DNA of 64,000 nt from Oscillospiraceae bacterium (GTDB lineage Bacteria; Bacillota; Clostridia; Oscillospirales; Oscillospiraceae): NCBI GenBank assembly GCA_902801295.1, contig CADCHN010000012.1, forward strand, positions 1-64,000, written 5' to 3'. The notes beneath the pieces were generated by a model. That model was not told the origin of the DNA. It did no database searches and saw nothing but the letters and a program-made list of their open reading frames with translations. Each line of letters begins with the position of its first letter. The first letter of the stretch is position 1. The position numbers and the translations under genes were made by a program. Of the stretch, positions 1 through 64,000 are shown one piece after another.

Positions 1-870
1 CACGGTGCTGTAGTCGTCCGCCCAGCTGTAGCTCGGCTCGTTCCACTCATGGCCCAGTGCGTCGATGTTCTCGATCACCTTGGTCTGGGTCGTAAAGGCC
101 GCGTTCGTGAAGGTCGCCGTGTAGGTCGTCTCGCCCTTCGCTTCGCAGGTGGCGGCCTTCGTGACCTCGCTCGTCGTGTTCACAGTCTCGGTCTCAACAT
201 GGCTTGCGTCGTTGGCGCAGATACGGGTCGCGGTCACGGTGCTGTAGTCGTCCGCCCAGCTGTAGGTCGGCTCGTTCCAGTCGTGGCCCAGTGCGTCGAT
301 GTTCTCAACGGTCTTGGTCTGAACCGTGAAGGCTGCATTCGTGAAGGTCGCCGTGTAGGTCGTCTCACCCTTCGCTTCGCAGGTCGCGGGCTTCGTGACC
401 TCACTGGTCGTGTTCACGGTCTCGGTTTCAACGTGGCTTGCGTCATGCTTGCAGGTGCGGGTCGCGGTGACCGTGCTGTAGTCGTCCGCCCAGCTGTAGG
501 TCGGCTCGTTCCAGTCATGCCCCAGTGCATCGATGTTCTCGATCACCTTGGTCTGGGTCGTGAAGGCTGCGTTCGTGAAGGTTGCCGTGTAGGTCGTCTC
601 GCCCTTCGCTTCGCAGGTGGCGGCCTTCGTGACCTCGCTCGTCGTGTTCACGGTCTCGGTCTCGGTGTGGCTTGCGTCATGCTTGCAGGTGCGGGTCGCG
701 GTCACGCTGCTGTAGTCGTCCGCCCAGCTGTAGGTCGGCTCGTTCCACTCATGGCCCAGTGCATCGATGTTCTCGATCACCTTGGTCTGGGTCGTGAAGG
801 CCGCGTTCGTGAAGGTCGCCGTGTAGGTCGTCTCGCCCTTCGCTTCGCAGTTGCGTCGTGCTTGCAGCTA
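1..870 (-). repeat. 234-bp tandem repeats (78 residues each)
   Basis: Near-identical units recur with a period of exactly 234 bp: equivalent sites lie at 49, 283, 517 and 751. On the minus strand they encode units reading GHEWNEPSYSWADDYSTVTA followed by a Cys/Thr-rich stretch and CEAKGETTYTATF. The unit nearest the gene start is shortened by 55 nt at 850/851. Diverged relatives of the unit occur at about 4100-5200 in the next large gene. Confidence 0.9.
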
Positions 871-1436
871 CGGGTCGCGGTCACGCTGCTGTAGTCGTCT
901 GCCCAGGTGTAGGTCGGATCGTTCCAGTCGTGTCCGGGCAGGACGCAGGCAGCGCCGGCAAGCGCAATGTCCTCACAGTCAACGTTGATAGCCTCAACCA
1001 CGGCTACCGTGAATTGGTACTGGTAGCATGCTATGAAACTGTCCGTCAGGTCAAATGTCAGGACTGCGATAATATCCCCGGCAGAAAGATGCCCATCCGC
1101 GGCCTCGATGACGATCTGTTTTGCCCACTGTGCCGATTTGTCAATAGGCGATTGAATGGAACCGCGTGCAAATGCGTCTTTATCATAATCAATGGTTAAG
1201 GTTGTTCCGTAAAAGTCATCAATCTCCTCATTAAAAGAAATCGTAACCGTCACGGTATCCCCGGTTTGCTCGGCCTGGACAGAAAGGCTGTAAGCGGCAG
1301 AATCAGCTTCTTCCCCGGTTTTCTCCGCCTTCACGTCCAGTCTGTCAGGCGTTTCAGCGAACGCGGCCGGGCAAACAAATCCTATGCTGATGAAAAGGCA
1401 TAGAAGCAAGGCCAGGAATTTCTTGATTGCTTTCAT
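1..1436 (-). pseudogene. Cohesin-like secreted repeat protein, frameshifted and cut by left edge
   Basis: An ATG at 1436 with an upstream GGAGGAG opens a secreted protein. It has a signal peptide (residues 1-27), then a domain at about 35-165 with cohesin-like features: 'GDTVTVTISF', 'LTIDYDKDAF', and a late 'GDIIAVLTFDL' strand followed by a hydrophobic strand. Next starts a 78-residue repeat (GHDW..P.Y.WADDYS). At about 850 the reading frame is lost: compared with the neighbouring copies, 55 nt are missing (equivalent of 617-671). The frame then runs through Arg/Pro-rich nonsense to a stop at 777. The correct repeat frame continues on the same strand from about 850 off the left edge. Either the gene is broken or a repeat was mis-assembled. 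The cohesin assignment is from pattern only. The neighbouring dockerin proteins make it plausible. Confidence 0.6.
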
Positions 1437-1531
1437 GATGACTCCTCCCTGTTTTTGCTGCTGTATTTTTTGCTGAAGCAGAAGCCTGCGGAACAGCCTT
1501 CCGCTTCAGCAGTGTTACTGATTCATGTGAT

Positions 1532-3217
1532 TTACCAAGCGAAAACTGATGTTCCGGCTATCACTTTTTTGACTGCGAGCGTATCTTTCAGTTTAATCTC
1601 TCCGTTACTGTCCACATCGCCGACAAGGAACGGCAGACCGCTGAGGACCTCCGTGCCCGCGATGTGCTTCTTCAAAGCAAGATTATCCTTCAGCGCCACT
1701 TTGCCGTCCAGGGTCACATCACCCTTGAGCGCGAGGACGATCTCCATATCCTTGTCCATGTTCACGGTGTAGCTGTGAACGCCGTTTTCATCGGTCGTAC
1801 ACTCGAGCACGGTATACGTATCACCGTCCTTGACCGCAACGAGCACGGCCTTATCGTCGGCGCTCGCGACGGTAAAGGTCACCCGACCGCTGTAGCCGGT
1901 GTTGGACTTTAAACTGGCCGCAGCCGCTCCCTTGGTGTGATCGGTGATGGTGACCGTGACGTTGCCATGCGGCTCGGGCTGCGCTTCGAGTACCGTCACG
2001 TAAATGCTGGCCTTGGCGATGGTATTTTTGCTGTCATCCTTCAGTAAAACGCTGACGATACCGCTGCCGACCCGGAGCGGCGTGATCGTTACCGAGGAAT
2101 AGGTTCCGGAAACCTCGACAAAGCCGCTGTTCGGATAGCTGAAGCCGAGGCCGGAAAATTCAAATCTGTCATCAACCGTGAAGCGCACGGTTGCGGCTTC
2201 GCCGCCCACATAGAGCGTCACCTCGTCCCGCTCGAGCGTAATCGGGCTGTCGCCGACGACATAGTCCGTGGGACTCATCGGATAGGCGGTGAGGAACTCC
2301 TCTTCCAGATAGGGTGCCTCGCGATCGTGATTGGGGAAATGGTCCATGCACTTGAGAAACCACGAGTAGTTGCCGGCATTGCCGGCGTCCCAGGTGGAGT
2401 CGGCGTTGTAATACAGATCGCCCAGCCGGACGATATTCCAGGCATGATCGGTGCTGGTCACGATGCGGCTGTCCACGCCAAGCGTCAGAAGCAGACGGTA
2501 CAGAAGCACCGAGTAGCCCTGGCAGACGGCGGTCTGATTGATCATCGCAGCATAGGCCGTGAACTTCAGCTTATAGGAACTGTTATTGAGGTTGGTATCA
2601 TCGTAGACCGTGTTGGCGCATACGAAATCATAGACAGCCCGGGTCTTCTCATACTCTGACTTGCCGTTGAGATTCAGCCCGGCGAGCAGCTCATCGATGG
2701 CCGCGTCCAGCTCCGCCTCCTGTTCGGCATCCGTGTAGTAGGTGAACTGGAAGCGATATTCGCCGCCCAGGGCGCTCAGGCGCCAGCCGCCGTATTGGAA
2801 TTTCAGATAATCGCCCTCGGTGGGCCGGCCGGTGTGCGCCACAGCAAGGGCCAGCACCTTGTCCGTGTCAAAGCTCTCGCTTCCGGAGTACTTGACGCTG
2901 ACCGAGCTCTCGCGGGCTTTCATCCCTGCGCGGATGATTGCTGCGGCCTCCTCCAAAGTGCTGCAGCTGGAAGACGCAGCGGGGGGAAGCGGCGCGTTCA
3001 GCTCATCCGCCAGTTCCTCCGCGGGCAAAACATCACGGTACAGCGGGTTGACGTGGATTTCAGCCCCATCAATGCACGCAGAATCATCGGCGTCCCAGCC
3101 CATGACGTTATACTCGCCCTCCGGCTCGGTGATTCGGATATCCTGTGCAAAGCCTGCAGGGGCAAGGCTCAGCAGCATGACGGCGACTAAAAGAATACTC
3201 AGCAGTTTTCTTGGCAT
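1532..3217 (-). CDS. Secreted transglutaminase-like protein with C-terminal dockerin
   Basis: This 561-residue protein has a signal peptide (1-24). Its central transglutaminase-like/cysteine-protease core shows a typical Cys-His-Asp triad: Cys near 232 in 'AVCQGYS', His near 259 in 'DHAWNIV', Asp near 271 in 'NADSTWD'. An Ig-like region follows, then a module at about 415-500 shared with the next gene. A two-repeat type I dockerin ends the protein (about 500-557; 'KGDVTLDGKVALKDNLALKK' and 'GDVDSNGEIKLKDTLAVKK'). It probably acts outside the cell, docked to a cohesin; whether it cross-links or cleaves is unknown. A minus-strand promoter lies at 3282-3310. The start at 3217 has GGGAG upstream. 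Confidence 0.85.
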   Translation of the reverse strand: MPRKLLSILLVAVMLLSLAPAGFAQDIRITEPEGEYNVMGWDADDSACIDGAEIHVNPLYRDVLPAEELADELNAPLPPAASSSCSTLEEAAAIIRAGMKARESSVSVKYSGSESFDTDKVLALAVAHTGRPTEGDYLKFQYGGWRLSALGGEYRFQFTYYTDAEQEAELDAAIDELLAGLNLNGKSEYEKTRAVYDFVCANTVYDDTNLNNSSYKLKFTAYAAMINQTAVCQGYSVLLYRLLLTLGVDSRIVTSTDHAWNIVRLGDLYYNADSTWDAGNAGNYSWFLKCMDHFPNHDREAPYLEEEFLTAYPMSPTDYVVGDSPITLERDEVTLYVGGEAATVRFTVDDRFEFSGLGFSYPNSGFVEVSGTYSSVTITPLRVGSGIVSVLLKDDSKNTIAKASIYVTVLEAQPEPHGNVTVTITDHTKGAAAASLKSNTGYSGRVTFTVASADDKAVLVAVKDGDTYTVLECTTDENGVHSYTVNMDKDMEIVLALKGDVTLDGKVALKDNLALKKHIAGTEVLSGLPFLVGDVDSNGEIKLKDTLAVKKVIAGTSVFAW

Positions 3218-3281
3218 GTTGTTGACTCCCTAATATCTGTCCACGGAACTTTGGACTTTAATACGCTGCATAGTTATATGT

Positions 3282-3310
3282 ATTATAGCATCATGATTTC
3301 TGTTGTACAA
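3282..3310 (-). promoter_or_regulatory. Promoter for the transglutaminase-dockerin gene
   Basis: On the minus strand TTGTAC (3305-3310), a 17-nt spacer and TATAAT (3282-3287) fit a housekeeping-sigma promoter about 65 nt upstream of the start at 3217. Confidence 0.65.
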
Positions 3311-3344
3311 GTATAATCATACCGCTGGTTTTCTCTTTTCGAGA

Positions 3345-3385
3345 CCGAAAACTCCGCCTTCCGTAGGGATGGGCGGAGTTTTCGG
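3345..3385. terminator. Hairpin between the two dockerin genes
   Basis: A perfect 14-bp inverted repeat (CCGAAAACTCCGCC and its complement) with a 13-nt loop lies 60 nt past the stop of the giant gene. There is no clear U tract on either side, so it is a probable but weak terminator. Confidence 0.55.
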
Positions 3386-3445
3386 CTTTGACTGATCTTG
3401 AAAAATGCTAACTCAGGTCAATTTCACTCTGTACAATTGCTTGCT

Positions 3446-6400
3446 TCACCAAGTGAGTTCTTCTGCTCCGGCAATGAATTTTTTAATCATAAGCGTGTCC
3501 GTCAGCTTGATCTGACCATCCCCATTTACATCACCCAGCAGTAAGGGCAGCGGCATCTCGAATTCAGCGGATCCGGCGATATGCTTTTTGATCAGCAGAT
3601 TGTCCTTCAGGGACAACACGGCGTCCAGGTTCACATCGCCCTTGTAGGCAAACACGATCACCGTATCTTCCTCCACGTTGATGCGGAAGATATGTCTGCC
3701 GTCCTCATCCGTCGTGCATTTCACGGTTTCATAGCTTTCGCCTTTTCGGATCGCAACCAGCACGGCCTTGTCCGCACTTAGCTCGAAGCTGGTTTCGCCG
3801 CGATAGAGCTCCCCAAGATCCAGCGTATGGGCAGCGGCTCCGTCGGTATAATCCTCGACCGTGATCCAGTAGCCGTCCGGGCCGAATTTCGGCAGAACGA
3901 TGTCTTTTGTCTGTGTGGTAAAGACTTCGTTTTCAAAGACCGCCGTATAGCGTCCCAGCCCGTTTTCCCGCTCCGTCGGCTCCACAATGACTTCATATGT
4001 TGCGTCAACACCTTCGGAAATCACATGATCCGGGTTGTTCTGGCAGGTCAGCATCGCACTGACATAGTATCCGTCATCCGTCTCGATCCAGAGATAATCG
4101 GGCTCGCCATAGCGATGGCCGGTTGCCGGAAGCGTTACCGTTTTGCTGTCTGAATACGTCACGCCGTCCAGAATCACAGTCGCCGTGTAAACCACCGTGC
4201 CGTCCGCCTCGCAGTCAGGCAGGCGCTCCTCTTTTTCAATCTCGGCGTCAAGCGTCACGGAATGATTATCATCGGTACGGCAAACGAAGCTCGCTGTCGC
4301 GGCATTGTAGCCGTCCCAGGTCCATGTCGGCTCATTCCAGTCATGGCCGAGCGGATCTGTTTTCACAGATATGGACTGAGGTTCAAAGGCAGCATTGACA
4401 AATGTTGCTCTGTAAACGGTTTCGCCGCTTTCTTCGCAGCTCGGTGCTTTGACGATCTCCGCCACGGCTTCGGCGGTTTCTGTTTCCACATGGCCGGCAT
4501 CATGCGCGCAGATGCGCGTTGCGGTGACGGTAGAGTAGTCCTCCGCCCAAGTATAGCTTATGTCGCCCCAGTCATGGCCGAGCGCGGACTGGGTTTCAAC
4601 GACCTTGACCTGAGTCTCAAACGCAGCATGAGAGAATACCGCCGTAAAGGTTACTGTACCGGCTTCCGTGCAGCTCGCTTCCACACGCTCGCTGGTCGTA
4701 TCAACTGTTTCCGTCTCAACGTGGCCAGCGTCGTTCTTGCAGATGCGGGCTGCGGTCACCGCGCTGTTGTCATCTGCCCACTCATAAGTCGGCTCGTTCC
4801 AGTCATGGCCAAGCGCAGGAATCGTCTTCGTCTCGCGGCTCAATTCTTTGCCGCAGGCCGAGCAGTAGACGACCTCGTCATAGCTGCCTGCCGTCTCACA
4901 GGTGGCGGCAGCTTCGTTCTCCCTCACGGCCTCGCCCGGCGTATGACCCAAAGCGTCAATGTTTTCAACGGTCCTGGTCTGTGTCAAGAAGGACGCGTTT
5001 GTAAAGGCCGCCGTATAGGTGGTCTCGCCCTTCGCTTCGCAGGTGGCGGGCTTCGTGACTGCGCTCGTCGTATGAACAGTCTCCGTCTCGACATGGCTCG
5101 CGTCGCGCTTGCAGGTGCGGGTCGCCGTCACAGCACTGTTATCCGCTGCCCACACATAGCTCGGTTCGTTCCAGTCGTGACCGAGAGCCGGGATGACAAC
5201 ATCTTTGCTGTCCGTGAAGGTCTTGCCGTGGAAGCTCACGCTTGCGGTATAGAGCGTCTTTCCGGCCTCTGTGCAGGTCGCGGGCGTCGTTGCGGACGTA
5301 ATGCTTGCCGTCACGGTCTTCTTGTAGTTGGCGTCGTCCTTGGCCGTAAAGGTCGCGCTGGCCGCCGTATTGCCCGTCCAGGTCCAGGTCGGTTCGGTAT
5401 ACTCGCGGGTATTCTGCGTAAAGACCGCCACAAATGTGGTATTGGCTGTAACAGCGGGCAGTGTTTCTGCCGTGTAGACCGTGTCTCCGCCGCCCTGGAT
5501 CCTCCAGCCGGCGAAGGTATAGGTATACTCCTCGGTGGCCGCCTTGGTCGGCGCAGCGCCGTCATAGCTCGGCATGGTGCCGGAGGCTACAGCCTCATCC
5601 TTCTCCAGCTCCGTACCGTCCTCATTGAGCCAGGTGACGGTGAACTTTCCTTTTTCCTCTTTGCTGAAGGCTGCATAGTAGGTGACGTTCTCCGTAACTG
5701 CAGGGAGCTGATCGGCCGGAGTTCCGGTTTCCTGATTCGGTGCGGCCGCCCAGCCGACGAAGGTATAGCTATAGCTGTCGTCATCCGCTTTCGTGGGCTC
5801 GTTGCCGTCATAGGAGGGAATTGTACCTGCCGCAACGTTTTCATCTACCTCGAGCGCTTCTCCGGCATCATTGATCCGCCAGGTGACCGTATATACCGCG
5901 CCAACAAAGTAGTAGTTATCCGCCGTGGTGCCGTCGTGGAGCACAGCCGTTCTGGTGCCGACCAGCGAGACGCCCTCGGGATAGGTCTGGCGATTGGTAT
6001 TATCCGGCTCAAAGATGGCATTGTCACGCGTCGAGGCAGCGCCTTTGAAATCGCCTCCGGAGATCAGCGTGGCATGCTCCGGATTGGTATTGTTGTTTTT
6101 GTATGCGTTGGTGGTTGCCTTTGCAGCCGTGTAAACGCCGCCGCTGATCTCCTTGATTTTGGCATAAGCGGTGTTGTAAACCGCATGATACCCGGCCGTA
6201 GTGCAGTTGGCATGAATCTCCAGGCCTTCGCCAAGTTCATCAATGGTCGGCAGATAGGCAGCGTTTGCGCTGCCGTTCTGGATGCCGATGCCGTTTGCCG
6301 TAATGACTGCGTTTTTGATTGTGCCGATATGCGCGTTCAGATAAGTATCCTCGTTAGAAGCTGTTCCGGCAGTCCCGGCGGTGTATGGCGTCGTGGCGAC

Positions 6401-9400
6401 GCGGCGTCCCAGGGTGCCATTATAGCTGTAAATGCCGCCGACCTGCTTCTGGGTGGCTGCCGTGATCGCAACGGGATTGCTGCCGCCGTCAATGGCTGTG
6501 ATCGTTCCAAGGTTTGCCAGCACCTGATATGTGCCGCTGATTTGATTGCCCTCGCCGATGATATCGATGACAGGCGCCTCATAATCCGTCGTGATGACTC
6601 TGGTCTCATTGTTGGCGCCGTAGGTAACCGTACAGGCGCTGTCGGATGCGGCGACACTGACGATATCCTTCAGGTTATAGTCATACGCGCGAACCGAGGC
6701 ACCGCCGTTATACAGCACGGTCGTATTGTTCGCGGAGATCGTGTTGTTCGTCAGCATACCGAGGTGGCCCCCATTGTAAATCGTATAAGTGGAGGTGCCG
6801 GTGATGCTGCAGTTGTCGATCTCGCCGATCTCGGCCGCCGTGCGCCCGTAGGAGTGAACAAGCTCGCTGCCGTTGTTTCTGGTTGTGGCGAACTTGCTTG
6901 CACCGGAGTAATAGCGGATCGAATCACGCTCGGTGTACGGGCCGTTGGCTGCGTTCACGAGCACATACTGAGTGCCGTTGAGTGTGCTGTTGCGCAGCGT
7001 GTTGATCCGGCCCAGATTGCGAACGGCAAAGGTGGCATTCTTCGTGACTGTCACATGATCCATCACATCGATAGTCGGCGCGAGGCCGTACTCGTAATGA
7101 TACTCGTACGGTGTGATGTACAGGTTCTCGTACGCGTAGGGCTCACGGGTCAGGACATAGACGGACTGGCGGCTGTCACCGTTGAGCATCATCGGATAGC
7201 TCTCACCCGCTCTCGGACTTGCGGCGCTCATGCTCACATTGGCGAGCGTACCGATATAGCCCTGGTTCTGCAGAAGCAGATAACTATTGCTGCCCGTGCC
7301 GAGGAGCGAGATGCCGTTGATCGTATCGATCCTGCTGCCCTTATCCAGGTTGCGGTTATAAGTCTCCACGCGCTTGATCTCGGTTGTGGCGTCGGTTGAG
7401 CTGGTATAGCTGCGAACATAATCGTAACTGGTCAGAGCGCCGGAACCGGAGTTCAATAGCGCATTGTAGTTTGCCGAAATGCTCAATCCTCCGCCGATAG
7501 TGCCGATATATCCGCTGTTCATCAAGCCGTAATAGCTGCCCGCAGCGATGGTGCCGCCGGCCTGGATACTGGCGATGGTGGAGGGCTCGCCGTAGGTGGT
7601 TGTGTTGTGGAGTTGGACGCCGCCGATCTTATCGCCATAGGTGTTGACGGTTCTTGCCGTAAACTGGCCGTCGTTGTATACGGCGCAGTATCCCGTGGCG
7701 GAAATATCTACGGTACCGGAAATGCTCTGGATAACACCGCCGGCTGCATTGCGCAGCGCATAGCTGGAGGCAATGTTCTTGGCGTTGTCGGGATGCTTGT
7801 AGGTTTTGATCTCCGTTGTTCCGCCGATGCTGCCGATCACGCCGCCGTAATTGTACAGCGCATAGCCGTGATCCGCAGAGGAGCCGGTATTTTCCGCGTA
7901 GATGCGGCAGTCGTTGATCATTCCGATCGTCGGGCGGTACGCCTCATCCTCCCTGTAATCATCCGTCCGGGTCAGTCCGCTGTCCGTGCGTTTCCAGACC
8001 GCAGTATCATACCACCAGGCGTTGTTGTTATAGACTGTGTTGCACGCAGCATTGCCGTGAACAGCTGTGGCCGCCGTGCCGAAGGTATTGACCTGTGCAG
8101 AGTCGGGATGCGCAGTTAAGGTGCAGTTATTCAGTTCGGTAATGACGGCGTTGTTATGGATCGCATATTGGCCTGCTGTTACCGTGCTGTCTTTGATCAG
8201 ATCAATTGTGCCATAGTTGGAGATATTGTATCCGGATGCGATGGCATTGGAGCCGCGGACATTGCGGTTATAGATACCGTAGGCTGCATCAACGGTGCAG
8301 GAATCCATCGTTCCGATGTGCCCGCCGTAGTTGAAGATCGCGTAGCCGCGCGGGGAGAGGATGGTCACGTTTTCCATTGAGGTGATGGAAGCTCGGTCGT
8401 TCAGAATCACCGATGTGTAGCCGTTGACATCCTGCGTATTCTCCAGCGTAACATTGGATATGCTCATTGTGCCGCCTGAGATGTTGCGGATCACAGCGGC
8501 ATGGTTCGGCACACCGGCATTGCTGATTGCGTCGGCCAGAATTCGTCCGCCGCCGATGCTGTCCTGAACGGTCAGCGTTCCGCTGTTGGTAAATGCAGCC
8601 ATGGCCTGATATGCAGCTGCCGCCGCAGTCGCACCGGTATGGTAATCCCAGATACCTCCGTTCATCTCCAGCGTCATCGTGCCCTTGTTAATCAGACGTC
8701 CGACAGCCCTGTGGCCATTAAGGTCGATTGTCAGATTGGTCGCTTCAGCAATGGGGTAGGCCGCCGTGCTGCTCTCGTCTTCGAAGGAGCCGCAGTCGGC
8801 GATCAGGCGAACCGTTCCCGTACCGAATTGAGGAACGTCGGCCATTGCCTCAGCCAGGGTCGCATAATACTGATCGGTAAAGCTGTTGTAAGCTACGGAG
8901 CCGGAGTAGAAGCCGAAAATGTAGGAAGGACCGCCGTTTGTCTCCCCTGCCGGGACGAAACCGCTGTAGAGATTGCCGCTGGCTGCAGACTGCCCGGACA
9001 TATTCCAGACGATCCCATTGTGCTTGTCGGCAGAAACGCCCATGTCCTGGTCGGTTGGTGCAGCAAACTCTGTGCCGACGGTCATAGGTGCGGCAGAGCG
9101 CTTCACCACATAATAGGTCTCCCCGTTGATTTCACTCGTCTCGGAAATGGATTTGCCGGTGAAGAGCCGATAGTTCTGATACTGGCTTTCGTTGAGAACG
9201 AAGGTAGGGATAAAGCTTGCGGAGGTACCGGTCAGAGTCACGGTCGAGTCGGCCGTGACATTGGTGACGTTGACGCTTGTACCGCTAACGCCCGCCGTCG
9301 CAGAACCGGAGGTCACCGAGGCGGTGATCCCCGTCAGCCAGCCGGCGTCGTAGCTCACGGTGCTGCCGTTTTCGCAGTAATAGCCCTTGCCAATCGTCTT

Positions 9401-11521
9401 TCCGTTATAAACGAAGCTCACCAGATAGCGGTACCAGTGTTCGCCGTCCTTGTCATACTTCCAGGTGCTGGTACCGGTACCGGCTGTGGCCGTATAGCTT
9501 TCATCGCCGTTATGAAGCTTCGGCGCAGTGAAGGATACCGCCGTTTTATCCTTGTTGCTCAGCATCTCATAGATCGTCGCCGACGCGGTCGGAGCCGTGC
9601 TGAAAACGATCCTGCCGTTGCTTCCCTCCGTTCCTGCGGAGCTTGTAATGTTCGCACCGCCCAAAGACGTAAACAGCGAACCGGAAGCAATGACCGTGCC
9701 GTTGACATCCAGCATAACATCCTTCAGGCTGTTCGCATTTCGGACCACAGTTGTGCCGTTCGCCACAGAGTAGCCAATCGGGTATAGTCTGGCTGTGCCG
9801 GAAAACAGCCCCCAATCTTCCTCGTCATACAGGAAAGCCTTTTTCCCGCCGTTGATCTGCAGCGTAGAATCCTTGTCTACTCTTATTTCTGTGCCTGGAA
9901 GAAACTCAACGTCCTGCGTAATCGTTGAGGTGCCGCTCTTCAGATGAATACTGATATTGCTGGTGATCGGCAGAATATAATCCTGCGTGCTGATGCTGCC
10001 GATCATCGGCAGGCCGGACAGCGTCATCGGCGAAACGGAAACGCTTCCGTTTACCTCAATATTCAGCCGGTCTGTCTGTTCCTGATAATCCTTGACAATA
10101 TAGCCGCTGCTGATGCTGAACATGCCGCCCGATCCGATAAAGGTCGCAGCCATTGGATAGGCCGAGCTGGAGGCGTTGACGGAGGAGTACAGTTTCTCCG
10201 TCGCACCGGCATAAATCGTCAGCGGAACCTCAATATTCTGAATATAATACTGGTTAAAAATAAACGCATACTTGTAAACATTCGAAGTTGCGGTGCCGCC
10301 GCGCCAGTCCTTGATCTGGAAGGCCTCGTAGACCGTCGAACCGGACTTGGCTTCAACGGAACCGGCACCGTAAATATAGCCCCAGCAGTATAAATTAGCG
10401 CCGCTTTCCAGTGTAATCCGGCTTCCGCCAAGCATGTTGATGCGGCCGTCCGGGCCTGTGGGCGTGCCGTTCCAGCCGCCCATCTGTCCGCTGGAAGAAA
10501 TCTTGCCTCCACAGCAGATCGCACCGCCGTTTTGTACAGTTATATTTGCTCCGGAAGCCATCGTCAGCGTGCGGAAAGACGTGGGATTGGTGTGGCTGCC
10601 ATAAACAACAGAAGGTGCCGAGGTGTAAACCGTTTGAGCGGTATCGAAGGGAATCAACAGAGTAATACCTCTTGGGATCGCATAATCTCCTGCCGGCAGA
10701 ACGCCGTCCGTGGCAAGAGAAACTTTGTTCTTACCGCTGCTCTGCGCATAGCTTACCGCGCTGTTTAAATTAAAAAACTGCTTACCGGAGACATCAAAAA
10801 CCGCCGTAGAATTGTCAACAAAATACGCCGTTACGGTCTGATTCTCGCTGAAGGTTACAGAAGTTGAAGCCTCAGAGGAAATCACATTGCTCGGATCGTT
10901 ATTCGCAATCCATCCGGAAAAACGATATCCCGCGGCCGGAGTGGCTGTGAGCGTAAATTTCTCCGTCGATTTTTTAGTAATCGTCCGACTGGTCGTTACC
11001 GCCAATCCGTCGACAGTATAGTTGCCGTTCTCAGCGGGTTCAAACGTGATGGTAACATTCGTTTCCGAGATTAGCCTTATGTTGGATAAGACGACAGTTG
11101 TCGTTTGCTCTTCGTTTGTGCTGGACTTGATATAGACGGATACCGTCTCATCGGCTTTCAGGACGAAAGAATAGCTTTTGTTTCCCGCGTCCGCGCCGTT
11201 GATTTGTACCGTGCCGCCATTCAGGGAAGGTTCTGCGGAAAACGAGAGAGTGACTATTCTTCCACTGGTATTTTTCAGCGTCAGCGTAGCTTCTGCCGGA
11301 GTGTAGTTTGTTCCGCCGCCGCAGCCGGAGCTTGAGCTTGTCGTAACAGAGCCGGTGATTGTGGTCCCGCTGCGGCTCCAGGTTCCGCTGTCATAGGAAG
11401 CGGACAGTCCGGTTATCCCGGTGTTCAGATCGTCCGCCCATGCAAGAGCGGGAATAAAGGTGATAAGCATAACTGCAGCCATCAGGAGTGAAAGGCTGCG
11501 TTTCAGAATATTTTTAAGCAT
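3446..11521 (-). CDS. Giant secreted beta-helix/repeat protein with C-terminal dockerin
   Basis: A 2691-residue extracellular protein. Signal peptide 1-29. An InlB-like repeat lies at about 155-240 ('TATPAAGYRFSGW'). A very long Asn/Thr/Gly-rich region (about 240-1830) has repeating I-x-N-x-G-T rungs typical of a right-handed beta-helix. Two InlB/Listeria-Bacteroides-type repeats occupy about 1880-2050 ('SYTFVGWA', 'YTFAGWR'). Six or so 78-residue GHDW repeats (about 2050-2540) are related to those at 1-870. A module shared with the 1532-3217 protein precedes a two-repeat dockerin (about 2627-2688; 'YKGDVNLDAVLSLKDNLLIK', 'GDVNGDGQIKLTDTLMIKK'). It is likely a cell-surface or scaffold-docked adhesin or glycan-binding protein; no catalytic residues were recognised. 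The Lgt-like gene ends 4 bp upstream, so the two are probably co-transcribed. Confidence 0.85.
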   Translation of the reverse strand: MLKNILKRSLSLLMAAVMLITFIPALAWADDLNTGITGLSASYDSGTWSRSGTTITGSVTTSSSSGCGGGTNYTPAEATLTLKNTSGRIVTLSFSAEPSLNGGTVQINGADAGNKSYSFVLKADETVSVYIKSSTNEEQTTTVVLSNIRLISETNVTITFEPAENGNYTVDGLAVTTSRTITKKSTEKFTLTATPAAGYRFSGWIANNDPSNVISSEASTSVTFSENQTVTAYFVDNSTAVFDVSGKQFFNLNSAVSYAQSSGKNKVSLATDGVLPAGDYAIPRGITLLIPFDTAQTVYTSAPSVVYGSHTNPTSFRTLTMASGANITVQNGGAICCGGKISSSGQMGGWNGTPTGPDGRINMLGGSRITLESGANLYCWGYIYGAGSVEAKSGSTVYEAFQIKDWRGGTATSNVYKYAFIFNQYYIQNIEVPLTIYAGATEKLYSSVNASSSAYPMAATFIGSGGMFSISSGYIVKDYQEQTDRLNIEVNGSVSVSPMTLSGLPMIGSISTQDYILPITSNISIHLKSGTSTITQDVEFLPGTEIRVDKDSTLQINGGKKAFLYDEEDWGLFSGTARLYPIGYSVANGTTVVRNANSLKDVMLDVNGTVIASGSLFTSLGGANITSSAGTEGSNGRIVFSTAPTASATIYEMLSNKDKTAVSFTAPKLHNGDESYTATAGTGTSTWKYDKDGEHWYRYLVSFVYNGKTIGKGYYCENGSTVSYDAGWLTGITASVTSGSATAGVSGTSVNVTNVTADSTVTLTGTSASFIPTFVLNESQYQNYRLFTGKSISETSEINGETYYVVKRSAAPMTVGTEFAAPTDQDMGVSADKHNGIVWNMSGQSAASGNLYSGFVPAGETNGGPSYIFGFYSGSVAYNSFTDQYYATLAEAMADVPQFGTGTVRLIADCGSFEDESSTAAYPIAEATNLTIDLNGHRAVGRLINKGTMTLEMNGGIWDYHTGATAAAAAYQAMAAFTNSGTLTVQDSIGGGRILADAISNAGVPNHAAVIRNISGGTMSISNVTLENTQDVNGYTSVILNDRASITSMENVTILSPRGYAIFNYGGHIGTMDSCTVDAAYGIYNRNVRGSNAIASGYNISNYGTIDLIKDSTVTAGQYAIHNNAVITELNNCTLTAHPDSAQVNTFGTAATAVHGNAACNTVYNNNAWWYDTAVWKRTDSGLTRTDDYREDEAYRPTIGMINDCRIYAENTGSSADHGYALYNYGGVIGSIGGTTEIKTYKHPDNAKNIASSYALRNAAGGVIQSISGTVDISATGYCAVYNDGQFTARTVNTYGDKIGGVQLHNTTTYGEPSTIASIQAGGTIAAGSYYGLMNSGYIGTIGGGLSISANYNALLNSGSGALTSYDYVRSYTSSTDATTEIKRVETYNRNLDKGSRIDTINGISLLGTGSNSYLLLQNQGYIGTLANVSMSAASPRAGESYPMMLNGDSRQSVYVLTREPYAYENLYITPYEYHYEYGLAPTIDVMDHVTVTKNATFAVRNLGRINTLRNSTLNGTQYVLVNAANGPYTERDSIRYYSGASKFATTRNNGSELVHSYGRTAAEIGEIDNCSITGTSTYTIYNGGHLGMLTNNTISANNTTVLYNGGASVRAYDYNLKDIVSVAASDSACTVTYGANNETRVITTDYEAPVIDIIGEGNQISGTYQVLANLGTITAIDGGSNPVAITAATQKQVGGIYSYNGTLGRRVATTPYTAGTAGTASNEDTYLNAHIGTIKNAVITANGIGIQNGSANAAYLPTIDELGEGLEIHANCTTAGYHAVYNTAYAKIKEISGGVYTAAKATTNAYKNNNTNPEHATLISGGDFKGAASTRDNAIFEPDNTNRQTYPEGVSLVGTRTAVLHDGTTADNYYFVGAVYTVTWRINDAGEALEVDENVAAGTIPSYDGNEPTKADDDSYSYTFVGWAAAPNQETGTPADQLPAVTENVTYYAAFSKEEKGKFTVTWLNEDGTELEKDEAVASGTMPSYDGAAPTKAATEEYTYTFAGWRIQGGGDTVYTAETLPAVTANTTFVAVFTQNTREYTEPTWTWTGNTAASATFTAKDDANYKKTVTASITSATTPATCTEAGKTLYTASVSFHGKTFTDSKDVVIPALGHDWNEPSYVWAADNSAVTATRTCKRDASHVETETVHTTSAVTKPATCEAKGETTYTAAFTNASFLTQTRTVENIDALGHTPGEAVRENEAAATCETAGSYDEVVYCSACGKELSRETKTIPALGHDWNEPTYEWADDNSAVTAARICKNDAGHVETETVDTTSERVEASCTEAGTVTFTAVFSHAAFETQVKVVETQSALGHDWGDISYTWAEDYSTVTATRICAHDAGHVETETAEAVAEIVKAPSCEESGETVYRATFVNAAFEPQSISVKTDPLGHDWNEPTWTWDGYNAATASFVCRTDDNHSVTLDAEIEKEERLPDCEADGTVVYTATVILDGVTYSDSKTVTLPATGHRYGEPDYLWIETDDGYYVSAMLTCQNNPDHVISEGVDATYEVIVEPTERENGLGRYTAVFENEVFTTQTKDIVLPKFGPDGYWITVEDYTDGAAAHTLDLGELYRGETSFELSADKAVLVAIRKGESYETVKCTTDEDGRHIFRINVEEDTVIVFAYKGDVNLDAVLSLKDNLLIKKHIAGSAEFEMPLPLLLGDVNGDGQIKLTDTLMIKKFIAGAEELTW

Positions 11522-11525
11522 TCTG

Positions 11526-12266
11526 CTACCTCATTTCTCGTTTCCGCGCATGCGGAAAGCCGTGATGACGTTTGATTTCAGAAACGATCACAAATCCAAG
11601 GATAAACGAAAGCAGCGCCCATAGATGTGCCAAATGAAACACCTGCCTGGTGCCGTTATCTCGGAAAAACTCCAAAAGGAAGCGGGTCAATCCGTAAATC
11701 ATCATATATAGCGGATAAACCTGCCCATTGCTTTTTCCTTTCCAAACCCTTGGGATAACCGCTGCAAGGAACACAACATAAAAAATGAGTTCAGCTTCCC
11801 TGGTTGGCCAACGGTGCGGCTCAAGCCCCGGGATCATCCGCCCCTGGCAGCAGCCGGTAATCAGGCAGCTGATGCGTGCGCAGAACAGGGTGAAAATCAT
11901 ACACACGGCAAAAATGTCAAACACATCAGCCGCCTTTCTCCCGCTTAGCTTCGCGCCCAGGGCATAGGCCATCGGCATAAAAAACACCGCGCCAAACAGG
12001 CTGCGTGCGCCGCTGTCCGCGCCCTCCAGGAAGGCAAAGACCTTTACGCACAATAGCCCGACGGCTACGTGCAGCAGACTCAGTCCAAGCGCTGCCAGCC
12101 AGGGTATGCGCATTCTGTCCCGGATCAGCAGCAGCCAGACGAAGGTAAACGCTGTGGCCAGCGTCAGCAGGAGAAAAAGATTATTCTCTTGTAAAAACAA
12201 AATAGCAATCCCGCCTCTCTTGACGCAAATTCTACTCTCAAATGATTCAGGCAGGAGCATAAGCAA
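11526..12266 (-). CDS. Lgt-family membrane protein (prolipoprotein diacylglyceryl transferase-like)
   Basis: A polytopic membrane protein with Lgt family marks: 'TGCCQGR', 'RWPTREAELIFY' and 'GLTRFLLEFFRDN' near the C-terminus. True Lgt transfers diacylglycerol from phosphatidylglycerol to the lipobox Cys. The usual His-Gly-Gly motif of the central helix is not seen; the equivalent place reads 'GARSLFGAVFF', so enzyme activity is doubtful. The ATG at 12266 has no ribosome site; a TTG at 12200 behind AGAGGCGGG may be the true start (about 223 residues). It ends 4 bp before the giant dockerin gene, an unusual partner for an Lgt paralogue. Confidence 0.7.
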   Translation of the reverse strand: MLMLLPESFESRICVKRGGIAILFLQENNLFLLLTLATAFTFVWLLLIRDRMRIPWLAALGLSLLHVAVGLLCVKVFAFLEGADSGARSLFGAVFFMPMAYALGAKLSGRKAADVFDIFAVCMIFTLFCARISCLITGCCQGRMIPGLEPHRWPTREAELIFYVVFLAAVIPRVWKGKSNGQVYPLYMMIYGLTRFLLEFFRDNGTRQVFHLAHLWALLSFILGFVIVSEIKRHHGFPHARKREMR

Positions 12267-12298
12267 ATACAGACCTATGCCCTTGCCTCAAAAATCAG

Positions 12299-12343
12299 CC
12301 AAAAATAACCCGCAGAGTTCACTCGGTCCGATTCCTGCGGGTT
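12299..12343 (-). terminator. Terminator of the TasA-like operon
   Basis: On the minus strand AACCCGCAG, a 19-nt loop and CTGCGGGTT (12307-12343) are followed by a T-rich run (12301-12306). A second hairpin, AGGGGCGGAT/ATCCGCCCCT, lies just upstream at 12379-12402. Confidence 0.65.
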
Positions 12344-12378
12344 CATCATTCAGCAAACCACATGATCTCATGCAAGCA

Positions 12379-12402
12379 AGGGGCGGATATGGATCCGCCC
12401 CT
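12379..12402. terminator. Hairpin after the last TasA-like operon gene
   Basis: A perfect 10-bp stem (AGGGGCGGAT) with a 4-nt loop lies 10 nt past the stop codon at 12412. It has no U tract and may protect the 3' end or act with the next hairpin. Confidence 0.45.
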
Positions 12403-12411
12403 ATGCTTTCC

Positions 12412-12972
12412 TTATTCACCAACCACTTTTGCGGACGACCATTTTCCGTCGAAGAAAGCAGCGCCCCAGGCCTCCTGCGCGGCCGTGCCGTTGGGTTCAT
12501 ACTGGATCGCCTCTGCCAAAACAACAAGCTGAAGGCTCAGACCCTCCGGGGTTGCGTCCGCCGGAACATCGGAGACCACAGGCGAGGTAACAGCACCGGC
12601 TGCTACCGCAGCTTTGTAATAATAACTGCCGTTAAGCAGCTGCCAGTCTCCATTGCAGACCGGAGTCGGCACAGGGCCGGCGTTGGCCACAATATTTCCT
12701 TCCTCATCCACCCAGTTTGCCACGATCCTTGCGCGAATCAGCGCGGATACACCGCCGGTATTTTTCACCGAGGTGTCACCGTTGACAACGCAGGTAAGCT
12801 TGACGGGGACGAACTCCACTTTGACAGGACTGGTCGTATCCTTCAGCCCGGCAAACACGGCGGACGCTCCCAGCGAGAATACAAGAACCAGCACCAGAAG
12901 TGCAGAGAGCGCGAGAAGCAGCTTTCTGCGACGTCCGTTCACAGGCGCCGCAAACTCATGATTTCCGTTCAT
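12412..12972 (-). CDS. Small secreted TasA-like protein
   Basis: 186 residues. A charged N-terminus precedes a transmembrane/signal segment (about 17-42) and a beta-rich domain starting 'SPVKVEFVPVKLTCVVNGDT' with 'VKNTGGVSALIRARIVANW'. Such Ig-like openings with a 'NTG..SALIRARI' strand are typical of SipW-dependent TasA/camelysin-like proteins. It is the last gene of the operon starting at 16939, 15 bp after the PT-repeat protein, and is a likely substrate of the SipW peptidase encoded at 15214-15867. Family assignment is by pattern; no enzymatic role is seen. Confidence 0.6.
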   Translation of the reverse strand: MNGNHEFAAPVNGRRRKLLLALSALLVLVLVFSLGASAVFAGLKDTTSPVKVEFVPVKLTCVVNGDTSVKNTGGVSALIRARIVANWVDEEGNIVANAGPVPTPVCNGDWQLLNGSYYYKAAVAAGAVTSPVVSDVPADATPEGLSLQLVVLAEAIQYEPNGTAAQEAWGAAFFDGKWSSAKVVGE

Positions 12973-12987
12973 TCATCACGCCCCCTC

Positions 12988-13950
12988 TCACTTGTAAAAG
13001 GCGCATCCGCTCAGCCAATCATAATTGTTCATATCATTGCTGAACGAAACGCCCGTGTCCCCGGTCAGTTCCATCGTCTGCTGCGCCGCCCCAAGGAAAC
13101 GCCAGCTCCAGGAAGAAAGCTCTGTAATCGTGTATGTGCCAGCCGGCAGATTCACAATAGTGGTGCTCCCGTTTGCAGGGACGGCAACCGTCAGTGAAAC
13201 AGAGACGCCATCCACATTGCCTTCAACCAGGTAAATAAAGCCCTGACCGCTGCCCAAGCCGGCGAAGGCCGAATCGCCTTTCTGCGACGCCTTTTCGGAG
13301 ATAGTCAGCTTGACGAGTTTTCTGCTCCACATTGCGTACAGATCCAGATCTTCAGTCAGATCCAAGTCAAAATCATAGGGAGCCGTGCACGCCTCGTCCG
13401 TGAACCAGCCGCCAAATACAAAAGCCTCAAGCACAGGCTTCTCTGGTGCAGAAACCTTGACAGGATCCTGATCGCTCAGGGTGCTATATTTAAGTACCTG
13501 ATCGGTCAATTCATCCCTGCCATAATGCAGTGTGACGGTAAACTCGAGCAGTTCCGGCTCCTCGGTCGGCTCGACGGGCTTCTCGGTCGCCTCGGCGGGC
13601 TTCTCGGTCGCCTCGGCGGGCTTCTCGGTCGGCTCGACAGGCTCCTCGGTCGGCTCAATGGGATCCTCGGTGGGCTCGACGGGCTCCTCGGTCGGCTCGA
13701 CGGGCTCCTCGGTCGGCTCGACGGGTTCTTCGGTGGGCTCGACGGGCTCCTCGGTGGGCTCGACGGGCTCCTCGGTGGGCTCGACGGGCTCCTCGGTGGG
13801 CTCGACGGGCATTTCGCTCTCCGCCGGTTCCGTTGTCGTCGGGTCATCAATCGGCTCCGTCGGCTCGTCCACATCTGCGCCGAAAGCGCCGACGGTGAGG
13901 CTTGCCAGCATCAGCGTCATGATTAATAGGATAGCGATCAATCTTTTCAT
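12988..13950 (-). CDS. Secreted VEPTEEP-repeat protein with InlB-like and Cna-like domains
   Basis: 320 residues. Signal peptide (1-24), then a stalk of about fourteen seven-residue repeats (VEPTEEP, later EATEKPA; residues about 45-130). An InlB-type repeat follows at about 135-210 ('FVFGGWFTDEACTAPYDFD'), then a beta domain ending in 'LPAGTYTITELSSWSWRFL', which is the classic end strand of a Cna-B/prealbumin-like fold. It is probably an extended surface or fibre-tip protein. It lies between two TasA-like genes in the SipW operon. No sorting signal is visible at the C-terminus (ends 'GCAFYK'). Confidence 0.7.
   Translation of the reverse strand: MKRLIAILLIMTLMLASLTVGAFGADVDEPTEPIDDPTTTEPAESEMPVEPTEEPVEPTEEPVEPTEEPVEPTEEPVEPTEEPVEPTEEPVEPTEDPIEPTEEPVEPTEKPAEATEKPAEATEKPVEPTEEPELLEFTVTLHYGRDELTDQVLKYSTLSDQDPVKVSAPEKPVLEAFVFGGWFTDEACTAPYDFDLDLTEDLDLYAMWSRKLVKLTISEKASQKGDSAFAGLGSGQGFIYLVEGNVDGVSVSLTVAVPANGSTTIVNLPAGTYTITELSSWSWRFLGAAQQTMELTGDTGVSFSNDMNNYDWLSGCAFYK
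13550..13815 (-). repeat. 21-bp tandem repeats coding VEPTEEP
   Basis: About a dozen 21-bp units (minus strand GTCGAGCCCACCGAGGAGCC and variants) encode the proline/threonine/glutamate stalk. The near identity of the units makes copy number prone to slip. Confidence 0.9.
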
Positions 13951-14006
13951 ACAACTTCGCCTTTCCTGCAGCTACTTGACATCATGTTTCCTTGCCCGGA
14001 CTAAAA

Positions 14007-14615
14007 TCAGGCTGCTGTCTCCTGGCTGACCGCCGCGGCAAAGGTTTCCGCAGCAGAGCTGCCTTCCTCTTTCTGAATCAGGTAAGAATAAAACACAAAT
14101 TGCTCCCCGGCGCTCGGAGTCTTGTCCGCAGTAATGGCGGCCTCCACGGGGATTTCGCTGGAAGCATCGCTTAAATCGCCGTTATACACGTAGACAAGAC
14201 CGCCGTTCAGGCCGGTCAGTCCGTCCAGGTAGGTCCACAACCCGTTTTCGACTGTGAAATGCAGCCCCTTGCTGGCGCAGACCTCCACATAGAGGAGAGA
14301 CGGGATCTCGGTCTTATCCGTAATGGTAATGACCGGCTTCACGTGAACCGTGGTTCCGGGAATCAGCGCATAGGTAAAGGTATCTCCGGGCTCCGCAGCT
14401 TTTCCGTCGGCAGTCTGAGCGCCGTCAGGCAGAATGCCGGTCGACATCGAAAAACTGCCCGCCTGCTGATTCTTGTAACTGATCGTGTTTTTTACGACCA
14501 GCTGCGTGCGGTATCTGGCAAAGGCCTGGGGCACCAGCAGAGCCGCAACGAATACCACAATCAGCACAAGGCCCGCGATCAGGGCGGCTTTGGAACGGAA
14601 GGTTTTCGCTCTCAT
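14007..14615 (-). CDS. SipW-dependent TasA-like surface protein
   Basis: 202 residues. An N-terminal hydrophobic segment (about 9-31) ends 'PQAFARYRTQ', resembling the SipW-type cleavage region. The mature part is beta-rich ('PGDTFTYALIPGTTVHVKPV', 'SLLYVEVCAS'), as in TasA-like fibre subunits. The gene is 12 bp downstream of the next TasA-like gene and in the same operon as sipW at 15214-15867. It is likely a minor fibre or matrix subunit. Confidence 0.65.
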   Translation of the reverse strand: MRAKTFRSKAALIAGLVLIVVFVAALLVPQAFARYRTQLVVKNTISYKNQQAGSFSMSTGILPDGAQTADGKAAEPGDTFTYALIPGTTVHVKPVITITDKTEIPSLLYVEVCASKGLHFTVENGLWTYLDGLTGLNGGLVYVYNGDLSDASSEIPVEAAITADKTPSAGEQFVFYSYLIQKEEGSSAAETFAAAVSQETAA

Positions 14616-14627
14616 TGTCTCGCCCCC

Positions 14628-15143
14628 TTAATTGATCTGCGTGAAGGTCACAAGGACCTCAAAGGGAATCTCGCCGCTGTCACCGCTGATGTTTGCGTTG
14701 CTGAAGTCAAGTCCATCAGAAGCCGCTGCCGCAGTGACATCGCTGATGTCAAATATCAACGAAATCTCTTTGTCTGTCTGAGGTTCAAGCTCGCCGGTTA
14801 TGGGATCTGTACCCGGTTTTTCCTTATCCACCTCATACGTCGGGACGGTTGCTCCATCCGCCAGACCGAAGCTCACGGTCAGGTCATAGCGCACGGCAAC
14901 CTCACTGTTGTTTGTGAGCGTGATCGTGTACTCTCCCTCCGTATCACCAGCCTTGATCTGCACCGGCTCCTCAGCGCCCTTGCCGGAGACAACAAACTTT
15001 GCGATGCGTGAGGTATCGCCGCCCGAAGCGCTCGTGACATAGCGGGCATACATCCCCGAGGTAAAATGAGCGGACAAGAGGACAAGACATAGCAGCACGC
15101 TTGCCACGCTCAGGGAAACAGGAATCTTATTCTTCGCTTTCAT
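14628..15143 (-). CDS. SipW-dependent TasA-like surface protein
   Basis: 171 residues. A signal segment (about 8-31) ends in 'GMYARYVTSASGGDTSRIAK'. The ARY-x-T-x-A-x-G-x-D-x-x-R-x-A-K pattern is characteristic of SipW-processed TasA-like proteins and matches the 17130-18080 protein. The mature domain has 'GEYTITLTNNSEVAVRYDLT', the usual strand in which a non-structured Asn-rich turn precedes the Ig-like sheet. It lies 70 bp downstream of sipW and is probably a fibre subunit exported by Sec and cut by SipW. Confidence 0.75.
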   Translation of the reverse strand: MKAKNKIPVSLSVASVLLCLVLLSAHFTSGMYARYVTSASGGDTSRIAKFVVSGKGAEEPVQIKAGDTEGEYTITLTNNSEVAVRYDLTVSFGLADGATVPTYEVDKEKPGTDPITGELEPQTDKEISLIFDISDVTAAAASDGLDFSNANISGDSGEIPFEVLVTFTQIN

Positions 15144-15213
15144 CCTACCGTGTCTCCTTTAACACATACTCCGCCGATCTGCTCGGCATCGGGAGCGGTG
15201 CCTGTAAAAACGC

Positions 15214-15867
15214 TTACTTCTCCGGGGGATCTGCCTCTTCCACCGGAGGATTCTGTACTTCTGTCTGTTTTTCGATCGGTTTTTCTTCCCGCGCTTCTTC
15301 CATGGCTTTCAGCCGCCGGATTTCCTCCTTGAGCTGATCCAGGCTCTTGTCGTCCTCCGCGCGCTCCCTGGTCCAGGAGCGATTGACAAGGAAGGCTGCA
15401 AGAGCAACAACCAAAAGCGCGCCGGGCAGCGTCTGCAGGAAGCGAATGGCCGCGCCGACAAAGGGTATATGGAAAACCATGCGCCCTTTGACCGCCTCAG
15501 GGGAAATCCACCCATCGTCGGTATTGTTGGCATCGCCCTTGGTGATGTAGCCGTCGTCTCGCATCTCGACGATGCGATGGATCACCAGACTATGGCCGGA
15601 CTGGTAAACCACCACGTCGCCAATCTCGTAATTGTCCTGTGCATGAACGAATACCAGGTCGTTGACCGAGAGCGTCGGTTCCATGCTGCCCGACAGAACG
15701 ACAGACGAGCCGATACCGAAGGGCATGGGCATGGCGTTATGAAAGATGCGACGCGCGTTCAACGCATAGATGCTTGTACCAATGAAAATACTGAGGATAA
15801 GCAAAATCGCAAGGCGAAAGATCAGCCGCCCGGACTTGCTTTTTTTCTTGTTCGTCTCACTTGTCAT
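15214..15867 (-). CDS. sipW: Signal peptidase I, SipW type
   Basis: 217 residues. SipW (ER-type) peptidases cleave TasA-like precursors at the membrane with a Ser-His pair. Visible here: N-terminal membrane anchor (about 15-37), nucleophile Ser in 'VLSGSMEPT', His in 'LVIHRIVE', and 'TKGDANNTDD'. A second membrane segment (about 145-163) and a charged Lys/Glu-rich cytoplasmic tail follow. The start at 15867 (M-T-S-E-T) is preferred over 15900 because it has GGAAA upstream. It overlaps the stop of the anchored protein by 11 bp, so the genes are translationally coupled. Confidence 0.85.
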   Translation of the reverse strand: MTSETNKKKSKSGRLIFRLAILLILSIFIGTSIYALNARRIFHNAMPMPFGIGSSVVLSGSMEPTLSVNDLVFVHAQDNYEIGDVVVYQSGHSLVIHRIVEMRDDGYITKGDANNTDDGWISPEAVKGRMVFHIPFVGAAIRFLQTLPGALLVVALAAFLVNRSWTRERAEDDKSLDQLKEEIRRLKAMEEAREEKPIEKQTEVQNPPVEEADPPEK

Positions 15868-16939
15868 CGCGGTTTTTCCTGTTGCAGCGGCGGAGCGCAA
15901 TAAGCAGGATCACAATGGCAGCAAGAGTGACGACGGAAATGACAGACCAGAGAAGCACATGGCTCTCATCACCGGTCTTTGGCTGCGTATCCGGCTTCTG
16001 GGTCGTGGCCGGGGTCGGGACCGGCTTCTCGGTCGGGGAAGGCTTCTCGGTCGGCTTCGGCTCCTCGGTCGGGACCGGTGTCGGGGTCGGTGTCGGTTCA
16101 GGCTCTTCGTCAATCCATGCCTCGGTGCGGATGATGATGTGCAGGATCAGGTCCTGATCCACCGCAAGATTGCCGAGCATGGTGTCGTAGGCATCATTGC
16201 TGTCAAGACCGTCGCCGTCGAAACGCTCATAGGGCCAGCGCCAGTCAATCCGGTAGTCCTCGATCGTGCCGGAGGCCAGCTTGCCTTCCTTGCGGAAGCC
16301 GTCCAGTTCCAGTACGTCGGGCCACTCGGAGGCAGAACCCACCAGCCATGCACCGGTGCCGTCACTCAGGCGTCCCTCGATGGGGATCCAAAGCCCGTCG
16401 GTGTTTTCATAAAAGGCTTCAATCGTGAGGATATAGTCGAGATTATACGAGCCGGTATTGCTCAGCGTGAAAGAATAGGTCTCCTCGGTGCCGGGAGCAA
16501 AAACTTTGTCGCCCTTTGAGGAGTTGACGGAGACGGTCGGATAGCCGGACTCACTGTCATAGCTGACCCGGAAGATTTCTACGTCGGTGTGGGTAGACCA
16601 CACGGTATCCTCGTCATAGACGCCAAAGCCGGTCTTCGGATCGGTCAGCGGTGCGGGCGCAGTCTCGATGCGCGGAGCAGCCAGCACGGCAGGCGCATAG
16701 CTGGCGCGACGGCCGCCCAGGTTCTCTCCCTGTGCGCCGCGGCGGTGTACCTCAACCGTGCCGTTCGGGCTGCCCTCAGTCAGCGAGATGAGATTGCGCT
16801 GCGGTGCCTTCGAAAAAGCCGACAGCTGGCTGAAAAGGACAGATATGCAGCAGATCTCCAGAACGATCAGCAGCGCCAGAAGCATGACGAGGCCGGAACG
16901 GAGATTCCTGTTTTTGGAAAGGGAGGCATATTCGCTCAT
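15857..16939 (-). CDS. Secreted protein with Pro/Thr stalk and sortase-like C-terminal anchor
   Basis: 360 residues. Membrane/signal segment at about 16-40, then a beta-rich domain (about 110-270; 'TYSFTLSNTGSYNLDYILTI' resembles TasA-like Ig strands). A Pro-Thr-Glu stalk (about 275-317) leads to 'QPKTGD' at about 319, a hydrophobic helix and a Lys/Arg-rich tail. This is the LPxTG layout with Gln replacing Leu. It is probably the wall-linked base of the fibre system, attached by a sortase outside the window. It is the first gene of the operon running to 12412 and overlaps sipW. Confidence 0.7.
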   Translation of the reverse strand: MSEYASLSKNRNLRSGLVMLLALLIVLEICCISVLFSQLSAFSKAPQRNLISLTEGSPNGTVEVHRRGAQGENLGGRRASYAPAVLAAPRIETAPAPLTDPKTGFGVYDEDTVWSTHTDVEIFRVSYDSESGYPTVSVNSSKGDKVFAPGTEETYSFTLSNTGSYNLDYILTIEAFYENTDGLWIPIEGRLSDGTGAWLVGSASEWPDVLELDGFRKEGKLASGTIEDYRIDWRWPYERFDGDGLDSNDAYDTMLGNLAVDQDLILHIIIRTEAWIDEEPEPTPTPTPVPTEEPKPTEKPSPTEKPVPTPATTQKPDTQPKTGDESHVLLWSVISVVTLAAIVILLIALRRCNRKNRDDK

Positions 16940-17048
16940 ACGATCGCTTCCTCCTAACGAATTGAAAAGATACGTTTTGCTTTGACAAAGGCCCGCGCCG
17001 CGCGTGGGGCTTTGTCAGAGCAAAGGCTCTGAACGCTTGAGAGGCAGA

Positions 17049-17081
17049 TTGCCCCCGCCCCGCCACGATGGGCGGGGGCAA
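17049..17081. terminator. Terminator after major TasA-like gene
   Basis: TTGCCCCCGCCC and its perfect complement flank a 9-nt loop, about 50 nt past the stop at 17130. It separates the two TasA/SipW units. The U tract is weak. Confidence 0.6.
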
Positions 17082-17129
17082 TTTGTCTTTCAGCCGTAAT
17101 CGGCCAATGCTTACAGATCTATGTAAGAA

Positions 17130-18080
17130 TCAGTCGATCTGAGTGGCGGTTGCGATGAAGGTAGCCGCGACAGTGGTGGATGCATTGTCGTCGGTCACGA
17201 CTTCAGCAGCAACATTGCCCAGATAAGTATCGGCCTTGTTAAAGAGCTCAGCATTCTCCTGCTCAAAGGCCCAGGACCAGTCAAGCGTAAAGGTGAAGTC
17301 CATTTCCTTGTTGGGGTCGAAGTCGTAGGAGAGCTTGAAGGTGCCGGCTTCCTTGTCAGCCTCGAGCTGGAAGTTGCGGCCGCCGGAGACGACCTTGCCC
17401 AGCGCGGTTTCAACGATGTTCTTGTAGCCATCGTTGCCCGCGACCTTCTGGATGATGGTGATCGCGTCAAAGATGGAGCAGCCTTCTCTGGTCAGGCCAT
17501 AGGCCTCAGCCTGAGCGAGGTTCGCTGCGGGCAGATTGTCATACAGCGCGGTGGCCACGTTCATGGTCACGCCCTTGCCCTCGATGACCAGGTTCCACTT
17601 CAAAGGCGCATAGTCTTTGTCGAGAGTGAATTCACCGGTGTAACCGTAGGTGCCGTCATCGGCCTTCACGAGCTGGGTGTAGTCGGTGTAGCTGCCTTTC
17701 TTCAGGACGACGTCCGTAATACCCTTGCCTTCGAGGGTGTAGCGGGCAGCAACCTCAGGCGTACCCTTGACGGTAGCGACGAGCGCCATGTCAGCCTCTT
17801 TCGCGCTGGTGCCGGGAGCAACAACCTGTTCGCCCTCAACAGCGCTCATAACGCTGTACTCGCCTTCAGCATTTTTATATGCCTCGTCAGCCGTCTTGTA
17901 CTTGTCGGCAAAAGCGCCGCCTTCGACAGTAACAACAACGCCCCACTTGGCAACACGGGCCTGATCTTCGCCTTCGGCCTTGGTGACGTACTTGGCGAAG
18001 GTGCTGGAGATCGCACAGGTGGACATGAGAGTCAGAACCAGGATCAGGGAGAGCACTCTCATCACAGTGTTTTTCTTCAT
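17130..18080 (-). CDS. TasA-like fibre subunit, probably the main one
   Basis: 316 residues. The signal peptide ends 'SSTFAKYVTKAEGEDQARVA' (about 25-44), the textbook SipW-dependent pattern seen in TasA/camelysin-like proteins. The mature protein is long and beta-rich, with 'APGTSAKEADMALVATVKGT' and a final 'LDWSWAFEQEN'. Ribosome site AAAGGAGT is well placed before 18080. It sits just downstream of a second sipW (18307-19008) and is closed by its own terminator. That layout suggests high expression and a structural role in a surface fibre or biofilm matrix. Confidence 0.8.
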   Translation of the reverse strand: MKKNTVMRVLSLILVLTLMSTCAISSTFAKYVTKAEGEDQARVAKWGVVVTVEGGAFADKYKTADEAYKNAEGEYSVMSAVEGEQVVAPGTSAKEADMALVATVKGTPEVAARYTLEGKGITDVVLKKGSYTDYTQLVKADDGTYGYTGEFTLDKDYAPLKWNLVIEGKGVTMNVATALYDNLPAANLAQAEAYGLTREGCSIFDAITIIQKVAGNDGYKNIVETALGKVVSGGRNFQLEADKEAGTFKLSYDFDPNKEMDFTFTLDWSWAFEQENAELFNKADTYLGNVAAEVVTDDNASTTVAATFIATATQID

Positions 18081-18306
18081 GTGTTTGAAAAACTCCTTTC
18101 TTCATATTGCCGCTTCAACGGCGGATTGGGATTTGAGCCGTATCCACGGCTGTTCTTCTTCCCCCCTTGGGTGAAACGCCGATTTCCGCCGCAGCACGCG
18201 GCCGCACGCTTCCGTCCCCGCTCCACTCCCGGGAGAGAATATATATATTCACCCCCGGCGTGGCTTCCAGGGGAAGAATACCTTGGTGATTGCTGGTTTG
18301 ACAGAA
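18081..18306 (-). other. 226-bp spacer between sipW and tasA-like gene
   Basis: No coding sequence is seen. It holds the AAAGGAGT ribosome site of the downstream gene near 18095 and an AT palindrome GAATATATATATTC at about 18237-18250 flanked by GC-rich short repeats (CCCGGGAG, CCCCCGG). An internal promoter is possible but I cannot place a good -35. Confidence 0.4.
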
Positions 18307-19008
18307 TTACTCTTTCTTATTTTCGGTCTGTTCCGCCTCAACTGCCGCCTGCTTGGCGCGCAGCGCCTCAAGCTCGGCAAGCAAAGCCGCGGTGTCCTCA
18401 TTTTTGGCCTTTTCGTATTTCCGGCGGCGGATCAATTCAAAGGCGATCAGCAGCACCATCGGTACCGCGACGCACACAACAAGGCCCGGCGTGCTCTGCA
18501 GAAACATGGCTACTTTGCCCGCGCCGCCGATTTTGGTCTGATATACGCCGACCAGGCTCTCAGCCGGGGCAAGCGAGGGGTCCTCTGCATTGTTCGCGTC
18601 GCCCTTTGTACGGAAAGACACCGTTCCGTTTTCGTTGACAATCTCCACGACTCTGTGCGTCAGCACGCTCACGCCGCTGCCATCCGGGTCAAAGAAAGAG
18701 ATCACATCACCCTGCTTCACGTTTTGCGCGTCAGTGGCTTTCACGATGATCATATCGCCGCTTTTGATCTGCGGGTACATGGAGTCCGTCAGAACGATCA
18801 GCGGAGAATAGCCGCCGATTGCAGGAACCCTGCCCGGGTTAATCAGGCCCTGGACAATCATTGTCACATTCATAATCAGGATCGGCAAAAGCAAGACGCA
18901 GAGAATGATGCCGATGGCAGAACCGACACTTCCCTGTTTTGTTTCTTTCTTTTTCAACGCTGCATCCCAGCCTTTCCGCCGATTCAAGCTGATGAAGTAA
19001 CCGAGCAC
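18307..19008 (-). CDS. sipW: Second SipW-type signal peptidase I
   Basis: 233 residues, distinct from the enzyme at 15214-15867. It has an N-terminal anchor (about 28-54), Ser in 'IVLTDSMYPQIKSGD', His in 'VLTHRVVEI', 'RTKGDANNAED', a second membrane segment (about 172-190) and a coiled Glu/Lys/Ala-rich tail. It precedes the major TasA-like gene with a 226-bp gap. The start is a GTG at 19008 with a weak GGAAG; a nearby alternative start cannot be excluded. A strong promoter lies at 19064-19092. Confidence 0.85.
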   Translation of the reverse strand: MLGYFISLNRRKGWDAALKKKETKQGSVGSAIGIILCVLLLPILIMNVTMIVQGLINPGRVPAIGGYSPLIVLTDSMYPQIKSGDMIIVKATDAQNVKQGDVISFFDPDGSGVSVLTHRVVEIVNENGTVSFRTKGDANNAEDPSLAPAESLVGVYQTKIGGAGKVAMFLQSTPGLVVCVAVPMVLLIAFELIRRRKYEKAKNEDTAALLAELEALRAKQAAVEAEQTENKKE

Positions 19009-19063
19009 TATCTTCCATAAATTGGAAGCAGCAAGTGATACCTATCGACTCTTATACATTGTT

Positions 19064-19092
19064 ATTATATATACATAAACTGGTAAATGCAA
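19064..19092 (-). promoter_or_regulatory. Promoter of the second sipW
   Basis: Minus strand: TTGCAT (19087-19092), 17-nt spacer, TATAAT (19064-19069), in an AT-rich intergenic region, about 55 nt from the GTG at 19008. Confidence 0.7.
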
Positions 19093-19205
19093 TAGGGTTT
19101 TCCAGATTATCTGAAAAATAGTTAAGATTTGTTTTCCTCTTTCATCTCTTTCTTTATTTTAGTCCGCCAAACGTGTCGCAACGTGTCAAACCATGTCTGC
19201 TGACG

Positions 19206-19238
19206 AAAAAGCCCGGAGGCGAAGTGCCTCCGGGCTTT
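19206..19238 (-). terminator. Rho-independent terminator of the isc operon
   Basis: Minus strand AAAGCCCGGAGGC-ACTTC-GCCTCCGGGCTTT followed by further T residues, a few bases past the iscU stop at 19250. Confidence 0.9.
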
Positions 19239-19249
19239 CTGCTGTACCG

Positions 19250-19690
19250 TTACTCGGCGACGTGACCGTGCTCGTCTTCCTCAGGAAAGACAAAGTCCTC
19301 GGCGTTATACTCGATGCCCTTGCGGTCGTAATAGTCCTTGACCGCAGCGCGTACGGCCTGCTCAGCCAGCACAGAGCAGTGGATCTTGTGCGTGGGCAGA
19401 CCGTCGAGCGCCTCGACGACCGCCTTGTTCGACAGCTGCAGCGCTTCCTCGATGGGCTTGCCGATAATGAGATCGGTCGCCATGGAGCTGGTCGCGATCG
19501 CACTGCCGCAGCCGAAGGTGTTGAACTTGCAGTCGGTGATGACGCCCTCGTCGTCCACCTTGATATACATGCGCATGATATCGCCGCACTTGGCGTTGCC
19601 GACCTCGCCGATGCCGTCGGCGTCCTCGATCTTGCCCATGTTGTGGGGATTGCGGAAATGTTCCATTACCTTTTCACTGTAAAGAGCCAT
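19250..19690 (-). CDS. iscU: IscU/NifU-type Fe-S cluster scaffold
   Basis: 146 residues. IscU assembles Fe-S clusters from IscS-derived sulfur before transfer to apoproteins. The three conserved Cys are visible: 'NAKCGD', 'NTFGCGSAIATSS' and 'KIHCSVLAEQAVR'. 'YSEKVMEHFRNPHNMGKIED' is the family opening. Length is usual, with a short acidic His-containing tail. It is the last gene of the iscR-iscS-iscU operon, 36 bp after iscS. Confidence 0.95.
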   Translation of the reverse strand: MALYSEKVMEHFRNPHNMGKIEDADGIGEVGNAKCGDIMRMYIKVDDEGVITDCKFNTFGCGSAIATSSMATDLIIGKPIEEALQLSNKAVVEALDGLPTHKIHCSVLAEQAVRAAVKDYYDRKGIEYNAEDFVFPEEDEHGHVAE

Positions 19691-19726
19691 TGTACTTTCC
19701 TCCCAAATATGATGAAGTCGTTTTGT

Positions 19727-20914
19727 TTAGATCAGATGCGCTCGTTCGCCCTTCTGCAGCTCGTCCCAGACCGGAGACATATTGCGCAGGTACTCCACGA
19801 CCTGGGGCACGACCTCGATGATGTGGTCGATCTGTTCCATCGTGTTGTATTCGCCGATGCTCAGACGAAGCGAACCGTGGGCCACCTCGTGTGGCAGGCC
19901 GATGGCCAGCAGCACATGGCTGGGGTCAAGGGAGCCGGAGGTGCAGGCGCTGCCGGAGGAGGCGCAGATGCCCTGGTCGTCCAGCATGAGCAGCAGACTC
20001 TCGCCCTCGATGCCCTCGAAGCACATGTTCACGGTGCCGGGGACGTGGTGCTCCAGACTGCCGTTGATTTTGCTGTGCGGGATCTTGCTGAGCTCGGCAA
20101 AGAGCTTATCGCGCATGGGGATGATCTTCGCGGTGTTCTCCTCCATGTGCGCCACGCTCTCCTTGAGCGCCGCCGCCATCGCAACGATGCCGGCCACGTT
20201 CTCGGTGCCGGCGCGCTTACCGCGCTCCTGGGCGCCGCCGTCGATGATATTGCTGATGAGCACGCCTTTTCTGGCGTACAGCGCGCCCACACCTTTGGGC
20301 GCGTGGAACTTGTGGCCGGAGATCGACAGCATGTCGATATTCATCGCCTTCACGTCGATCGGCATATGGCCGGCGGCCTGCACCGCATCGGTGTGGAAGG
20401 GGATCTTCTTCTCGCGGCAGAGTGCGCCGATCTCGGTGATGGGCTGCACCGTGCCGATCTCATTGTTGGCAAACATGACGGTCACGAGCGCCGTGTCGGG
20501 TCGGATCGCCGCTTCGATATCCTCCACACGGACGATGCCGTCCTCGTGCACGTCCACCAGCGTGACCTCAAAGCCCTCCTTCTCCAGGCGCTTGAGCGTG
20601 TGCAGTACGGCGTGGTGCTCAAATTTGGTAGAAATCAGATGCTTCTTGCCCTTCTTCGCGCCGTTGCGGGCCGCGGAGATGATGGCCTGGTTGTCGGCCT
20701 CGCTGCCGCCGGAGGTGAAATAGATTTCTTTCGGATCGGCGTTCAGACAGGCCGCAATGTCCTCCCTCGCCTGCGTCAGCGCCTCAGTCGCCTTCTGGCC
20801 AAAGGCATAGAGGCTGGAGGGATTGCCGTAATAATCCGTCAGATAGGGCAGCATGGCGTCCAGAGCCGTTTTGCTGACGCTGGTCGTGGCCGCGTTATCC
20901 GCATAGACAAACAT
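19727..20914 (-). CDS. iscS: Cysteine desulfurase IscS/NifS
   Basis: 395 residues, PLP-dependent, making persulfide sulfur from cysteine for IscU. Seen: opening '[20 protein letters not shown]', '[12 protein letters not shown]', PLP lysine in '[18 protein letters not shown]', and catalytic Cys loop '[12 protein letters not shown]'. The start at 20914 (M-F-V-Y) is chosen over 20947 because AGGAAG lies just upstream and homologues start with the 'YxDNAATT' strand. It lies between iscR and iscU. Confidence 0.95.
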
Positions 20915-20981
20915 GATGGTTCTTCCTTTCTGTTTATTTCCTATCATTCCGCTGGGAATTATATCATATGCGTTGGATTTG

Positions 20982-21416
20982 TCAAGTCTCGGTTTTCCAT
21001 TTTTCTCCCGTCAGCAGATCCTGCAGGCTGACGCCGTCGAGATAGGCGTTGGTCAGATCGTCCAGCTCCTTCCACATCGGCAGGGTGATGCAGGCGGAAG
21101 CCTTGTCGCACTGGATCTCACCGTCTTTGATGCAGGAGACCGGCGCGAGATTGTCCTCCAGGCAGCGCAGGATCTCTCCCACGCTGTAATCTGCCGGGCT
21201 GCGGCTGAGGCGATAGCCGCCCTCCTTGCCGCGGGTGCTCTCCACAAGCTCCGCTTTTTTCAGGCTGCTGACGATCATTTCCAGGTACTTCATCGAGATT
21301 CCCTGGCGCTCGGCCACGGTTTTCAGCGACACGAAGCCCTCGTCCGGGTGCTGCGCCAGGTCGATCATCACACGCAGCGCATAGCGACCCTTGCTGGTTA
21401 CATTCACATTGCTCAC
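20982..21416 (-). CDS. iscR: Rrf2-family regulator IscR
   Basis: 144 residues. An N-terminal winged helix ('[20 protein letters not shown]', '[20 protein letters not shown]') is followed by the three-Cys Fe-S ligand loop C-x7-C-x6-C ('[15 protein letters not shown]'). It senses Fe-S status and likely represses its own operon. First gene of iscR-iscS-iscU. An imperfect dyad (ATTCCTAT...ATGGTAT) overlaps the promoter at 21432-21459. Confidence 0.92.
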
Positions 21417-21431
21417 CTCACGTTCTGTGTT

Positions 21432-21459
21432 AATATACCATAGATTTAATAGGAATTAA
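21432..21459 (-). promoter_or_regulatory. iscR promoter with possible IscR operator
   Basis: Minus strand TTAATT (21454-21459), 16-nt spacer, TATATT (21432-21437). The spacer holds the imperfect dyad ATTCCTATTAAATCTATGGT, a plausible autoregulatory site. The operator call is inference. Confidence 0.5.
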
Positions 21460-21470
21460 AGAGGAAAAAT

Positions 21471-21498
21471 AAAAAAGGACGCAAAAAAGCGTCCTTTT
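21471..21498 (-). terminator. Terminator of the sugar-ABC/HlyD operon
   Basis: Minus strand AAAAGGACGC-TTTTTT-GCGTCCTTTTTT, 8 nt after the stop at 21506. A strong rho-independent signal. Confidence 0.9.
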
Positions 21499-21505
21499 CT
21501 GAAAA

Positions 21506-22588
21506 CTATTTCTCTCCGCGGTGGGTCTTTTCCCAATGGCGGCGCTGGATACGGCGAACGATCTCCGCAACGCCGTCCTTGATGCGCGGCCAAAGCCGCT
21601 CGGTAAAGAGCTCCCAGCCGCTTTTCAGGCGCTTCCAGAGCCAGACGATCAGGCCCACAAGCGGCAGCACGAGCAGCAGGATCGCCGTCAGGAGCAGCCT
21701 CGCGCAGCGGTTTTCCGTCACGCGCGCCGCGTTTTCCCAGTAGGGATAAATCATGCCCATGCCCTGCATGGCGCGCTCATCCATCTTGCCCAGCAGCTTA
21801 AACAGGCGCCCGTAGGAAAAGCGGCCGCTGTTTTTCAGGATCTCGCCGCGGCCGATCGGGAAGTTCTCTTTTGCCACGTTCACGGCAAAGTCCTTGACGG
21901 GCTCCGGCAGCACGTACTCATAGGCCGTGATGCTCTCGGTGCCGGTCAGTTCGGCATAGGTCTCATAGTTCATATACAGACCCTGCCCGGCGGTATAGGC
22001 TCTGCGGCTCGCGTCGTCCGTCTCGCGCTCCACAACGCCGGCGACCTGGAAGATCCGGTCGTTGATCTTCATCTCCATCCCCTGCAGATCGGTGCCGCCA
22101 AAGAGCAGCCAGGCCAGGTCGAGATCCAGCAGCACGCGGTCGTGCATCAAATCGTCCTCGCGCAGATAGTCGCCGTTGAGGAGCTTGAGCGGATGGAAGC
22201 CGAAGAAATCGCCGCCGACCGCGATGACGGAGGCGTCGCCCGCTCCCTTTTCGCTGGACACGCGGACCTTGCCGACCGCGCTCCAGGCGTCGCGCCAGAG
22301 GCCGTCAGAGCCTTCGCCGTCCAGCGCGGCCTTGTTGAGCTCCTGCAGCATCTTGCCGCGGAAAGCGTAGATCTGGTTCTGGCTCAGCGCCTCGTCCACG
22401 GGGACAAAGCAGGAGACCTGCGTAAAGCTCTGTTCGCTCTCGCCCTGCCAGCGCTCCGCCGCCTGCTGGGCACTCAGTGCGCTTTTCAGGCCGTGGATGC
22501 GCCAGAGACAGACGAGCGCCGCGAGCGTCAGCAGCAGGCACAGGCTCAGCCAAAGGAGCTTTTTATGTTTTTTGAACAGTTCTTTCAT
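21506..22588 (-). CDS. Membrane protein with MacB-like extracytoplasmic domain
   Basis: 360 residues from an ATG at 22588, 1 bp after the HlyD-like stop. N-terminal membrane helix (about 9-27). A large extracytoplasmic domain carries MacB/FtsX-type periplasmic-core traits: 'VIAVGGDFFGFHPLKLLNGD', 'DRVLLDLDLAWLLFGGTDLQ', 'NDRIFQVAGVVERETD'. One further membrane helix lies near 305-328, followed by a basic tail. True MacB permeases have four helices and a partner ATPase; both are missing here. It is the last gene of an operon beginning at 28678. Function unknown; it may work with the HlyD-like adaptor. Confidence 0.65.
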   Translation of the reverse strand: MKELFKKHKKLLWLSLCLLLTLAALVCLWRIHGLKSALSAQQAAERWQGESEQSFTQVSCFVPVDEALSQNQIYAFRGKMLQELNKAALDGEGSDGLWRDAWSAVGKVRVSSEKGAGDASVIAVGGDFFGFHPLKLLNGDYLREDDLMHDRVLLDLDLAWLLFGGTDLQGMEMKINDRIFQVAGVVERETDDASRRAYTAGQGLYMNYETYAELTGTESITAYEYVLPEPVKDFAVNVAKENFPIGRGEILKNSGRFSYGRLFKLLGKMDERAMQGMGMIYPYWENAARVTENRCARLLLTAILLLVLPLVGLIVWLWKRLKSGWELFTERLWPRIKDGVAEIVRRIQRRHWEKTHRGEK

Positions 22589-22589
22589 A

Positions 22590-24266
22590 TCAGCCGGGCA
22601 TACGAACCATGTCGCCGTTCTTGACGGGCATGCTGCTGGTGGTAATGACAAAATCGCCGTAGTCCAGCTCGCCCGACACGGCAGAGTTGACGTCGTCGCT
22701 GGCCAGCACCGTCACGTCGACGCGCTTGGCGTAGTAGCGGTTGCCCAGCGGCGAATTCTTGGCCTCAACGGCCAGCACGAAGCTGCCGTTGGTATCCGAC
22801 CGAACCGAGGAATTGGGAACGATGGTATCGTAGTTCTGGCTCTTGGAGCCGACGGCGAGCGTGAGCTCCGTACCGGGATTGACGTCGCCGCTGACGTCGA
22901 AGGTCAGGATCTTGTTGCTCTGCGGGTTCTGCGGATCGGTGCGGATGCCGCTGAGCGTGGCGTGGATCTCGCGGCCCCACCAGTAGTTGGACACCGTGGC
23001 CTCGTCGCCCGTACGCACACGCCGCGCCTGATCGTTCGTCACGGAGAAGGACAGCGTGTAGCCGAGATCGGGCACCTGGATGGTGCAAAGGGTCTCGCCC
23101 TTGGCGGGCGTGTTGCCGGCGGTGTAATAGATGTTTTCAATAATGCCGGAGACGTTGGCCAGCACCTGCTCGCCCTCTTCCCCGCTGAGCTTGGCCAGCT
23201 TTTCCTTCGCCTTTTCGATCTGGTAGTTCAGATCCTGGATCTCGATATAGTTGCTGGCAGCGCTCTTGCTGTCGGAGATCTTCTGCTGATTGAGCGCGTA
23301 TTCCGCGGCAAAGACCTCGTCCTCAGCCTCCTTGCGGGCGGCCTGCGCCGCGGCGTAGGCGTCGGCATAGGTGCCGGACTGGCTCAGGAGATCGTTGAGC
23401 TCCTGCTCGGCGCTCTCGAGATCGGCCTGTGCGGTCGTCAGCGCCTCCTGGGCGTCGGATAGGCCGGCGTCGGATGCGGGATCAAGCGCGGCCTGCGCCA
23501 TCTGCGCGGCCTGCAGGGCACTCTCCGCCTCGTCCAGCTTCAGCTGGTACTCGGTCTTTTCACCGCCATCTTCCGAGGGTTCGGCCGGCTCGCCGTCCGG
23601 GGGATTGTCCAGCAGCTCGTTGAGATGCGCGAGCGCCTCGTCTACGCGCTTCTGCGCCTCGTCCTGCCTGGCGGCAAAGGCTGCCTGCGCGTCGGTCAGC
23701 GCGGTGCGCGCGTCGCTGACGCGCTGCTCCATAGCCTCCACCTTGGCATTGGCTTCCTTGAGGAGACTCGCCGGCACGCTGCCGTTATTCTCCAGCGCCA
23801 GATAGGCCAGAGCCTCGGCCTCACGAGCCTCGTCCAGCTTCTCCTGCAGCTGCTCAAGCTTGCGCTCGTCCAGCGAGTAGTCATAGCTCGGCGCGCTCGC
23901 TCCGGCGCGCTGCCGCGACAGCTCCAGCTGACGCAGTGATTCCTGGGCCTGCTCCAGCTCGTCGCTGCTGCCCTCGCCGTAGACGAACAGCACGTCGCCC
24001 TCGTTGACCTCCTGGCCGGCCTTGACCAGCACCGATCGGATCGTGCGCGTCTGCTCGGCCTTGACCTCATAGCCGCCGGTAGCCGTGACCGTGCCGCTGC
24101 CGCGGACGCGGGCCGTGATGGAGCCGCTCGTGACATTCTGCGTGGCGACCTCCGCCAGCGAGCGGTTCATGATTGTATTGGAGAAAAAGGTCAGAATCAG
24201 AAGGACGATCAGAAACACGATGACCGCGTTTTTGACCCATGCCCTGTTCTTCACTTGCATTTCCAT
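22590..24266 (-). CDS. HlyD-family periplasmic adaptor-like protein
   Basis: 558 residues. Membrane anchor (about 11-31), a biotinyl-lipoyl-like half ('GSGTVTATGGYEVKAEQTRT', 'VLVKAGQEVNEGDVLFVY'), a long Ala/Glu/Gln coiled coil (about 100-370), then the returning lipoyl half and beta-barrel ('NTPAKGETLCTIQV', 'IVPNSSVRSD'). Such adaptors normally bridge an ATPase-permease to the exterior, but no exporter ATPase lies in this operon. It follows the two sugar permeases by 42 bp and touches the MacB-like gene. Confidence 0.85.
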   Translation of the reverse strand: MEMQVKNRAWVKNAVIVFLIVLLILTFFSNTIMNRSLAEVATQNVTSGSITARVRGSGTVTATGGYEVKAEQTRTIRSVLVKAGQEVNEGDVLFVYGEGSSDELEQAQESLRQLELSRQRAGASAPSYDYSLDERKLEQLQEKLDEAREAEALAYLALENNGSVPASLLKEANAKVEAMEQRVSDARTALTDAQAAFAARQDEAQKRVDEALAHLNELLDNPPDGEPAEPSEDGGEKTEYQLKLDEAESALQAAQMAQAALDPASDAGLSDAQEALTTAQADLESAEQELNDLLSQSGTYADAYAAAQAARKEAEDEVFAAEYALNQQKISDSKSAASNYIEIQDLNYQIEKAKEKLAKLSGEEGEQVLANVSGIIENIYYTAGNTPAKGETLCTIQVPDLGYTLSFSVTNDQARRVRTGDEATVSNYWWGREIHATLSGIRTDPQNPQSNKILTFDVSGDVNPGTELTLAVGSKSQNYDTIVPNSSVRSDTNGSFVLAVEAKNSPLGNRYYAKRVDVTVLASDDVNSAVSGELDYGDFVITTSSMPVKNGDMVRMPG

Positions 24267-24308
24267 ATCATTCCGTCCTCTCTGCCCTCCCGGGCAAGGA
24301 ATTTGCGG

Positions 24309-25184
24309 TCAACCTTTGACCGATCCCGAGTTTGCAATGCCCTCGACAAGGTAGGCCTCGCCGTAGAGGAAGAGCAGCAGCGACGGGATCATATATACGG
24401 TGGCCATGGCAAAGGCCAGGCCGATCTCTCCGGAGTTGATGCTGGAGAGGAATACGCTCAGCGGCTGAGACTCCTCGTCCTTGAGCAGTACCAGCGGCTG
24501 CTCCACCATGTTCCAGTAGTCGATGAAGACCAGGATCGCGATGGAGAAGATCGCCGAGCGGCACTGCGGCAGGCAGACACGGGTAAAGATCTGCCACTCG
24601 CCCGCACCGTCGACCTTCGCGGCCTCGATGAGAGAATACGGGATGCGCCGCATGAACTTGGTCAGCAAAAAGACCGAGAACGGCGCGAAGATGCCCGGCA
24701 GGATGATCGACCAGCGGGTGTTGATGAGGCCGAGCCATTTGCTGACCAGATAGTTCGGCACCAGCGTAACCTGATAGGGCATCAGCATCAGGATCACGTA
24801 AAAGAAGAAGATGCCGCTGCGGATCTTGCCGCGCCAGCGGGTGAAGCTGTAGGCCGCTACCGAGGCGATCGCCACCTGGAAAATCACGATCGGCAGCACC
24901 AGGAGGATGCTGTTCCAGTATTTGATCAGGTACTCCGGTGACTTGATGAGGCCGGTGACGTACTGATCGAGCGTGACCTTGTCGGGGATGAACTTCAGAT
25001 TGACGGTCTTGGACACATAGCCGCCCGTGGTGGTGGAAAAGATCATGCCGTAGTTCGAGACGATCTCGCTCTCGGCCATGAAGGAGTTGGTGATGGTGAG
25101 CACCGTGGGCAGCAGGAACATCACCGCAAAGACGGCGCAGAGGACGAACATCACCCCGCGTCCGAAATAATGCTTTTTCTTCAT
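24309..25184 (-). CDS. CUT1 sugar ABC permease (MalG-like)
   Basis: 291 residues with six predicted membrane helices and the ATPase-contact EAA loop 'EAAKVDGAGEWQIFTRVCLP'. It forms the membrane channel with the permease at 25181-26065; start and stop overlap (ATGA). The cognate ATPase is not in the operon; the MsmX-type ATPase at 40706-41887 could serve it. Substrate unknown. Confidence 0.92.
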   Translation of the reverse strand: MKKKHYFGRGVMFVLCAVFAVMFLLPTVLTITNSFMAESEIVSNYGMIFSTTTGGYVSKTVNLKFIPDKVTLDQYVTGLIKSPEYLIKYWNSILLVLPIVIFQVAIASVAAYSFTRWRGKIRSGIFFFYVILMLMPYQVTLVPNYLVSKWLGLINTRWSIILPGIFAPFSVFLLTKFMRRIPYSLIEAAKVDGAGEWQIFTRVCLPQCRSAIFSIAILVFIDYWNMVEQPLVLLKDEESQPLSVFLSSINSGEIGLAFAMATVYMIPSLLLFLYGEAYLVEGIANSGSVKG

Positions 25185-26065
25185 CCCTCCACGTCCTTTC
25201 CGAACCAGTCCTCCGCCTTAAAGAGCAGCGCGATGATGACGACCATGACGAGGGCCATGATAACCGCGGCGGCGGACAGCTTCTGATAGTCCATAGAGCC
25301 GAAGGTGTTGTTCATGAAGTGCTGCAGCGTATACAGCGGATCATAGGGGTAGGAGCCGGCCAGCAGATACACCTCGCGGAACACCTTGAAGGAGTTGATG
25401 AGCGAGAGGATCGTGACAAACAGCACCGTCGGGGATAGATAGCGCAGCTTGATGGAGAAGAACTTGTAGGCCTCGCTCGCGCCCTCCACGTCGGCCACCT
25501 CCAGCAGCTCCTTCGGAATGTTGGCCAGGCCCGCCATGAACAAAATCATGTTGTAGCCGAGGTTCTTCCACAAAAACAGCAGCAGCACGACGACCTGGGC
25601 GTAATTCGACTGCAGCCAGTCGATCTTGTCGCGTCCAAAGACGAGCAGCAGCTCGTTGAAGGTGCCGTTGTAGTTGAAAATCACCTGCCAGATCAGCACC
25701 ACCGAGGCCACGGGGACCATCATGGGGCTGAGGAAGAAGGTCCGGAACTCGGATTTGAGCGGAATGCGGCACTCCAGCATCAGCGCCAGCGCCACCGCCA
25801 GCACCACCGCCAGCGGAACCGCCATCAGCGAGAAGGTCAGGGTGTTCTTCGCCGCCAGGCGGAAGGCCGAGTTCTGGAAGAGCTTGACGAAGTTGTCAAA
25901 AAACACGAAGTTTTTGGTCGCAGGGCCGTCGATCAGCGCGTAGTAAACCACCACGCCGAAGGGCAGAATGAAAAACACGCCCACGCCCAGCAGACTCGGA
26001 AACAAAAAGCACAGGCTCTTCAGAAAATCCTTCCGTTTATTCGATTTTTGGATCTGATTCTTCAT
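25181..26065 (-). CDS. CUT1 sugar ABC permease (MalF-like)
   Basis: 294 residues from an ATG at 26065. It has six helices and the EAA loop 'EVADVEGASEAYKFFSIKLR'. The upstream in-frame ATG at 26203 would add an Arg-rich non-membrane stretch and is rejected. It is separated from the binding lipoprotein by 159 bp containing a hairpin, which would give more binding protein than permease. Confidence 0.92.
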   Translation of the reverse strand: MKNQIQKSNKRKDFLKSLCFLFPSLLGVGVFFILPFGVVVYYALIDGPATKNFVFFDNFVKLFQNSAFRLAAKNTLTFSLMAVPLAVVLAVALALMLECRIPLKSEFRTFFLSPMMVPVASVVLIWQVIFNYNGTFNELLLVFGRDKIDWLQSNYAQVVVLLLFLWKNLGYNMILFMAGLANIPKELLEVADVEGASEAYKFFSIKLRYLSPTVLFVTILSLINSFKVFREVYLLAGSYPYDPLYTLQHFMNNTFGSMDYQKLSAAAVIMALVMVVIIALLFKAEDWFGKDVEG

Positions 26066-26181
26066 AAGCCGACCCGAATAAAACAAATGTTGGTCTTTAT
26101 CAAAACGATTATACACGATCCGCCGCAGGCTCGCAAGGCAAAAATTATGTAAACTCGCCAAAAGTCGGCGGACAAATCGCG

Positions 26182-26204
26182 TGCCCACGAAAACCGTGGG
26201 CACA
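26182..26204. terminator. Intercistronic hairpin between binding protein and permeases
   Basis: GTGCCCACG and its complement form a 9-bp stem around a 5-nt loop, with no U tract. Likely attenuator or 3'-end protector downstream of the lipoprotein gene. Confidence 0.5.
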
Positions 26205-26224
26205 CGACGTGATTTCTGTGGCTG

Positions 26225-28678
26225 TTATCTCTGTTCGTTGACGTAGATCATGGCCTTGCTCTGGATGAGCTTTGCCACGTCCTCGGCGCTGCGCTGGCCG
26301 GCGAAGAAGGCCTCGACCTGCTCGTGCACGATGTCGTTGATGGATTCATCGACCGCGTAGACCCGGTCGGTGGCATTGATGACGGACTCGATCTTGTCGA
26401 TTTCTTCCTGAGAGTAATAATAGGTGGGGACGTATTCCTGATTGACGCTGTCCCAATAACCGCCCTTCTGCTCCATCATCTTCTCGCCGGTCTCGGGATC
26501 GACCATGATGTGGCCGTCCGCGTCCTTGACGTAGGTCGGCGTCATGGCGTCGGCCTTCTTGTCGTTATAGCTGTGGATGTTGCTGGGGAACTGCCAGGAG
26601 TTGTTGTCCTGATACTCCTCGGTCATGAAGATTCGCACGAACTCCCAGGCCGCCTCCTTATTCTGGCACTTCTCGCTGATGGCGTAGCCGGACTCGGTCA
26701 TGATCATGTTGCCCACGCCCTCGTTGGTCGGGAAGCCGATAAAGGTAAAGGCGTCCAGACCGCCGAAGATGTTTTCATACTGGCTGAGCGAGTCGAAGCT
26801 GTACAGGTCGCCGTACATCAGCAGCTGCTTGCCCTCGCGGATGCGCACATCGTCGTTGTCTTCCTCGCTCCACTCGTAGTTCTCCCAGTCAAATTCGGCA
26901 GGGAAGTTCTTGGCGAAGTTCAGCAGCTCGATGAACTCCGGGCTGTCAAAGGTGACCTTGCCGGTGTTCCAGTCGACGAAGTGGTCCATATCGAGCATCA
27001 TGCACATCTGCAGCACGTCGTAACGGGTCTCGCCGTTACTGAACACGGTGCAGCCCTCGGGCATCTGCTCGAGCGCCGCCAGCAGATCGCTGTAGGTCCA
27101 GCCGGGCTCGGTGCCGACGACGCTGGCCGCGCCGATGGCGCTGATGATCTCGAAGCTGGAGCAGGTGGAGTAGAGCTTGCCGTCATTTTCCATGGCCTTG
27201 AGCACTGCGGGGAAAAAGTCCTCCCGGTTGAGCTCGGGGTCTGCATCGATCATGGGGTAGAGGTCGGCGAGCAGGCCCTTGGCGGCCAGCTGCTTGGCGG
27301 GCAGACCGCTGAGGCTGATGATGTCAGGGCAGTTGCCGGCCAGCATCTCGGTGCGCAGCTTCGTCAGGCCGGCCTCATAGTCGTCCTCGGTGTTGTACTC
27401 GGAGTAGTCCTGCAGCTCGATGCGTACGTTCTCGTGGTTGCGGTTGAACTTGATGATCTGGCTGCGGGCCTGCCAATCGAGGTACTGGACGGCGAGGGTG
27501 ATGATCTGCTTCTGGGGCAGGGTGTCGCTGGGCACCAGCTCCATCGTGATCAGGTTGGTGGTGGAGTTTTCATTGTTATCGTCCCACTCGTTGCTGACGG
27601 CGACGACCTTGCCGTCGTCAGTCACGAGATAGCCGTTGATGTTGCTGTTGTCAACGTCGCAGTTGATCCAGTTGAACAGCTTTTCGGTCGTGCCGTCAGC
27701 CAGTCTGTAGCCGAAGAAGTTGACGCCGTTGTTGTAGTAGAAGTCATAGTCTCCGCCGCCGGCAACCGCCTGGTAGAGGTCGCCCTGGATCGGATAGGTG
27801 TCGCCGAGTGCTTTTTTCTCCGCGTCGATGATGGAGACCTTCTGGCCGTTGTCGCCGTAGTAGGACACAGCCACGCGCCCGTCGCGCAGCGTCAGCAGCG
27901 CCTGGGCCCAGTCGATGCCGCCGATCGTGCCGACCATTTTGCCGGTCTCGGTGTCGAAGATGTACAGGCCGCCGTCGCCGGACAACAGCGCCTCGTGGTC
28001 GCCCAGCGCGGCCAGGCCGCCGAAGTAGACATAGTCGTTTTGCTGCTTGAGTTCCTCGAGGTCGAGCTCCACGCAGGAGATTTCCCCGCCGTTTTCATCG
28101 AGGCGGCGGAGATACTGGCGCTCCACAGACTGCATGGACATATACCACTCGTCGGTGTACATCTGGACGTCTTCGCCCGCGTCGCTCCAGGACTCATAGC
28201 TCGCCTCGTACGCAAGGAAGCCGCCGTCCGGCAGCAGGACCATGCTGTTGGTGCCGCCGCTGATTTGGTGGCCTTCCTCAGCCTCGAGCTTCATCGGCGC
28301 ATAGCCCTCCATCTTGGTGAAGCTGCCGTCGATGCCCAGGCGGTACAGGCTGTTCTCGTAGATGTCGAGCTGGCCTTCCCACTGCAGGGTCTCGCCCTCC
28401 ATCAGCTCGCGCTCGCCGGTTTTTTCGTTGACAAAGCCATAGAAAGCGTCAGCGGTCACCAGGGTCGGGTAAAAATAGCTCGCCTGCTCGCTGACGCTGT
28501 CAAGCTTCTGATAGCTGGCCTTGTAGACGAATTCAGGTGCCGGGGTCTCTTTTCCCCTGCTTCTTCCTCCGCTCTTTCCGTCCTCGCTGTCCTCCGAACC
28601 CGAACGGCCGCAGGCGGCAAGGCAGAACAGCATGGCCGCAGCCAGCACGAACGCCAAAAGCTTTTTCATCGTTTTCAT
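26225..28678 (-). CDS. Extracellular solute-binding lipoprotein with extra N-terminal domain
   Basis: 817 residues. The lipobox signal ('LFCLAACGRSG') puts it on the outer face of the membrane. The C-terminal half (about 400-817) is a family 1 solute-binding protein ('IIKFNRNHENVRIEL', 'ETRYDVLQMCMMLDMDHFVD', 'MTESGYAISEKCQNKEAAWE'). The first about 380 residues after the signal are an added beta-rich domain with repeating blades ('MVLLPDGGFLAYEASYESW', 'GGLYIFDTETGKMVGTIGG'), propeller-like. Start 28678 is chosen for GAGGAGG upstream and the signal peptide; 28801 is not. First gene of the importer operon. Confidence 0.85.
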   Translation of the reverse strand: MKTMKKLLAFVLAAAMLFCLAACGRSGSEDSEDGKSGGRSRGKETPAPEFVYKASYQKLDSVSEQASYFYPTLVTADAFYGFVNEKTGERELMEGETLQWEGQLDIYENSLYRLGIDGSFTKMEGYAPMKLEAEEGHQISGGTNSMVLLPDGGFLAYEASYESWSDAGEDVQMYTDEWYMSMQSVERQYLRRLDENGGEISCVELDLEELKQQNDYVYFGGLAALGDHEALLSGDGGLYIFDTETGKMVGTIGGIDWAQALLTLRDGRVAVSYYGDNGQKVSIIDAEKKALGDTYPIQGDLYQAVAGGGDYDFYYNNGVNFFGYRLADGTTEKLFNWINCDVDNSNINGYLVTDDGKVVAVSNEWDDNNENSTTNLITMELVPSDTLPQKQIITLAVQYLDWQARSQIIKFNRNHENVRIELQDYSEYNTEDDYEAGLTKLRTEMLAGNCPDIISLSGLPAKQLAAKGLLADLYPMIDADPELNREDFFPAVLKAMENDGKLYSTCSSFEIISAIGAASVVGTEPGWTYSDLLAALEQMPEGCTVFSNGETRYDVLQMCMMLDMDHFVDWNTGKVTFDSPEFIELLNFAKNFPAEFDWENYEWSEEDNDDVRIREGKQLLMYGDLYSFDSLSQYENIFGGLDAFTFIGFPTNEGVGNMIMTESGYAISEKCQNKEAAWEFVRIFMTEEYQDNNSWQFPSNIHSYNDKKADAMTPTYVKDADGHIMVDPETGEKMMEQKGGYWDSVNQEYVPTYYYSQEEIDKIESVINATDRVYAVDESINDIVHEQVEAFFAGQRSAEDVAKLIQSKAMIYVNEQR

Positions 28679-28740
28679 TTGGTTCCTCCTCGGAATAACT
28701 GCTCCGCGCTTGTTCGGCACGGGCGGAATGATACGGATTG

Positions 28741-28768
28741 AAAAGGCCGCCCGGCCGTACCGGGCGGT
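28741..28768 (-). terminator. Terminator of the DUF1275 gene
   Basis: Minus strand CCGCCCGG-TACGG-CCGGGCGG followed by CCTTTT, about 80 nt after the stop at 28848. Confidence 0.75.
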
Positions 28769-28847
28769 CTTCATTCGTGATTCTATCACAGGCCGCTGCA
28801 AATGTGTCTTAAGGTTTCTTAAATTTGCGTTTCATTTTCCCGGAGGG

Positions 28848-29567
28848 TCAATGCCCGTGCGGTTTTTGGTCGAACATCATGCGCTCGACGATGAGGTCTG
28901 CGCGCAGCATCAGCAGAAAGCTGACGGCCAGCGGCAGCATGGCAAACCAGATGGCCTTTTCCTGCGTCAGCGTACACAGCGGCGTAAGGATCAGCGCGCC
29001 GAGGAAAAACATGCCGATCATGCGAAAATGCTTCAGCGCCCGGGAGCGGGCCGCGCTGTCGCCGCGCTTGATGGCGTTGACCGCCCAGATGCCGGTCTGA
29101 CGGATGTGGTTGGTGACGAAGGTGGTGGCCATTGGGATGCCCTCCGCCTGGCGGAAGGTGTTGTACTGCATGGAGCAGATGAAGTTGATCGTTACCTGGA
29201 CGATCTGGGCCGGCAGGTTGAGCGGCAGCCAGCCGAGGATAAAGAGCACCGCGATCTCAAAGCCGATGAGCCAGGTGTCCCAGCGCAGGAAGTGCCGGTG
29301 CCGGATCCCGGAGGGCAGCGCCTCCGAGACCATCGTCCCGGCAAAATAGGCCGAGATCGGGATCAGATAATAAAAGCCCTTGTACCACTGGCCGTGGCCG
29401 AAGGCGAGCGCCATCAGCACGACGTTTGCCGTCTGCGCATTGCAGAACACGCCGCCGCGCAGATTATAGGTGTAGGAGCCCATCATGCCTGCCGCTAAGA
29501 TCAGCAGTTCAAAAATATAGTATTTCTCGCAGGTGAGGTAAAACGCTTCTTTTTTTCTGGCTTCCAT
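28848..29567 (-). CDS. DUF1275 (YoaK-family) membrane protein
   Basis: 239 residues with about six membrane helices and the family opening 'GSYTYNLRGGVFCNAQTANV'. Function of the family is not established. Start 29567 has AGGAGGG upstream; 29606 is possible but has no ribosome site. It is transcribed alone, divergent from the two-component system. Confidence 0.85.
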   Translation of the reverse strand: MEARKKEAFYLTCEKYYIFELLILAAGMMGSYTYNLRGGVFCNAQTANVVLMALAFGHGQWYKGFYYLIPISAYFAGTMVSEALPSGIRHRHFLRWDTWLIGFEIAVLFILGWLPLNLPAQIVQVTINFICSMQYNTFRQAEGIPMATTFVTNHIRQTGIWAVNAIKRGDSAARSRALKHFRMIGMFFLGALILTPLCTLTQEKAIWFAMLPLAVSFLLMLRADLIVERMMFDQKPHGH

Positions 29568-29702
29568 CCGCCGCCTGCCCTCCTGTTGTTTTCTGGCCGC
29601 CATCATATCATAAAACGGCAGATATTGTAAAGTCCATGCTGCGAAAAAGCCCGAATGATGCCGTTCTTTCTCTTAAGAAGTATTAAACCTGCGCAAAAGC
29701 GC

Positions 29703-29730
29703 TTGAGATGCTTCTTTTTTGTGGTACAAT
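29703..29730 (+). promoter_or_regulatory. Promoter of the two-component operon
   Basis: TTGAGA (29703-29708), 16-nt spacer, extended -10 TGG-TACAAT (29725-29730), 19 nt upstream of the ATG at 29749. Confidence 0.7.
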
Positions 29731-29748
29731 GGCAGACGAGGTGATTGT

Positions 29749-30438
29749 ATGTCCGCACAATCGAAAATCCTGATCGTCGACGACGATCCCGATATCCGCA
29801 AGGTTCTGCGTCTGCTGCTGCAGGGGCTGTACAGCGTCAGCGAGGCCGCCGACGGTGCCGAAGCCGTCCGGCTGATTCAGGAGCAGAAGGACACCGACCT
29901 TGTCATTCTCGACGTGATGATGCCCGGCATGGACGGCTACGCCACCTGTGACGCGCTGCGCGCCTACACCAATGCCCCGGTGCTCTTCCTCACGGCCAAA
30001 TCCGCCGAGGCGGACCGCATCAGCGCCTACCGCAGCGGCGGCGACGATTTTCTTTCCAAGCCCTTCTCGCAGGATGAGCTGCTGGCCAAGGTGACAAGTC
30101 TCCTGCGCCGCTATAAGGAATACCGCGGCAAGCCGGACGCGGCGCTCGCCATCGAGAACCTGGAGGTCGATTTCGCCGCGCGCACCGTCGTCAGCAACGG
30201 GCAGCCGGTTGCGTTGACCGACACCGAGTTTTCCATTCTCGAGCACCTGCTGCGCAACCGCGGCACCACCGTCACCGCTGCCGAGCTCTACGAGGGCGTA
30301 TGGAAGGAAAAATTCCTGCCCGGCTCCGGCAACACCGTCATGGTGCATGTGCTGAACCTGCGGCGTAAGATCGAGGAAAATCCCTCCTCGCCCAAGATCA
30401 TCCGCACCGTCTGGGGAAAGGGCTATCAAATTGATTAA
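29749..30438 (+). CDS. OmpR/PhoB-family response regulator
   Basis: 229 residues. The receiver domain shows the acidic pair in 'ILIVDDDPD', the phospho-acceptor Asp in 'LVILDVMMPGMDGY', conserved Thr/Ala in 'FLTAKS' and Lys in 'LSKPFSQDELLAKV'. A C-terminal winged helix follows ('LTDTEFSILEHLLRNRG', 'VHVLNLRRKIE', 'IIRTVWGKGYQID'). Start 29749 follows a GAGG site and an extended -10 promoter. It overlaps the kinase gene by 8 bp. Closest in layout to VanR-type regulators; target unknown. Confidence 0.93.
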   Translation: MSAQSKILIVDDDPDIRKVLRLLLQGLYSVSEAADGAEAVRLIQEQKDTDLVILDVMMPGMDGYATCDALRAYTNAPVLFLTAKSAEADRISAYRSGGDDFLSKPFSQDELLAKVTSLLRRYKEYRGKPDAALAIENLEVDFAARTVVSNGQPVALTDTEFSILEHLLRNRGTTVTAAELYEGVWKEKFLPGSGNTVMVHVLNLRRKIEENPSSPKIIRTVWGKGYQID

Positions 30439-31750
30439 GAAGCTGCTGGGGCGCGTGCCCCGCTCGCTGGGCGTCCGGATGCTGCTGTCGCAGCTTCTGG
30501 CGCTGGCTGCCGCCGCGCTGGTTTTCTTCGCGGTCAGCGGCTCCGGCCGCTACGCGGTGGAGCACATCTATATGAGTCCCGAGTCCGTGGCCTCCCGCAA
30601 GGCGTCCATCTACTCGCAGTTCAGCTCCTACGTTACGGCCAACCTTGTCGCAGGCAACGACACGGCGGCCATTGCCCGCTGGACCCGGCAGCACAACTAT
30701 GTGACGATTCTGATCTATCAGAACGAGTCTGTGTCCGCCCGTGTCAGCGGCGGCCGGGTGGCGAACAGCAGTCTCTCCCCCATGCCTGAGAGCCAGTACG
30801 GAAAGCTCTATCCGATGCGCTTTTCCGACGGCGTGTATCAGATCGCCATCGGTGACAGCTCGCAGAACCGTGAGCTCGCCGTCAACAGCATTCTGGCCGT
30901 CGCGCTGGCCGGCATCACCTATATCGCCATTCAACTGCGCTACACCGGCCGTCTGACGCGCCGCATCGTCTCCCTGTCACGCAACGCCTCTGAGGTGAGC
31001 GCCGGAGACCTGGAAAAGCCCATCACCGCCAAAGGCGAGGATGAAATCGCAGCCCTGGCGCAGGATATGGACACCATGCGCCGCTCGGTCATCGAACGCA
31101 TGGGCAATGAACGTCGAGCATGGGAAGCGAACTCCGAGCTCATCACCGCCATCTCCCACGACATTCGCACCCCGATGACGAGCCTGATCGGCTATCTGGG
31201 ACTCCTCAAGGAGCAGAATCTGCCGGAGGAGCAGCGCAGCCAGTTCACAGCCTCGGCCTATGACAAGGCCATGGAGCTCAAGGCGCTGACGGACGAGCTG
31301 TTCCGCTACTTCCTCGTGTTCGGGCGGGCGGATCTCGAGATGAACATGGAGACGCTCGACGCGCGGCTCCTGCTCGAGCAGCTGCTGGGTGAGGCGGAAT
31401 TTGACCTGCACGACAGCGGCTTCGAGGTTCGGCGCATCGACTTTGAGGGCGAGTGCAGCGTGAAGGCCGACCCGATGTACCTCAAGCGCGTGCTGAATAA
31501 CCTTGTCTCCAACATCAAGAAATACGCCGACCGCACACGGCCCGTCACGCTTCTCTCCCAGCACAGCGGCAGCACGCTGCGCGTCTGCTTCTCCAACGCC
31601 GTCTCCCGCGGCGGCAGCCGCGTGGAGAGCACCAAAATCGGCATCCGCACCTGCGAAAAGATTATGACGCACATGGGCGGGCAATTCACGGTCCGCAATA
31701 ACGGCGCTCAGTTCGACGCCGAGCTGACGCTTCCGGTTCACAACGAGTAA
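30431..31750 (+). CDS. Membrane sensor histidine kinase
   Basis: 439 residues from a TTG start within the regulator's end. Two membrane helices (about 15-37 and 157-172) flank an extracytoplasmic sensor of about 120 residues. HAMP follows, then the H-box 'ITAISHDIRTPMTSLIGY' and N-box 'LKRVLNNLVSNIKKYA'. The ATP-lid region is short: the usual Asp-x-Gly-x-Gly box is replaced by 'SRGGSRVESTKIGIRTCEKI', a form seen in some Clostridia kinases. It partners the regulator at 29749-30438. Confidence 0.9.
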   Translation: MIKKLLGRVPRSLGVRMLLSQLLALAAAALVFFAVSGSGRYAVEHIYMSPESVASRKASIYSQFSSYVTANLVAGNDTAAIARWTRQHNYVTILIYQNESVSARVSGGRVANSSLSPMPESQYGKLYPMRFSDGVYQIAIGDSSQNRELAVNSILAVALAGITYIAIQLRYTGRLTRRIVSLSRNASEVSAGDLEKPITAKGEDEIAALAQDMDTMRRSVIERMGNERRAWEANSELITAISHDIRTPMTSLIGYLGLLKEQNLPEEQRSQFTASAYDKAMELKALTDELFRYFLVFGRADLEMNMETLDARLLLEQLLGEAEFDLHDSGFEVRRIDFEGECSVKADPMYLKRVLNNLVSNIKKYADRTRPVTLLSQHSGSTLRVCFSNAVSRGGSRVESTKIGIRTCEKIMTHMGGQFTVRNNGAQFDAELTLPVHNE

Positions 31751-31786
31751 TCCTCTCTTCTCCCCTCTCTTCTATATAAACAGCCG

Positions 31787-31838
31787 CAGGGCCGTCCCTT
31801 CGATCCTTGATCGTCGGGATGGCCCTGTGTCGTTTATT
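31787..31838. terminator. Shared terminator between kinase and amidase genes
   Basis: CAGGGCCGTCCC (31787-31798) pairs with GGGATGGCCCTG (31816-31827) and on the plus strand is followed by a T-rich run. It lies between convergent genes. Confidence 0.7.
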
Positions 31839-32670
31839 CTTTTTGCCCGGCAAACCAGGCGTCCAGCCCGTCGGCCAGACCTATGACGATCTGCTCCCGG
31901 TAGGCGTCGTCGGCCAGCAGCAGATCCTCCTCCGGGTTGGACATGTAGCCCATCTCCACCATGCAGGTCGGAACAAGGCTGTAATTGATGCCGCTCATGC
32001 TGTCCGTCTCCCAGAGCGTGCGGCGGGTCTCGTCGCAGCCGACCGCGTCGCCGAGGTTCTGCAGCAGCGCCTCGGCCAGCGTGCGGCTGGACGGGTAAAG
32101 CGCGCTGTTGTACGGGTTTTGCGCTGTCATGCAGATCGTCATGACGCCGTGCACGGACGGATCCTCATCGGCGTTGGCGTGGATGCGGATAAAGGCGTGC
32201 GCCTGCAGCTCGTTGGCGATCGCCGCCCGCTCGGCGTTGGAGAGCGAGACTTCGTTTGCCTCTCGCGTCAGGGCAACGCGGTAGCCGCGCGCCTCGAGCT
32301 CATCGCGCAGCAGCAGCGACACCGTCAGATTAAGCTCATATTCGGGAATACCCGTCACGACGCCCGCGGTGCCGTCCGTGACCCGTGCCTTCATCTCCTC
32401 TGCCCCCGGGCCGATCGGCTCCTGCGCATCGTCGCCGTGCAGCTGGTGCCCGGGGTCAATGACGATCAGCGGGCCGGGCGTCGGCGTGGGTTCCGGTGTC
32501 GGTTCCGGTGTGGGCGCAGGAGTAAAAACGGGCGCCTGGTGCTGCGGCGTCGGCGTCTGTGCGGGCGGCTCGGAAAGCGTTTGGTGCAGCAGCGCGCAGA
32601 GGATAAACAGCGCGCAGCCGCCGACGATCATCCCCACGGCGACCGCCGTCTGCCTGTTTTTCTTTTTCAT
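31834..32670 (-). CDS. Secreted N-acetylmuramoyl-L-alanine amidase (Amidase_3)
   Basis: 278 residues. It has one N-terminal membrane/signal helix (about 8-30), a Pro-Thr-Glu linker (about 35-65), then the zinc amidase core: 'IDPGHQ' (His), Glu in 'GIPEYELNLT', His in 'AFIRIHANA' and the catalytic Glu region 'CMVEMGYMSNPEED'. It cuts the stem peptide from muramic acid in wall turnover. Start 32670 is chosen for GGGGA upstream. Divergent from the SGNH gene. Confidence 0.92.
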   Translation of the reverse strand: MKKKNRQTAVAVGMIVGGCALFILCALLHQTLSEPPAQTPTPQHQAPVFTPAPTPEPTPEPTPTPGPLIVIDPGHQLHGDDAQEPIGPGAEEMKARVTDGTAGVVTGIPEYELNLTVSLLLRDELEARGYRVALTREANEVSLSNAERAAIANELQAHAFIRIHANADEDPSVHGVMTICMTAQNPYNSALYPSSRTLAEALLQNLGDAVGCDETRRTLWETDSMSGINYSLVPTCMVEMGYMSNPEEDLLLADDAYREQIVIGLADGLDAWFAGQKE

Positions 32671-32703
32671 TCGGATCCCCTTCCTCCCCTGTACGGCTGA
32701 GAC

Positions 32704-32754
32704 TTGCAATCGGCGGGGTCTGTGCTATACTTTGGGTAACTGAACCATGGAGGT
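32704..32754 (+). promoter_or_regulatory. Promoter and ribosome site of the SGNH gene
   Basis: TTGCAA (32704-32709), 16-nt spacer, extended -10 TGC-TATACT (32726-32731). GGAGGT at 32749-32754 fixes the start at 32762 rather than the ATG at 32747, which lies on the ribosome site. Confidence 0.7.
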
Positions 32755-32761
32755 GGCCGTC

Positions 32762-33454
32762 ATGCGCGTGTTATTTGTCGGAAACAGCCATACCTATTTC
32801 AATGATATGCCGGAGCTCTTTGCCCGGATGTGCGAGCAGCTCAGCGGCGTACGGCCGGAGGTGACGATGCTGGCCTATTCCGGCCGGGCGCTCAGCTGGC
32901 ACCGGGAGGAATACTTCTCCCTGCGCTTTGCGCTGCTCTACGGGCGCTATGACTACTGTGTGCTGCAGCAGCAGGCGCACCCCTTCCCCGACGAAGAGGA
33001 GACGCGCGCCGCCGTCCGGCGCATCCTCGCGCTCTGCCGCGCGGGCGGCGCCAAGCCTGTGCTGTTTATGACCTGGGCGCAGAAGCACGAACCCGAGATG
33101 AGCGGCGTGATGAGCCGCTTTTACCGCGCGCTTGCCGCGGAGGCCGGCGCCCTGATCGCGCCGGTCGGCGAGCTCTTTGCCCGCGTGCAGCACGAGCACC
33201 CGGAGATCGAGCTTTTCTGGCAGGACGGCGCGCACGCTTCGCCCTACGGCAGCTATCTGAGCGCCGCCGCTTTCGCCTCGCTCCTCTGCGGCACGCGGAA
33301 CCTCTCCGCGCTCACGGACGAGGGCTTTGATTTCCAGCTTGACTTTGAAGGGGAAAACGGCCTGCCGTTGGCGCTGGAAGCGCCCGGTGCTGCCGCGGTG
33401 AGCCTGGATCCCGAAAAAACGAGCTGTCTCCGCGAGGCAGTTGAGCAGCAATAG
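32762..33454 (+). CDS. SGNH/GDSL-type hydrolase-like protein
   Basis: 230 residues, no signal peptide. The N-terminal block 'VLFVGNSHTYFNDMPELFAR' carries the Ser of SGNH hydrolases, and the late 'FWQDGAHASPYGSYLSAAAF' carries the Asp-x-x-His pair. It is probably a cytoplasmic esterase or deacylase; substrate unknown. Single gene with its own promoter. Confidence 0.75.
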   Translation: MRVLFVGNSHTYFNDMPELFARMCEQLSGVRPEVTMLAYSGRALSWHREEYFSLRFALLYGRYDYCVLQQQAHPFPDEEETRAAVRRILALCRAGGAKPVLFMTWAQKHEPEMSGVMSRFYRALAAEAGALIAPVGELFARVQHEHPEIELFWQDGAHASPYGSYLSAAAFASLLCGTRNLSALTDEGFDFQLDFEGENGLPLALEAPGAAAVSLDPEKTSCLREAVEQQ

Positions 33455-33465
33455 CGGAAATGCCA

Positions 33466-33491
33466 ACGGGCCGGTCAGGGAACCGGCCCGT
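33466..33491. terminator. Shared terminator between SGNH and proC genes
   Basis: ACGGGCCGGT and ACCGGCCCGT form a 10-bp stem with a 6-nt loop between the convergent stops at 33454 and 33499. Confidence 0.7.
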
Positions 33492-33498
33492 CATTTGT

Positions 33499-34284
33499 TC
33501 AAAACTTTTTCTCGTAGGCGGCGATCACGGCGTTCATCACCGCCGCGCGGAAGGCGCTCTCCTCCAGGCAGCGCACACCCTGGATCGTGCTGCCCGCCGG
33601 CGAGCAGACCCGATCCTTGAGCGAGGCGGGGTGCTCCCCGGTCTCACGCAGCAGTTCCGCCGTGCCCTTGAGCATCTGCGCGGCGTACTCCAGCGCGAGA
33701 CGGCGCGGCAAGCCGCAGGCGACGGCGCCGTCGGAAAGTGCTTCGACGAACATCGCCGCGAAAGCCGGGCCGCAGCCGGTGAAGCCGGCGGCGTCCATCT
33801 GGTGCTCGTCGAGCTCCGAGACCAGCCCTGTGGCTCCGAGCAGATCCTTCAATAGCTCTTTTTCCTCCGCTGTGACCTGCGCGGACGCCGTCATCAGCGT
33901 CACGCCGCTTCCGACGGCGACGGGAATATTCGGCATGATGCGGATGATCGGCCGTTCTCCGAGAAGCGATGCGAGCGTGCGCAGATCCTTGCCCGCACAC
34001 ATGGAGACGATAACGAAGCGATCCCGCCGCGCATCCAGTACGTCGCGGATGCCGTCGAGCATGCCCGAGAGCATCTGCGGTTTGACGGCGAGGAACAGCA
34101 GCTCCGCCTCCGCGGCGACGCGCCGGTTGTCCACGGCTTCCCCACCGAGCTCCTCGGCCAGGCTCTGTGCCTTCTCCGGGCTGCGGTTAGCCAGCAGAAG
34201 CCGATCCACGAGACCGGATTTCACCGCGCCCCGCGCCAGCGCGGAGCCCATATTTCCCGTTCCGATAAATCCTACGACCGCCAT
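33499..34284 (-). CDS. proC: Pyrroline-5-carboxylate reductase
   Basis: 261 residues. Final step of proline synthesis, NAD(P)H-dependent. Rossmann opening 'VGFIGTGNMGSALARGAV', 'LFLAVKPQML', 'IIRIMPNIPVAVGSGVTLM' and the C-terminal dimer/active region 'GFTGCGPAFAAMFVEAL', 'PAGSTIQGVRCLEES' are all typical. It lies 9 bp downstream of the small zinc-ribbon gene. Confidence 0.96.
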   Translation of the reverse strand: MAVVGFIGTGNMGSALARGAVKSGLVDRLLLANRSPEKAQSLAEELGGEAVDNRRVAAEAELLFLAVKPQMLSGMLDGIRDVLDARRDRFVIVSMCAGKDLRTLASLLGERPIIRIMPNIPVAVGSGVTLMTASAQVTAEEKELLKDLLGATGLVSELDEHQMDAAGFTGCGPAFAAMFVEALSDGAVACGLPRRLALEYAAQMLKGTAELLRETGEHPASLKDRVCSPAGSTIQGVRCLEESAFRAAVMNAVIAAYEKKF

Positions 34285-34293
34285 ATTGGTCTC

Positions 34294-34518
34294 CTATTCT
34301 CCGATGTCGCCGCGCACGACCTTGCCGATGTTCCACAGGTGTGCGGCCTTCCCGGCCGCCTCCCGGCGCTCCTCGGGGCTTCTGTATTCAAAATGCGCCG
34401 TATGCGAGCCGCAGTCCACGCACATCACATACCAGCACCAGCCGTTTTCTTCCTCCAGGAGTCCGGCACCGCCGCAATACGGGCAGTCCTGCAGCTCCAG
34501 TTCTTCGTAAATGTCCAT
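34294..34518 (-). CDS. Lar-like zinc-ribbon mini-protein
   Basis: 74 residues from the ATG at 34518 behind GGGAGGA. Two Cys pairs ('CPYCGGAGLL' and 'VMCVDCGSHT') then 'EAAGKAAHLWN', the layout of the Lar restriction-alleviation family named from a prophage protein. No restriction system is in view, so a role in that process is not supported. Co-transcribed with proC. Confidence 0.75.
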   Translation of the reverse strand: MDIYEELELQDCPYCGGAGLLEEENGWCWYVMCVDCGSHTAHFEYRSPEERREAAGKAAHLWNIGKVVRGDIGE

Positions 34519-34571
34519 TTTTGTTTCCTCCCGATCAGGTGATTCGTCTTGGTTTCCTCTCGCCCGGTCGC

Positions 34572-34600
34572 TTGACAAACGGCCGGATGTCTGATAATAA
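34572..34600 (+). promoter_or_regulatory. Promoter upstream of riboswitch and CDF gene
   Basis: TTGACA (34572-34577), 17-nt spacer, extended -10 TGA-TAATAA (34595-34600). The predicted transcript starts about 30 nt before the riboswitch. Confidence 0.7.
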
Positions 34601-34635
34601 TAGTTGAGTCATATGCAGCCGGACGGCCGCATAGC

Positions 34636-34740
34636 CTATACTGAACAGGCCGGAGCTTTTGCGCTCGGAGCCGGGTCACAGTTGTGACAGTGGATCACCC
34701 ACGGGACAGAATAAACTGATTCCCGGGGGTTCTTTTTTTG
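34636..34740 (+). ncRNA. Probable NiCo (czcD) riboswitch with terminator switch
   Basis: The leader of the cation transporter gene matches the layout I remember for the NiCo riboswitch: 'CTGAACAGGC' (34641-34650), a small GC stem, 'GCCGGG' (about 34670-34675), the perfect stem GTCACA-GT-TGTGAC (34675-34688), and 'GGGACAG' (34703-34709). The closing stem would pair TATACTG with CAGAATA. An intrinsic terminator uses ACCCACGGGA (34697-34706) against TCCCGGGGGT (34721-34730), followed by T7. The terminator takes the conserved GGGA, so it and the sensor fold exclude each other: metal binding should turn the gene on. The match is by eye, not a covariance search. Confidence 0.7.
34697..34739 (+). 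terminator. Regulated terminator of the riboswitch
   Basis: Nearly perfect 10-bp stem with one mismatch, 14-nt loop, and TTCTTTTTTT tail, 22 nt before the CDF start. Its 5' arm overlaps the conserved riboswitch core. Confidence 0.8.
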
Positions 34741-34761
34741 CCCGGAGAAGGAGGCTTTTCC

Positions 34762-35652
34762 ATGACGCAGACTCTGGATTTTGAAAAAACCGCCACGCGG
34801 GTCTCTCTCGTGAGTGTCGCCGGCAACGCGGCGCTTTCCGTGTTCAAGCTGCTGGCCGGTATTCTGGCGCACTCGGGCGCCATGATCAGCGACGCGGTGC
34901 ACTCGGCCTCGGACGTGCTGAGCAGCTTCATCGTCATTCTCGGCGTGAAGCTCTCCGTGCGGGAGGCCGACCGCGACCACCCCTACGGGCACGAGCGTTT
35001 TGAATGCGTCGCGGCGATCTTCCTCGCCGTGGTACTCGCCGTCACCGGTCTGCTGATCGGCTACCGGGCGGTGGAGAGCATCGGCGCAGGCGCGGAGGGT
35101 ACCGTGATGCCCGGCCTGCTGGCGCTCATCGCGGCGGCCGTGTCCATCGCCTGCAAGGAGGCCATGTACTGGTACACGCGCCATTACGCCAGGCGCCTCA
35201 ACTCTGCCGCGCTGATGGCCAACGCCTGGCACCACCGCAGCGACGCGCTCTCCTCTGTCGGCGCGCTGATCGGCATTGCCGGCGCCCGCCTCGGCTATCC
35301 GATCATGGAGCCGATCGCAAGCCTGCTGATCTGCCTCTTCATCCTGAAGGCTGCCTATGATATCTTCAAGGACGCCACGGGAAAGATGGTGGACCGCGCC
35401 TGCGACGCGGAGACGGAGCAGCGCCTGGCCGACTGCGTGCTGGCTCAGCAGGAGGTGCTTGGCATCGACCGGCTGCAGACCCGAGAGTTCGGCAGCAAGA
35501 TCTACGTGGATCTGGAGATCCGGGTCGACGGCAGTCTTCCGCTCATTGAGGCACACGCCATCGCCGAGCAGGTGCACGACCGGATCGAGGCGGCTTTCCC
35601 CTCGGTCAAGCACATCATGGTGCATGTCAACCCCGGCGTCAGGCCGGAATAA
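34762..35652 (+). CDS. Cation diffusion facilitator metal exporter
   Basis: 296 residues, six helices, with the family metal sites 'SDAVHSASDVLSS' (Asp/His of helix 2) and 'HHRSDALSSVGALI' (helix 5), and loop 'DHPYGHERFECVAA'. A C-terminal metal-binding domain (about 205-296) is present. It exports divalent cations using the proton gradient. The probable NiCo riboswitch upstream suggests cobalt and nickel. Start 34762 follows GGAGG. Confidence 0.92.
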   Translation: MTQTLDFEKTATRVSLVSVAGNAALSVFKLLAGILAHSGAMISDAVHSASDVLSSFIVILGVKLSVREADRDHPYGHERFECVAAIFLAVVLAVTGLLIGYRAVESIGAGAEGTVMPGLLALIAAAVSIACKEAMYWYTRHYARRLNSAALMANAWHHRSDALSSVGALIGIAGARLGYPIMEPIASLLICLFILKAAYDIFKDATGKMVDRACDAETEQRLADCVLAQQEVLGIDRLQTREFGSKIYVDLEIRVDGSLPLIEAHAIAEQVHDRIEAAFPSVKHIMVHVNPGVRPE

Positions 35653-35662
35653 AACATGGAAT

Positions 35663-35704
35663 TGGCCGTTCGCGTCCCCACGGGACGCGAACGGTCATTT
35701 TTTA
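35663..35704 (+). terminator. Terminator of the CDF gene
   Basis: CCGTTCGCGTCC and its perfect complement (35666-35694), extended by further pairs, then a T6 run. It overlaps the stop of the convergent small Cys-rich gene. Confidence 0.85.
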
Positions 35705-35865
35705 TCTCTGTTGCAGTGCTCGCAGCGCTGCCGACAGGCGTCGCAATGGCCGGAGCAGCTTGAGCAGTCGTGGCAGAAGCCCGTTTTGCCGCTGCGGATC
35801 GCACGCACGGCGAAATAGATCAATACGGCGACCGCGAGCAGGATCAGGATATCCCAGATATTCAT
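35695..35865 (-). CDS. FeoB-associated Cys-rich membrane protein
   Basis: 56 residues. One membrane helix at the N-terminus ('MNIWDILILLAVAVLIYF'), then a short basic hinge and seven Cys and His in 'FCHDCSSCSGHCDACRQRCE' and 'HCN'. This is the pattern of the small FeoB-associated Cys-rich proteins. It starts 4 bp after the FeoAB stop at 35870 on the same strand, so it is in the same operon. It probably helps ferrous iron uptake or metal handling at the membrane. Confidence 0.88.
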   Translation of the reverse strand: MNIWDILILLAVAVLIYFAVRAIRSGKTGFCHDCSSCSGHCDACRQRCEHCNRDKK

Positions 35866-35869
35866 GCGC

Positions 35870-38218
35870 TCAGCCCATCCCCAGCAGCAGGCCGATCAGT
35901 CGCACCAGCAGCGCCGCGATCCAGGCGATCGCGCACTGCCACAGCACCACATAAACCGCCCAGCGGGCGCCGAGCTCGCGCTTGATGGAAGCAATTGCAG
36001 CCACGCAGGGCGTATACAGCAGGCTGAACACCAGCAGAGAGGCCGCCGTCAGCGTGCTGAGCGCGGTGCTGACGCCCTCGGCGCTGAAGAGGATCTCCAT
36101 CACGGACACCACGCTCTCCTTGGCCATAAAGCCGCTGATGAGCGAGGTGACGATGCGCCAGTCGCCGAGGCCGATGGGTCGGAAGATCGGCACCAGCAGG
36201 CCGGACACGGCGGCGAGGATGCTCTCGTGCGAATCCTCCACCAGATTGAAGCCGAAGTCAAAGCTCTGCAGGAACCAGACGACGATCGTGGCGATCAGGA
36301 TCACCGAGAAGGCGCGCTGCAGGAAGTCCTTGGCCTTTTCCCACAGCAGCTGCAGGACGTTGCGCGCGCTGGGCAGGCGGTAATTCGGCAATTCCATGAC
36401 GAACGGAACGGCCTCGCCCTTAAAGAGCGTCTTTTTATACAGCAGCGCGACCAGAATGCCGGTCACAATGCCAAGCAAATAGAGCCCCGTAATCATCAGC
36501 CAGCTGTTTTTGGGGAAAAAGACGCTGACGAAAAAGCTGTAGATCGGGAGCTTGGCCGTGCAGGACATAAAGGGCGTGAGCAGGATGGTCATGCGGCGGT
36601 CGCGGTCGCTCGGCAGCGTACGGGTGGACATCACGGCGGGCACCGTGCAGCCGAAGCCGATCAGCATCGGCACGATGCTGCGGCCGGAGAGGCCGATCTT
36701 GCGCAGCAGCTTATCCATGAAGAAAGCGACGCGGGCGATATAGCCGCTGTCCTCCAGCAGAGACAGGAACAGAAACAGCGTCACAATGAGGGGCAGGAAG
36801 CTGACAACGCTGCCGACGCCCTCGAAAATGCCCTTGAGCACAAGGCTTTGGATGGCCTGGTTGACGTGTCCGGCCTGCATGGCCCGCTCGGTCAGGCCGG
36901 CCAGCGCGTCAATCCCCTCGGCCAGCAGATCCTGCAGGAAGGGGCCGATGAGGAAGAACGTCAGGAAAAAGACCAGGGCCATAATGCCGATGAACATCGG
37001 GATGGCTGTGTACTTGCCGGTGAGAACCCGGTCGAGACGCTCGCTGCGCCTATGCTCGCGGCTCTCGCGGGGCTTGATGACGCAGGCGTCACAGACCTTT
37101 TTGATATACTCAAAGCGCATATCCGCGATGGCGGCGCTGCGGTCGAGCCCGCGCTCCTTCTCCATCTGCAGCACGATGTGCTCCAGCATCTCCGTCTCGT
37201 TCTGATCCAGCTCCAGCTGCTCGGCGATCAGGCTTTCGCCCTCGATGAGCTTGCTGGCCGCGAAGCGCACCGGAAGTCCCGCGCGCACGGCGTGATCCTC
37301 GATCAGATGGCTGACGGCGTGCAGCGCGCGGTGCACCGCGCCGCCATGATCCTCCGCGCCGCAGAAGTCCTGCCGCAGCGGCTTTTCCTGGTATTTGGCG
37401 ATATGCACGGCGTGGCGCACCAGCTCGTCCACACCCTGGTTCTTGGCCGCCGAAATCGGCACCACCGGCACGCCGAGCATGGATTCCATGGCGTTAACGT
37501 CCACGGTGCCGCCGTTGCCGGTCAGCTCGTCCATCATGTTCAGCGCGACCACCATCGGCACGTTCATTTCCAGCAGCTGCATCGTCAGATAGAGGTTGCG
37601 CTCGATGTTGGTGGCGTCCACGATGTTGATGATCGCCCGGGGCTTTTCCCGGAGCACAAAGTCGCGCGAAACCAGCTCCTCGCTGGAATAGGGCGACATG
37701 GAGTAAATGCCCGGCAGGTCGGTGATGGAGGTGTCGCTGTGGCCGCGGATCACGCCGTCCTTGCGGTCCACCGTCACGCCGGGAAAGTTGCCGACGTGCT
37801 GGTTGGCGCCGGTCAGCTGATTAAAGAGCGTCGTCTTGCCGCTGTTCTGGTTGCCCACAAGCGCAAAGCTCAAAAGCGTTCCTTCAGGGAGCGGATCGCC
37901 GGTGCCCTTCGGGTGGAATTTGCCCTCCTCGCCGAGGCCGGGATGGGCATGGCTCCTTCGCTCCGACTTTCCGGCGTGCGGCGCGGCCGCGCTCTCCAGA
38001 GCGGTGATTTCGATCTTCTCCGCGTCCGCCAGACGCAGCGTCAGCTCATAGCCGTGGATGCGCAGCTCCATCGGGTCGCCCATCGGCGCGAGCTTGACCA
38101 GCGTGACCTCTGCGCCCGGGATCACACCCATGTCGAGGAAGTGCTGGCGCAGCGCGCCCTCTCCTCCGACGCGCTCAACACGGGCGGACTGGCCCGTTTT
38201 CAGTTCGTTCAGTCTCAT
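35870..38218 (-). CDS. feoB: FeoA-FeoB fused ferrous iron transporter
   Basis: 782 residues. The FeoA-like SH3 domain (about 1-75; 'QHFLDMGVIPGAEVTL') is fused by a charged His-containing linker to FeoB. The G domain shows G1 'GNQNSGKTTLF', G2 'GNFPGVTVDRK', G3 'DLPGIYS' and G4 'NMMDE'. The membrane half has the paired Gate motifs ('MLIGFGCTVPAVMSTRTL' and a later 'SLLYTPCVAAIASIKREL'). Start 38218 is the family start; 38248 lacks a ribosome site. Promoter at 38289-38317. Confidence 0.95.
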   Translation of the reverse strand: MRLNELKTGQSARVERVGGEGALRQHFLDMGVIPGAEVTLVKLAPMGDPMELRIHGYELTLRLADAEKIEITALESAAAPHAGKSERRSHAHPGLGEEGKFHPKGTGDPLPEGTLLSFALVGNQNSGKTTLFNQLTGANQHVGNFPGVTVDRKDGVIRGHSDTSITDLPGIYSMSPYSSEELVSRDFVLREKPRAIINIVDATNIERNLYLTMQLLEMNVPMVVALNMMDELTGNGGTVDVNAMESMLGVPVVPISAAKNQGVDELVRHAVHIAKYQEKPLRQDFCGAEDHGGAVHRALHAVSHLIEDHAVRAGLPVRFAASKLIEGESLIAEQLELDQNETEMLEHIVLQMEKERGLDRSAAIADMRFEYIKKVCDACVIKPRESREHRRSERLDRVLTGKYTAIPMFIGIMALVFFLTFFLIGPFLQDLLAEGIDALAGLTERAMQAGHVNQAIQSLVLKGIFEGVGSVVSFLPLIVTLFLFLSLLEDSGYIARVAFFMDKLLRKIGLSGRSIVPMLIGFGCTVPAVMSTRTLPSDRDRRMTILLTPFMSCTAKLPIYSFFVSVFFPKNSWLMITGLYLLGIVTGILVALLYKKTLFKGEAVPFVMELPNYRLPSARNVLQLLWEKAKDFLQRAFSVILIATIVVWFLQSFDFGFNLVEDSHESILAAVSGLLVPIFRPIGLGDWRIVTSLISGFMAKESVVSVMEILFSAEGVSTALSTLTAASLLVFSLLYTPCVAAIASIKRELGARWAVYVVLWQCAIAWIAALLVRLIGLLLGMG

Positions 38219-38288
38219 ATGTTTCTCTCTCTTACCTTCTCCACGCATTTTGCGGAAGTCACTTCAATTTTTGCGATTCTAAAATGTT

Positions 38289-38317
38289 ATTATACTCACC
38301 TTTTGACAATCCTGCAA
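38289..38317 (-). promoter_or_regulatory. Promoter of feoAB
   Basis: Minus strand TTGCAG (38312-38317), 17-nt spacer, TATAAT (38289-38294), leader of about 65 nt. I see no clear Fur box. Confidence 0.65.
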
Positions 38318-38460
38318 GCGCTTGGCGCATTTCTTTGTGGGAATCAGCACTTGCCCGGAAAAAAGAGCGCCAGCTTTCCCTGCTGTCGCTCCTTGTATGT
38401 TCCTGCGGCTATCCTCCCGGCGGCCAGGTCAGGCTCTGTCCGGTCAAAACGGATCTGCCC

Positions 38461-39000
38461 TCAGTCCGGCAGCATGCGGTAGCTGCGAATGAATTTCTCC
38501 GGCTCCGCGCCGGCGGCGAGATAGCGCAGCAGAATTTCCGCGCAGGCATGGCTGTCGCTGTCGGCGCGGTGGTGGTTCAGCTCGATCCCATAGTAGGTGC
38601 AGAGCTCGTTGAGCTTGTGGCCGATGCCGGGCAGCAGCCGCCGCCCCATGACCACCGTGCAGAGCCCGCGCACCGTCGGCCGCCAGGGGATGTCATAGGC
38701 AGCAAGGCATTTTCTCAGCACGCCGATATCGAAGGATGCATTATGCGCCACGAGCACGCCGGTGCTCATCATCGGCTCGATCTCGGGCCAGAGCTGTGCG
38801 AAGGTCGGCGCGTCGGCCACGCTTTCCGCGCTGATGCCGGTAAGCATTGTGTTGAAGTCGTCAAAGGGCTGCTCAGGCTGAACCAGAGAATAGAACTCCC
38901 GGACAATCGCCCCGTTTTCGATCACGGATATGCCGATGGCGCTCATACGGTTGTTCCAGCGGTTCGGCGTTTCTACGTCAAAGACTATGTATCGGCTCAT
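38461..39000 (-). CDS. DEDDh 3'-5' exonuclease (DnaQ-like)
   Basis: 179 residues. The acidic residues are in 'YIVFDVETPN', 'LVAHNASFDIGVLRK' and 'NHHRADSDSHACAEIL' (His and Asp of DEDDh). The size fits a stand-alone exonuclease domain, either an epsilon-like proofreader or an RNase. A single gene with no obvious partner. Confidence 0.88.
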   Translation of the reverse strand: MSRYIVFDVETPNRWNNRMSAIGISVIENGAIVREFYSLVQPEQPFDDFNTMLTGISAESVADAPTFAQLWPEIEPMMSTGVLVAHNASFDIGVLRKCLAAYDIPWRPTVRGLCTVVMGRRLLPGIGHKLNELCTYYGIELNHHRADSDSHACAEILLRYLAAGAEPEKFIRSYRMLPD

Positions 39001-39137
39001 ATTTTGCCTCTCGTCCGCGTTTTTTTCTTATTATACCCCAGGCTATTCATCTGTGACAAGATGCGATGGTGATATCATACGCCGAAAAATGGGAAAAGCT
39101 CCCCGCCCGGATGGGTGGGGAGCGAGAAAAAGCGCTT

Positions 39138-40277
39138 TTATTGCTGCCAGACGATCTCGCCGTCGATGATCGTCATGCGCACGGTGGAGGCGAGCTCCAG
39201 CGGGCTTCCGTCGAGCAGGACAAGGTCGGCGTCCTTCCCGGGACGGATGCTCCCGACGCGCTCATCCACGCGGCAGATGCGCGCCGCGTCAATCGTGATC
39301 GCGCGGAGCGCGCCCCACTCGTCCATGCCCTCCTTGACGGCGAGCGCGGCGCACAGGGGCAGATACTGGATTCTGGACACCGGGTGGTCTGTCGTCAGGG
39401 CCACCGTGACGCCAGCCTTCTGCAGGATGCCGGCCGTTTTAAAATCGGAAAGGCTGACCTCGTCCTTGGTTCTGGACGCCAGCGACGGCCCGACGATCGC
39501 GGGAAAACCGCTTTCGGCGATTTCCTGGGCGATCAGATGCCCTTCCGTGCAGTGATCCAGCGTCAGTCCCAGGCCGAACTCCTTGGCCAGGCGGATCGCG
39601 GTGAAAATATCGTCCGTTCTGTGCACATGTGCCTTCAGCGGGATTTTTCCCTCAAAGAGCTCCCGGTAGCACTCCATGCCAAAGCTCTTTTGCCCGCCGC
39701 CGTCCGACTCTGCGTCAAAATACTGCCGGGCGAGGAAGAATTCCTCCCGGATCAGAGAGGCGATGCCCATGCGGGTAGAGGGAATATTCCCGTTGACGCC
39801 GTAATTAGACATGGGATTTTCTCCGAAGGCCAGCTTCACAGCCGCCGGAGCCAGCACGAGCATATCGTCCACGCGCCGGCCGTGGGTCTTGATAAAGGCG
39901 AATTGCCCTCCGATCGCGTTGGAGCTGCCTGGGCCCGTCATCACGCCGGTAATGCCGGCCGCAACGGCGTTGTGAAAGGCGCTGTCCCTGGGATTGATCG
40001 CGTCGAGCGCCCGCAGACAGGGCGTGATCGGATTTGTCCCCTCGTTGCTCGGATCGCCCTGCGGCGTTTTTTTCTCCTCGGCAATGCCGATATGGCTGTG
40101 CGCGTCAATAAATCCGGGAAAAACGCGCAGTCCGGCCGCGTTGACGAGCTGCATGCTCTCCGTGGGCGGGATCGACTCCGCGATCTCAGCGATTTTTCCG
40201 TCCCGGATCAGCAAATCAGCCCGAAGCGGTTCTTTTTGTTCCATTGTATGGATCAGACCGTTTTGGATCAGCAGCAT
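39138..40277 (-). CDS. Amidohydrolase (imidazolonepropionase-like)
   Basis: 379 residues, TIM-barrel metal hydrolase. Metal ligands are in 'FPGFIDAHSHIGI', 'PLKAHVHRTDD', 'GLTLDHCTEGHL' and 'ALTTDHPVSRI'. N- and C-terminal strands form the small composite domain ('GKDADLVLLDGSPLE'). The family includes imidazolonepropionases and prolidase-like enzymes; substrate not decided. Single gene. Confidence 0.88.
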   Translation of the reverse strand: MLLIQNGLIHTMEQKEPLRADLLIRDGKIAEIAESIPPTESMQLVNAAGLRVFPGFIDAHSHIGIAEEKKTPQGDPSNEGTNPITPCLRALDAINPRDSAFHNAVAAGITGVMTGPGSSNAIGGQFAFIKTHGRRVDDMLVLAPAAVKLAFGENPMSNYGVNGNIPSTRMGIASLIREEFFLARQYFDAESDGGGQKSFGMECYRELFEGKIPLKAHVHRTDDIFTAIRLAKEFGLGLTLDHCTEGHLIAQEIAESGFPAIVGPSLASRTKDEVSLSDFKTAGILQKAGVTVALTTDHPVSRIQYLPLCAALAVKEGMDEWGALRAITIDAARICRVDERVGSIRPGKDADLVLLDGSPLELASTVRMTIIDGEIVWQQ

Positions 40278-40313
40278 GTGCCTTTGTCTCCTCTCGCTCT
40301 TTTTTCGTTGGGT

Positions 40314-40341
40314 ATAGTTTTCCTACTTTGCGGAAAACTAT
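40314..40341. repeat. Inverted repeat upstream of the Asn/Gln peptide
   Basis: Perfect 10-bp arms ATAGTTTTCC/GGAAAACTAT with an 8-nt loop, between divergent genes. It may be an operator or a leader hairpin of the plus-strand gene. Confidence 0.5.
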
Positions 40342-40367
40342 CCTTGCTGAAAAGCGGAGGTGAGAAA

Positions 40368-40550
40368 ATGAACAACCAGAACAATCAGAACCAGCGCAAC
40401 AACCAGAACCAGCAGAACAACCAGAATCAGCGCAACAACCAGAACCAGCAGAACAACCAGAATCAGCGCAACAACCAGAACCAGCAGAATAACCAGAACC
40501 AGCAGAACAACGAGAACCAGCGCAACAACCAGAACCAGCAGAATCGCTGA
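40368..40550 (+). CDS. Asn/Gln-rich low-complexity peptide
   Basis: 60 residues built from Asn and Gln with a few Arg and Glu; after the Met nothing else occurs. It starts 'MNNQNNQNQRNNQNQQNN'. The ribosome site GGAGGTG lies well placed at about 40356-40363, so it is very likely translated. A strong hairpin follows at 40580-40607. The coding DNA repeats in 36-bp units. No signal peptide or charge cluster is seen. Prion-like composition suggests self-assembly or a hydration role; this is speculation. Confidence 0.75.
   Translation: MNNQNNQNQRNNQNQQNNQNQRNNQNQQNNQNQRNNQNQQNNQNQQNNENQRNNQNQQNR
40380..40548 (+). repeat. 36-bp tandem repeats in the Asn/Gln peptide gene
   Basis: About 4.5 units of a 36-bp repeat (CGCAACAACCAGAACCAGCA...), each coding 12 residues. 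The copies differ at single bases only. Confidence 0.85.
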
Positions 40551-40579
40551 CGCATTGATAAGCAAAAGACTATCTGCGC

Positions 40580-40607
40580 AGGACGGACAGCACCGGCTGT
40601 CCGTCCT
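40580..40607 (+). terminator. Hairpin after the Asn/Gln peptide
   Basis: AGGACGGACAGC and its perfect complement around ACCG, 30 nt past the stop at 40550. The U tract is weak. Confidence 0.65.
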
Positions 40608-40645
40608 GAATGGTTCAAAACATAAGGATTTCTGTGATGGAAACG

Positions 40646-40679
40646 AAAAAGCGGGGTGCTGCAAACTGCAGCACCCCGC
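40646..40679 (-). terminator. Terminator of the msmX gene
   Basis: Minus strand GCGGGGTGCTGC-AGTTT-GCAGCACCCCGC followed by TTTTT, 26 nt after the stop at 40706. Confidence 0.92.
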
Positions 40680-40705
40680 CCGGTTTTGTATGAAACGTAG
40701 GAAGA

Positions 40706-41887
40706 TCAGAACTCGAGGTTCTTCTCGGTCTCCTTGGAGAACACGTGAGCGACCTTGCCGTCGAAGGTAAAGTGCACGGTGTCGCCGATGTTGTAGTTGC
40801 CCTTCATGTCGATGGTCGGAACGATGATGATGACGTCGCGGCCGTCGGCATTGACGTGCAGATGGACAGAGGAGCCCATCATTTCCGACACGTCCACGCG
40901 GGCGGTGATGCCCTTCTCGGCCACGTCGGTGTGCTCGGGACGAACACCCAGGGTAATGGGCTGAGACTGCACATCGTTCTTCAGCAGGCGCTCTTCCTTA
41001 TCCTCGCTCAGCTCGACCCTGATACCGCCGACTTCGACAAAGAACTTGTTGCCCTCGCGCTTAAGCTCGGCATCAAAGAAGTTCATGACGGGCATGCCGA
41101 TGAAGCCCGCGACGAAGAGGTTGGAGGGATGATTGAACACGTCCTGAGGCGTGCCGATCTGCTGGATGTAGCCGTCCTTCATGATGACGATCCGGTCGCC
41201 CAGGGTCATGGCCTCGGTCTGGTCATGGGTGACGTACATGAAGGTGGTGTTGATGCGCTGGCGGAGCTTGATGATCTCAGCGCGCATCTCGTTACGGAGC
41301 TTCGCGTCCAGGTTGGACAGAGGCTCGTCCATCAGCATGACCTTCGGGTCACGCACGATGGCGCGGCCGATGGCAACACGCTGGCGCTGGCCGCCGGACA
41401 GAGCCTTGGGCTTGCGCTCGAGGTACTGGGTGATGTCGAGGATCTCAGCGGCCTCACGGACCTTCCTGTCGATCTCGTCCTTCGGGGTGTGGCGCAGCTT
41501 CAGGGAGAAGGCCATGTTATCATACACGGTCATGTGCGGGTAGAGGGCGTAGTTCTGGAAAACCATGGCGATGTCGCGGTCTTTCGGGGCGACGTCGTTC
41601 ATGACTTTGCCGTCGATCAGCAGTTCGCCGCCGGAGATTTCTTCCAGACCGGCGACCATGCGCAGGGTGGTGGACTTGCCGCAGCCGGAGGGGCCGACCA
41701 GCACGATGAATTCCTTGTCCTTGATGTCCAGGTTGAACTCCTGCACCGCAACGACGCCTTCATCGGTGATCTGAAGGTTGACCTTCTTCTTTTCCGGTTC
41801 GTCGGCTTTCTTTTTCTTGCTCTTCTTTTGTTCGCCGCTGACAAAGGGGTACACTTTCTTGATGTTTTTCAGCTGAACAGTTGCCAT
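40706..41887 (-). CDS. msmX: Multi-sugar ABC transporter ATPase (MsmX/UgpC type)
   Basis: 393 residues from the ATG at 41887. It powers CUT1 importers. Walker A 'VGPSGCGKSTT', Q-loop, signature 'LSGGQRQRVAIGRAIVRDPK', Walker B 'VMLMDEPLSNLD', and C-terminal TOBE/MalK-like domain ('LGVRPEHTDV'). A Lys/Glu-rich insert of about 28 residues (about 17-45) splits the first strand from Walker A; I recall similar inserts in related Clostridia. It is last in the sucrose locus but separated by 177 bp with a hairpin. It may also serve the importer at 24309-28678. Confidence 0.94.
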   Translation of the reverse strand: MATVQLKNIKKVYPFVSGEQKKSKKKKADEPEKKKVNLQITDEGVVAVQEFNLDIKDKEFIVLVGPSGCGKSTTLRMVAGLEEISGGELLIDGKVMNDVAPKDRDIAMVFQNYALYPHMTVYDNMAFSLKLRHTPKDEIDRKVREAAEILDITQYLERKPKALSGGQRQRVAIGRAIVRDPKVMLMDEPLSNLDAKLRNEMRAEIIKLRQRINTTFMYVTHDQTEAMTLGDRIVIMKDGYIQQIGTPQDVFNHPSNLFVAGFIGMPVMNFFDAELKREGNKFFVEVGGIRVELSEDKEERLLKNDVQSQPITLGVRPEHTDVAEKGITARVDVSEMMGSSVHLHVNADGRDVIIIVPTIDMKGNYNIGDTVHFTFDGKVAHVFSKETEKNLEF

Positions 41888-41900
41888 AGTTTTCGGCTCC

Positions 41901-41928
41901 GGACGCATGGCCTCCGCCGGATGCGTCC
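41901..41928. repeat. Inverted repeat upstream of msmX
   Basis: GGACGCAT and ATGCGTCC flank a 12-nt GC-rich loop, 14-41 nt upstream of the msmX ATG. It may modulate read-through or translation. Confidence 0.45.
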
Positions 41929-42064
41929 TCACGGGGGCTTGCGCCTCCCGCGTTACGACAGGTCTCCACACTGCCGCAGCCCGAGCCCGGGCTTGAACTT
42001 TTCCTCCTTTTTTTCACAGCTGACCGGCCATTGTTGTGGAGTGGTCGGGGCCGTGGAAATTACA

Positions 42065-43033
42065 TCAGTTGTTTGCCAGGATCTCCAAAACCTGCGCGCG
42101 CTCCGGCATGGAGCGGATCGCGCCCTTTTTGGTGGTGACAAGATAGGCCGCCGCGTTGGCAAAGCGCAGCATCTCGGTAAGCTGTTTGCTGTTGAGTCCG
42201 TCAATGCCGTTTTCCAGCACATAGTTGAGCACGCAGGCACAGAAGGTGTCTCCGGCGCCGGTGGTCTCGATCGTGCCGCCGAGGCGGAAGCTCGGGACAA
42301 AGACTCTGCCGTCGGCGAAGTAGCTGTAGCTGCCGTCGGCGCCGGCGGTCACATTGAGAACGCGGATGTTGGGATAGGCCTGCTGCAATTTGGCGGCGCC
42401 ACGATCAAAATCCGTCTCGCCGGTCATGAATTCCAGCTCGTTGTCCGCGATCTTGAGGATATCGCAGCGGGCAAGGCCCCAGGCAATCTGCTCCTTCGCG
42501 TCGTCCAGGCTGTGCCAGAGCGGCGGACGCAGATTCGGGTCAAAGGAGATCAGCGCACCGGCGCCCTTGGCGAGGTTCAGCGCCTTTTTCGTCGCCAGGC
42601 GCGGCTCCGGATGGGTCATGGACAGGGTACCGAAGTGAAAGATCTTCGTGTGTTTCAGAGCCTCGGTCGGCAGATCCTCGGAGCGGAGCATCATGTCCGC
42701 GCCGGGCTCCCGGTAGAAGGAGAAATCCCGGTCGCCGTTGGGAAAGGTTTTAACAAAGGCAAGCGTGGTATGGACGAATTCGTCCTCCAGCAGGTAATCC
42801 ATGCAGATGCCGGCGCCCTCCGCCGCTTCGCGCAGCTGACGGCCGAACATGTCTTTGCCGACCTTGCCGACGAAGGCGGTGCGCTTGCCAAGCTTCTGCA
42901 GCATAGCCAGCACATTGCAGGGTGCGCCGCCGGGGTTAGCCTCCAGCAGAGGGTTCCCCTGCCCGCTCTGGCCGTTTTCGGTAAAGTCGATAAGCAGCTC
43001 GCCGAGCGCAATGACGTCAAAACTCTTTTCCAT
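42065..43033 (-). CDS. PfkB-family fructokinase
   Basis: 322 residues. It phosphorylates fructose released by the GH32 enzyme. Family signatures: 'PGGAPCNVLAMLQKLGKRTA' near the N-terminus and 'TIETTGAGDTFCACVLNY' with the catalytic Asp near the C-terminus. The opening 'IALGELLIDFTENGQSGQGN' is typical of bacterial fructokinases. It starts 3 bp after the GH32 stop. Confidence 0.93.
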   Translation of the reverse strand: MEKSFDVIALGELLIDFTENGQSGQGNPLLEANPGGAPCNVLAMLQKLGKRTAFVGKVGKDMFGRQLREAAEGAGICMDYLLEDEFVHTTLAFVKTFPNGDRDFSFYREPGADMMLRSEDLPTEALKHTKIFHFGTLSMTHPEPRLATKKALNLAKGAGALISFDPNLRPPLWHSLDDAKEQIAWGLARCDILKIADNELEFMTGETDFDRGAAKLQQAYPNIRVLNVTAGADGSYSYFADGRVFVPSFRLGGTIETTGAGDTFCACVLNYVLENGIDGLNSKQLTEMLRFANAAAYLVTTKKGAIRSMPERAQVLEILANN

Positions 43034-43036
43034 GGC

Positions 43037-44521
43037 TCAGTTCATCTCCAGATCGTATTTCTCTACATCAACCAGCACGCTGCCGTCGGAAGAGAAGCTG
43101 ACGGCGCCGGCCTCGATTGGCGTGTACAGGACGAAGGACGCGGCCTGCTCGCCGTCGTTGACGAACACTTCCAGGCTGTAGCGGTCCATGATGACCCTCA
43201 GCTTCAGCACGCCGCCGCGCAGACTGACCGGAAATTCCCGGATGTTGACGATATCGTGCGGGAAGCCGCTGTGGGTGCGGTCGACCTTGATCGTGCCGGT
43301 CTCCGGCCGATAGCGAATAAAGGTAAAATGCTCGCCGTCCCGCGCAACATACAGGCGGAACCACTTATACATGCTGTTCTCGTTGCCGGGACGCACAGTC
43401 ACGGTCATGTCAAGGCAGCGCCCGGAAATGCCGCGCAGACTGGTTTCACCGTTGATGGGCACATTGTGGTAGTCGATTTTCACACCGCGATAGGCTTCCA
43501 GCTCCCGCACGGGATTTTGCACCAGACGCCCGTTACGGACCGAGAGCTCGCGCGGCAGGGTCATCTGACCCATGAAACGAAGCTCCGATGGCTTGCAGGA
43601 GGAAGTCTCCCAGTTCTGCATCCAGGCGATCATCACGCGCCGTCCGTCGTCCGTCAGAAGCGTCTGCGGTGCATAGAAATCCAGGCCGTAGTCGATAGCC
43701 TGTACATTCTCGCGGTTCAGGTGATGCGTTTTTCGGTCGTAATGGCCGATCAGGCAGACGTTGGCGTTGCCGGGATGGAACTCAAGTCCGATGGCGGCCA
43801 TCTCCTGCGGAGACACCAGCATCACGTCCTTGCCGTCCAGAGGGAAGAAATCGGGGCACTCCCACATCCGGCCATACTGGTTGTGACAGGCGGAGAGCAC
43901 GCTGACGAACTCCCACTGCATGGCATCCTTGCTCTGATAAAGCAGAATGGTGCCGCTGCCGTCTGCGCAGCGGTTTCCGATCACGGCGTAGTAGGTATCC
44001 CCCTCGCGCCAGATCTTCGGATCACGGAAATCGTGAACGCTGCCGCCCTCGGGAATCAGGGCCGCGTCGATCACGGGGTTACATTCTGATTTATTATAGT
44101 CCTTTCCGTCGCCGATGGCAATACACTGCGTCTGGAAAGATTCAATCATGCCGTTGCGGCGGCGGATGTTGCGTACGCCGGTGTACATCAGCAGATGACG
44201 TCCGTCGGGCAGCTCCACCGCGCTGCCGGAAAAGCAGCCGTCGCGGTCATAGTCCGTGTCGGGCGCAAGCGCGACCGGCAGCCGTTCCCATCGGATAAAG
44301 TCGCGCGTTTTGACGTGTCCCCAGTGCATCGGGCCCCATTTGGTATCATAGGGGTAATACTGGAAAAACAGGTGATACTCCCCCTGGTAGGGCGCAAAAC
44401 CGTTGGGATCGTTGATCCAGCCGATGCCGCCGGTCACGTGGAATTGTGGCTGCTCGGAAACGGTGTAGGGCAAATATTTCTTTTCAAAGTCACGGGCCTT
44501 TTGCAGCATTTTGCTGGTCAT
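43037..44521 (-). CDS. GH32 sucrose/fructan hydrolase
   Basis: 494 residues, no signal peptide, so cytoplasmic. Catalytic marks: 'GWINDPNGF' (nucleophile Asp), 'HDFRDPKIW' (transition-state Asp) and 'MWECPDFF' (acid/base Glu). C-terminal beta-sandwich present ('YSLEVFVNDGEQAASF'). It hydrolyses sucrose, sucrose-6-phosphate or short fructo-oligosaccharides. The ABC importer suggests unphosphorylated sugar. Start 44521 has GGAGGA upstream; 44590 does not. Confidence 0.95.
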   Translation of the reverse strand: MTSKMLQKARDFEKKYLPYTVSEQPQFHVTGGIGWINDPNGFAPYQGEYHLFFQYYPYDTKWGPMHWGHVKTRDFIRWERLPVALAPDTDYDRDGCFSGSAVELPDGRHLLMYTGVRNIRRRNGMIESFQTQCIAIGDGKDYNKSECNPVIDAALIPEGGSVHDFRDPKIWREGDTYYAVIGNRCADGSGTILLYQSKDAMQWEFVSVLSACHNQYGRMWECPDFFPLDGKDVMLVSPQEMAAIGLEFHPGNANVCLIGHYDRKTHHLNRENVQAIDYGLDFYAPQTLLTDDGRRVMIAWMQNWETSSCKPSELRFMGQMTLPRELSVRNGRLVQNPVRELEAYRGVKIDYHNVPINGETSLRGISGRCLDMTVTVRPGNENSMYKWFRLYVARDGEHFTFIRYRPETGTIKVDRTHSGFPHDIVNIREFPVSLRGGVLKLRVIMDRYSLEVFVNDGEQAASFVLYTPIEAGAVSFSSDGSVLVDVEKYDLEMN

Positions 44522-44585
44522 GGCATTTCCTCCTGTCTGCAATTGGCAGAGAGAAAGGTTCTTGATAAAAAAGCCCTTCTCTCTG

Positions 44586-44617
44586 CCCATTCGCGCCGCC
44601 GGAGCGGCGCGAATGGG
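44586..44617. terminator. Intercistronic hairpin between binding-protein and GH32 genes
   Basis: A perfect 14-bp stem CCCATTCGCGCCGC with a 4-nt loop, 10 nt past the stop at 44628. It has no U tract. Likely an mRNA stabiliser or attenuator. Confidence 0.6.
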
Positions 44618-44627
44618 TGATTGAATG

Positions 44628-46347
44628 TTATTTTGCGGTCAGAGCTGCGTCAGAAGAGGCATCCACGTACTTCTGGAAGATGGCCAGGAGCTGATCCAGC
44701 TTGTAGGCCTGCAGATCGCTCTGCAGCTTGTCCCAATCGGCATCGGTAAAGCCGTTCATGATCGCGTTGGCACGGGCGGTCTCGATGCACTTGTCGATAT
44801 CGGCAAGCAGGTTGGAAATCTCCTTGGTGTCGTCAGAGGACATCAGCACGTTCGGGAAGACATACTTGGTGTGCATGTCGGGAGTGTAGATGTCCTTGAT
44901 CCAGTTCAGGCGATACAGAGCATCGTCGGGGCAGGTGACATACACGCCGTAGTAGCTGTCGAGAACAGCCAGAGGACCGTCGACCATCTCGGCCTCACGG
45001 ACCTCAACAGGAGAGTGGTCGCCCAGGTCGGCGTGCTGAAGCATGGGTTCGCCCTTGTCGTTGGTGCCCATTACGAAGATATCGAAGCCGTCATCTTCGC
45101 CGTAGGTGCCCCAGTTGTTCTGCGGAGACTGGATGGGATCGTACATCTGGTCGAGCCAAGCGCAGATCAGGGCGGGGTTCTTGGCGTTGACGGTGACGAC
45201 AGCGCCGCGGCCGCGGTCAAAGCCGGAGGTGAGGGAGCCGGTGTTGGGGGTAAGGTTCACGGTGTCAGCCTTCAGCATGGGCAGCGGAGCCCAGCCGGCG
45301 GTACCGTTCTGGATGTCAGCCATGGTCAGGCCGACAATGTTGGCCACGTCCCAGGAGAAGCAGACGCCGTAGCGGCCGGACTTGCCCTTGGCAACGTAGG
45401 TGCTCCACTCCTGAGTGAAGGCGTCGGGGTCAAACAGATTCTCGGTGTAGAGCTTGTGGAGCCATTCCACGCCATCGCGCCAGCCCTGCGTGGTGGCAGC
45501 ACAGATGACCTGCTTGTCATCGGTGATGACGATGTGCGATGTGGCGCCAGTCGTCAGGATCGCCGTAGCCCTCGCCGAAGCCGTTGCAGAGCACACGGCA
45601 ATCCTCATTGCCGCCGTTCACAATGCAGGCCAGGGGAATAATGTCGCCGTCAATGTTGAATTCCTTCTTCAGAGCATCGGCGTTGTCGCGGAAGGCGATC
45701 AGAACCTGCTCGAATTCGTCGACGGTGGTGGGCATCTTAAGGCCAAGGAAGTCAAGCCACGCGGTGTTGATGAAGGGCATATTGCCGATGGTCTGGATGG
45801 CAGTCTTGCCAACACCCAGCTGCTCGATCCAGGGCAGGGTCCAGATGTGGCCGTTCTCGTCGGTGCACATGTCCTTGTATTCGGGAGCCTGCTCGAAGAC
45901 CTTGCAGAGGTTCGGCATGAGCTCGGGGGTGATGTAGCTCTCCAGGGGGATGATGACGCCCTGCTTGGCATACTTCAGGATATCGGCGTCGCCGAGACCG
46001 GCAGGGGAAATGAACTCGGGCAGAGTCTTGATGTTGGCCATCTCGAGCGCGATCTTGTCGCCCCACTGGTCGCTCTGAATGGCCTTCCAGTTGACGTGGA
46101 CGTTGGTCTTCTCCTCAAGACGCTTGTAAATGGTACGGTTGTTGGGCTCAGACTCGGTGTTGGCAGGGAATCTGGTCAGGCCGGAGATCTCAGCCTTCTC
46201 AGCCAGGGGGAAGGTGTAGCCGCCTTCCGGCACATCCGCAGGAGCGGAGGCAGCGCCGCCGGCATTGCCGGAGCCGCCGCAGCCGGCCAGAAGAGCCGTC
46301 GCCATGACGAGAGCCAGGATCATTGCCATGATTTTGCGAAGCTTCAT
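44628..46347 (-). pseudogene. Sugar-binding lipoprotein (LplA-like) broken by 7-bp duplication
   Basis: The ATG at 46347 (AAGGAGA upstream) opens a lipoprotein ('ATALLAGCGGSGN' lipobox) of the aldouronate/LplA-type solute-binding family. The frame is lost at 45530-45543, where CACATCG is present twice in tandem on the minus strand. With both copies the protein stops at 45517; removing one copy joins '..DPDDWRH' to 'IVITDDKQ..' and restores a 570-residue protein ending at 44628. Everything else looks intact, so the lesion is recent, phase-variable or a sequence error. It is the binding protein of the importer at 46401-48265. Confidence 0.85.
45530..45543 (-). repeat. 7-bp tandem duplication causing frameshift
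   Basis: Plus strand CGATGTGCGATGTG, that is two copies of CGATGTG. Deleting either copy restores the open frame of the lipoprotein gene. Confidence 0.85.
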
Positions 46348-46400
46348 GTTGTTTCTCCTTTTCATTTTGTATTGTTCAGCGCTTTCACGCGTGAGCACGA

Positions 46401-47306
46401 TCAGCCTTTGACGGCGCCTGCCATGATGCCGTTGTCAAAGTACTTCTGGAAGAAGGGGTACATGATCATCAGAGGCAGGGAGGAAATGATGATGGTCGCG
46501 TACTTCAGGAGCTCGGCCAGCTGAGCACGGGCAGCGGTGGACTGCATGTCGGACACCATGCCGGGCTGGGGCTGGCTCTGGATCAGGATGGCGCGGAGCA
46601 CCAGCTGCAGCGGCTGCTTGGAGGCGCTGTTGAGGTAGATCATCGCGTCAAAGTAGCTGTTCCACATGCCGACGAACTGCCACATGGAAATGGTGGCGAT
46701 GATCGGCGTGCAGACGGGCAGCAGAATCTTGAAGAAGTAGACCATTTCGGTGGCGCCGTCGATCTCGGCGGCCTCCTGCAGGTCGCGGGGAATGCCCATG
46801 TAATAGGTGCGGGCGATGATCATGTTCCACACGCTGAAGGCGCCGGGGATCAGGATGGCCCAGATGGTATCCAGCATGCCCAGGTTCGAGATCAGCAGGT
46901 AGGTCGGGATCAGGCCGCCGCCGAAGAACATGGTGATGACGAAGATGGTGTTGAAGAAGCCCTTGCCCTTGAAGTCCGCGCGGGACATCGGGTAAGCGGC
47001 CAGCAGGGTGACCACAACGGAGATGACCGTGAAGAGGATGGAGTAGATCAGGGCGTTTTTGAAGCCGACCCAGATCTGGGAGTTGCCCAGAACACGCGCG
47101 TACGCCGTGGCCGTCCACTTCGAGAAGTCGAAGGTCAGGCCCTTGTTCTGCAGCGTGACCGGGTCGACGAAGGACGCGAGGATGATGTAGATGACCGGCA
47201 GAATGATGGCCACGAGGAACAGGCCCAGGATGATATAGCAGATGGTCAGCAGGGCCTTATCGCCGGTGGGAAGCTTGGCGAATTCGCTTTTCTTTTTGGT
47301 CTTCAT
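46401..47306 (-). CDS. CUT1 sugar ABC permease (LplC-like)
   Basis: 301 residues, six helices, with the EAA loop 'EAAEIDGATEMVYFFKILLP'. It ends with the family tail 'FFQKYFDNGIMAGAVKG'. It pairs with the permease at 47321-48265 and precedes the broken binding protein by 53 bp. Confidence 0.94.
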   Translation of the reverse strand: MKTKKKSEFAKLPTGDKALLTICYIILGLFLVAIILPVIYIILASFVDPVTLQNKGLTFDFSKWTATAYARVLGNSQIWVGFKNALIYSILFTVISVVVTLLAAYPMSRADFKGKGFFNTIFVITMFFGGGLIPTYLLISNLGMLDTIWAILIPGAFSVWNMIIARTYYMGIPRDLQEAAEIDGATEMVYFFKILLPVCTPIIATISMWQFVGMWNSYFDAMIYLNSASKQPLQLVLRAILIQSQPQPGMVSDMQSTAARAQLAELLKYATIIISSLPLMIMYPFFQKYFDNGIMAGAVKG

Positions 47307-47320
47307 ATGTCAAGCCCTCC

Positions 47321-48265
47321 TTAAATGCCTTTGCCTTCGTTCATTTTCTTGACGAGGGCGTTCATGGAGATCAGAAGAATGACGTTGATGACCGTGTTGA
47401 ACAGGCCGACGGCGGTAGAGAAGCCGTAGTCGCCGTCCAGAAGGCCCTTCTTGTACACGTAGGTGGAGATGATTTCGGAAGCGTTCAGGTTCAGGTCGGT
47501 CTGCAGCGCATAGGCTTTCTCAAAGCCGACGGACATGATGTTGCCGACGGACATGATGAACTGAATCAGAACAGTGTCCTTGATGGCAGGCCATTCCACG
47601 GCCTTGATCTGCTGGATGATGTTGGCGCCGTCGATGACGGCGGCTTCCTTCAGCTCCTTGCTGGCGTTGGACAGCGCAGCCGTGTAGATGATGGAGGCCC
47701 AGCCTGCGCCCTGCCAGATGCCGGAAGCGATATAGATCGTGCGGAAAGCCTCGGGCATGGTCATGAAGTTGGTGCTGGTGCCAAACAGCATGTTGAGCAT
47801 GCCGGTGGGGGCCAGCAGGATGCGCACGATACCACAGAGAACGATGACCGAGATGAAGTTCGGCATGTACAGCACCAGCTGGATCTTCTGCTTGATCTTG
47901 CTGCTCAGGATGCGGTTGAGCAGGAAAGCCAGCAGGATCGGGGCCGGGAAGCCCCAGAGCAGGCCGTAAACGCTCAGCTTCAGGGTGTTCATCAGGTAGC
48001 GCATGAAGTCCGGAGAAGACAGGAAGCGCTGGAAGTGCTCAAAGCCGACCCATTCGCTCGCGAGGATACCGCGGATGGGGTTGTACTCCGTGAAAGCGAT
48101 CAGAATGCCGCCCATCGGGATATAGCGGAAAATGATCGTCAGCAGGAATGCGGGCAGCATGAATATCGCATACAGCTGCCAATGCTGCCGGAGATAGACC
48201 AGAGTGTTGTGCATTTTGGTACTCCCACCGCTTCCGGCAGCGGCGGGAACCGGAGCTTTTTTCAT
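47321..48265 (-). CDS. CUT1 sugar ABC permease (LplB-like)
   Basis: 314 residues from the ATG at 48265 behind AGGAGGAG; the in-frame ATG at 48373 lies within the promoter region and is rejected. Six helices and EAA-type loop 'EAAVIDGANIIQQIKAVEWP'. First gene of the sucrose/fructan operon (permease-permease-binding protein-GH32-fructokinase). Promoter at 48364-48392. Confidence 0.94.
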   Translation of the reverse strand: MKKAPVPAAAGSGGSTKMHNTLVYLRQHWQLYAIFMLPAFLLTIIFRYIPMGGILIAFTEYNPIRGILASEWVGFEHFQRFLSSPDFMRYLMNTLKLSVYGLLWGFPAPILLAFLLNRILSSKIKQKIQLVLYMPNFISVIVLCGIVRILLAPTGMLNMLFGTSTNFMTMPEAFRTIYIASGIWQGAGWASIIYTAALSNASKELKEAAVIDGANIIQQIKAVEWPAIKDTVLIQFIMSVGNIMSVGFEKAYALQTDLNLNASEIISTYVYKKGLLDGDYGFSTAVGLFNTVINVILLISMNALVKKMNEGKGI

Positions 48266-48325
48266 GGACTCTCCTCCTTTTTTCTTTTCTCCTTCCGTCA
48301 TGTGTAGATGCCGTTTTCGGGGATT

Positions 48326-48494
48326 GTGCATTTGCACACTGCCTTCAGGGTCATTGCAGAGTGATTTTAGCATTTGCCGCGATCTGTGTCAATAAATATT
48401 TTACATTTGCACAATATATACAGGAGTTAATGGCGTCTCTTAGCGAAACTGCCGAGGCGGCTCCTGGTTTATACTTTACATTTGCACAATATAT
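48326..48494. promoter_or_regulatory. Putative LacI-family operators
   Basis: In the divergent intergenic region an exact 20-mer TTTACATTTGCACAATATAT occurs at 48400-48419 and again at 48475-48494 (75 bp apart, same orientation). The palindrome GTGCATTTGCAC lies at 48326-48337, and a partial GCATTTGCC at 48370-48378. The common core CATTTGCAC is a plausible site for the regulator encoded next door. Sites flank and overlap the operon promoter. Confidence 0.7.
48364..48392 (-). promoter_or_regulatory. Promoter of the sucrose/fructan operon
   Basis: Minus strand TTGACA (48387-48392), 17-nt spacer, TAAAAT (48364-48369), about 95 nt upstream of the first permease start. Flanked by the putative operators. 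Confidence 0.8.
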
Positions 48495-48506
48495 GTGTTC
48501 TTGTGT

Positions 48507-48536
48507 TTGACATCCGCACGAGCCTTGTGATAATAT
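48507..48536 (+). promoter_or_regulatory. Promoter of the LacI-family gene
   Basis: TTGACA (48507-48512), 18-nt spacer, extended -10 TGA-TAATAT (48531-48536), 31 nt upstream of the ATG at 48567. One putative operator copy lies just upstream. Confidence 0.75.
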
Positions 48537-48566
48537 TTTATAAAATGTATCATCAGGTGGGTGACC

Positions 48567-49613
48567 ATGAAGAAAGTAACGATTCAGGATATTGCCGACG
48601 CGCTGGGTATCTCGCGCAACACGGTTTCCAAAGCCATCAACAACTCCGAGGGTCTGGCGGATGCTACACGGGAAAAGATCCTGCAGAAAGCGATTGAGAT
48701 GGGATACAAGCAGTTTTCCTATGTCAGGACTTTTTCCGCTGTGGCCGGCAGCCCTTTCGGCGAGGCGCAGCAGCCGGTCGGGACACAGAGGGAAATCGCC
48801 CTGCTGACCACCGCCTTTCTGACCCAGTCTCACTTTGCCTCCACCATGCTGGATAAATTTCAGCAGGAAATCTCACAGCTGGGCTATACGATGAACACGC
48901 ACCGGGTTTCCGAGGAAAACCTGCGGGAGATGAGCCTGCCCCTCACCTTTCAAAAGGAGCGGGTATGTGCGATCATGTGCATCGAAATGTTTCACTATGC
49001 CTATGACGAGATGATCTGCGACCTGGGCGTTCCCGTGCTGTTTGTGGACGGGCCTACCAAGCGCTACGGCGATTCACTTCCGGCTGACCAGCTCTACATG
49101 GACAACAGTACGGAAATCACCCGCTTTGTCAACGATATGCTGAACATGGGCAAGCGGCGCATCGGCTTCATCGGAGATTACAACCACTGTCAGTCCTTTT
49201 ATGAACGCTATACCGCCTTTCGCAGCGCCATGCTGATGGCCGGCGTTCCGGTGGACGAGCGCTTCTGCATCTGCCACAACCACATCGAAGGGCCGGTGCT
49301 GGAAGAACTGGCGAACCTGGAGGACTTGCCGGACGTATTCATCTGCGCCAACGATTTTGTCGCCGGCGATGTGATCCGCGCCCTGTTTTCCATCGGCAAG
49401 ACCGTCCCGAAGGACGTACGCATTCTGGGCTTTGACGACGCGCCGGAATCGCGCATCAGCCGCCCTGAGCTGAGCACCATCCATACGCACACGCAGGTTA
49501 TGGCTTTCTCCGCCGTGCAGCTGCTGGTCTCCCGCATCAAGGAGCCCTCGCTGGACTATCGCGTGGTCCACACGCAGACAGATCTGATTCTTCGGGAATC
49601 CACCGCGTTCTGA
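48567..49613 (+). CDS. LacI-family transcription regulator
   Basis: 348 residues. N-terminal helix-turn-helix 'TIQDIADALGISRNTVSKAI', then a periplasmic-binding-like sensor domain with 'DVFICANDFVAGDVIRALFS' and 'VPKDVRILGFDDAPESRISR'. It is divergent from the sucrose/fructan operon and likely represses it until sugar binds. Start 48567 is chosen over the GTG at 48561, because AGGTGG is well placed and the family starts at this residue. YesL-like genes follow 15 bp downstream. Confidence 0.93.
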   Translation: MKKVTIQDIADALGISRNTVSKAINNSEGLADATREKILQKAIEMGYKQFSYVRTFSAVAGSPFGEAQQPVGTQREIALLTTAFLTQSHFASTMLDKFQQEISQLGYTMNTHRVSEENLREMSLPLTFQKERVCAIMCIEMFHYAYDEMICDLGVPVLFVDGPTKRYGDSLPADQLYMDNSTEITRFVNDMLNMGKRRIGFIGDYNHCQSFYERYTAFRSAMLMAGVPVDERFCICHNHIEGPVLEELANLEDLPDVFICANDFVAGDVIRALFSIGKTVPKDVRILGFDDAPESRISRPELSTIHTHTQVMAFSAVQLLVSRIKEPSLDYRVVHTQTDLILRESTAF

Positions 49614-49628
49614 CACAAGGAGTACGGG

Positions 49629-50276
49629 ATGAAATTCTTTTCTTACGACAGCAAATTCAGCCAGCTTCTTCTGAAGCTCTGCTACAGTTCCTATCTGAAT
49701 CTGCTCTGGTTTATCTGCTCGCTGCCCATCTTCACCATCGGCGCCTCCACGGCCGCCCTGTATTACGTCAGTCTGAAGATCGTCCGCGGCGAGGAGGCGC
49801 ACATTGGCGCGATGTTCTTCCGTGCCTTCCGTGAGAACTTCAGGCAGGCTACGGTGCTCTGGCTGATTCTGCTGGCAATCGGCCTGTTTCTGGGCGGCGA
49901 CGGCTATATTCTCTATCATCTTCGTCAGAGCTCCACGGGCACAATGGCCGTCGTCTGGACGCTGATCCTTGCCCTTGTGATCGCGGCGGCTGTCTTCTAT
50001 GTGATCGTGCTGGAGTACGTCTTCCCTCTCGTGGCGAGCGTCCGGAACTCCAATGCAGCCATGCTGAAAAACTCCTTTCTGATCGGCACCCACTATCTCT
50101 TTGCCTCCATTCTGGTCTTTGCCGTCCATTTTGCCATGTTTTTCGCGGTCGTTGCGCTCTTTACACCGCTGATTGTTTTCGGTGAAGGGCTCTGTGCCCT
50201 GCTCAGCGCCTGGCTGCTTAACAGAGTGCTCCTGTCGGTGTCCTATGATCCGGATGCGGAGGAGGATGCGCCATGA
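49629..50276 (+). CDS. YesL-like DUF624 membrane protein
   Basis: 215 residues, about five helices, with the family pattern 'LNLLWFICSLPIFTIGASTA' and 'FFRAFRENFRQATVLWLI'. YesL-like proteins commonly sit beside LplB/LplC-type sugar importers, as here. Exact role unknown. It overlaps the next gene by 4 bp. Confidence 0.88.
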   Translation: MKFFSYDSKFSQLLLKLCYSSYLNLLWFICSLPIFTIGASTAALYYVSLKIVRGEEAHIGAMFFRAFRENFRQATVLWLILLAIGLFLGGDGYILYHLRQSSTGTMAVVWTLILALVIAAAVFYVIVLEYVFPLVASVRNSNAAMLKNSFLIGTHYLFASILVFAVHFAMFFAVVALFTPLIVFGEGLCALLSAWLLNRVLLSVSYDPDAEEDAP

Positions 50277-51010
50277 AGCTCCCCGACCAGGAAAAAGCCG
50301 CCCAAAAGGCGGCTTTTCGCGCGATGAGCCCGGCCGGAAAGCTGGACCATATCTGGACCTACTATAAATGGCCGATCCTGCTTGGCCTGATCGCGCTGCT
50401 GATCCTCGGCTCCACACTGCACCGGCAGTTGACGAAAAAAGAGCCGGTACTCTATGCCGCGCTGGCCAACGTCGCCGTCGGTTCCGATCTGGAGAGCAGC
50501 CTGACGGCAGGCTTTCTTGAGGCGACGGACGTCGATTCCCGGAAAGCCGAAGTCTATCTATACCGGGAGCTGTACCTCTCGGAGGACGCCGATCAGCTCA
50601 ATCACGAATACGCCTACGCCTCGCGTATGAAGCTCATGGGCGCCATCCAGTCGCAAAAGCTCGATGTGCTTGTGATGAATCGGGAAGCCTATGATCTGCT
50701 CTCTGAAAGCGGCTATCTGCTCGAGCTTGACGCGCTGCTCGAAGCCGATCCGGCGCTGGCAGAGCAGACGGCGCCATGGCTGATTGCCAACGACGTGATC
50801 GTGTCGGATAACGGCCTGGATTGGACGCTGGGCGAGGCCGAGACGCACGAGGTCGTCACCAGGAGCGAGTGCAACGGCATTGACCTGAGCGAGCTGCCGC
50901 TGTTTCAGAAAGCAGGCTTTGAGGAGCCGGTCTATCTCGGTGTGATTGCCAACAGTCCGCGCCTCCCCGCTGCGCTGCAGTATGTGCAGTATCTGCTGGA
51001 GGCGCGGTAG
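50273..51010 (+). CDS. Membrane-anchored protein of unknown function
   Basis: 245 residues. One membrane helix (about 34-50) divides a short cytoplasmic part from an extracytoplasmic domain of about 190 residues ('LDVLVMNREAYDLLSESGYL', 'LELDALLEADP'). This part resembles a reduced solute-binding lobe. No lipobox or catalytic residues seen. Translationally coupled to the YesL-like gene, so probably acts with it. Confidence 0.7.
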   Translation: MKLPDQEKAAQKAAFRAMSPAGKLDHIWTYYKWPILLGLIALLILGSTLHRQLTKKEPVLYAALANVAVGSDLESSLTAGFLEATDVDSRKAEVYLYRELYLSEDADQLNHEYAYASRMKLMGAIQSQKLDVLVMNREAYDLLSESGYLLELDALLEADPALAEQTAPWLIANDVIVSDNGLDWTLGEAETHEVVTRSECNGIDLSELPLFQKAGFEEPVYLGVIANSPRLPAALQYVQYLLEAR

Positions 51011-51060
51011 CCCTCCGGGCGTGCGGCAGGCCGCGTGTTTTCCATTTATTTGTCCTGATA

Positions 51061-51106
51061 AAAAGAGCTGTCCGAGGTCACGAATGTGACCTCGGACAGC
51101 TCTTTT
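51061..51106. terminator. Bidirectional terminator
   Basis: A perfect 21-bp stem AAAAGAGCTGTCCGAGGTCA(C) with loop GAAT and A/T ends on both sides, between convergent genes ending at 51010 and 51142. Confidence 0.95.
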
Positions 51107-51141
51107 GTTGATTGCCGGTTAAGCGTCGGTGACTTGAGCGT

Positions 51142-51849
51142 TCAGACCGCCTGCTCGCCGTCCAGCTGTTCCCGGGTGACCGCGCCGGTCCGCAGCGCCT
51201 CGTCGCGGATCTCCAGATAGTAGGCGGCGAAGGTGCTGTCCATGTAGGGTCCGACGTAGAAGGTGGACAGGATGCCCAAGGTCAGCAGCGACAGAATGAT
51301 CCAGCCGATAAAGCTCAAGCCCAGTACAAAGGCCTCCCATTTGTGGCCTTGCATCATCCGCATGGAGAGCTTCAGCGCGTCCTTGGCCTTGACGTTCGGG
51401 CAGTCGGCCAGGATATACTGCGTCATGCTGTAGGAAATCGCCTTGATGATGCCGGGGATCACCAGCAGCAGGCCCCAGAGGAACACAAACAGGCCCATCC
51501 AGAGGCTGCCGCCGAGCTTGCGGGGGTAATTCTGGAACGCCTCGGAGAACGGCGTCGTCACTGTGAGCTCATCTCTTTCTCCCCGGACGTTTTTGACGAA
51601 AAAGTAGTGCAGGCCAACCGTCAGGGGGCCGGCGAGCAGCAGCGTGAGCAGGCTGCCGGCATTGGCCCGGACGCTGATCGTCACCTGTCCGGGATTGCCG
51701 TTGGCGAGCGCCTTGATCTCCTGCCCGTTGGTAATCCAGGCCAGAACGCCGAGAACCGCCGACACCAGCAGCATTGCCAGCACGCAGTTCCAATAGTTGA
51801 GCTTGAACTGTTCTTTTCCGGTTGCCTTGATTTCCTGTCTTGTTTTCAT
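51142..51849 (-). CDS. DUF975 membrane protein
   Basis: 235 residues. Opening 'MKTRQEIKATGKEQFKLNYW' and several helices, with 'LLVIPGIIKAISYSMTQYIL' and 'LKLSMRMMQGHKWEAFVLGL', are diagnostic of DUF975. Function unknown. It is 15 bp downstream of the SpoIIE-like gene and may belong to its operon. Confidence 0.88.
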   Translation of the reverse strand: MKTRQEIKATGKEQFKLNYWNCVLAMLLVSAVLGVLAWITNGQEIKALANGNPGQVTISVRANAGSLLTLLLAGPLTVGLHYFFVKNVRGERDELTVTTPFSEAFQNYPRKLGGSLWMGLFVFLWGLLLVIPGIIKAISYSMTQYILADCPNVKAKDALKLSMRMMQGHKWEAFVLGLSFIGWIILSLLTLGILSTFYVGPYMDSTFAAYYLEIRDEALRTGAVTREQLDGEQAV

Positions 51850-51864
51850 TCCTTTACTTTCTCC

Positions 51865-54435
51865 TTAAAATGTTTTTTTCAAGGTCAAAACATTCCGGCC
51901 GTCCCGGTATTCATAGGTCACGTCGTCCATGAGCTTCTTGGTCATGAAGATGCCGAGGCCGCCGATTTCACGCTCCTCAGCGGAAAGCGCCACATCCGGG
52001 TCTGCCTTTTTCAGCGGGTCATAGGGTGTTCCGCTGTCGATGAAGGTGATCGTCACCGACGCAGGGTCTTCGGCGCGCGCCACGCGAACCGTCGCCTCGC
52101 CCTTGCCCGGCGCATAGGCGTAGCTGGCGATGTTGACGAAGATCTCCTCCACCGCCACGCCGATCTGCATCTGCGCTTTCGGCGGGCATTCGGCCGCCTC
52201 CAGGCGCTCCTCGACGAAGGCCTGCACCCGGGGCAGGTTTTCCTCTGTCGCTTCCAGGGTCAGCTCATCGGAGGGCATCCGGCCTTTATACTCCATGCAC
52301 AGCATCGTCAGATCGTCGAACTGCTCCGCGCCGGCGACAAATTGATCGACCGCGCCGCGGACCTGCTCCAGGATCTCTTTGGGAGTAGCATCGGGTGCCT
52401 CATTCAGCGCCGCGACCATGCGCTCCGTGCCGAAGAGCGTGTTCGACGCATCCGTTGCCTCGGGCACGCCGTCCGTATAGACAAACAGCTTGGTGCCGGG
52501 TTTCAGATGCCATTCATACTCTTTGTATGTCACGCCGTCCACCGCGCCGATGACCAGCCCGTGCTTGTCTTTGATCAGTTCAAAGCCGCCGTCCGGACGC
52601 TTCAGCACCGGATACTCATGGCCGGCGTTGGCCGCGGTCAGCTTGCCGGTGGAGATTTCCAGAATGCCCACCCAGACGGTCACAAACATCTCCTCCTGGT
52701 TGTTGGAGCAGATCGCCTGATTGGTTTTCGTCAGAATCTCCGCGGGAGAGCCGCCCAGCATGGCAACGCTCTGCAGAATGATCTTGGAGGCCATCATAAA
52801 CAGCGCCGAGGGCACGCCCTTGCCGGAGACATCCGCCATCACCATGCACAGGTGATCGTCGTCTACCAGGAAGAAATCGTAAAAGTCGCCGCCCACTTCC
52901 TTGGCCGGGTCCATATTGGCGTAGATGTCAATCTCCGGCCGTCCCGGGAAGGGCGGGAAGATATGCGGCATCATGGCGGCCTGGATCCTGGTGGCAAGCG
53001 ACAGCTCGGTGTTGATCCGTTCCTTCTCCGCCGTGATCTGCGTCAGCTGAGAGATGTAGGTTTTCGCCTTTTTGGTAAGCTCATCAAAGGCCTCGGCCAG
53101 CAGCTCGATTTCGTCGTTGGTGCGGTAGCTGTCCTTCATCGTAAATGGCTCGTTGGTGAGGCTGCTTTTGGTGATATCCCGCGTCATCTCTTCGATCGGA
53201 CGCACCATTTTCCGGACGGCGATCAGCGCAGAGACAACGCTGAGCAGAAAGACAGCGGCAATCACGGCGATCGCCGTCAGATAGGTCTTTGCCGAATCGG
53301 ATTTAAACTGTGCGCTCGCTTCTCCGTTGATTTTGTCATATTCGGCCAACAGCAGCTTTTCCGGCTGCTCGGTCAGTTCCTTTTCCACCGCCGTCACGAC
53401 GGCCCAGCCGACCGTGGGCATCGGCGCGCCGACCACATAATAGTCTTTGCCTTCGAGCGTGATCAAGCGGAGGCCGGTCTGCTCCAAAAGCGCCTGCTCC
53501 ACGAAGTCCGTCAGTTCGGGAATGCCGAGTTCTGACAGGCTTCGGGACCCGCCCTCTTTCGAATAGGGGAACAGTCCGCTCACATCCGAGGAAAGAATGA
53601 TCTGTCCCTTTTCATTGATAATCAGAACAGAACCGGCCTCCCGGGACGCGGCGTCGAGGACATTGTCTACACTTTCCAGCACGATATCAATGCCGACAAC
53701 ACCGGCAAGTTCCCCCTTAACTATCACCGGCGCCGAGCAGGTGACCAGAAGCTTCCCGCTGAAGCTGTCCGCCTCGATGCCGGTGAAATACACCCCGCCG
53801 GTTTCCGCCGCACCCCGGTACCAGGGCCGCTCGCGCACAGGGAACGGGATAGGCGTTCCGTTTTCATCCAGCTTGATCGCCGGCTTTTCGTCCACGCACA
53901 GATCTGTCCCGTCGGCAAGCCCGATATAGCATCCGTCGATTTTATCCGAGTTGCGCAGCATGGCGATCATGGGGGTGCTCATGTGCGCAACAACGCCGAG
54001 ATCCTTCGACTGCGTGTAGTCCACGCCTTCCTCACAGAGCACCATCGCCGACGGCACGCCGTCCATGGCCGGGTCCGGCAGACTGAAGGCCGCGGGTTCC
54101 ATGCTGTCCCGGTTTTCAAACAGTCCCTCTGCCATGGTCTGCAGCATCAGCGTGTTGTTGATGACCTCGGCAAAGTCGGCATCAGCCGTGCTGGCCTCCA
54201 GCGCGGCGGCGCGGATCATCGAGCCGCTCAGCATCTGGTGCATGGTCTCCTCGGAGGCCTGCGAGATGGCCTGCTGCTGCATGATCCGTGTCTCGTTGAC
54301 GATGTTGGCGAGCATTCGGTTCTGGTAGACGGTCACGCCTGCGAATACCGCGATCACCAGCACCAGGATAGACAGCACAAGCCCAATCGCTCTGCGCTGC
54401 AGTCCGCCGAATGTAATTCCCAGTAATTTTTTCAC
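51865..54435 (-). CDS. SpoIIE-type phosphatase fused to sensor and anti-sigma-like ATPase
   Basis: 856 residues from a GTG at 54435 with GGAGGAA upstream. Order: membrane helix (about 15-35), Cache-like extracellular sensor (about 40-360), second helix (about 385-405), HAMP, coiled linker, PP2C/SpoIIE phosphatase (about 485-715). The phosphatase has 'EVGGDFYDFFLVDDDHLCMV', 'ADVSGKGVPSALFMM' and 'YTDGVPEATD'. A C-terminal RsbW-like ATPase follows (N-box 'GVAVEEIFVNIASYAY', G1 'FIDSGTPYDPL', G2 'GGLGIFMTKKL'). It should dephosphorylate STAS partners (55769-56400) after an outside signal, while its own ATPase domain may rephosphorylate them or bind a partner. Confidence 0.9.
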   Translation of the reverse strand: MKKLLGITFGGLQRRAIGLVLSILVLVIAVFAGVTVYQNRMLANIVNETRIMQQQAISQASEETMHQMLSGSMIRAAALEASTADADFAEVINNTLMLQTMAEGLFENRDSMEPAAFSLPDPAMDGVPSAMVLCEEGVDYTQSKDLGVVAHMSTPMIAMLRNSDKIDGCYIGLADGTDLCVDEKPAIKLDENGTPIPFPVRERPWYRGAAETGGVYFTGIEADSFSGKLLVTCSAPVIVKGELAGVVGIDIVLESVDNVLDAASREAGSVLIINEKGQIILSSDVSGLFPYSKEGGSRSLSELGIPELTDFVEQALLEQTGLRLITLEGKDYYVVGAPMPTVGWAVVTAVEKELTEQPEKLLLAEYDKINGEASAQFKSDSAKTYLTAIAVIAAVFLLSVVSALIAVRKMVRPIEEMTRDITKSSLTNEPFTMKDSYRTNDEIELLAEAFDELTKKAKTYISQLTQITAEKERINTELSLATRIQAAMMPHIFPPFPGRPEIDIYANMDPAKEVGGDFYDFFLVDDDHLCMVMADVSGKGVPSALFMMASKIILQSVAMLGGSPAEILTKTNQAICSNNQEEMFVTVWVGILEISTGKLTAANAGHEYPVLKRPDGGFELIKDKHGLVIGAVDGVTYKEYEWHLKPGTKLFVYTDGVPEATDASNTLFGTERMVAALNEAPDATPKEILEQVRGAVDQFVAGAEQFDDLTMLCMEYKGRMPSDELTLEATEENLPRVQAFVEERLEAAECPPKAQMQIGVAVEEIFVNIASYAYAPGKGEATVRVARAEDPASVTITFIDSGTPYDPLKKADPDVALSAEEREIGGLGIFMTKKLMDDVTYEYRDGRNVLTLKKTF

Positions 54436-54482
54436 TTCTGTTCCTCCGCTGTGTCCCGGGTCAATCAAAAATGCCGCCAGCT

Positions 54483-54512
54483 CCCTTGGGAAAGCTCAAG
54501 TTTTCCCAAGGG
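54483..54512 (-). terminator. Hairpin between cystatin-like and SpoIIE-like genes
   Basis: CCCTTGGGAAA and TTTCCCAAGGG form an 11-bp stem. A T5 run lies some 12 nt further on, so termination is only partial or doubtful. Confidence 0.5.
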
Positions 54513-54524
54513 CGGCCGTTTGCA

Positions 54525-55139
54525 TCAGGCCTCGGCAGGCTCGGACAGCGCCGCGATATCCAGCGGCACAGTTTTCAGGACTTCCGTCTTTCCCTCAAGA
54601 TTCTCGTAAACGAAAGTCAGCGTCCAGCCCTTGCAGAGCACACAGTGCTTGGTGCCGGAGACGACCTGGGACGCCAGGTGCAGCACCGCGCCCTCGGTCT
54701 CCGCGCTGCTCTCCCGATCCACCGTCCAGCCGCCGAGGCTCTGACCGTCGGGCGCGGCCGCGTTTTCAACAACGCCGCTCTCCGCGATCTGCCCCAGATC
54801 CAGCGTGACAATGTTGCGGATCTCCGCCTCGCCCTGGAGGTTTTCATAGACGGTCACGACGGCATAGTAGGGCTGCGCGTCGGGATAGACCACCGCCGCT
54901 TCGCACAGGAAGCTGTAGTTGGTGCCGGAGACGAGCTGCGTGCCCAGCAGGGCGACCGTCTGGTAGCTCACGCCGACGAGGCCGTCGAGCGCCTTGTCAA
55001 ACGCGGCCTGCGCCTCGTCGGTAACAGCGCCGTCTTCCGACAGCGTCCAGCCGCCCACCTTCTTCTCCTGCTGTTTCCCGCAGGCGCCCAGCGTCAGCAG
55101 CAGGGCTAACAGCAGCGCAATTGCAATGATTTTTTTCAT
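54525..55139 (-). CDS. Lipoprotein with two cystatin-like domains
   Basis: 204 residues. The lipobox signal ('LLTLGACGKQQ') anchors it to the membrane outer face. The rest is two similar units of about 85 residues (about 28-115 and 118-200). Each starts with Gly-Gly-Trp-Thr ('VGGWTLSED', 'LGGWTVDRE') and carries a Gln-x-Val-x-Gly loop ('LLGTQLVSGTNYSFLCEA', 'LASQVVSGTKHCVLCKG'), then 'AVVTVYENLQGEAEI' / 'LTFVYENLEGKTEV'. GG at the N-terminus plus QxVxG are the contact sites of cystatin inhibitors of papain-like proteases. It lies in the same strand cluster as the C39 exporter. Confidence 0.75.
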   Translation of the reverse strand: MKKIIAIALLLALLLTLGACGKQQEKKVGGWTLSEDGAVTDEAQAAFDKALDGLVGVSYQTVALLGTQLVSGTNYSFLCEAAVVYPDAQPYYAVVTVYENLQGEAEIRNIVTLDLGQIAESGVVENAAAPDGQSLGGWTVDRESSAETEGAVLHLASQVVSGTKHCVLCKGWTLTFVYENLEGKTEVLKTVPLDIAALSEPAEA

Positions 55140-55179
55140 GGATATCCCTCCTGTCCGCGATGGAATCGCTCGCTGATTC

Positions 55180-55755
55180 TTATGCCAGCTTTTTGAAAAT
55201 GGTCATCTCCACGTCACGGCCGCGGATGCTGACCTTGACGTCGTCCGCCACATGGGCCACGACGGATTTTTCGAGTTCGTCCCAGGCCTCCGCAGCACCG
55301 GCCAGATTCTGCCGGACATACAGCTGCACCTGATGCTGATAGGAACGCATGGTCCACACCATCTCCGGGTTCATCCCGTCCTGGCTCACGTCCAGAACCA
55401 TCGGAATTCCCTCCACCGGCTCAAAGAAGGCGCGAATCTTCCCCATCAGGCCGCGGTGCGCTTCATTCTTCCCGCTGGTGGAGGCGGAGATCAGCTGCTC
55501 ACGCTTTTGAACATCCATTGCGGTCGTCGCATGAAGATGCAGCTCATACTGCTCGCCCTGGTTTTGGATCCAGAACTCGCCGTTCACATCGCCCGTGATG
55601 GCGCGCATCATGCTCGTCATTTCTTCCGCCAGGAGGCGAAGATGCAGCGCGCCTTTGGGAGACAGCTTCTGACGCTCGGCCACACGTTCGGCCTGGGCCA
55701 GCACGGCTTCCGTCCGGTCTTCGCGGCCGGCAAGAATAATCACATCACTTTTCAT
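55180..55755 (-). CDS. Degenerate anti-sigma ATPase-like protein
   Basis: 191 residues, soluble. Position and the segment 'LHLRLLAEEMTSMMRAI' suggest the GHKL ATPase fold used by RsbW-like anti-sigma factors, but the N-box Asn and the G1/G2 glycine motifs are not evident. It may bind STAS partners without kinase activity. It lies 13 bp after the STAS gene at 55769-56071 and 40 bp before the cystatin-like gene. Assignment is tentative. Confidence 0.5.
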   Translation of the reverse strand: MKSDVIILAGREDRTEAVLAQAERVAERQKLSPKGALHLRLLAEEMTSMMRAITGDVNGEFWIQNQGEQYELHLHATTAMDVQKREQLISASTSGKNEAHRGLMGKIRAFFEPVEGIPMVLDVSQDGMNPEMVWTMRSYQHQVQLYVRQNLAGAAEAWDELEKSVVAHVADDVKVSIRGRDVEMTIFKKLA

Positions 55756-55768
55756 CGTTTTTTCTCCC

Positions 55769-56071
55769 TTATTCGATGCTCAATATTGCCCGGAAGCCGG
55801 TCAGCTCGAGGACTTCCAGCACCATTTCGTTTGCGTTTACCACGGTGATTTTTCCTTTTCCCCGCAGCACCCGGTAGGTTGTCAGCAGAGCCCGGAGGCC
55901 GGCAGACGTGATATACGCCAGCTGCTTGAAATCAAAAACCAGATCGGTCACGCCCTCAAGCTCGCCGCGCAGGGCATCTTCCAGCTTCTGAGCGGTCACT
56001 GCGTCCAGACGGCCCTCCAGAGCGACCAACAGCATACTGTCTTTGCGGGTTTTCTTGATGTTCAGTTCCAT
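55769..56071 (-). CDS. STAS-domain anti-sigma-factor antagonist
   Basis: 100 residues, all one STAS domain. The phosphorylatable Ser region is 'DFKQLAYITSAGLRALLTTY'. 'LEGRLDAVTAQKLEDALR' is the usual opening. It is a likely substrate of the SpoIIE-like phosphatase at 51865-54435. It is 29 bp downstream of a second STAS gene. Confidence 0.92.
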   Translation of the reverse strand: MELNIKKTRKDSMLLVALEGRLDAVTAQKLEDALRGELEGVTDLVFDFKQLAYITSAGLRALLTTYRVLRGKGKITVVNANEMVLEVLELTGFRAILSIE

Positions 56072-56100
56072 GATTCAACCACTCCTTTTCTTCCTGCCGC

Positions 56101-56400
56101 TTACGCGATGGTCAGAATGTCCGAAAAGCCCGTGACATCGAAGATTTCCATGACCGTCTCGTTGACATGGGTGACGGTCATGGTTCCCTGTTTGCTCATG
56201 GCCTTCTGTGTTCCGAGCAGCACGCGCAGGCCAGCCGAAGAAATGTACTCCAGCTTTTCCAGATCCAGCGTCAGGCCGGTCACGTTCTCCAGGCTGTCCT
56301 TCAGTTCCTTTTCCAGAGCCGGCGCAGTCATGGTGTCCAGCCGTCCCTCCAGCTTAATCGTCAGTTCCCCGTTCTCGCCCGTCTTGTTGATGTTCAGCAT
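56101..56400 (-). CDS. STAS-domain anti-sigma-factor antagonist, second copy
   Basis: 99 residues. 'LEGRLDTMTAPALEKELK' and 'DLEKLEYISSAGLRVLLGTQ' (phospho-Ser) mark the fold. It is about half identical by eye to the neighbour at 55769-56071, so the pair probably arose by duplication. GGAGGG lies upstream of the ATG and a -10-like TATAAT at 56434-56439, without a good -35. Confidence 0.92.
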   Translation of the reverse strand: MLNINKTGENGELTIKLEGRLDTMTAPALEKELKDSLENVTGLTLDLEKLEYISSAGLRVLLGTQKAMSKQGTMTVTHVNETVMEIFDVTGFSDILTIA

Positions 56401-56477
56401 CGTTTTTCCCTCCGTTTAGCTTTGTATTCTATCATTATAATCTCTTCGTTTCTCTCTGGGTGTCCATGCGCCGGGAT

Positions 56478-56759
56478 TCACAGTTGCCCCGGAAATCCGT
56501 TCAGGGAGCCGTGCTCTTCGATCCACACGAACTTTTCCCAATCGGTCTGATTGAGAAAGGCTCTGGCCGCCACATAATGGTGCCTGCGCCCGGCCTCGCT
56601 GTTCATCGCCCGCGCATAGATCTCTTCACCGACGCAGTTGCGAAAAAAAGCCTTCGCTTCCTCCTGATATGCCCCGGATCGGTATTCGCCAAGGCAGCGG
56701 GCGGCGTCTGCCCCGGTCTGCGCGCTCCGGAGGAGCTGTACCTCTCCCTGTCTTTCCAT
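56478..56759 (-). CDS. Small hypothetical protein
   Basis: 93 residues from the ATG at 56759, which has GAGGAGA at good distance; 56801 does not. Charged, no signal peptide or Cys pairs. 'SGAYQEEAKAFFRNCVGEEI' and 'ARAFLNQTDWEKFVWIEEHG' suggest a small helical protein. Not recognised. It stands between the STAS genes and the LysM gene. Confidence 0.6.
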   Translation of the reverse strand: MERQGEVQLLRSAQTGADAARCLGEYRSGAYQEEAKAFFRNCVGEEIYARAMNSEAGRRHHYVAARAFLNQTDWEKFVWIEEHGSLNGFPGQL

Positions 56760-56874
56760 GGTCCGTCTCCTCTTCCTGAAAGCGGGCTGCGATTTCTCCA
56801 TCGCAGCGGCACATTTTTTCTCATCTTGATTATTAGGGATAGTCTATCAGTCATTGTCCAATAAATGTCCAAAA

Positions 56875-56919
56875 TAAAAAGCGCTCTTTTCCTGTTTTTC
56901 AGGAAAAGAGTGCTTTTTA
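56875..56919 (-). terminator. Terminator after the LysM mini-protein gene
   Basis: Minus strand GCACTCTTTTCCTG-AAAAA-CAGGAAAAGAGCGC followed by TTTTTATTTT, 34 nt past the stop at 56947. It splits the export/cargo genes from the regulatory genes. Confidence 0.92.
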
Positions 56920-56946
56920 TGCGGTGTAAAAGCCCGGGTTGAGGCC

Positions 56947-57147
56947 TCAGAAGCGGATGATCAGCTTCTGGCCGGCCTTGAGCTCCAGCGGGTTGCGGAT
57001 ATTGTTCCAGCGGCAGAGCTGCTCGACCGTGCAGTGGAACTTCTTGGCGATCTCCTCCATGGTGTCGCCGGGACGAACGATATAGGGAACGACCGTGCCG
57101 CCGCTGACGGCGCTCAGCACTTCATCCTCCAGGGGAGCTGCGTTCAT
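56947..57147 (-). CDS. Double-glycine-leader LysM mini-protein
   Basis: 66 residues. The N-terminus 'MNAAPLEDEVLSAVSGG' is a double-glycine leader (Leu-x-x-x-x-Leu-x-x-Val-x-Gly-Gly) of the type cut by C39 peptidase domains. The mature 49 residues are one complete LysM domain: 'YIVRPGDTMEEIAKKFHCTV', 'QLCRWNNI', 'LKAGQKLIIRF'. LysM binds GlcNAc-containing glycans such as peptidoglycan. Two Cys could form a disulfide. There is no enzyme domain. AAGGAGGA precedes the ATG. It is 47 bp after the 713-residue lipoprotein and on the exporter's strand. Confidence 0.9.
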   Translation of the reverse strand: MNAAPLEDEVLSAVSGGTVVPYIVRPGDTMEEIAKKFHCTVEQLCRWNNIRNPLELKAGQKLIIRF

Positions 57148-57194
57148 GGATGATTCCTCCTTATTTTTTGTTTTCCGTTCTTGAGGGACGGCTG

Positions 57195-59336
57195 TCAGGT
57201 TTTTTCGCCGCCCGCGTCCGGGTCAAAGCCCTCGGTCACGCCGTAGATATCGACCTGATAAATGCTCTCTTCGCTGGGCTCATCCGTGTAGAACACGGTG
57301 CAGCTGCAGCCCTCGGCCAGCAGGCCGTAAGCAAGGCGGCAGATCTCCGGGTCGACGGTGACGGTCTGGCCGTTGGCCAGTTCGATCGTATAGCGGGCCG
57401 CTTCGATGTCGTGGACGATACCCGCCATGGACGCATAGACCGGTTCCGGTGTAGGCGTGGGCTCGGGCTCCGGCTCCGGGGTCGGCGTGGGCTCCGGGCC
57501 GTTATCCAGCGTAATGCTTCCGCCGCACTCGATCACGTCCAGGCTATGCCCGCCGTAACTGCCCTTGTAGTTCCAGATCACGTTCATGAAAAACTCGTTG
57601 CTGCCCGGCGCAAGATCCACGGTGAAGCTCCGGCTGCCGAAGCGGGTCGTCGTCATACCGCCCCGGTAATCGACGGTGGGCTGATTCATCTTCGCCGTCT
57701 GCCCGGTGATGCTGAGCACGATGGCGTTATCCAGCGCATTGAGTTGGATAGAGGCCGAGCGAATGCTGACGTCCATCGTTACTACGGCCTTATTCTCGTC
57801 GGTTTTGCGCGCCTCCCAGTCGCAGCAGAGCTCCAGTCCGGTCTCGGTGTTGGAGCTGAAGCCGCCCTTGCCGATCAGTTCACCGGCGGGTTCGGGGGTC
57901 GGTTCCGGAGTGGGTTCGGGGGTCGGTTCCGGAGTGGGTTCGGGGGTCGGTTCCGGAGTGGGTTCGGGGGTCGGTTCCGGAGTGGGTTCGGGTGTCGGTT
58001 CCGGAGTAGGTTCGGGAGCAGGTTCCGGAGTGGGTTCGGGCGTCGGTTCCGGAGTGGGTTCGGGAGCAGGTTCCGGAGTGGGTTCGGGCGTCGGTTCCGG
58101 AGTGGGTTTGGGAGCAGGTTCCGCCGTAGGGGCGGGTGTCGGCTCCGCCGTGGGGGCGGGCGTGGGCGTCGGCTTCGGCGCCGCCTGAACAGAGAGATAG
58201 GCCGTGTTCGTGCGTGCAGTCTGCCCGTCGTAGTTGAAGGTGCAGTAGGCGCCCCAGCGATCGGTGCCCTCGCTGAGCTTGCTGATGCTCAGCGTGGTGC
58301 TGTAGATGCCGCCGAGCTCAATACCGGGGAACTTGTTGGCAAAATTCTGCGGCGTATACTCTCCCCCGTCCGGCGAGACGAAAGTCCAGCTCAGGGAGGT
58401 GTAGATATTGGCATAAGCGACGAAATAGGCTGTGTCTCCGGTTTCGCGCTTTTCATTGGTCGGGTTTTTGGTGATATACAGAAACAGCGGCGCGGCATCA
58501 GCGGGCTCGGGAAGCGGCTCGCCCAGGGGGCGGGGCTGAGGCAGCGGATTCGACTTGTCCGGGGCCTTGTCGCCCGTGAAGACAGCATAGCTGTCCGCCA
58601 GGCAGCGGACGTCGGTCGCCTCCTCAATGCTGAACCAGCCGAAGTTGCTGCTGCTCTGCTCCATGCCCGCAAGGGCGGTCTGGCCGGCCGCATTGTAGGC
58701 TTCGGGCGAGATTTCGCGGCCCTCGAGGTCCATATATTCGACGCTCCGCTGTCCGTTCTGCACGGAAACCGTCTGGAACGCGAAGCTCTGATAGCTCACC
58801 GTCCGGTCGCGCAGCGTGACGGCGCACTTGGCCGTAATCGCATCGGTGTCAGAGAGCAGGATATTGTCGTAAAACAGATAGGACCAGCTGCCGGTCACGG
58901 GGTCGTGGAAGGTATCCGCGTTTTCAGCGAGAATATCGGGGAAGGACTCGCCCTCCTGCAGCGGGATCGCGCATTCCGTCAGCGTGTCTAGCTTCTCGCT
59001 GAGCTCCCACACGTTCAGCGTGGTGGAGCGGTCCGCCTGGTGCTGCGAGGCCGCAATCAGCTCCGGCTGTCCGTTATGGTCGAGGTCTGTCACCGCGTAG
59101 CGCCACTCGCGCTCTCCCTCCTGCCGGACGGCGGGCAGCATCTGAAACAGCGCCGCCATCTGGGGATCCTCCGGCTCGGGAGTCGGCGAGGGTGCAGGCG
59201 TCGGCATGCTGTCGGCGGGCTCTGTGGCAGGCGGCGCGGGCTCGTCAGTCTGCTGCGGGGCGCTCTGGCCGCAGGCCGCAAGCGAAAGGAGCATCGCAGC
59301 GGCCAGCAGGATGCAAAGGATTGATTTTCTGTTCAT
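57195..59336 (-). CDS. Large lipoprotein with Pro-Thr-Glu stalks
   Basis: 713 residues. Lipobox '[12 protein letters not shown]'. A first domain (about 60-390) opens with a VCBS-like '[20 protein letters not shown]'. It is joined by a long [16 protein letters not shown] stalk (about 393-480) to a second beta domain (about 482-625; '[20 protein letters not shown]'). A shorter stalk leads to a small domain of about 70 residues ('[20 protein letters not shown]'). It is probably an outer-face sensor or scaffold spanning the wall. It sits between the two double-glycine mini-proteins, so a role in their display or immunity is possible. Confidence 0.8.
57890..58130 (-). repeat. 24-bp-type repeats coding PEPTPEPT stalk
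   Basis: About ten imperfect copies of a GC-rich 24-bp unit (plus strand GGTTCCGGAGTGGGTTCGGG...). They code the Pro-Glu-Pro-Thr stalk. Confidence 0.88.
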
Positions 59337-59410
59337 GATTTTTCCTCCGGGATTCGGAGAAGGACCTCAGAAACGGGCGCTCTCCGATGTGCTTTTCAAA
59401 TGAAAATGAG

Positions 59411-59441
59411 GCGCTCCGCCCGCGAATGACGGGCGGGGCGC
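59411..59441 (-). terminator. Hairpin after the CW_7 mini-protein gene
   Basis: Minus strand GCGCCCCGCCCG-TCATTCG-CGGGCGGAGCGC, followed by CTCATTTTCATTT, 20 nt past the stop at 59461. Moderately good terminator. Confidence 0.7.
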
Positions 59442-59460
59442 ACCATTTTGCCGTGAAAAC

Positions 59461-59784
59461 TCACAGCAGCATATTGTTGACCAGATTCTGGATGGTGTCG
59501 TAATCGTAACCGGCCTTGGCCAGAGCAATCTTGCGGGCATCGCCGTTGCCGTACTTGCCGTCGATCACGTCCTTGGCGACCTTCTCATACTTGAGCAGGT
59601 CGTTGACCAGGCCCTGCACGACCTTCGGATCAAAGCCGGCCTTGCGCAGCGCAGCAAAGCGGGCCTCGCCGTTGCCGTAGTCGCCGTTGATGCAGGCATA
59701 AGCCGCCTTCAGGTTGGCCGTCATACCGCCGGAAACGTTCTCCAGGACCTCGTCGGTCAGCTTTTCCAGTTTTTCAATTGCCAT
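59461..59784 (-). CDS. Double-glycine-leader protein with two CW_7 repeats
   Basis: 107 residues. Leader 'MAIEKLEKLTDEVLENVSGG' ends in the Gly-Gly site for a C39 peptidase. The mature 87 residues are two CW_7 cell-wall-binding repeats, as in the Cpl-7 phage lysozyme: 'INGDYGNGEARFAALRKAGF' with 'VVQGLVNDLL', and 'VIDGKYGNGDARKIALAKAG' with 'IQNLVNNMLL'. CW_7 repeats bind the muropeptide. No catalytic domain is attached. Start has AAGGAAG. It lies 57 bp downstream of the NHLM-type ABC transporter, its likely exporter. Confidence 0.92.
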   Translation of the reverse strand: MAIEKLEKLTDEVLENVSGGMTANLKAAYACINGDYGNGEARFAALRKAGFDPKVVQGLVNDLLKYEKVAKDVIDGKYGNGDARKIALAKAGYDYDTIQNLVNNMLL

Positions 59785-59841
59785 CGTTATGCTTCCTTTC
59801 TATATGTTTATTTTGAAAAGACGTTCTGTATGAGCGTCTGA

Positions 59842-62043
59842 TCATACCATGCTTGTCTCCGCCGTATCGAGCCGCTGCTTGGAAACGAGCTCCGCGAACA
59901 GGCCGTTTTTCGCGATCAGCTCATCGTAGCTGCCTTCCTCGGCGATGTGCCCCTTGTCCAGCACCAGAATCCGGTCGCAATGGCGGATGGTACTCAGGCG
60001 GTGGGCGATGACGATACGGGTGCATTTCAGCGCGTCCAGCGCCTCGGAGACCTGCTTTTGCGTTTTGTTGTCCAAAGCGGAGGTCGCCTCGTCGAACATC
60101 AGGATCTTCGGCTTGGGCGCCACGGCCCGGGCGATCATCAACCGCTGCTTCTGCCCGCCGGAGATGCCGCCCTGTCCTTCGGAGATCAGGGTCTGCATGC
60201 CCATGGGCATGGCGCGGATATCGTCCGCAATGCCGGCGATCTCGGCCGCCTGCCAGGCGTCCTCCAGCGACAGCTGGGGCGCGGAAATCACGATGTTTGA
60301 GTAGATATCGCCCTGAAACAGGCTTCCGCTCTGCATCACGGCGCCGATCCTGCGCCGCAGCGAGCGCAGATCGAGCTTCGCCATGTCTCTGCCGTCGTAG
60401 TAGATGGCGCCCTTCTGCGGTTTCTCAAAGCCCAGCAGCAGGCGCATGAGCGTACTTTTGCCGCAGCCCGTACGGCCGACGATGGCCACGTATTCGCCCG
60501 CCCGGATCTTGAGATTCAGGCCGTCCGCCACCCAGGGCAGATCCTCCCCGTAGCGGAAAGACACGTTGGACAGCTCGATGCCGCCGGACAGGCGGGTGAC
60601 CATGGCCTTCTGCTCGGTGGATTCCGGCTCCGCCTTCAGGATCGGCTCCGCCAGATCCAGAATTGGACGGATCTGAGCCGCAGTGAGCGCTACGCCGCTG
60701 AGTGCGGAAAAGGCGCCCATCACCATGCCGTAGGCGGCGTTGAAAGCCAGATACTCCGAGGGCGACACATGGGTTTTTACCGCCAGGTAGTAGAGCAGGA
60801 TCGTCCCCGCCAGGGATACCGCTGTGGTGATCACGCCGCTGATTTTCAGAAACAGCGGCGGATTATAGCTCAGCTCCGCCTCCTCGCTGTATTCCTCCGC
60901 CCAGAGGGCAAAGGCCCGCTTTTCCGCGCCGGCGAGCTTGATCTTCTGGATGCCGTTGATGAGCCCATAGCTCAGTCCGGCGGTTTTCGCCTCGCGCTGC
61001 ATAAGCTGCCGGCTGATCTCCCGCTGCTTGAACACCGTGGCCAGACTGATGCCGACCGTGACCAGGATAATCGCCAGTGCAGGCAGGACGAGAGCCGGCG
61101 CATAGTGGAAGATCTCCGTGACATACAGGAGGGACATCAGCGAGCTCAGGCCAAGGGAGGTCACGCCGCCGAGCAGCAGAGAGCAGAGCTGATTGACCGC
61201 GCCGAAGCGGCTGGACAACTCACCCGAGGAATACTGCCGGAAAAAGTCGGCGGGAAGATTGATAACGCGCATCATGACCGCCGCCTCGACGGACAGTGAG
61301 CTTTTGACCCGCACGCGGTTCATGGTCAGCTCCCGCACGGCGGAAATCAGCTGGCCGGACAGGATGGTGCAGACCAGAAACACCGCGGCGCCCACCAGCA
61401 TGGCAAGGCTCCCGCTCTCCAGCACCGTGCCCGTCAGGGCGCGGGTGATGCGGGGCATCAGCATGCCGACCAGCGTGGCCAGCAGCGTCAGCCCGAAAAA
61501 TACCAGCCGGTCGCCTGTGCTCAGGCAGTCCTTCAGATAGAGCAGAAGATCCGTGATCCCCAGCTTTTTCAGCGGCAGAGGGCGATAAAAACAAATCGCG
61601 TCCTCGTCGAAGACCGCCGCCGTGCGCCGATTCAGGCGGCGCTGCTCGCCGCTTTCGGGGTCGAGGAAGCGGTAGCCGGAAAAGGAACCGGGCAGCAGCG
61701 CCACAGGCAGGCGCTTTTCCCCGTAAAATCCAAGCATCGGCCCGAAGGCGTCGCGGTACCAGCCCGCCTCCAGGCGGACGTTGCGCCGCATGATCCCGTG
61801 GGGACGCAGGCAGTATTCCAGCTGCTCATCCGCCTCCTCCAGATGCTCGGGGATCTCCGCGGGCTTGATGTGATAATATTTCAGGATCTCATCCAGGGCG
61901 GCTTTGGTTACAATACGCTCGTCGTTCAGATTGCCCGCGCCGTTTTTTCCCAGCACCACGGAGGCCATGCGGAAAATGGAGTCTTCAAAAACCTCCTGAT
62001 CCTTCTGCTTGCGCAGCCGGATCTGGTCGTCAAACCAACTCAT
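59842..62043 (-). CDS. NHLM-type peptide-export ABC transporter without peptidase
   Basis: 733 residues. Opening 'MSWFDDQIRLRKQKDQEVFE' and a long N-terminal region (about 1-170), then six membrane helices and an ATPase: Walker A 'VGRTGCGKSTLMRL', signature 'GISGGQKQRLMIARA', Walker B 'ILMFDEATSALD'. This fits the second transporter of the NHLM (nitrile hydratase leader microcin) export pair. It is 12 bp downstream of the peptidase-containing transporter; together they likely export the double-glycine mini-proteins. Confidence 0.93.
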   Translation of the reverse strand: MSWFDDQIRLRKQKDQEVFEDSIFRMASVVLGKNGAGNLNDERIVTKAALDEILKYYHIKPAEIPEHLEEADEQLEYCLRPHGIMRRNVRLEAGWYRDAFGPMLGFYGEKRLPVALLPGSFSGYRFLDPESGEQRRLNRRTAAVFDEDAICFYRPLPLKKLGITDLLLYLKDCLSTGDRLVFFGLTLLATLVGMLMPRITRALTGTVLESGSLAMLVGAAVFLVCTILSGQLISAVRELTMNRVRVKSSLSVEAAVMMRVINLPADFFRQYSSGELSSRFGAVNQLCSLLLGGVTSLGLSSLMSLLYVTEIFHYAPALVLPALAIILVTVGISLATVFKQREISRQLMQREAKTAGLSYGLINGIQKIKLAGAEKRAFALWAEEYSEEAELSYNPPLFLKISGVITTAVSLAGTILLYYLAVKTHVSPSEYLAFNAAYGMVMGAFSALSGVALTAAQIRPILDLAEPILKAEPESTEQKAMVTRLSGGIELSNVSFRYGEDLPWVADGLNLKIRAGEYVAIVGRTGCGKSTLMRLLLGFEKPQKGAIYYDGRDMAKLDLRSLRRRIGAVMQSGSLFQGDIYSNIVISAPQLSLEDAWQAAEIAGIADDIRAMPMGMQTLISEGQGGISGGQKQRLMIARAVAPKPKILMFDEATSALDNKTQKQVSEALDALKCTRIVIAHRLSTIRHCDRILVLDKGHIAEEGSYDELIAKNGLFAELVSKQRLDTAETSMV

Positions 62044-62055
62044 TCTCTCCCCTCC

Positions 62056-64000
62056 TCAGTCGCTGGCGATCAGCTCGGCGTACAGGCCGCCGCGGGCATA
62101 GAGCTCGTCATGGGTGCCGCGCTCCGCCACCCGGCCCTTGTCCAGCACCACGATCTCGTCGCAGTCGCGGATCGTAGACAGGCGGTGGGCAATGACGATG
62201 CAGGTGATGCCGCGCTCCTGGATCGCCCGAACGAGCTCATACTCGGTCAGCGCGTCCAGCGCGGAGGTCGCCTCGTCGAGAATGATCAGCGTCGGGTCCT
62301 GAGCCAGCACCCGCGCGATCTCCAGGCGCTGCCGCTGGCCGCCGGAGAGATCCCGGCCGCCCTCGGTAAGCCGGCCGGAAAAACCGCCTGTGCGCGCCAT
62401 AATATCGTCATAGATCTGGGCGTCGCGCGCAGCGAGGATCATCTCGAAGTCCTCGATGGAGCTGTCCCACATCTTGATGTTGTCGGCAATGCTGCCCTCA
62501 AAGAGCACGATGTCCTGATCCACCACGGCCACCGAGCCGGTGAACACATCCCGGTCAATGGCGGAAATGGGCTTGCCGTCAAAAAGGATCTCGCCGCTCC
62601 AGGGCTGATAGAGCCCGGAGATCAGCTTGGAAAGCGTACTTTTGCCGCAGCCGGAGCTGCCGACGATGGCCACCCGGCTGCCCGGCTTGACATGCAGGGA
62701 GACGTGTTGGATGAGCGGCTGGCCGAGGCGGGAGTAGCCGAAGCAAACGTCCTTGAGCTCCAGCTCGCCGGAGAGCTTGGCGTAATCCGTCTCATCGGAC
62801 AGCGGCGCGTCGGCTGCCGCCGGATCGTCGGGATAGGCCATGACGTCCTCCACGCGCTCCATCTCGGTGCGCATCTCCTGGATGGACTGGCCCGCCGAGA
62901 TCAGCTGCATGGCCGGCGCCGTAAAAGAGCTCAGAAAGCCCTGGAAGGTCAGGATCATACCGATGGAAAAGCGACCCTGCATGGTCAGATACACGCCCAG
63001 CACCAGCACCGCCGCTCCGGCGAGGGAATTGAGCAGCACCGGGATCATCCCCAGGTACTGGTTCAGCCGGGCAAAGCGGTTCTCCGCGCTGTTGACGGAG
63101 GCCTGATATCCCGCCCACTTCTGGAAAAAGCCGTTCTCCGCGCCGCTGGCCTTGATGGTTTCCACCATCTGGATCCCGGACACGGTGGTCGCGGCCAGCT
63201 TGCCGCTGTCGCGCATCTGGACGAGGGTGATATTGATCCGCTTGTTGGAAATGATGCGCGAGACGATCAGGTTCAGCAGCGTTGCCGCCAGACCCACGGC
63301 CGTCAGAAGCACGCTGTAGCGCAGCATGACCACCAGGTAGAAAACCAGCATGCCCGCATTCAGCAGCAGCGGCGCGAAGGTGTTGACGAGGGTGCCGGCA
63401 ATGGAGGCATTGGTGCCCATGCGCTGCAGCAGGTCGCCCGACAGCCGCTGCGAGAAAAACTCCATCGGCAGATGCAGCAGCTTCCACAGATAGGAGCTGC
63501 TGCCCACGAGGGCCATTTTCCCGCTGATTTTCAGCGAGTAGATCGCCTGGACCCAGGCCACGACGATCTGCGCCAGCGCCAGCAGCGCGAGGATGCCCAA
63601 GAACGGCAGCAGCAGCTCTTCATTTTCTCCGGTGAGCAGCCGGTCGATGAAAAAGCTGGCAAACACGGGATTCAGGATCCCGAAGAGGTAGCCGATCACC
63701 GTCGAGAGCATCACAAAGGCAACGACCGCCCCGGCGCCCACCAGACGCTTGCGGGCAAAGGCGAGCGTACTCTTGCGCCGGCCGCCGGGCTGAAAGGCGG
63801 GCCCGGGCGTAACCTGCAGGCAGATGCCGGTAAAAGAGCGGTCAAACTCCTCCAGGCTCACCCGCACTTCGCCCCGCGCGGGGTCGTTGAGGTAGGCGTA
63901 TCGGCCGCGAAAGCCGCGCAGCACGACAAAGTGGTTGAAATTCCAATGGATGATGCAGGGCAGCTGCATCTCCTCCCGCAGCGACGCCGGCTCGCAGCGG
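62056..64000 (-). CDS. NHLM-type peptidase-containing ABC transporter, cut by right edge
   Basis: The C-terminal 640 or so residues are visible; the reading frame is open to the edge ('ASLREEMQLPCIIHWNFNHF'). The end of the C39 peptidase domain is present with catalytic His ('NFNHFVVLRGF') and Asp ('YLNDPARGEV'); the catalytic Cys lies beyond the window. Then come six helices and an ATPase: Walker A 'VGSSGCGKSTLSKL', signature 'LSGGQRQRLEIARVLAQDPT', Walker B 'LIILDEATSALD'. It should cut double-glycine leaders and pump the mature peptides out. The ATG at 63969 is internal, not a start. Confidence 0.93.
   Translation of the reverse strand, partial: RCEPASLREEMQLPCIIHWNFNHFVVLRGFRGRYAYLNDPARGEVRVSLEEFDRSFTGICLQVTPGPAFQPGGRRKSTLAFARKRLVGAGAVVAFVMLSTVIGYLFGILNPVFASFFIDRLLTGENEELLLPFLGILALLALAQIVVAWVQAIYSLKISGKMALVGSSSYLWKLLHLPMEFFSQRLSGDLLQRMGTNASIAGTLVNTFAPLLLNAGMLVFYLVVMLRYSVLLTAVGLAATLLNLIVSRIISNKRINITLVQMRDSGKLAATTVSGIQMVETIKASGAENGFFQKWAGYQASVNSAENRFARLNQYLGMIPVLLNSLAGAAVLVLGVYLTMQGRFSIGMILTFQGFLSSFTAPAMQLISAGQSIQEMRTEMERVEDVMAYPDDPAAADAPLSDETDYAKLSGELELKDVCFGYSRLGQPLIQHVSLHVKPGSRVAIVGSSGCGKSTLSKLISGLYQPWSGEILFDGKPISAIDRDVFTGSVAVVDQDIVLFEGSIADNIKMWDSSIEDFEMILAARDAQIYDDIMARTGGFSGRLTEGGRDLSGGQRQRLEIARVLAQDPTLIILDEATSALDALTEYELVRAIQERGITCIVIAHRLSTIRDCDEIVVLDKGRVAERGTHDELYARGGLYAELIASD

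Follow-up and report, generated by a model that had tools for sequence, protein, structure and literature searches.

A double-glycine leader fused to a single LysM domain beside an NHLM-type exporter: a candidate wall-binding miniprotein from an Oscillospiraceae bacterium

The window analyzed here, a 64,000-nucleotide stretch of DNA from an Oscillospiraceae bacterium, contains on its minus strand (56947-57147) a genuine gene in which a double-glycine (GG) leader is fused to a single LysM domain. The gene lies close to those for an NHLM-type exporter and for a second GG-leader protein composed of CW_7 repeats. We propose that the LysM miniprotein, with the CW_7 protein, probably binds the peptidoglycan of the producing cell and coats or remodels its envelope, a reading in which we place moderate confidence.

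The LysM precursor gene and its leader

The gene and its signals occupy the following positions:

56947..57147, minus strand: GG-leader single-LysM precursor gene, 66 aa, ATG start
57097..57147, minus strand: double-glycine leader, 17 codons, MNAAPLEDEVLSAVSGG
56950..57096, minus strand: predicted mature LysM domain, 49 residues (stop codon 56947-56949)
57156..57162, minus strand: ribosome-binding site AAGGAGG
56884..56910, minus strand: intrinsic terminator behind the LysM gene, 11-pair stem and T run

The strong ribosome-binding site stands nine bases upstream of the ATG, and the stem-loop terminator follows just 3' of the stop codon; the gene is the last of its operon. The first-pass annotation had described a mature part of 49 residues with two cysteines, and this holds: it spans T18 to F66 (pI 9.2) and contains Cys39 and Cys45. 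The protein matches the Pfam LysM family (PF01476) at 59.7 bits over residues 22-64 (cut-off 20.9). AlphaFold models the precursor at a mean pLDDT of 77 (about 51-63 in the leader and 81-88 in the domain); the leader lacks regular structure and the domain has the strand-helix-helix-strand (E-H-H-E, beta-alpha-alpha-beta) order of LysM, so that profile score and modeled fold both place it in this family. LysM chains likewise dominate the top Foldseek matches in the PDB (E about 1e-3), including AtlA (2mkx), NlpC/P60 (4uz2/4uz3), and CtCBM50 (7r1l). Orthologs share 77-86% identity and keep the leader, and dN values of 0.08-0.17 against dS values of 0.36-0.53 indicate purifying selection.

The two cysteines vary: of the 34 distinct class members, both are present in 14, one in 2, and neither in 18. 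Because the pair is not conserved, a disulfide is uncertain and would be at most a trait of one sub-branch. All-or-none covariation of the cysteines, considered as a sign of such a bond, was ruled out by the single-cysteine proteins of two species (L064, L065).

The leader had also been said to resemble the core of the CW_7 leader, and the CW_7 protein at 59461-59784 does begin with the sequence quoted for it. Using a profile built solely from the CW_7 leaders of related loci, we scanned 657 open reading frames (ORFs) preceded by ribosome-binding sites in 116 kb of the genome; the LysM ORF ranked second (14.7 bits, E 9e-4), behind the CW_7 ORF alone, and 0 of 200,000 shuffled LysM N-termini reached its score. 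The match of the LysM N-terminus to CW_7 leaders exceeds chance. Within genomes, LysM leaders gave no signal of being nearer to the CW_7 leader of their own genome (permutation p 0.22).

When leaders of short proteins from related genomes were aligned, as the first-pass annotation had recommended, a common core emerged in 65 distinct leaders from the LysM classes and CW_7: positions -12 (L/M/I/V), -10 (D/E), -7 (L/M), -4 (V/I), and the GG at -2 and -1 are constrained, and the remaining positions vary. These are the constrained positions of the PCAT-substrate leader consensus as given in PMC12184118, and the LysM protein carries this core near its N-terminus. Across 25 aligned LysM members, the GG, Trp47, and Asn48 are invariant. 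Relatives were collected from public genomes by matching the LysM core alone, leaving the leader out of the pattern, and the relatives that could have overturned the annotation, those with a Sec signal or with no leader, did not appear among the congeneric loci: a double-glycine leader is present in 26 of 26 (L055-L080; ORFs of 62-68 aa) and a Sec signal in none, while the LysM matches without a leader are domains inside ordinary larger proteins. That the Gly-Gly is an N-terminal accident in a protein that stays cytoplasmic is therefore scarcely credible, given a leader conserved in 26/26 loci, a core kept in 65 leaders, a profile rank of 2/657, purifying selection, and the co-occurrence described below.

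The exporter operon and its surroundings

Five further genes make up the conserved neighborhood:

57195..59336, minus strand: Sec lipoprotein with a Pro/Thr/Glu stalk and a beta-sandwich domain, conserved neighbor
59461..59784, minus strand: GG-leader protein with two CW_7 repeats
59842..62043, minus strand: NHLM ABC2 exporter subunit without peptidase (TIGR03797)
62056..64000, minus strand: NHLM ABC1 exporter with C39 peptidase (TIGR03796), continuing beyond the window to contig position 64236
64248-64664 of the contig, outside the window: shortened HlyD-like gene, next beyond ABC1

The order HlyD-ABC1-ABC2-CW_7-lipoprotein-LysM is conserved in close relatives, and a gap of 47 bases separates the lipoprotein gene from the LysM gene; from spacing, strand, and conserved order we infer that the HlyD to LysM genes form one operon. 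ABC1 scores 923.8 bits against TIGR03796 (cut-off 853.3) and ABC2 724.5 bits against TIGR03797 (cut-off 709.4). The HlyD-like protein is shortened to 138 aa and reaches 27.0 bits against TIGR03794, below the cut-off of 156.2 and covering model positions 1-54 of 421 only; a cut-down HlyD would fit a cell with no outer membrane to cross. The one C39 peptidase found in the genome lies within ABC1 of this operon, and its catalytic motif (Gln/Cys/His/Asp) is preserved in all 25 distinct relatives, which gives the LysM protein the cognate C39 exporter expected of a PCAT substrate.

Across 61 congeneric genomes, mostly metagenome-assembled, ABC1 occurs in 36 overall, in 25 of the 26 that encode a class A LysM (the class of the window gene; Fisher p 1.3e-7), and in 27 of the 28 with CW_7 (p 1.2e-8), and class A LysM and CW_7 also co-occur (p 4.5e-9), although these p-values overstate independence because the genomes share descent and most are metagenome assemblies. 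Relatives that bear a name are assemblies from the ruminant gut, classified under Ruminococcaceae, Oscillospiraceae, or Clostridiales, and the genus is mostly found in that habitat. Matching leaders, a single C39 peptidase within the operon, its intact motif, and co-occurrence agree with the earlier proposal of a common exporter; that the LysM and CW_7 proteins probably share it is well supported, and cleavage and export of the LysM precursor by ABC1/ABC2 are strongly suggested.

The C-terminal beta-sandwich of the lipoprotein (residues about 485-614) is modeled at pLDDT 95. In BFVD it matches phage tail protein domains (best TM 0.88 by query, 26% identity), a Lactococcus phage AM8 tail protein among them; the PDB returned nothing convincing and PHROG no match. 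Another protein of the same genome, which has a membrane anchor and a Pro/Thr-rich stalk, carries a second copy of the domain (L006:4816-5547, C13). The lipoprotein could be an immunity protein or a receptor.

Just past the terminator, the region 51865-56400 encodes a protein that joins a SpoIIE-type phosphatase to an RsbW-like ATPase and a dCache sensor, along with two STAS anti-sigma antagonists and some small uncharacterized proteins; in other species, homologs are again found close to the exporter. Such recurrence of SpoIIE-type phosphatases, STAS proteins, and response regulators is what one might expect if the exported LysM were a signal or sensor ligand that captures muropeptides or cues the nearby SpoIIE/STAS/anti-sigma and response-regulator genes. 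We consider this quite improbable, as these regulators are common control genes that lie beyond the terminator and no receptor was recognized. At a contig end, near-identical ParA-like genes (L004:7981-9686 and L004:13309-14054), one of them followed by a ParB-like gene, flank an integrase-like ORF in what looks like a mobile element.

The cargo family and its range

Class A LysM proteins have 64-70 aa; further GG-leader LysM proteins form class B (81-91 aa) and class C (70-78 aa), often several per locus. Genome-wide counts of GG-leader genes are based on family searches. Other cargo includes GG-leader PepSY proteins, which score 37.7 and 44.4 bits (cut-off 24), a single SH3_3 match that falls short of its cut-off (23.3 bits against 27), and a beta-sandwich protein that shares its domain with the C-terminal region of the lipoprotein in the window. 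The PepSY genes adjoin the lipoprotein gene (L053:11375-11641, L074:7504-7767, L075:7522-7785). With LysM classes, CW_7, PepSY, a weak SH3, and a beta-sandwich, most of the recognizable cargo in this genus and a sister genus therefore appears to be normally extracytoplasmic domains that would be delivered without Sec.

Another GG-leader family, about 93-101 aa long and marked by a conserved DSWFV motif, is also encoded (L064:15917-16198, L065:15921-16202, L045:7621-7917, L069:16427-16732) and has no Pfam match; this family and proteins with weakly Nif11-like leaders are cargo without a wall-binding signature. The Nif11 matches are weak, below cut-off, and confined to other cargo, and the LysM protein was rejected as an NHLP/N11P precursor, with no match to TIGR03793, TIGR03798, or PF07862.

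Leader-bearing LysM cargo is limited, in the samples searched, to the genus and one sister genus (L123/L148, L151). A wide spread was rejected after searches of the family, order, and phylum, which outside these two genera returned only ordinary multi-domain LysM proteins. NHLM loci in other genera of the family have different cargo, for example zinc-ribbon-like peptides; at L195:10123-11087, L196:5385-6585, and L199:5859-6913, GG-leader peptides bearing zinc-ribbon-like CxxC pairs are arranged in tandem next to NHLM exporters.

The presence of several paralogs per genome and their diversification would also suit the main rival reading, a wall-targeting bacteriocin in which the miniproteins bind the walls of competitors and disturb wall growth and the lipoprotein confers immunity. 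The name of the exporter family refers to bacteriocin export, class II bacteriocins typically have double-glycine leaders, and a conserved lipoprotein adjoins the cargo. However, the mature parts consist of conserved domains of wall-binding type and include no lytic or pore-forming portion, the LysM gene is under purifying selection, and apart from the lipoprotein no dedicated immunity gene was recognized; we regard a bacteriocin as unlikely.

Proposed function and relation to known systems

For the favored role in the producer's envelope, cleavage, export, wall binding, and coating are predicted from sequence and context. The NHLM-type ABC1/ABC2 exporter would bind the 17-residue leader, the C39 peptidase of ABC1 would cut after Gly-Gly, and the 49-residue LysM would be released outside, fold there, and bind a GlcNAc-containing glycan, most likely the producer's peptidoglycan. 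In characterized proteins LysM recognizes peptidoglycan; chitin is bound as well, and the ligand could therefore be another glycan. A single LysM usually binds weakly, so that coating would require abundance or oligomers. The co-exported CW_7 protein should bind muropeptide, CW_7 repeats being known to bind GMDP of peptidoglycan (PMC5705596), and the Sec-exported lipoprotein, with its wall-spanning Pro/Thr/Glu stalk, would act beside both. Together, these proteins may stabilize the envelope, shield it from hydrolases, or compete with the autolysins of the cell. That the mature LysM is destined for the producer's own wall is suggested more weakly than its export; it is favored because LysM and CW_7 recognize peptidoglycan, both miniproteins lack a catalytic part, and the closest characterized case, the MAM protein discussed below, resides in its producer's envelope.

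MAM of the gut relative Faecalibacterium duncaniae likewise has a double-glycine leader and a neighboring PCAT gene, outnumbers every other protein in the envelope of that species, which it presumably coats, and is there too inferred to be cleaved and exported by PCAT (PMC12184118). It differs in being helical, without known domains, and proposed to form a hexameric lattice, whereas the present exporter is an NHLM ABC1/ABC2 pair and its cargo a family of domains known to bind the wall; the MMMPAN leader motif of the MAM family, taken from the same source, is absent from the LysM translation. The NHLP/N11P export system (TIGR03794/03796/03797; Haft et al. 2010, PMC2887384) has the same ABC1 and ABC2 equivalogs, both above curated cut-offs here, but the LysM cargo lacks a nitrile-hydratase-like or Nif11 leader, HlyD has 138 aa, and, unlike in NHLP/N11P, no modifying enzyme was recognized near the LysM locus. 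EbfG1-4 of Synechococcus elongatus are small double-glycine proteins that need the C39 peptidase transporter PteB and serve in biofilm formation rather than killing (PMC4997328); they are cyanobacterial, and the portion of the source covered here mentions no LysM or CW_7 domain. Cpl-7 also has CW_7 repeats, as does the co-exported partner with its two, but there they are attached to a muramidase (PMC5705596) and here they stand alone.

Members of this genus might even employ the exporter, as a dedicated one, to assemble stand-alone LysM and CW_7 proteins into a wall-bound shield that blocks the sites recognized by lysozyme, endolysins of phages, or rival hydrolases, a specific outcome that we advance only tentatively, as doubtful. 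Its attraction is that it would be a bacterial counterpart of the fungal single-LysM effectors that protect hyphae, such as Mg1LysM, a secreted single LysM domain that shields its own cell wall from hydrolases (PMC7337405); Mg1LysM differs in being eukaryotic and chitin-binding, and neither common descent nor polymerization is indicated for the bacterial LysM.

In the full-text literature covered, which includes few subscription papers, we found no report of LysM or CW_7 proteins with double-glycine leaders. LysM, CW_7, double-glycine leaders, and NHLM exporters are each known, and our search suggests that their combination is unreported. Peptidase-containing exporters have been studied mostly for bacteriocins and signals; the present locus suggests that one has been turned to coating or remodeling the cell wall by means of bare wall-binding domains, bypassing Sec. 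If so, this exporter class would have a wider role, with a second case beside MAM of an exporter-built envelope, and gene-mining tools that call NHLM loci bacteriocin clusters may misname such loci. The locus also provides LysM and CW_7 binders that are natural and very small, as well as a direct test of whether bacteria, like fungi, shield their walls with LysM proteins.
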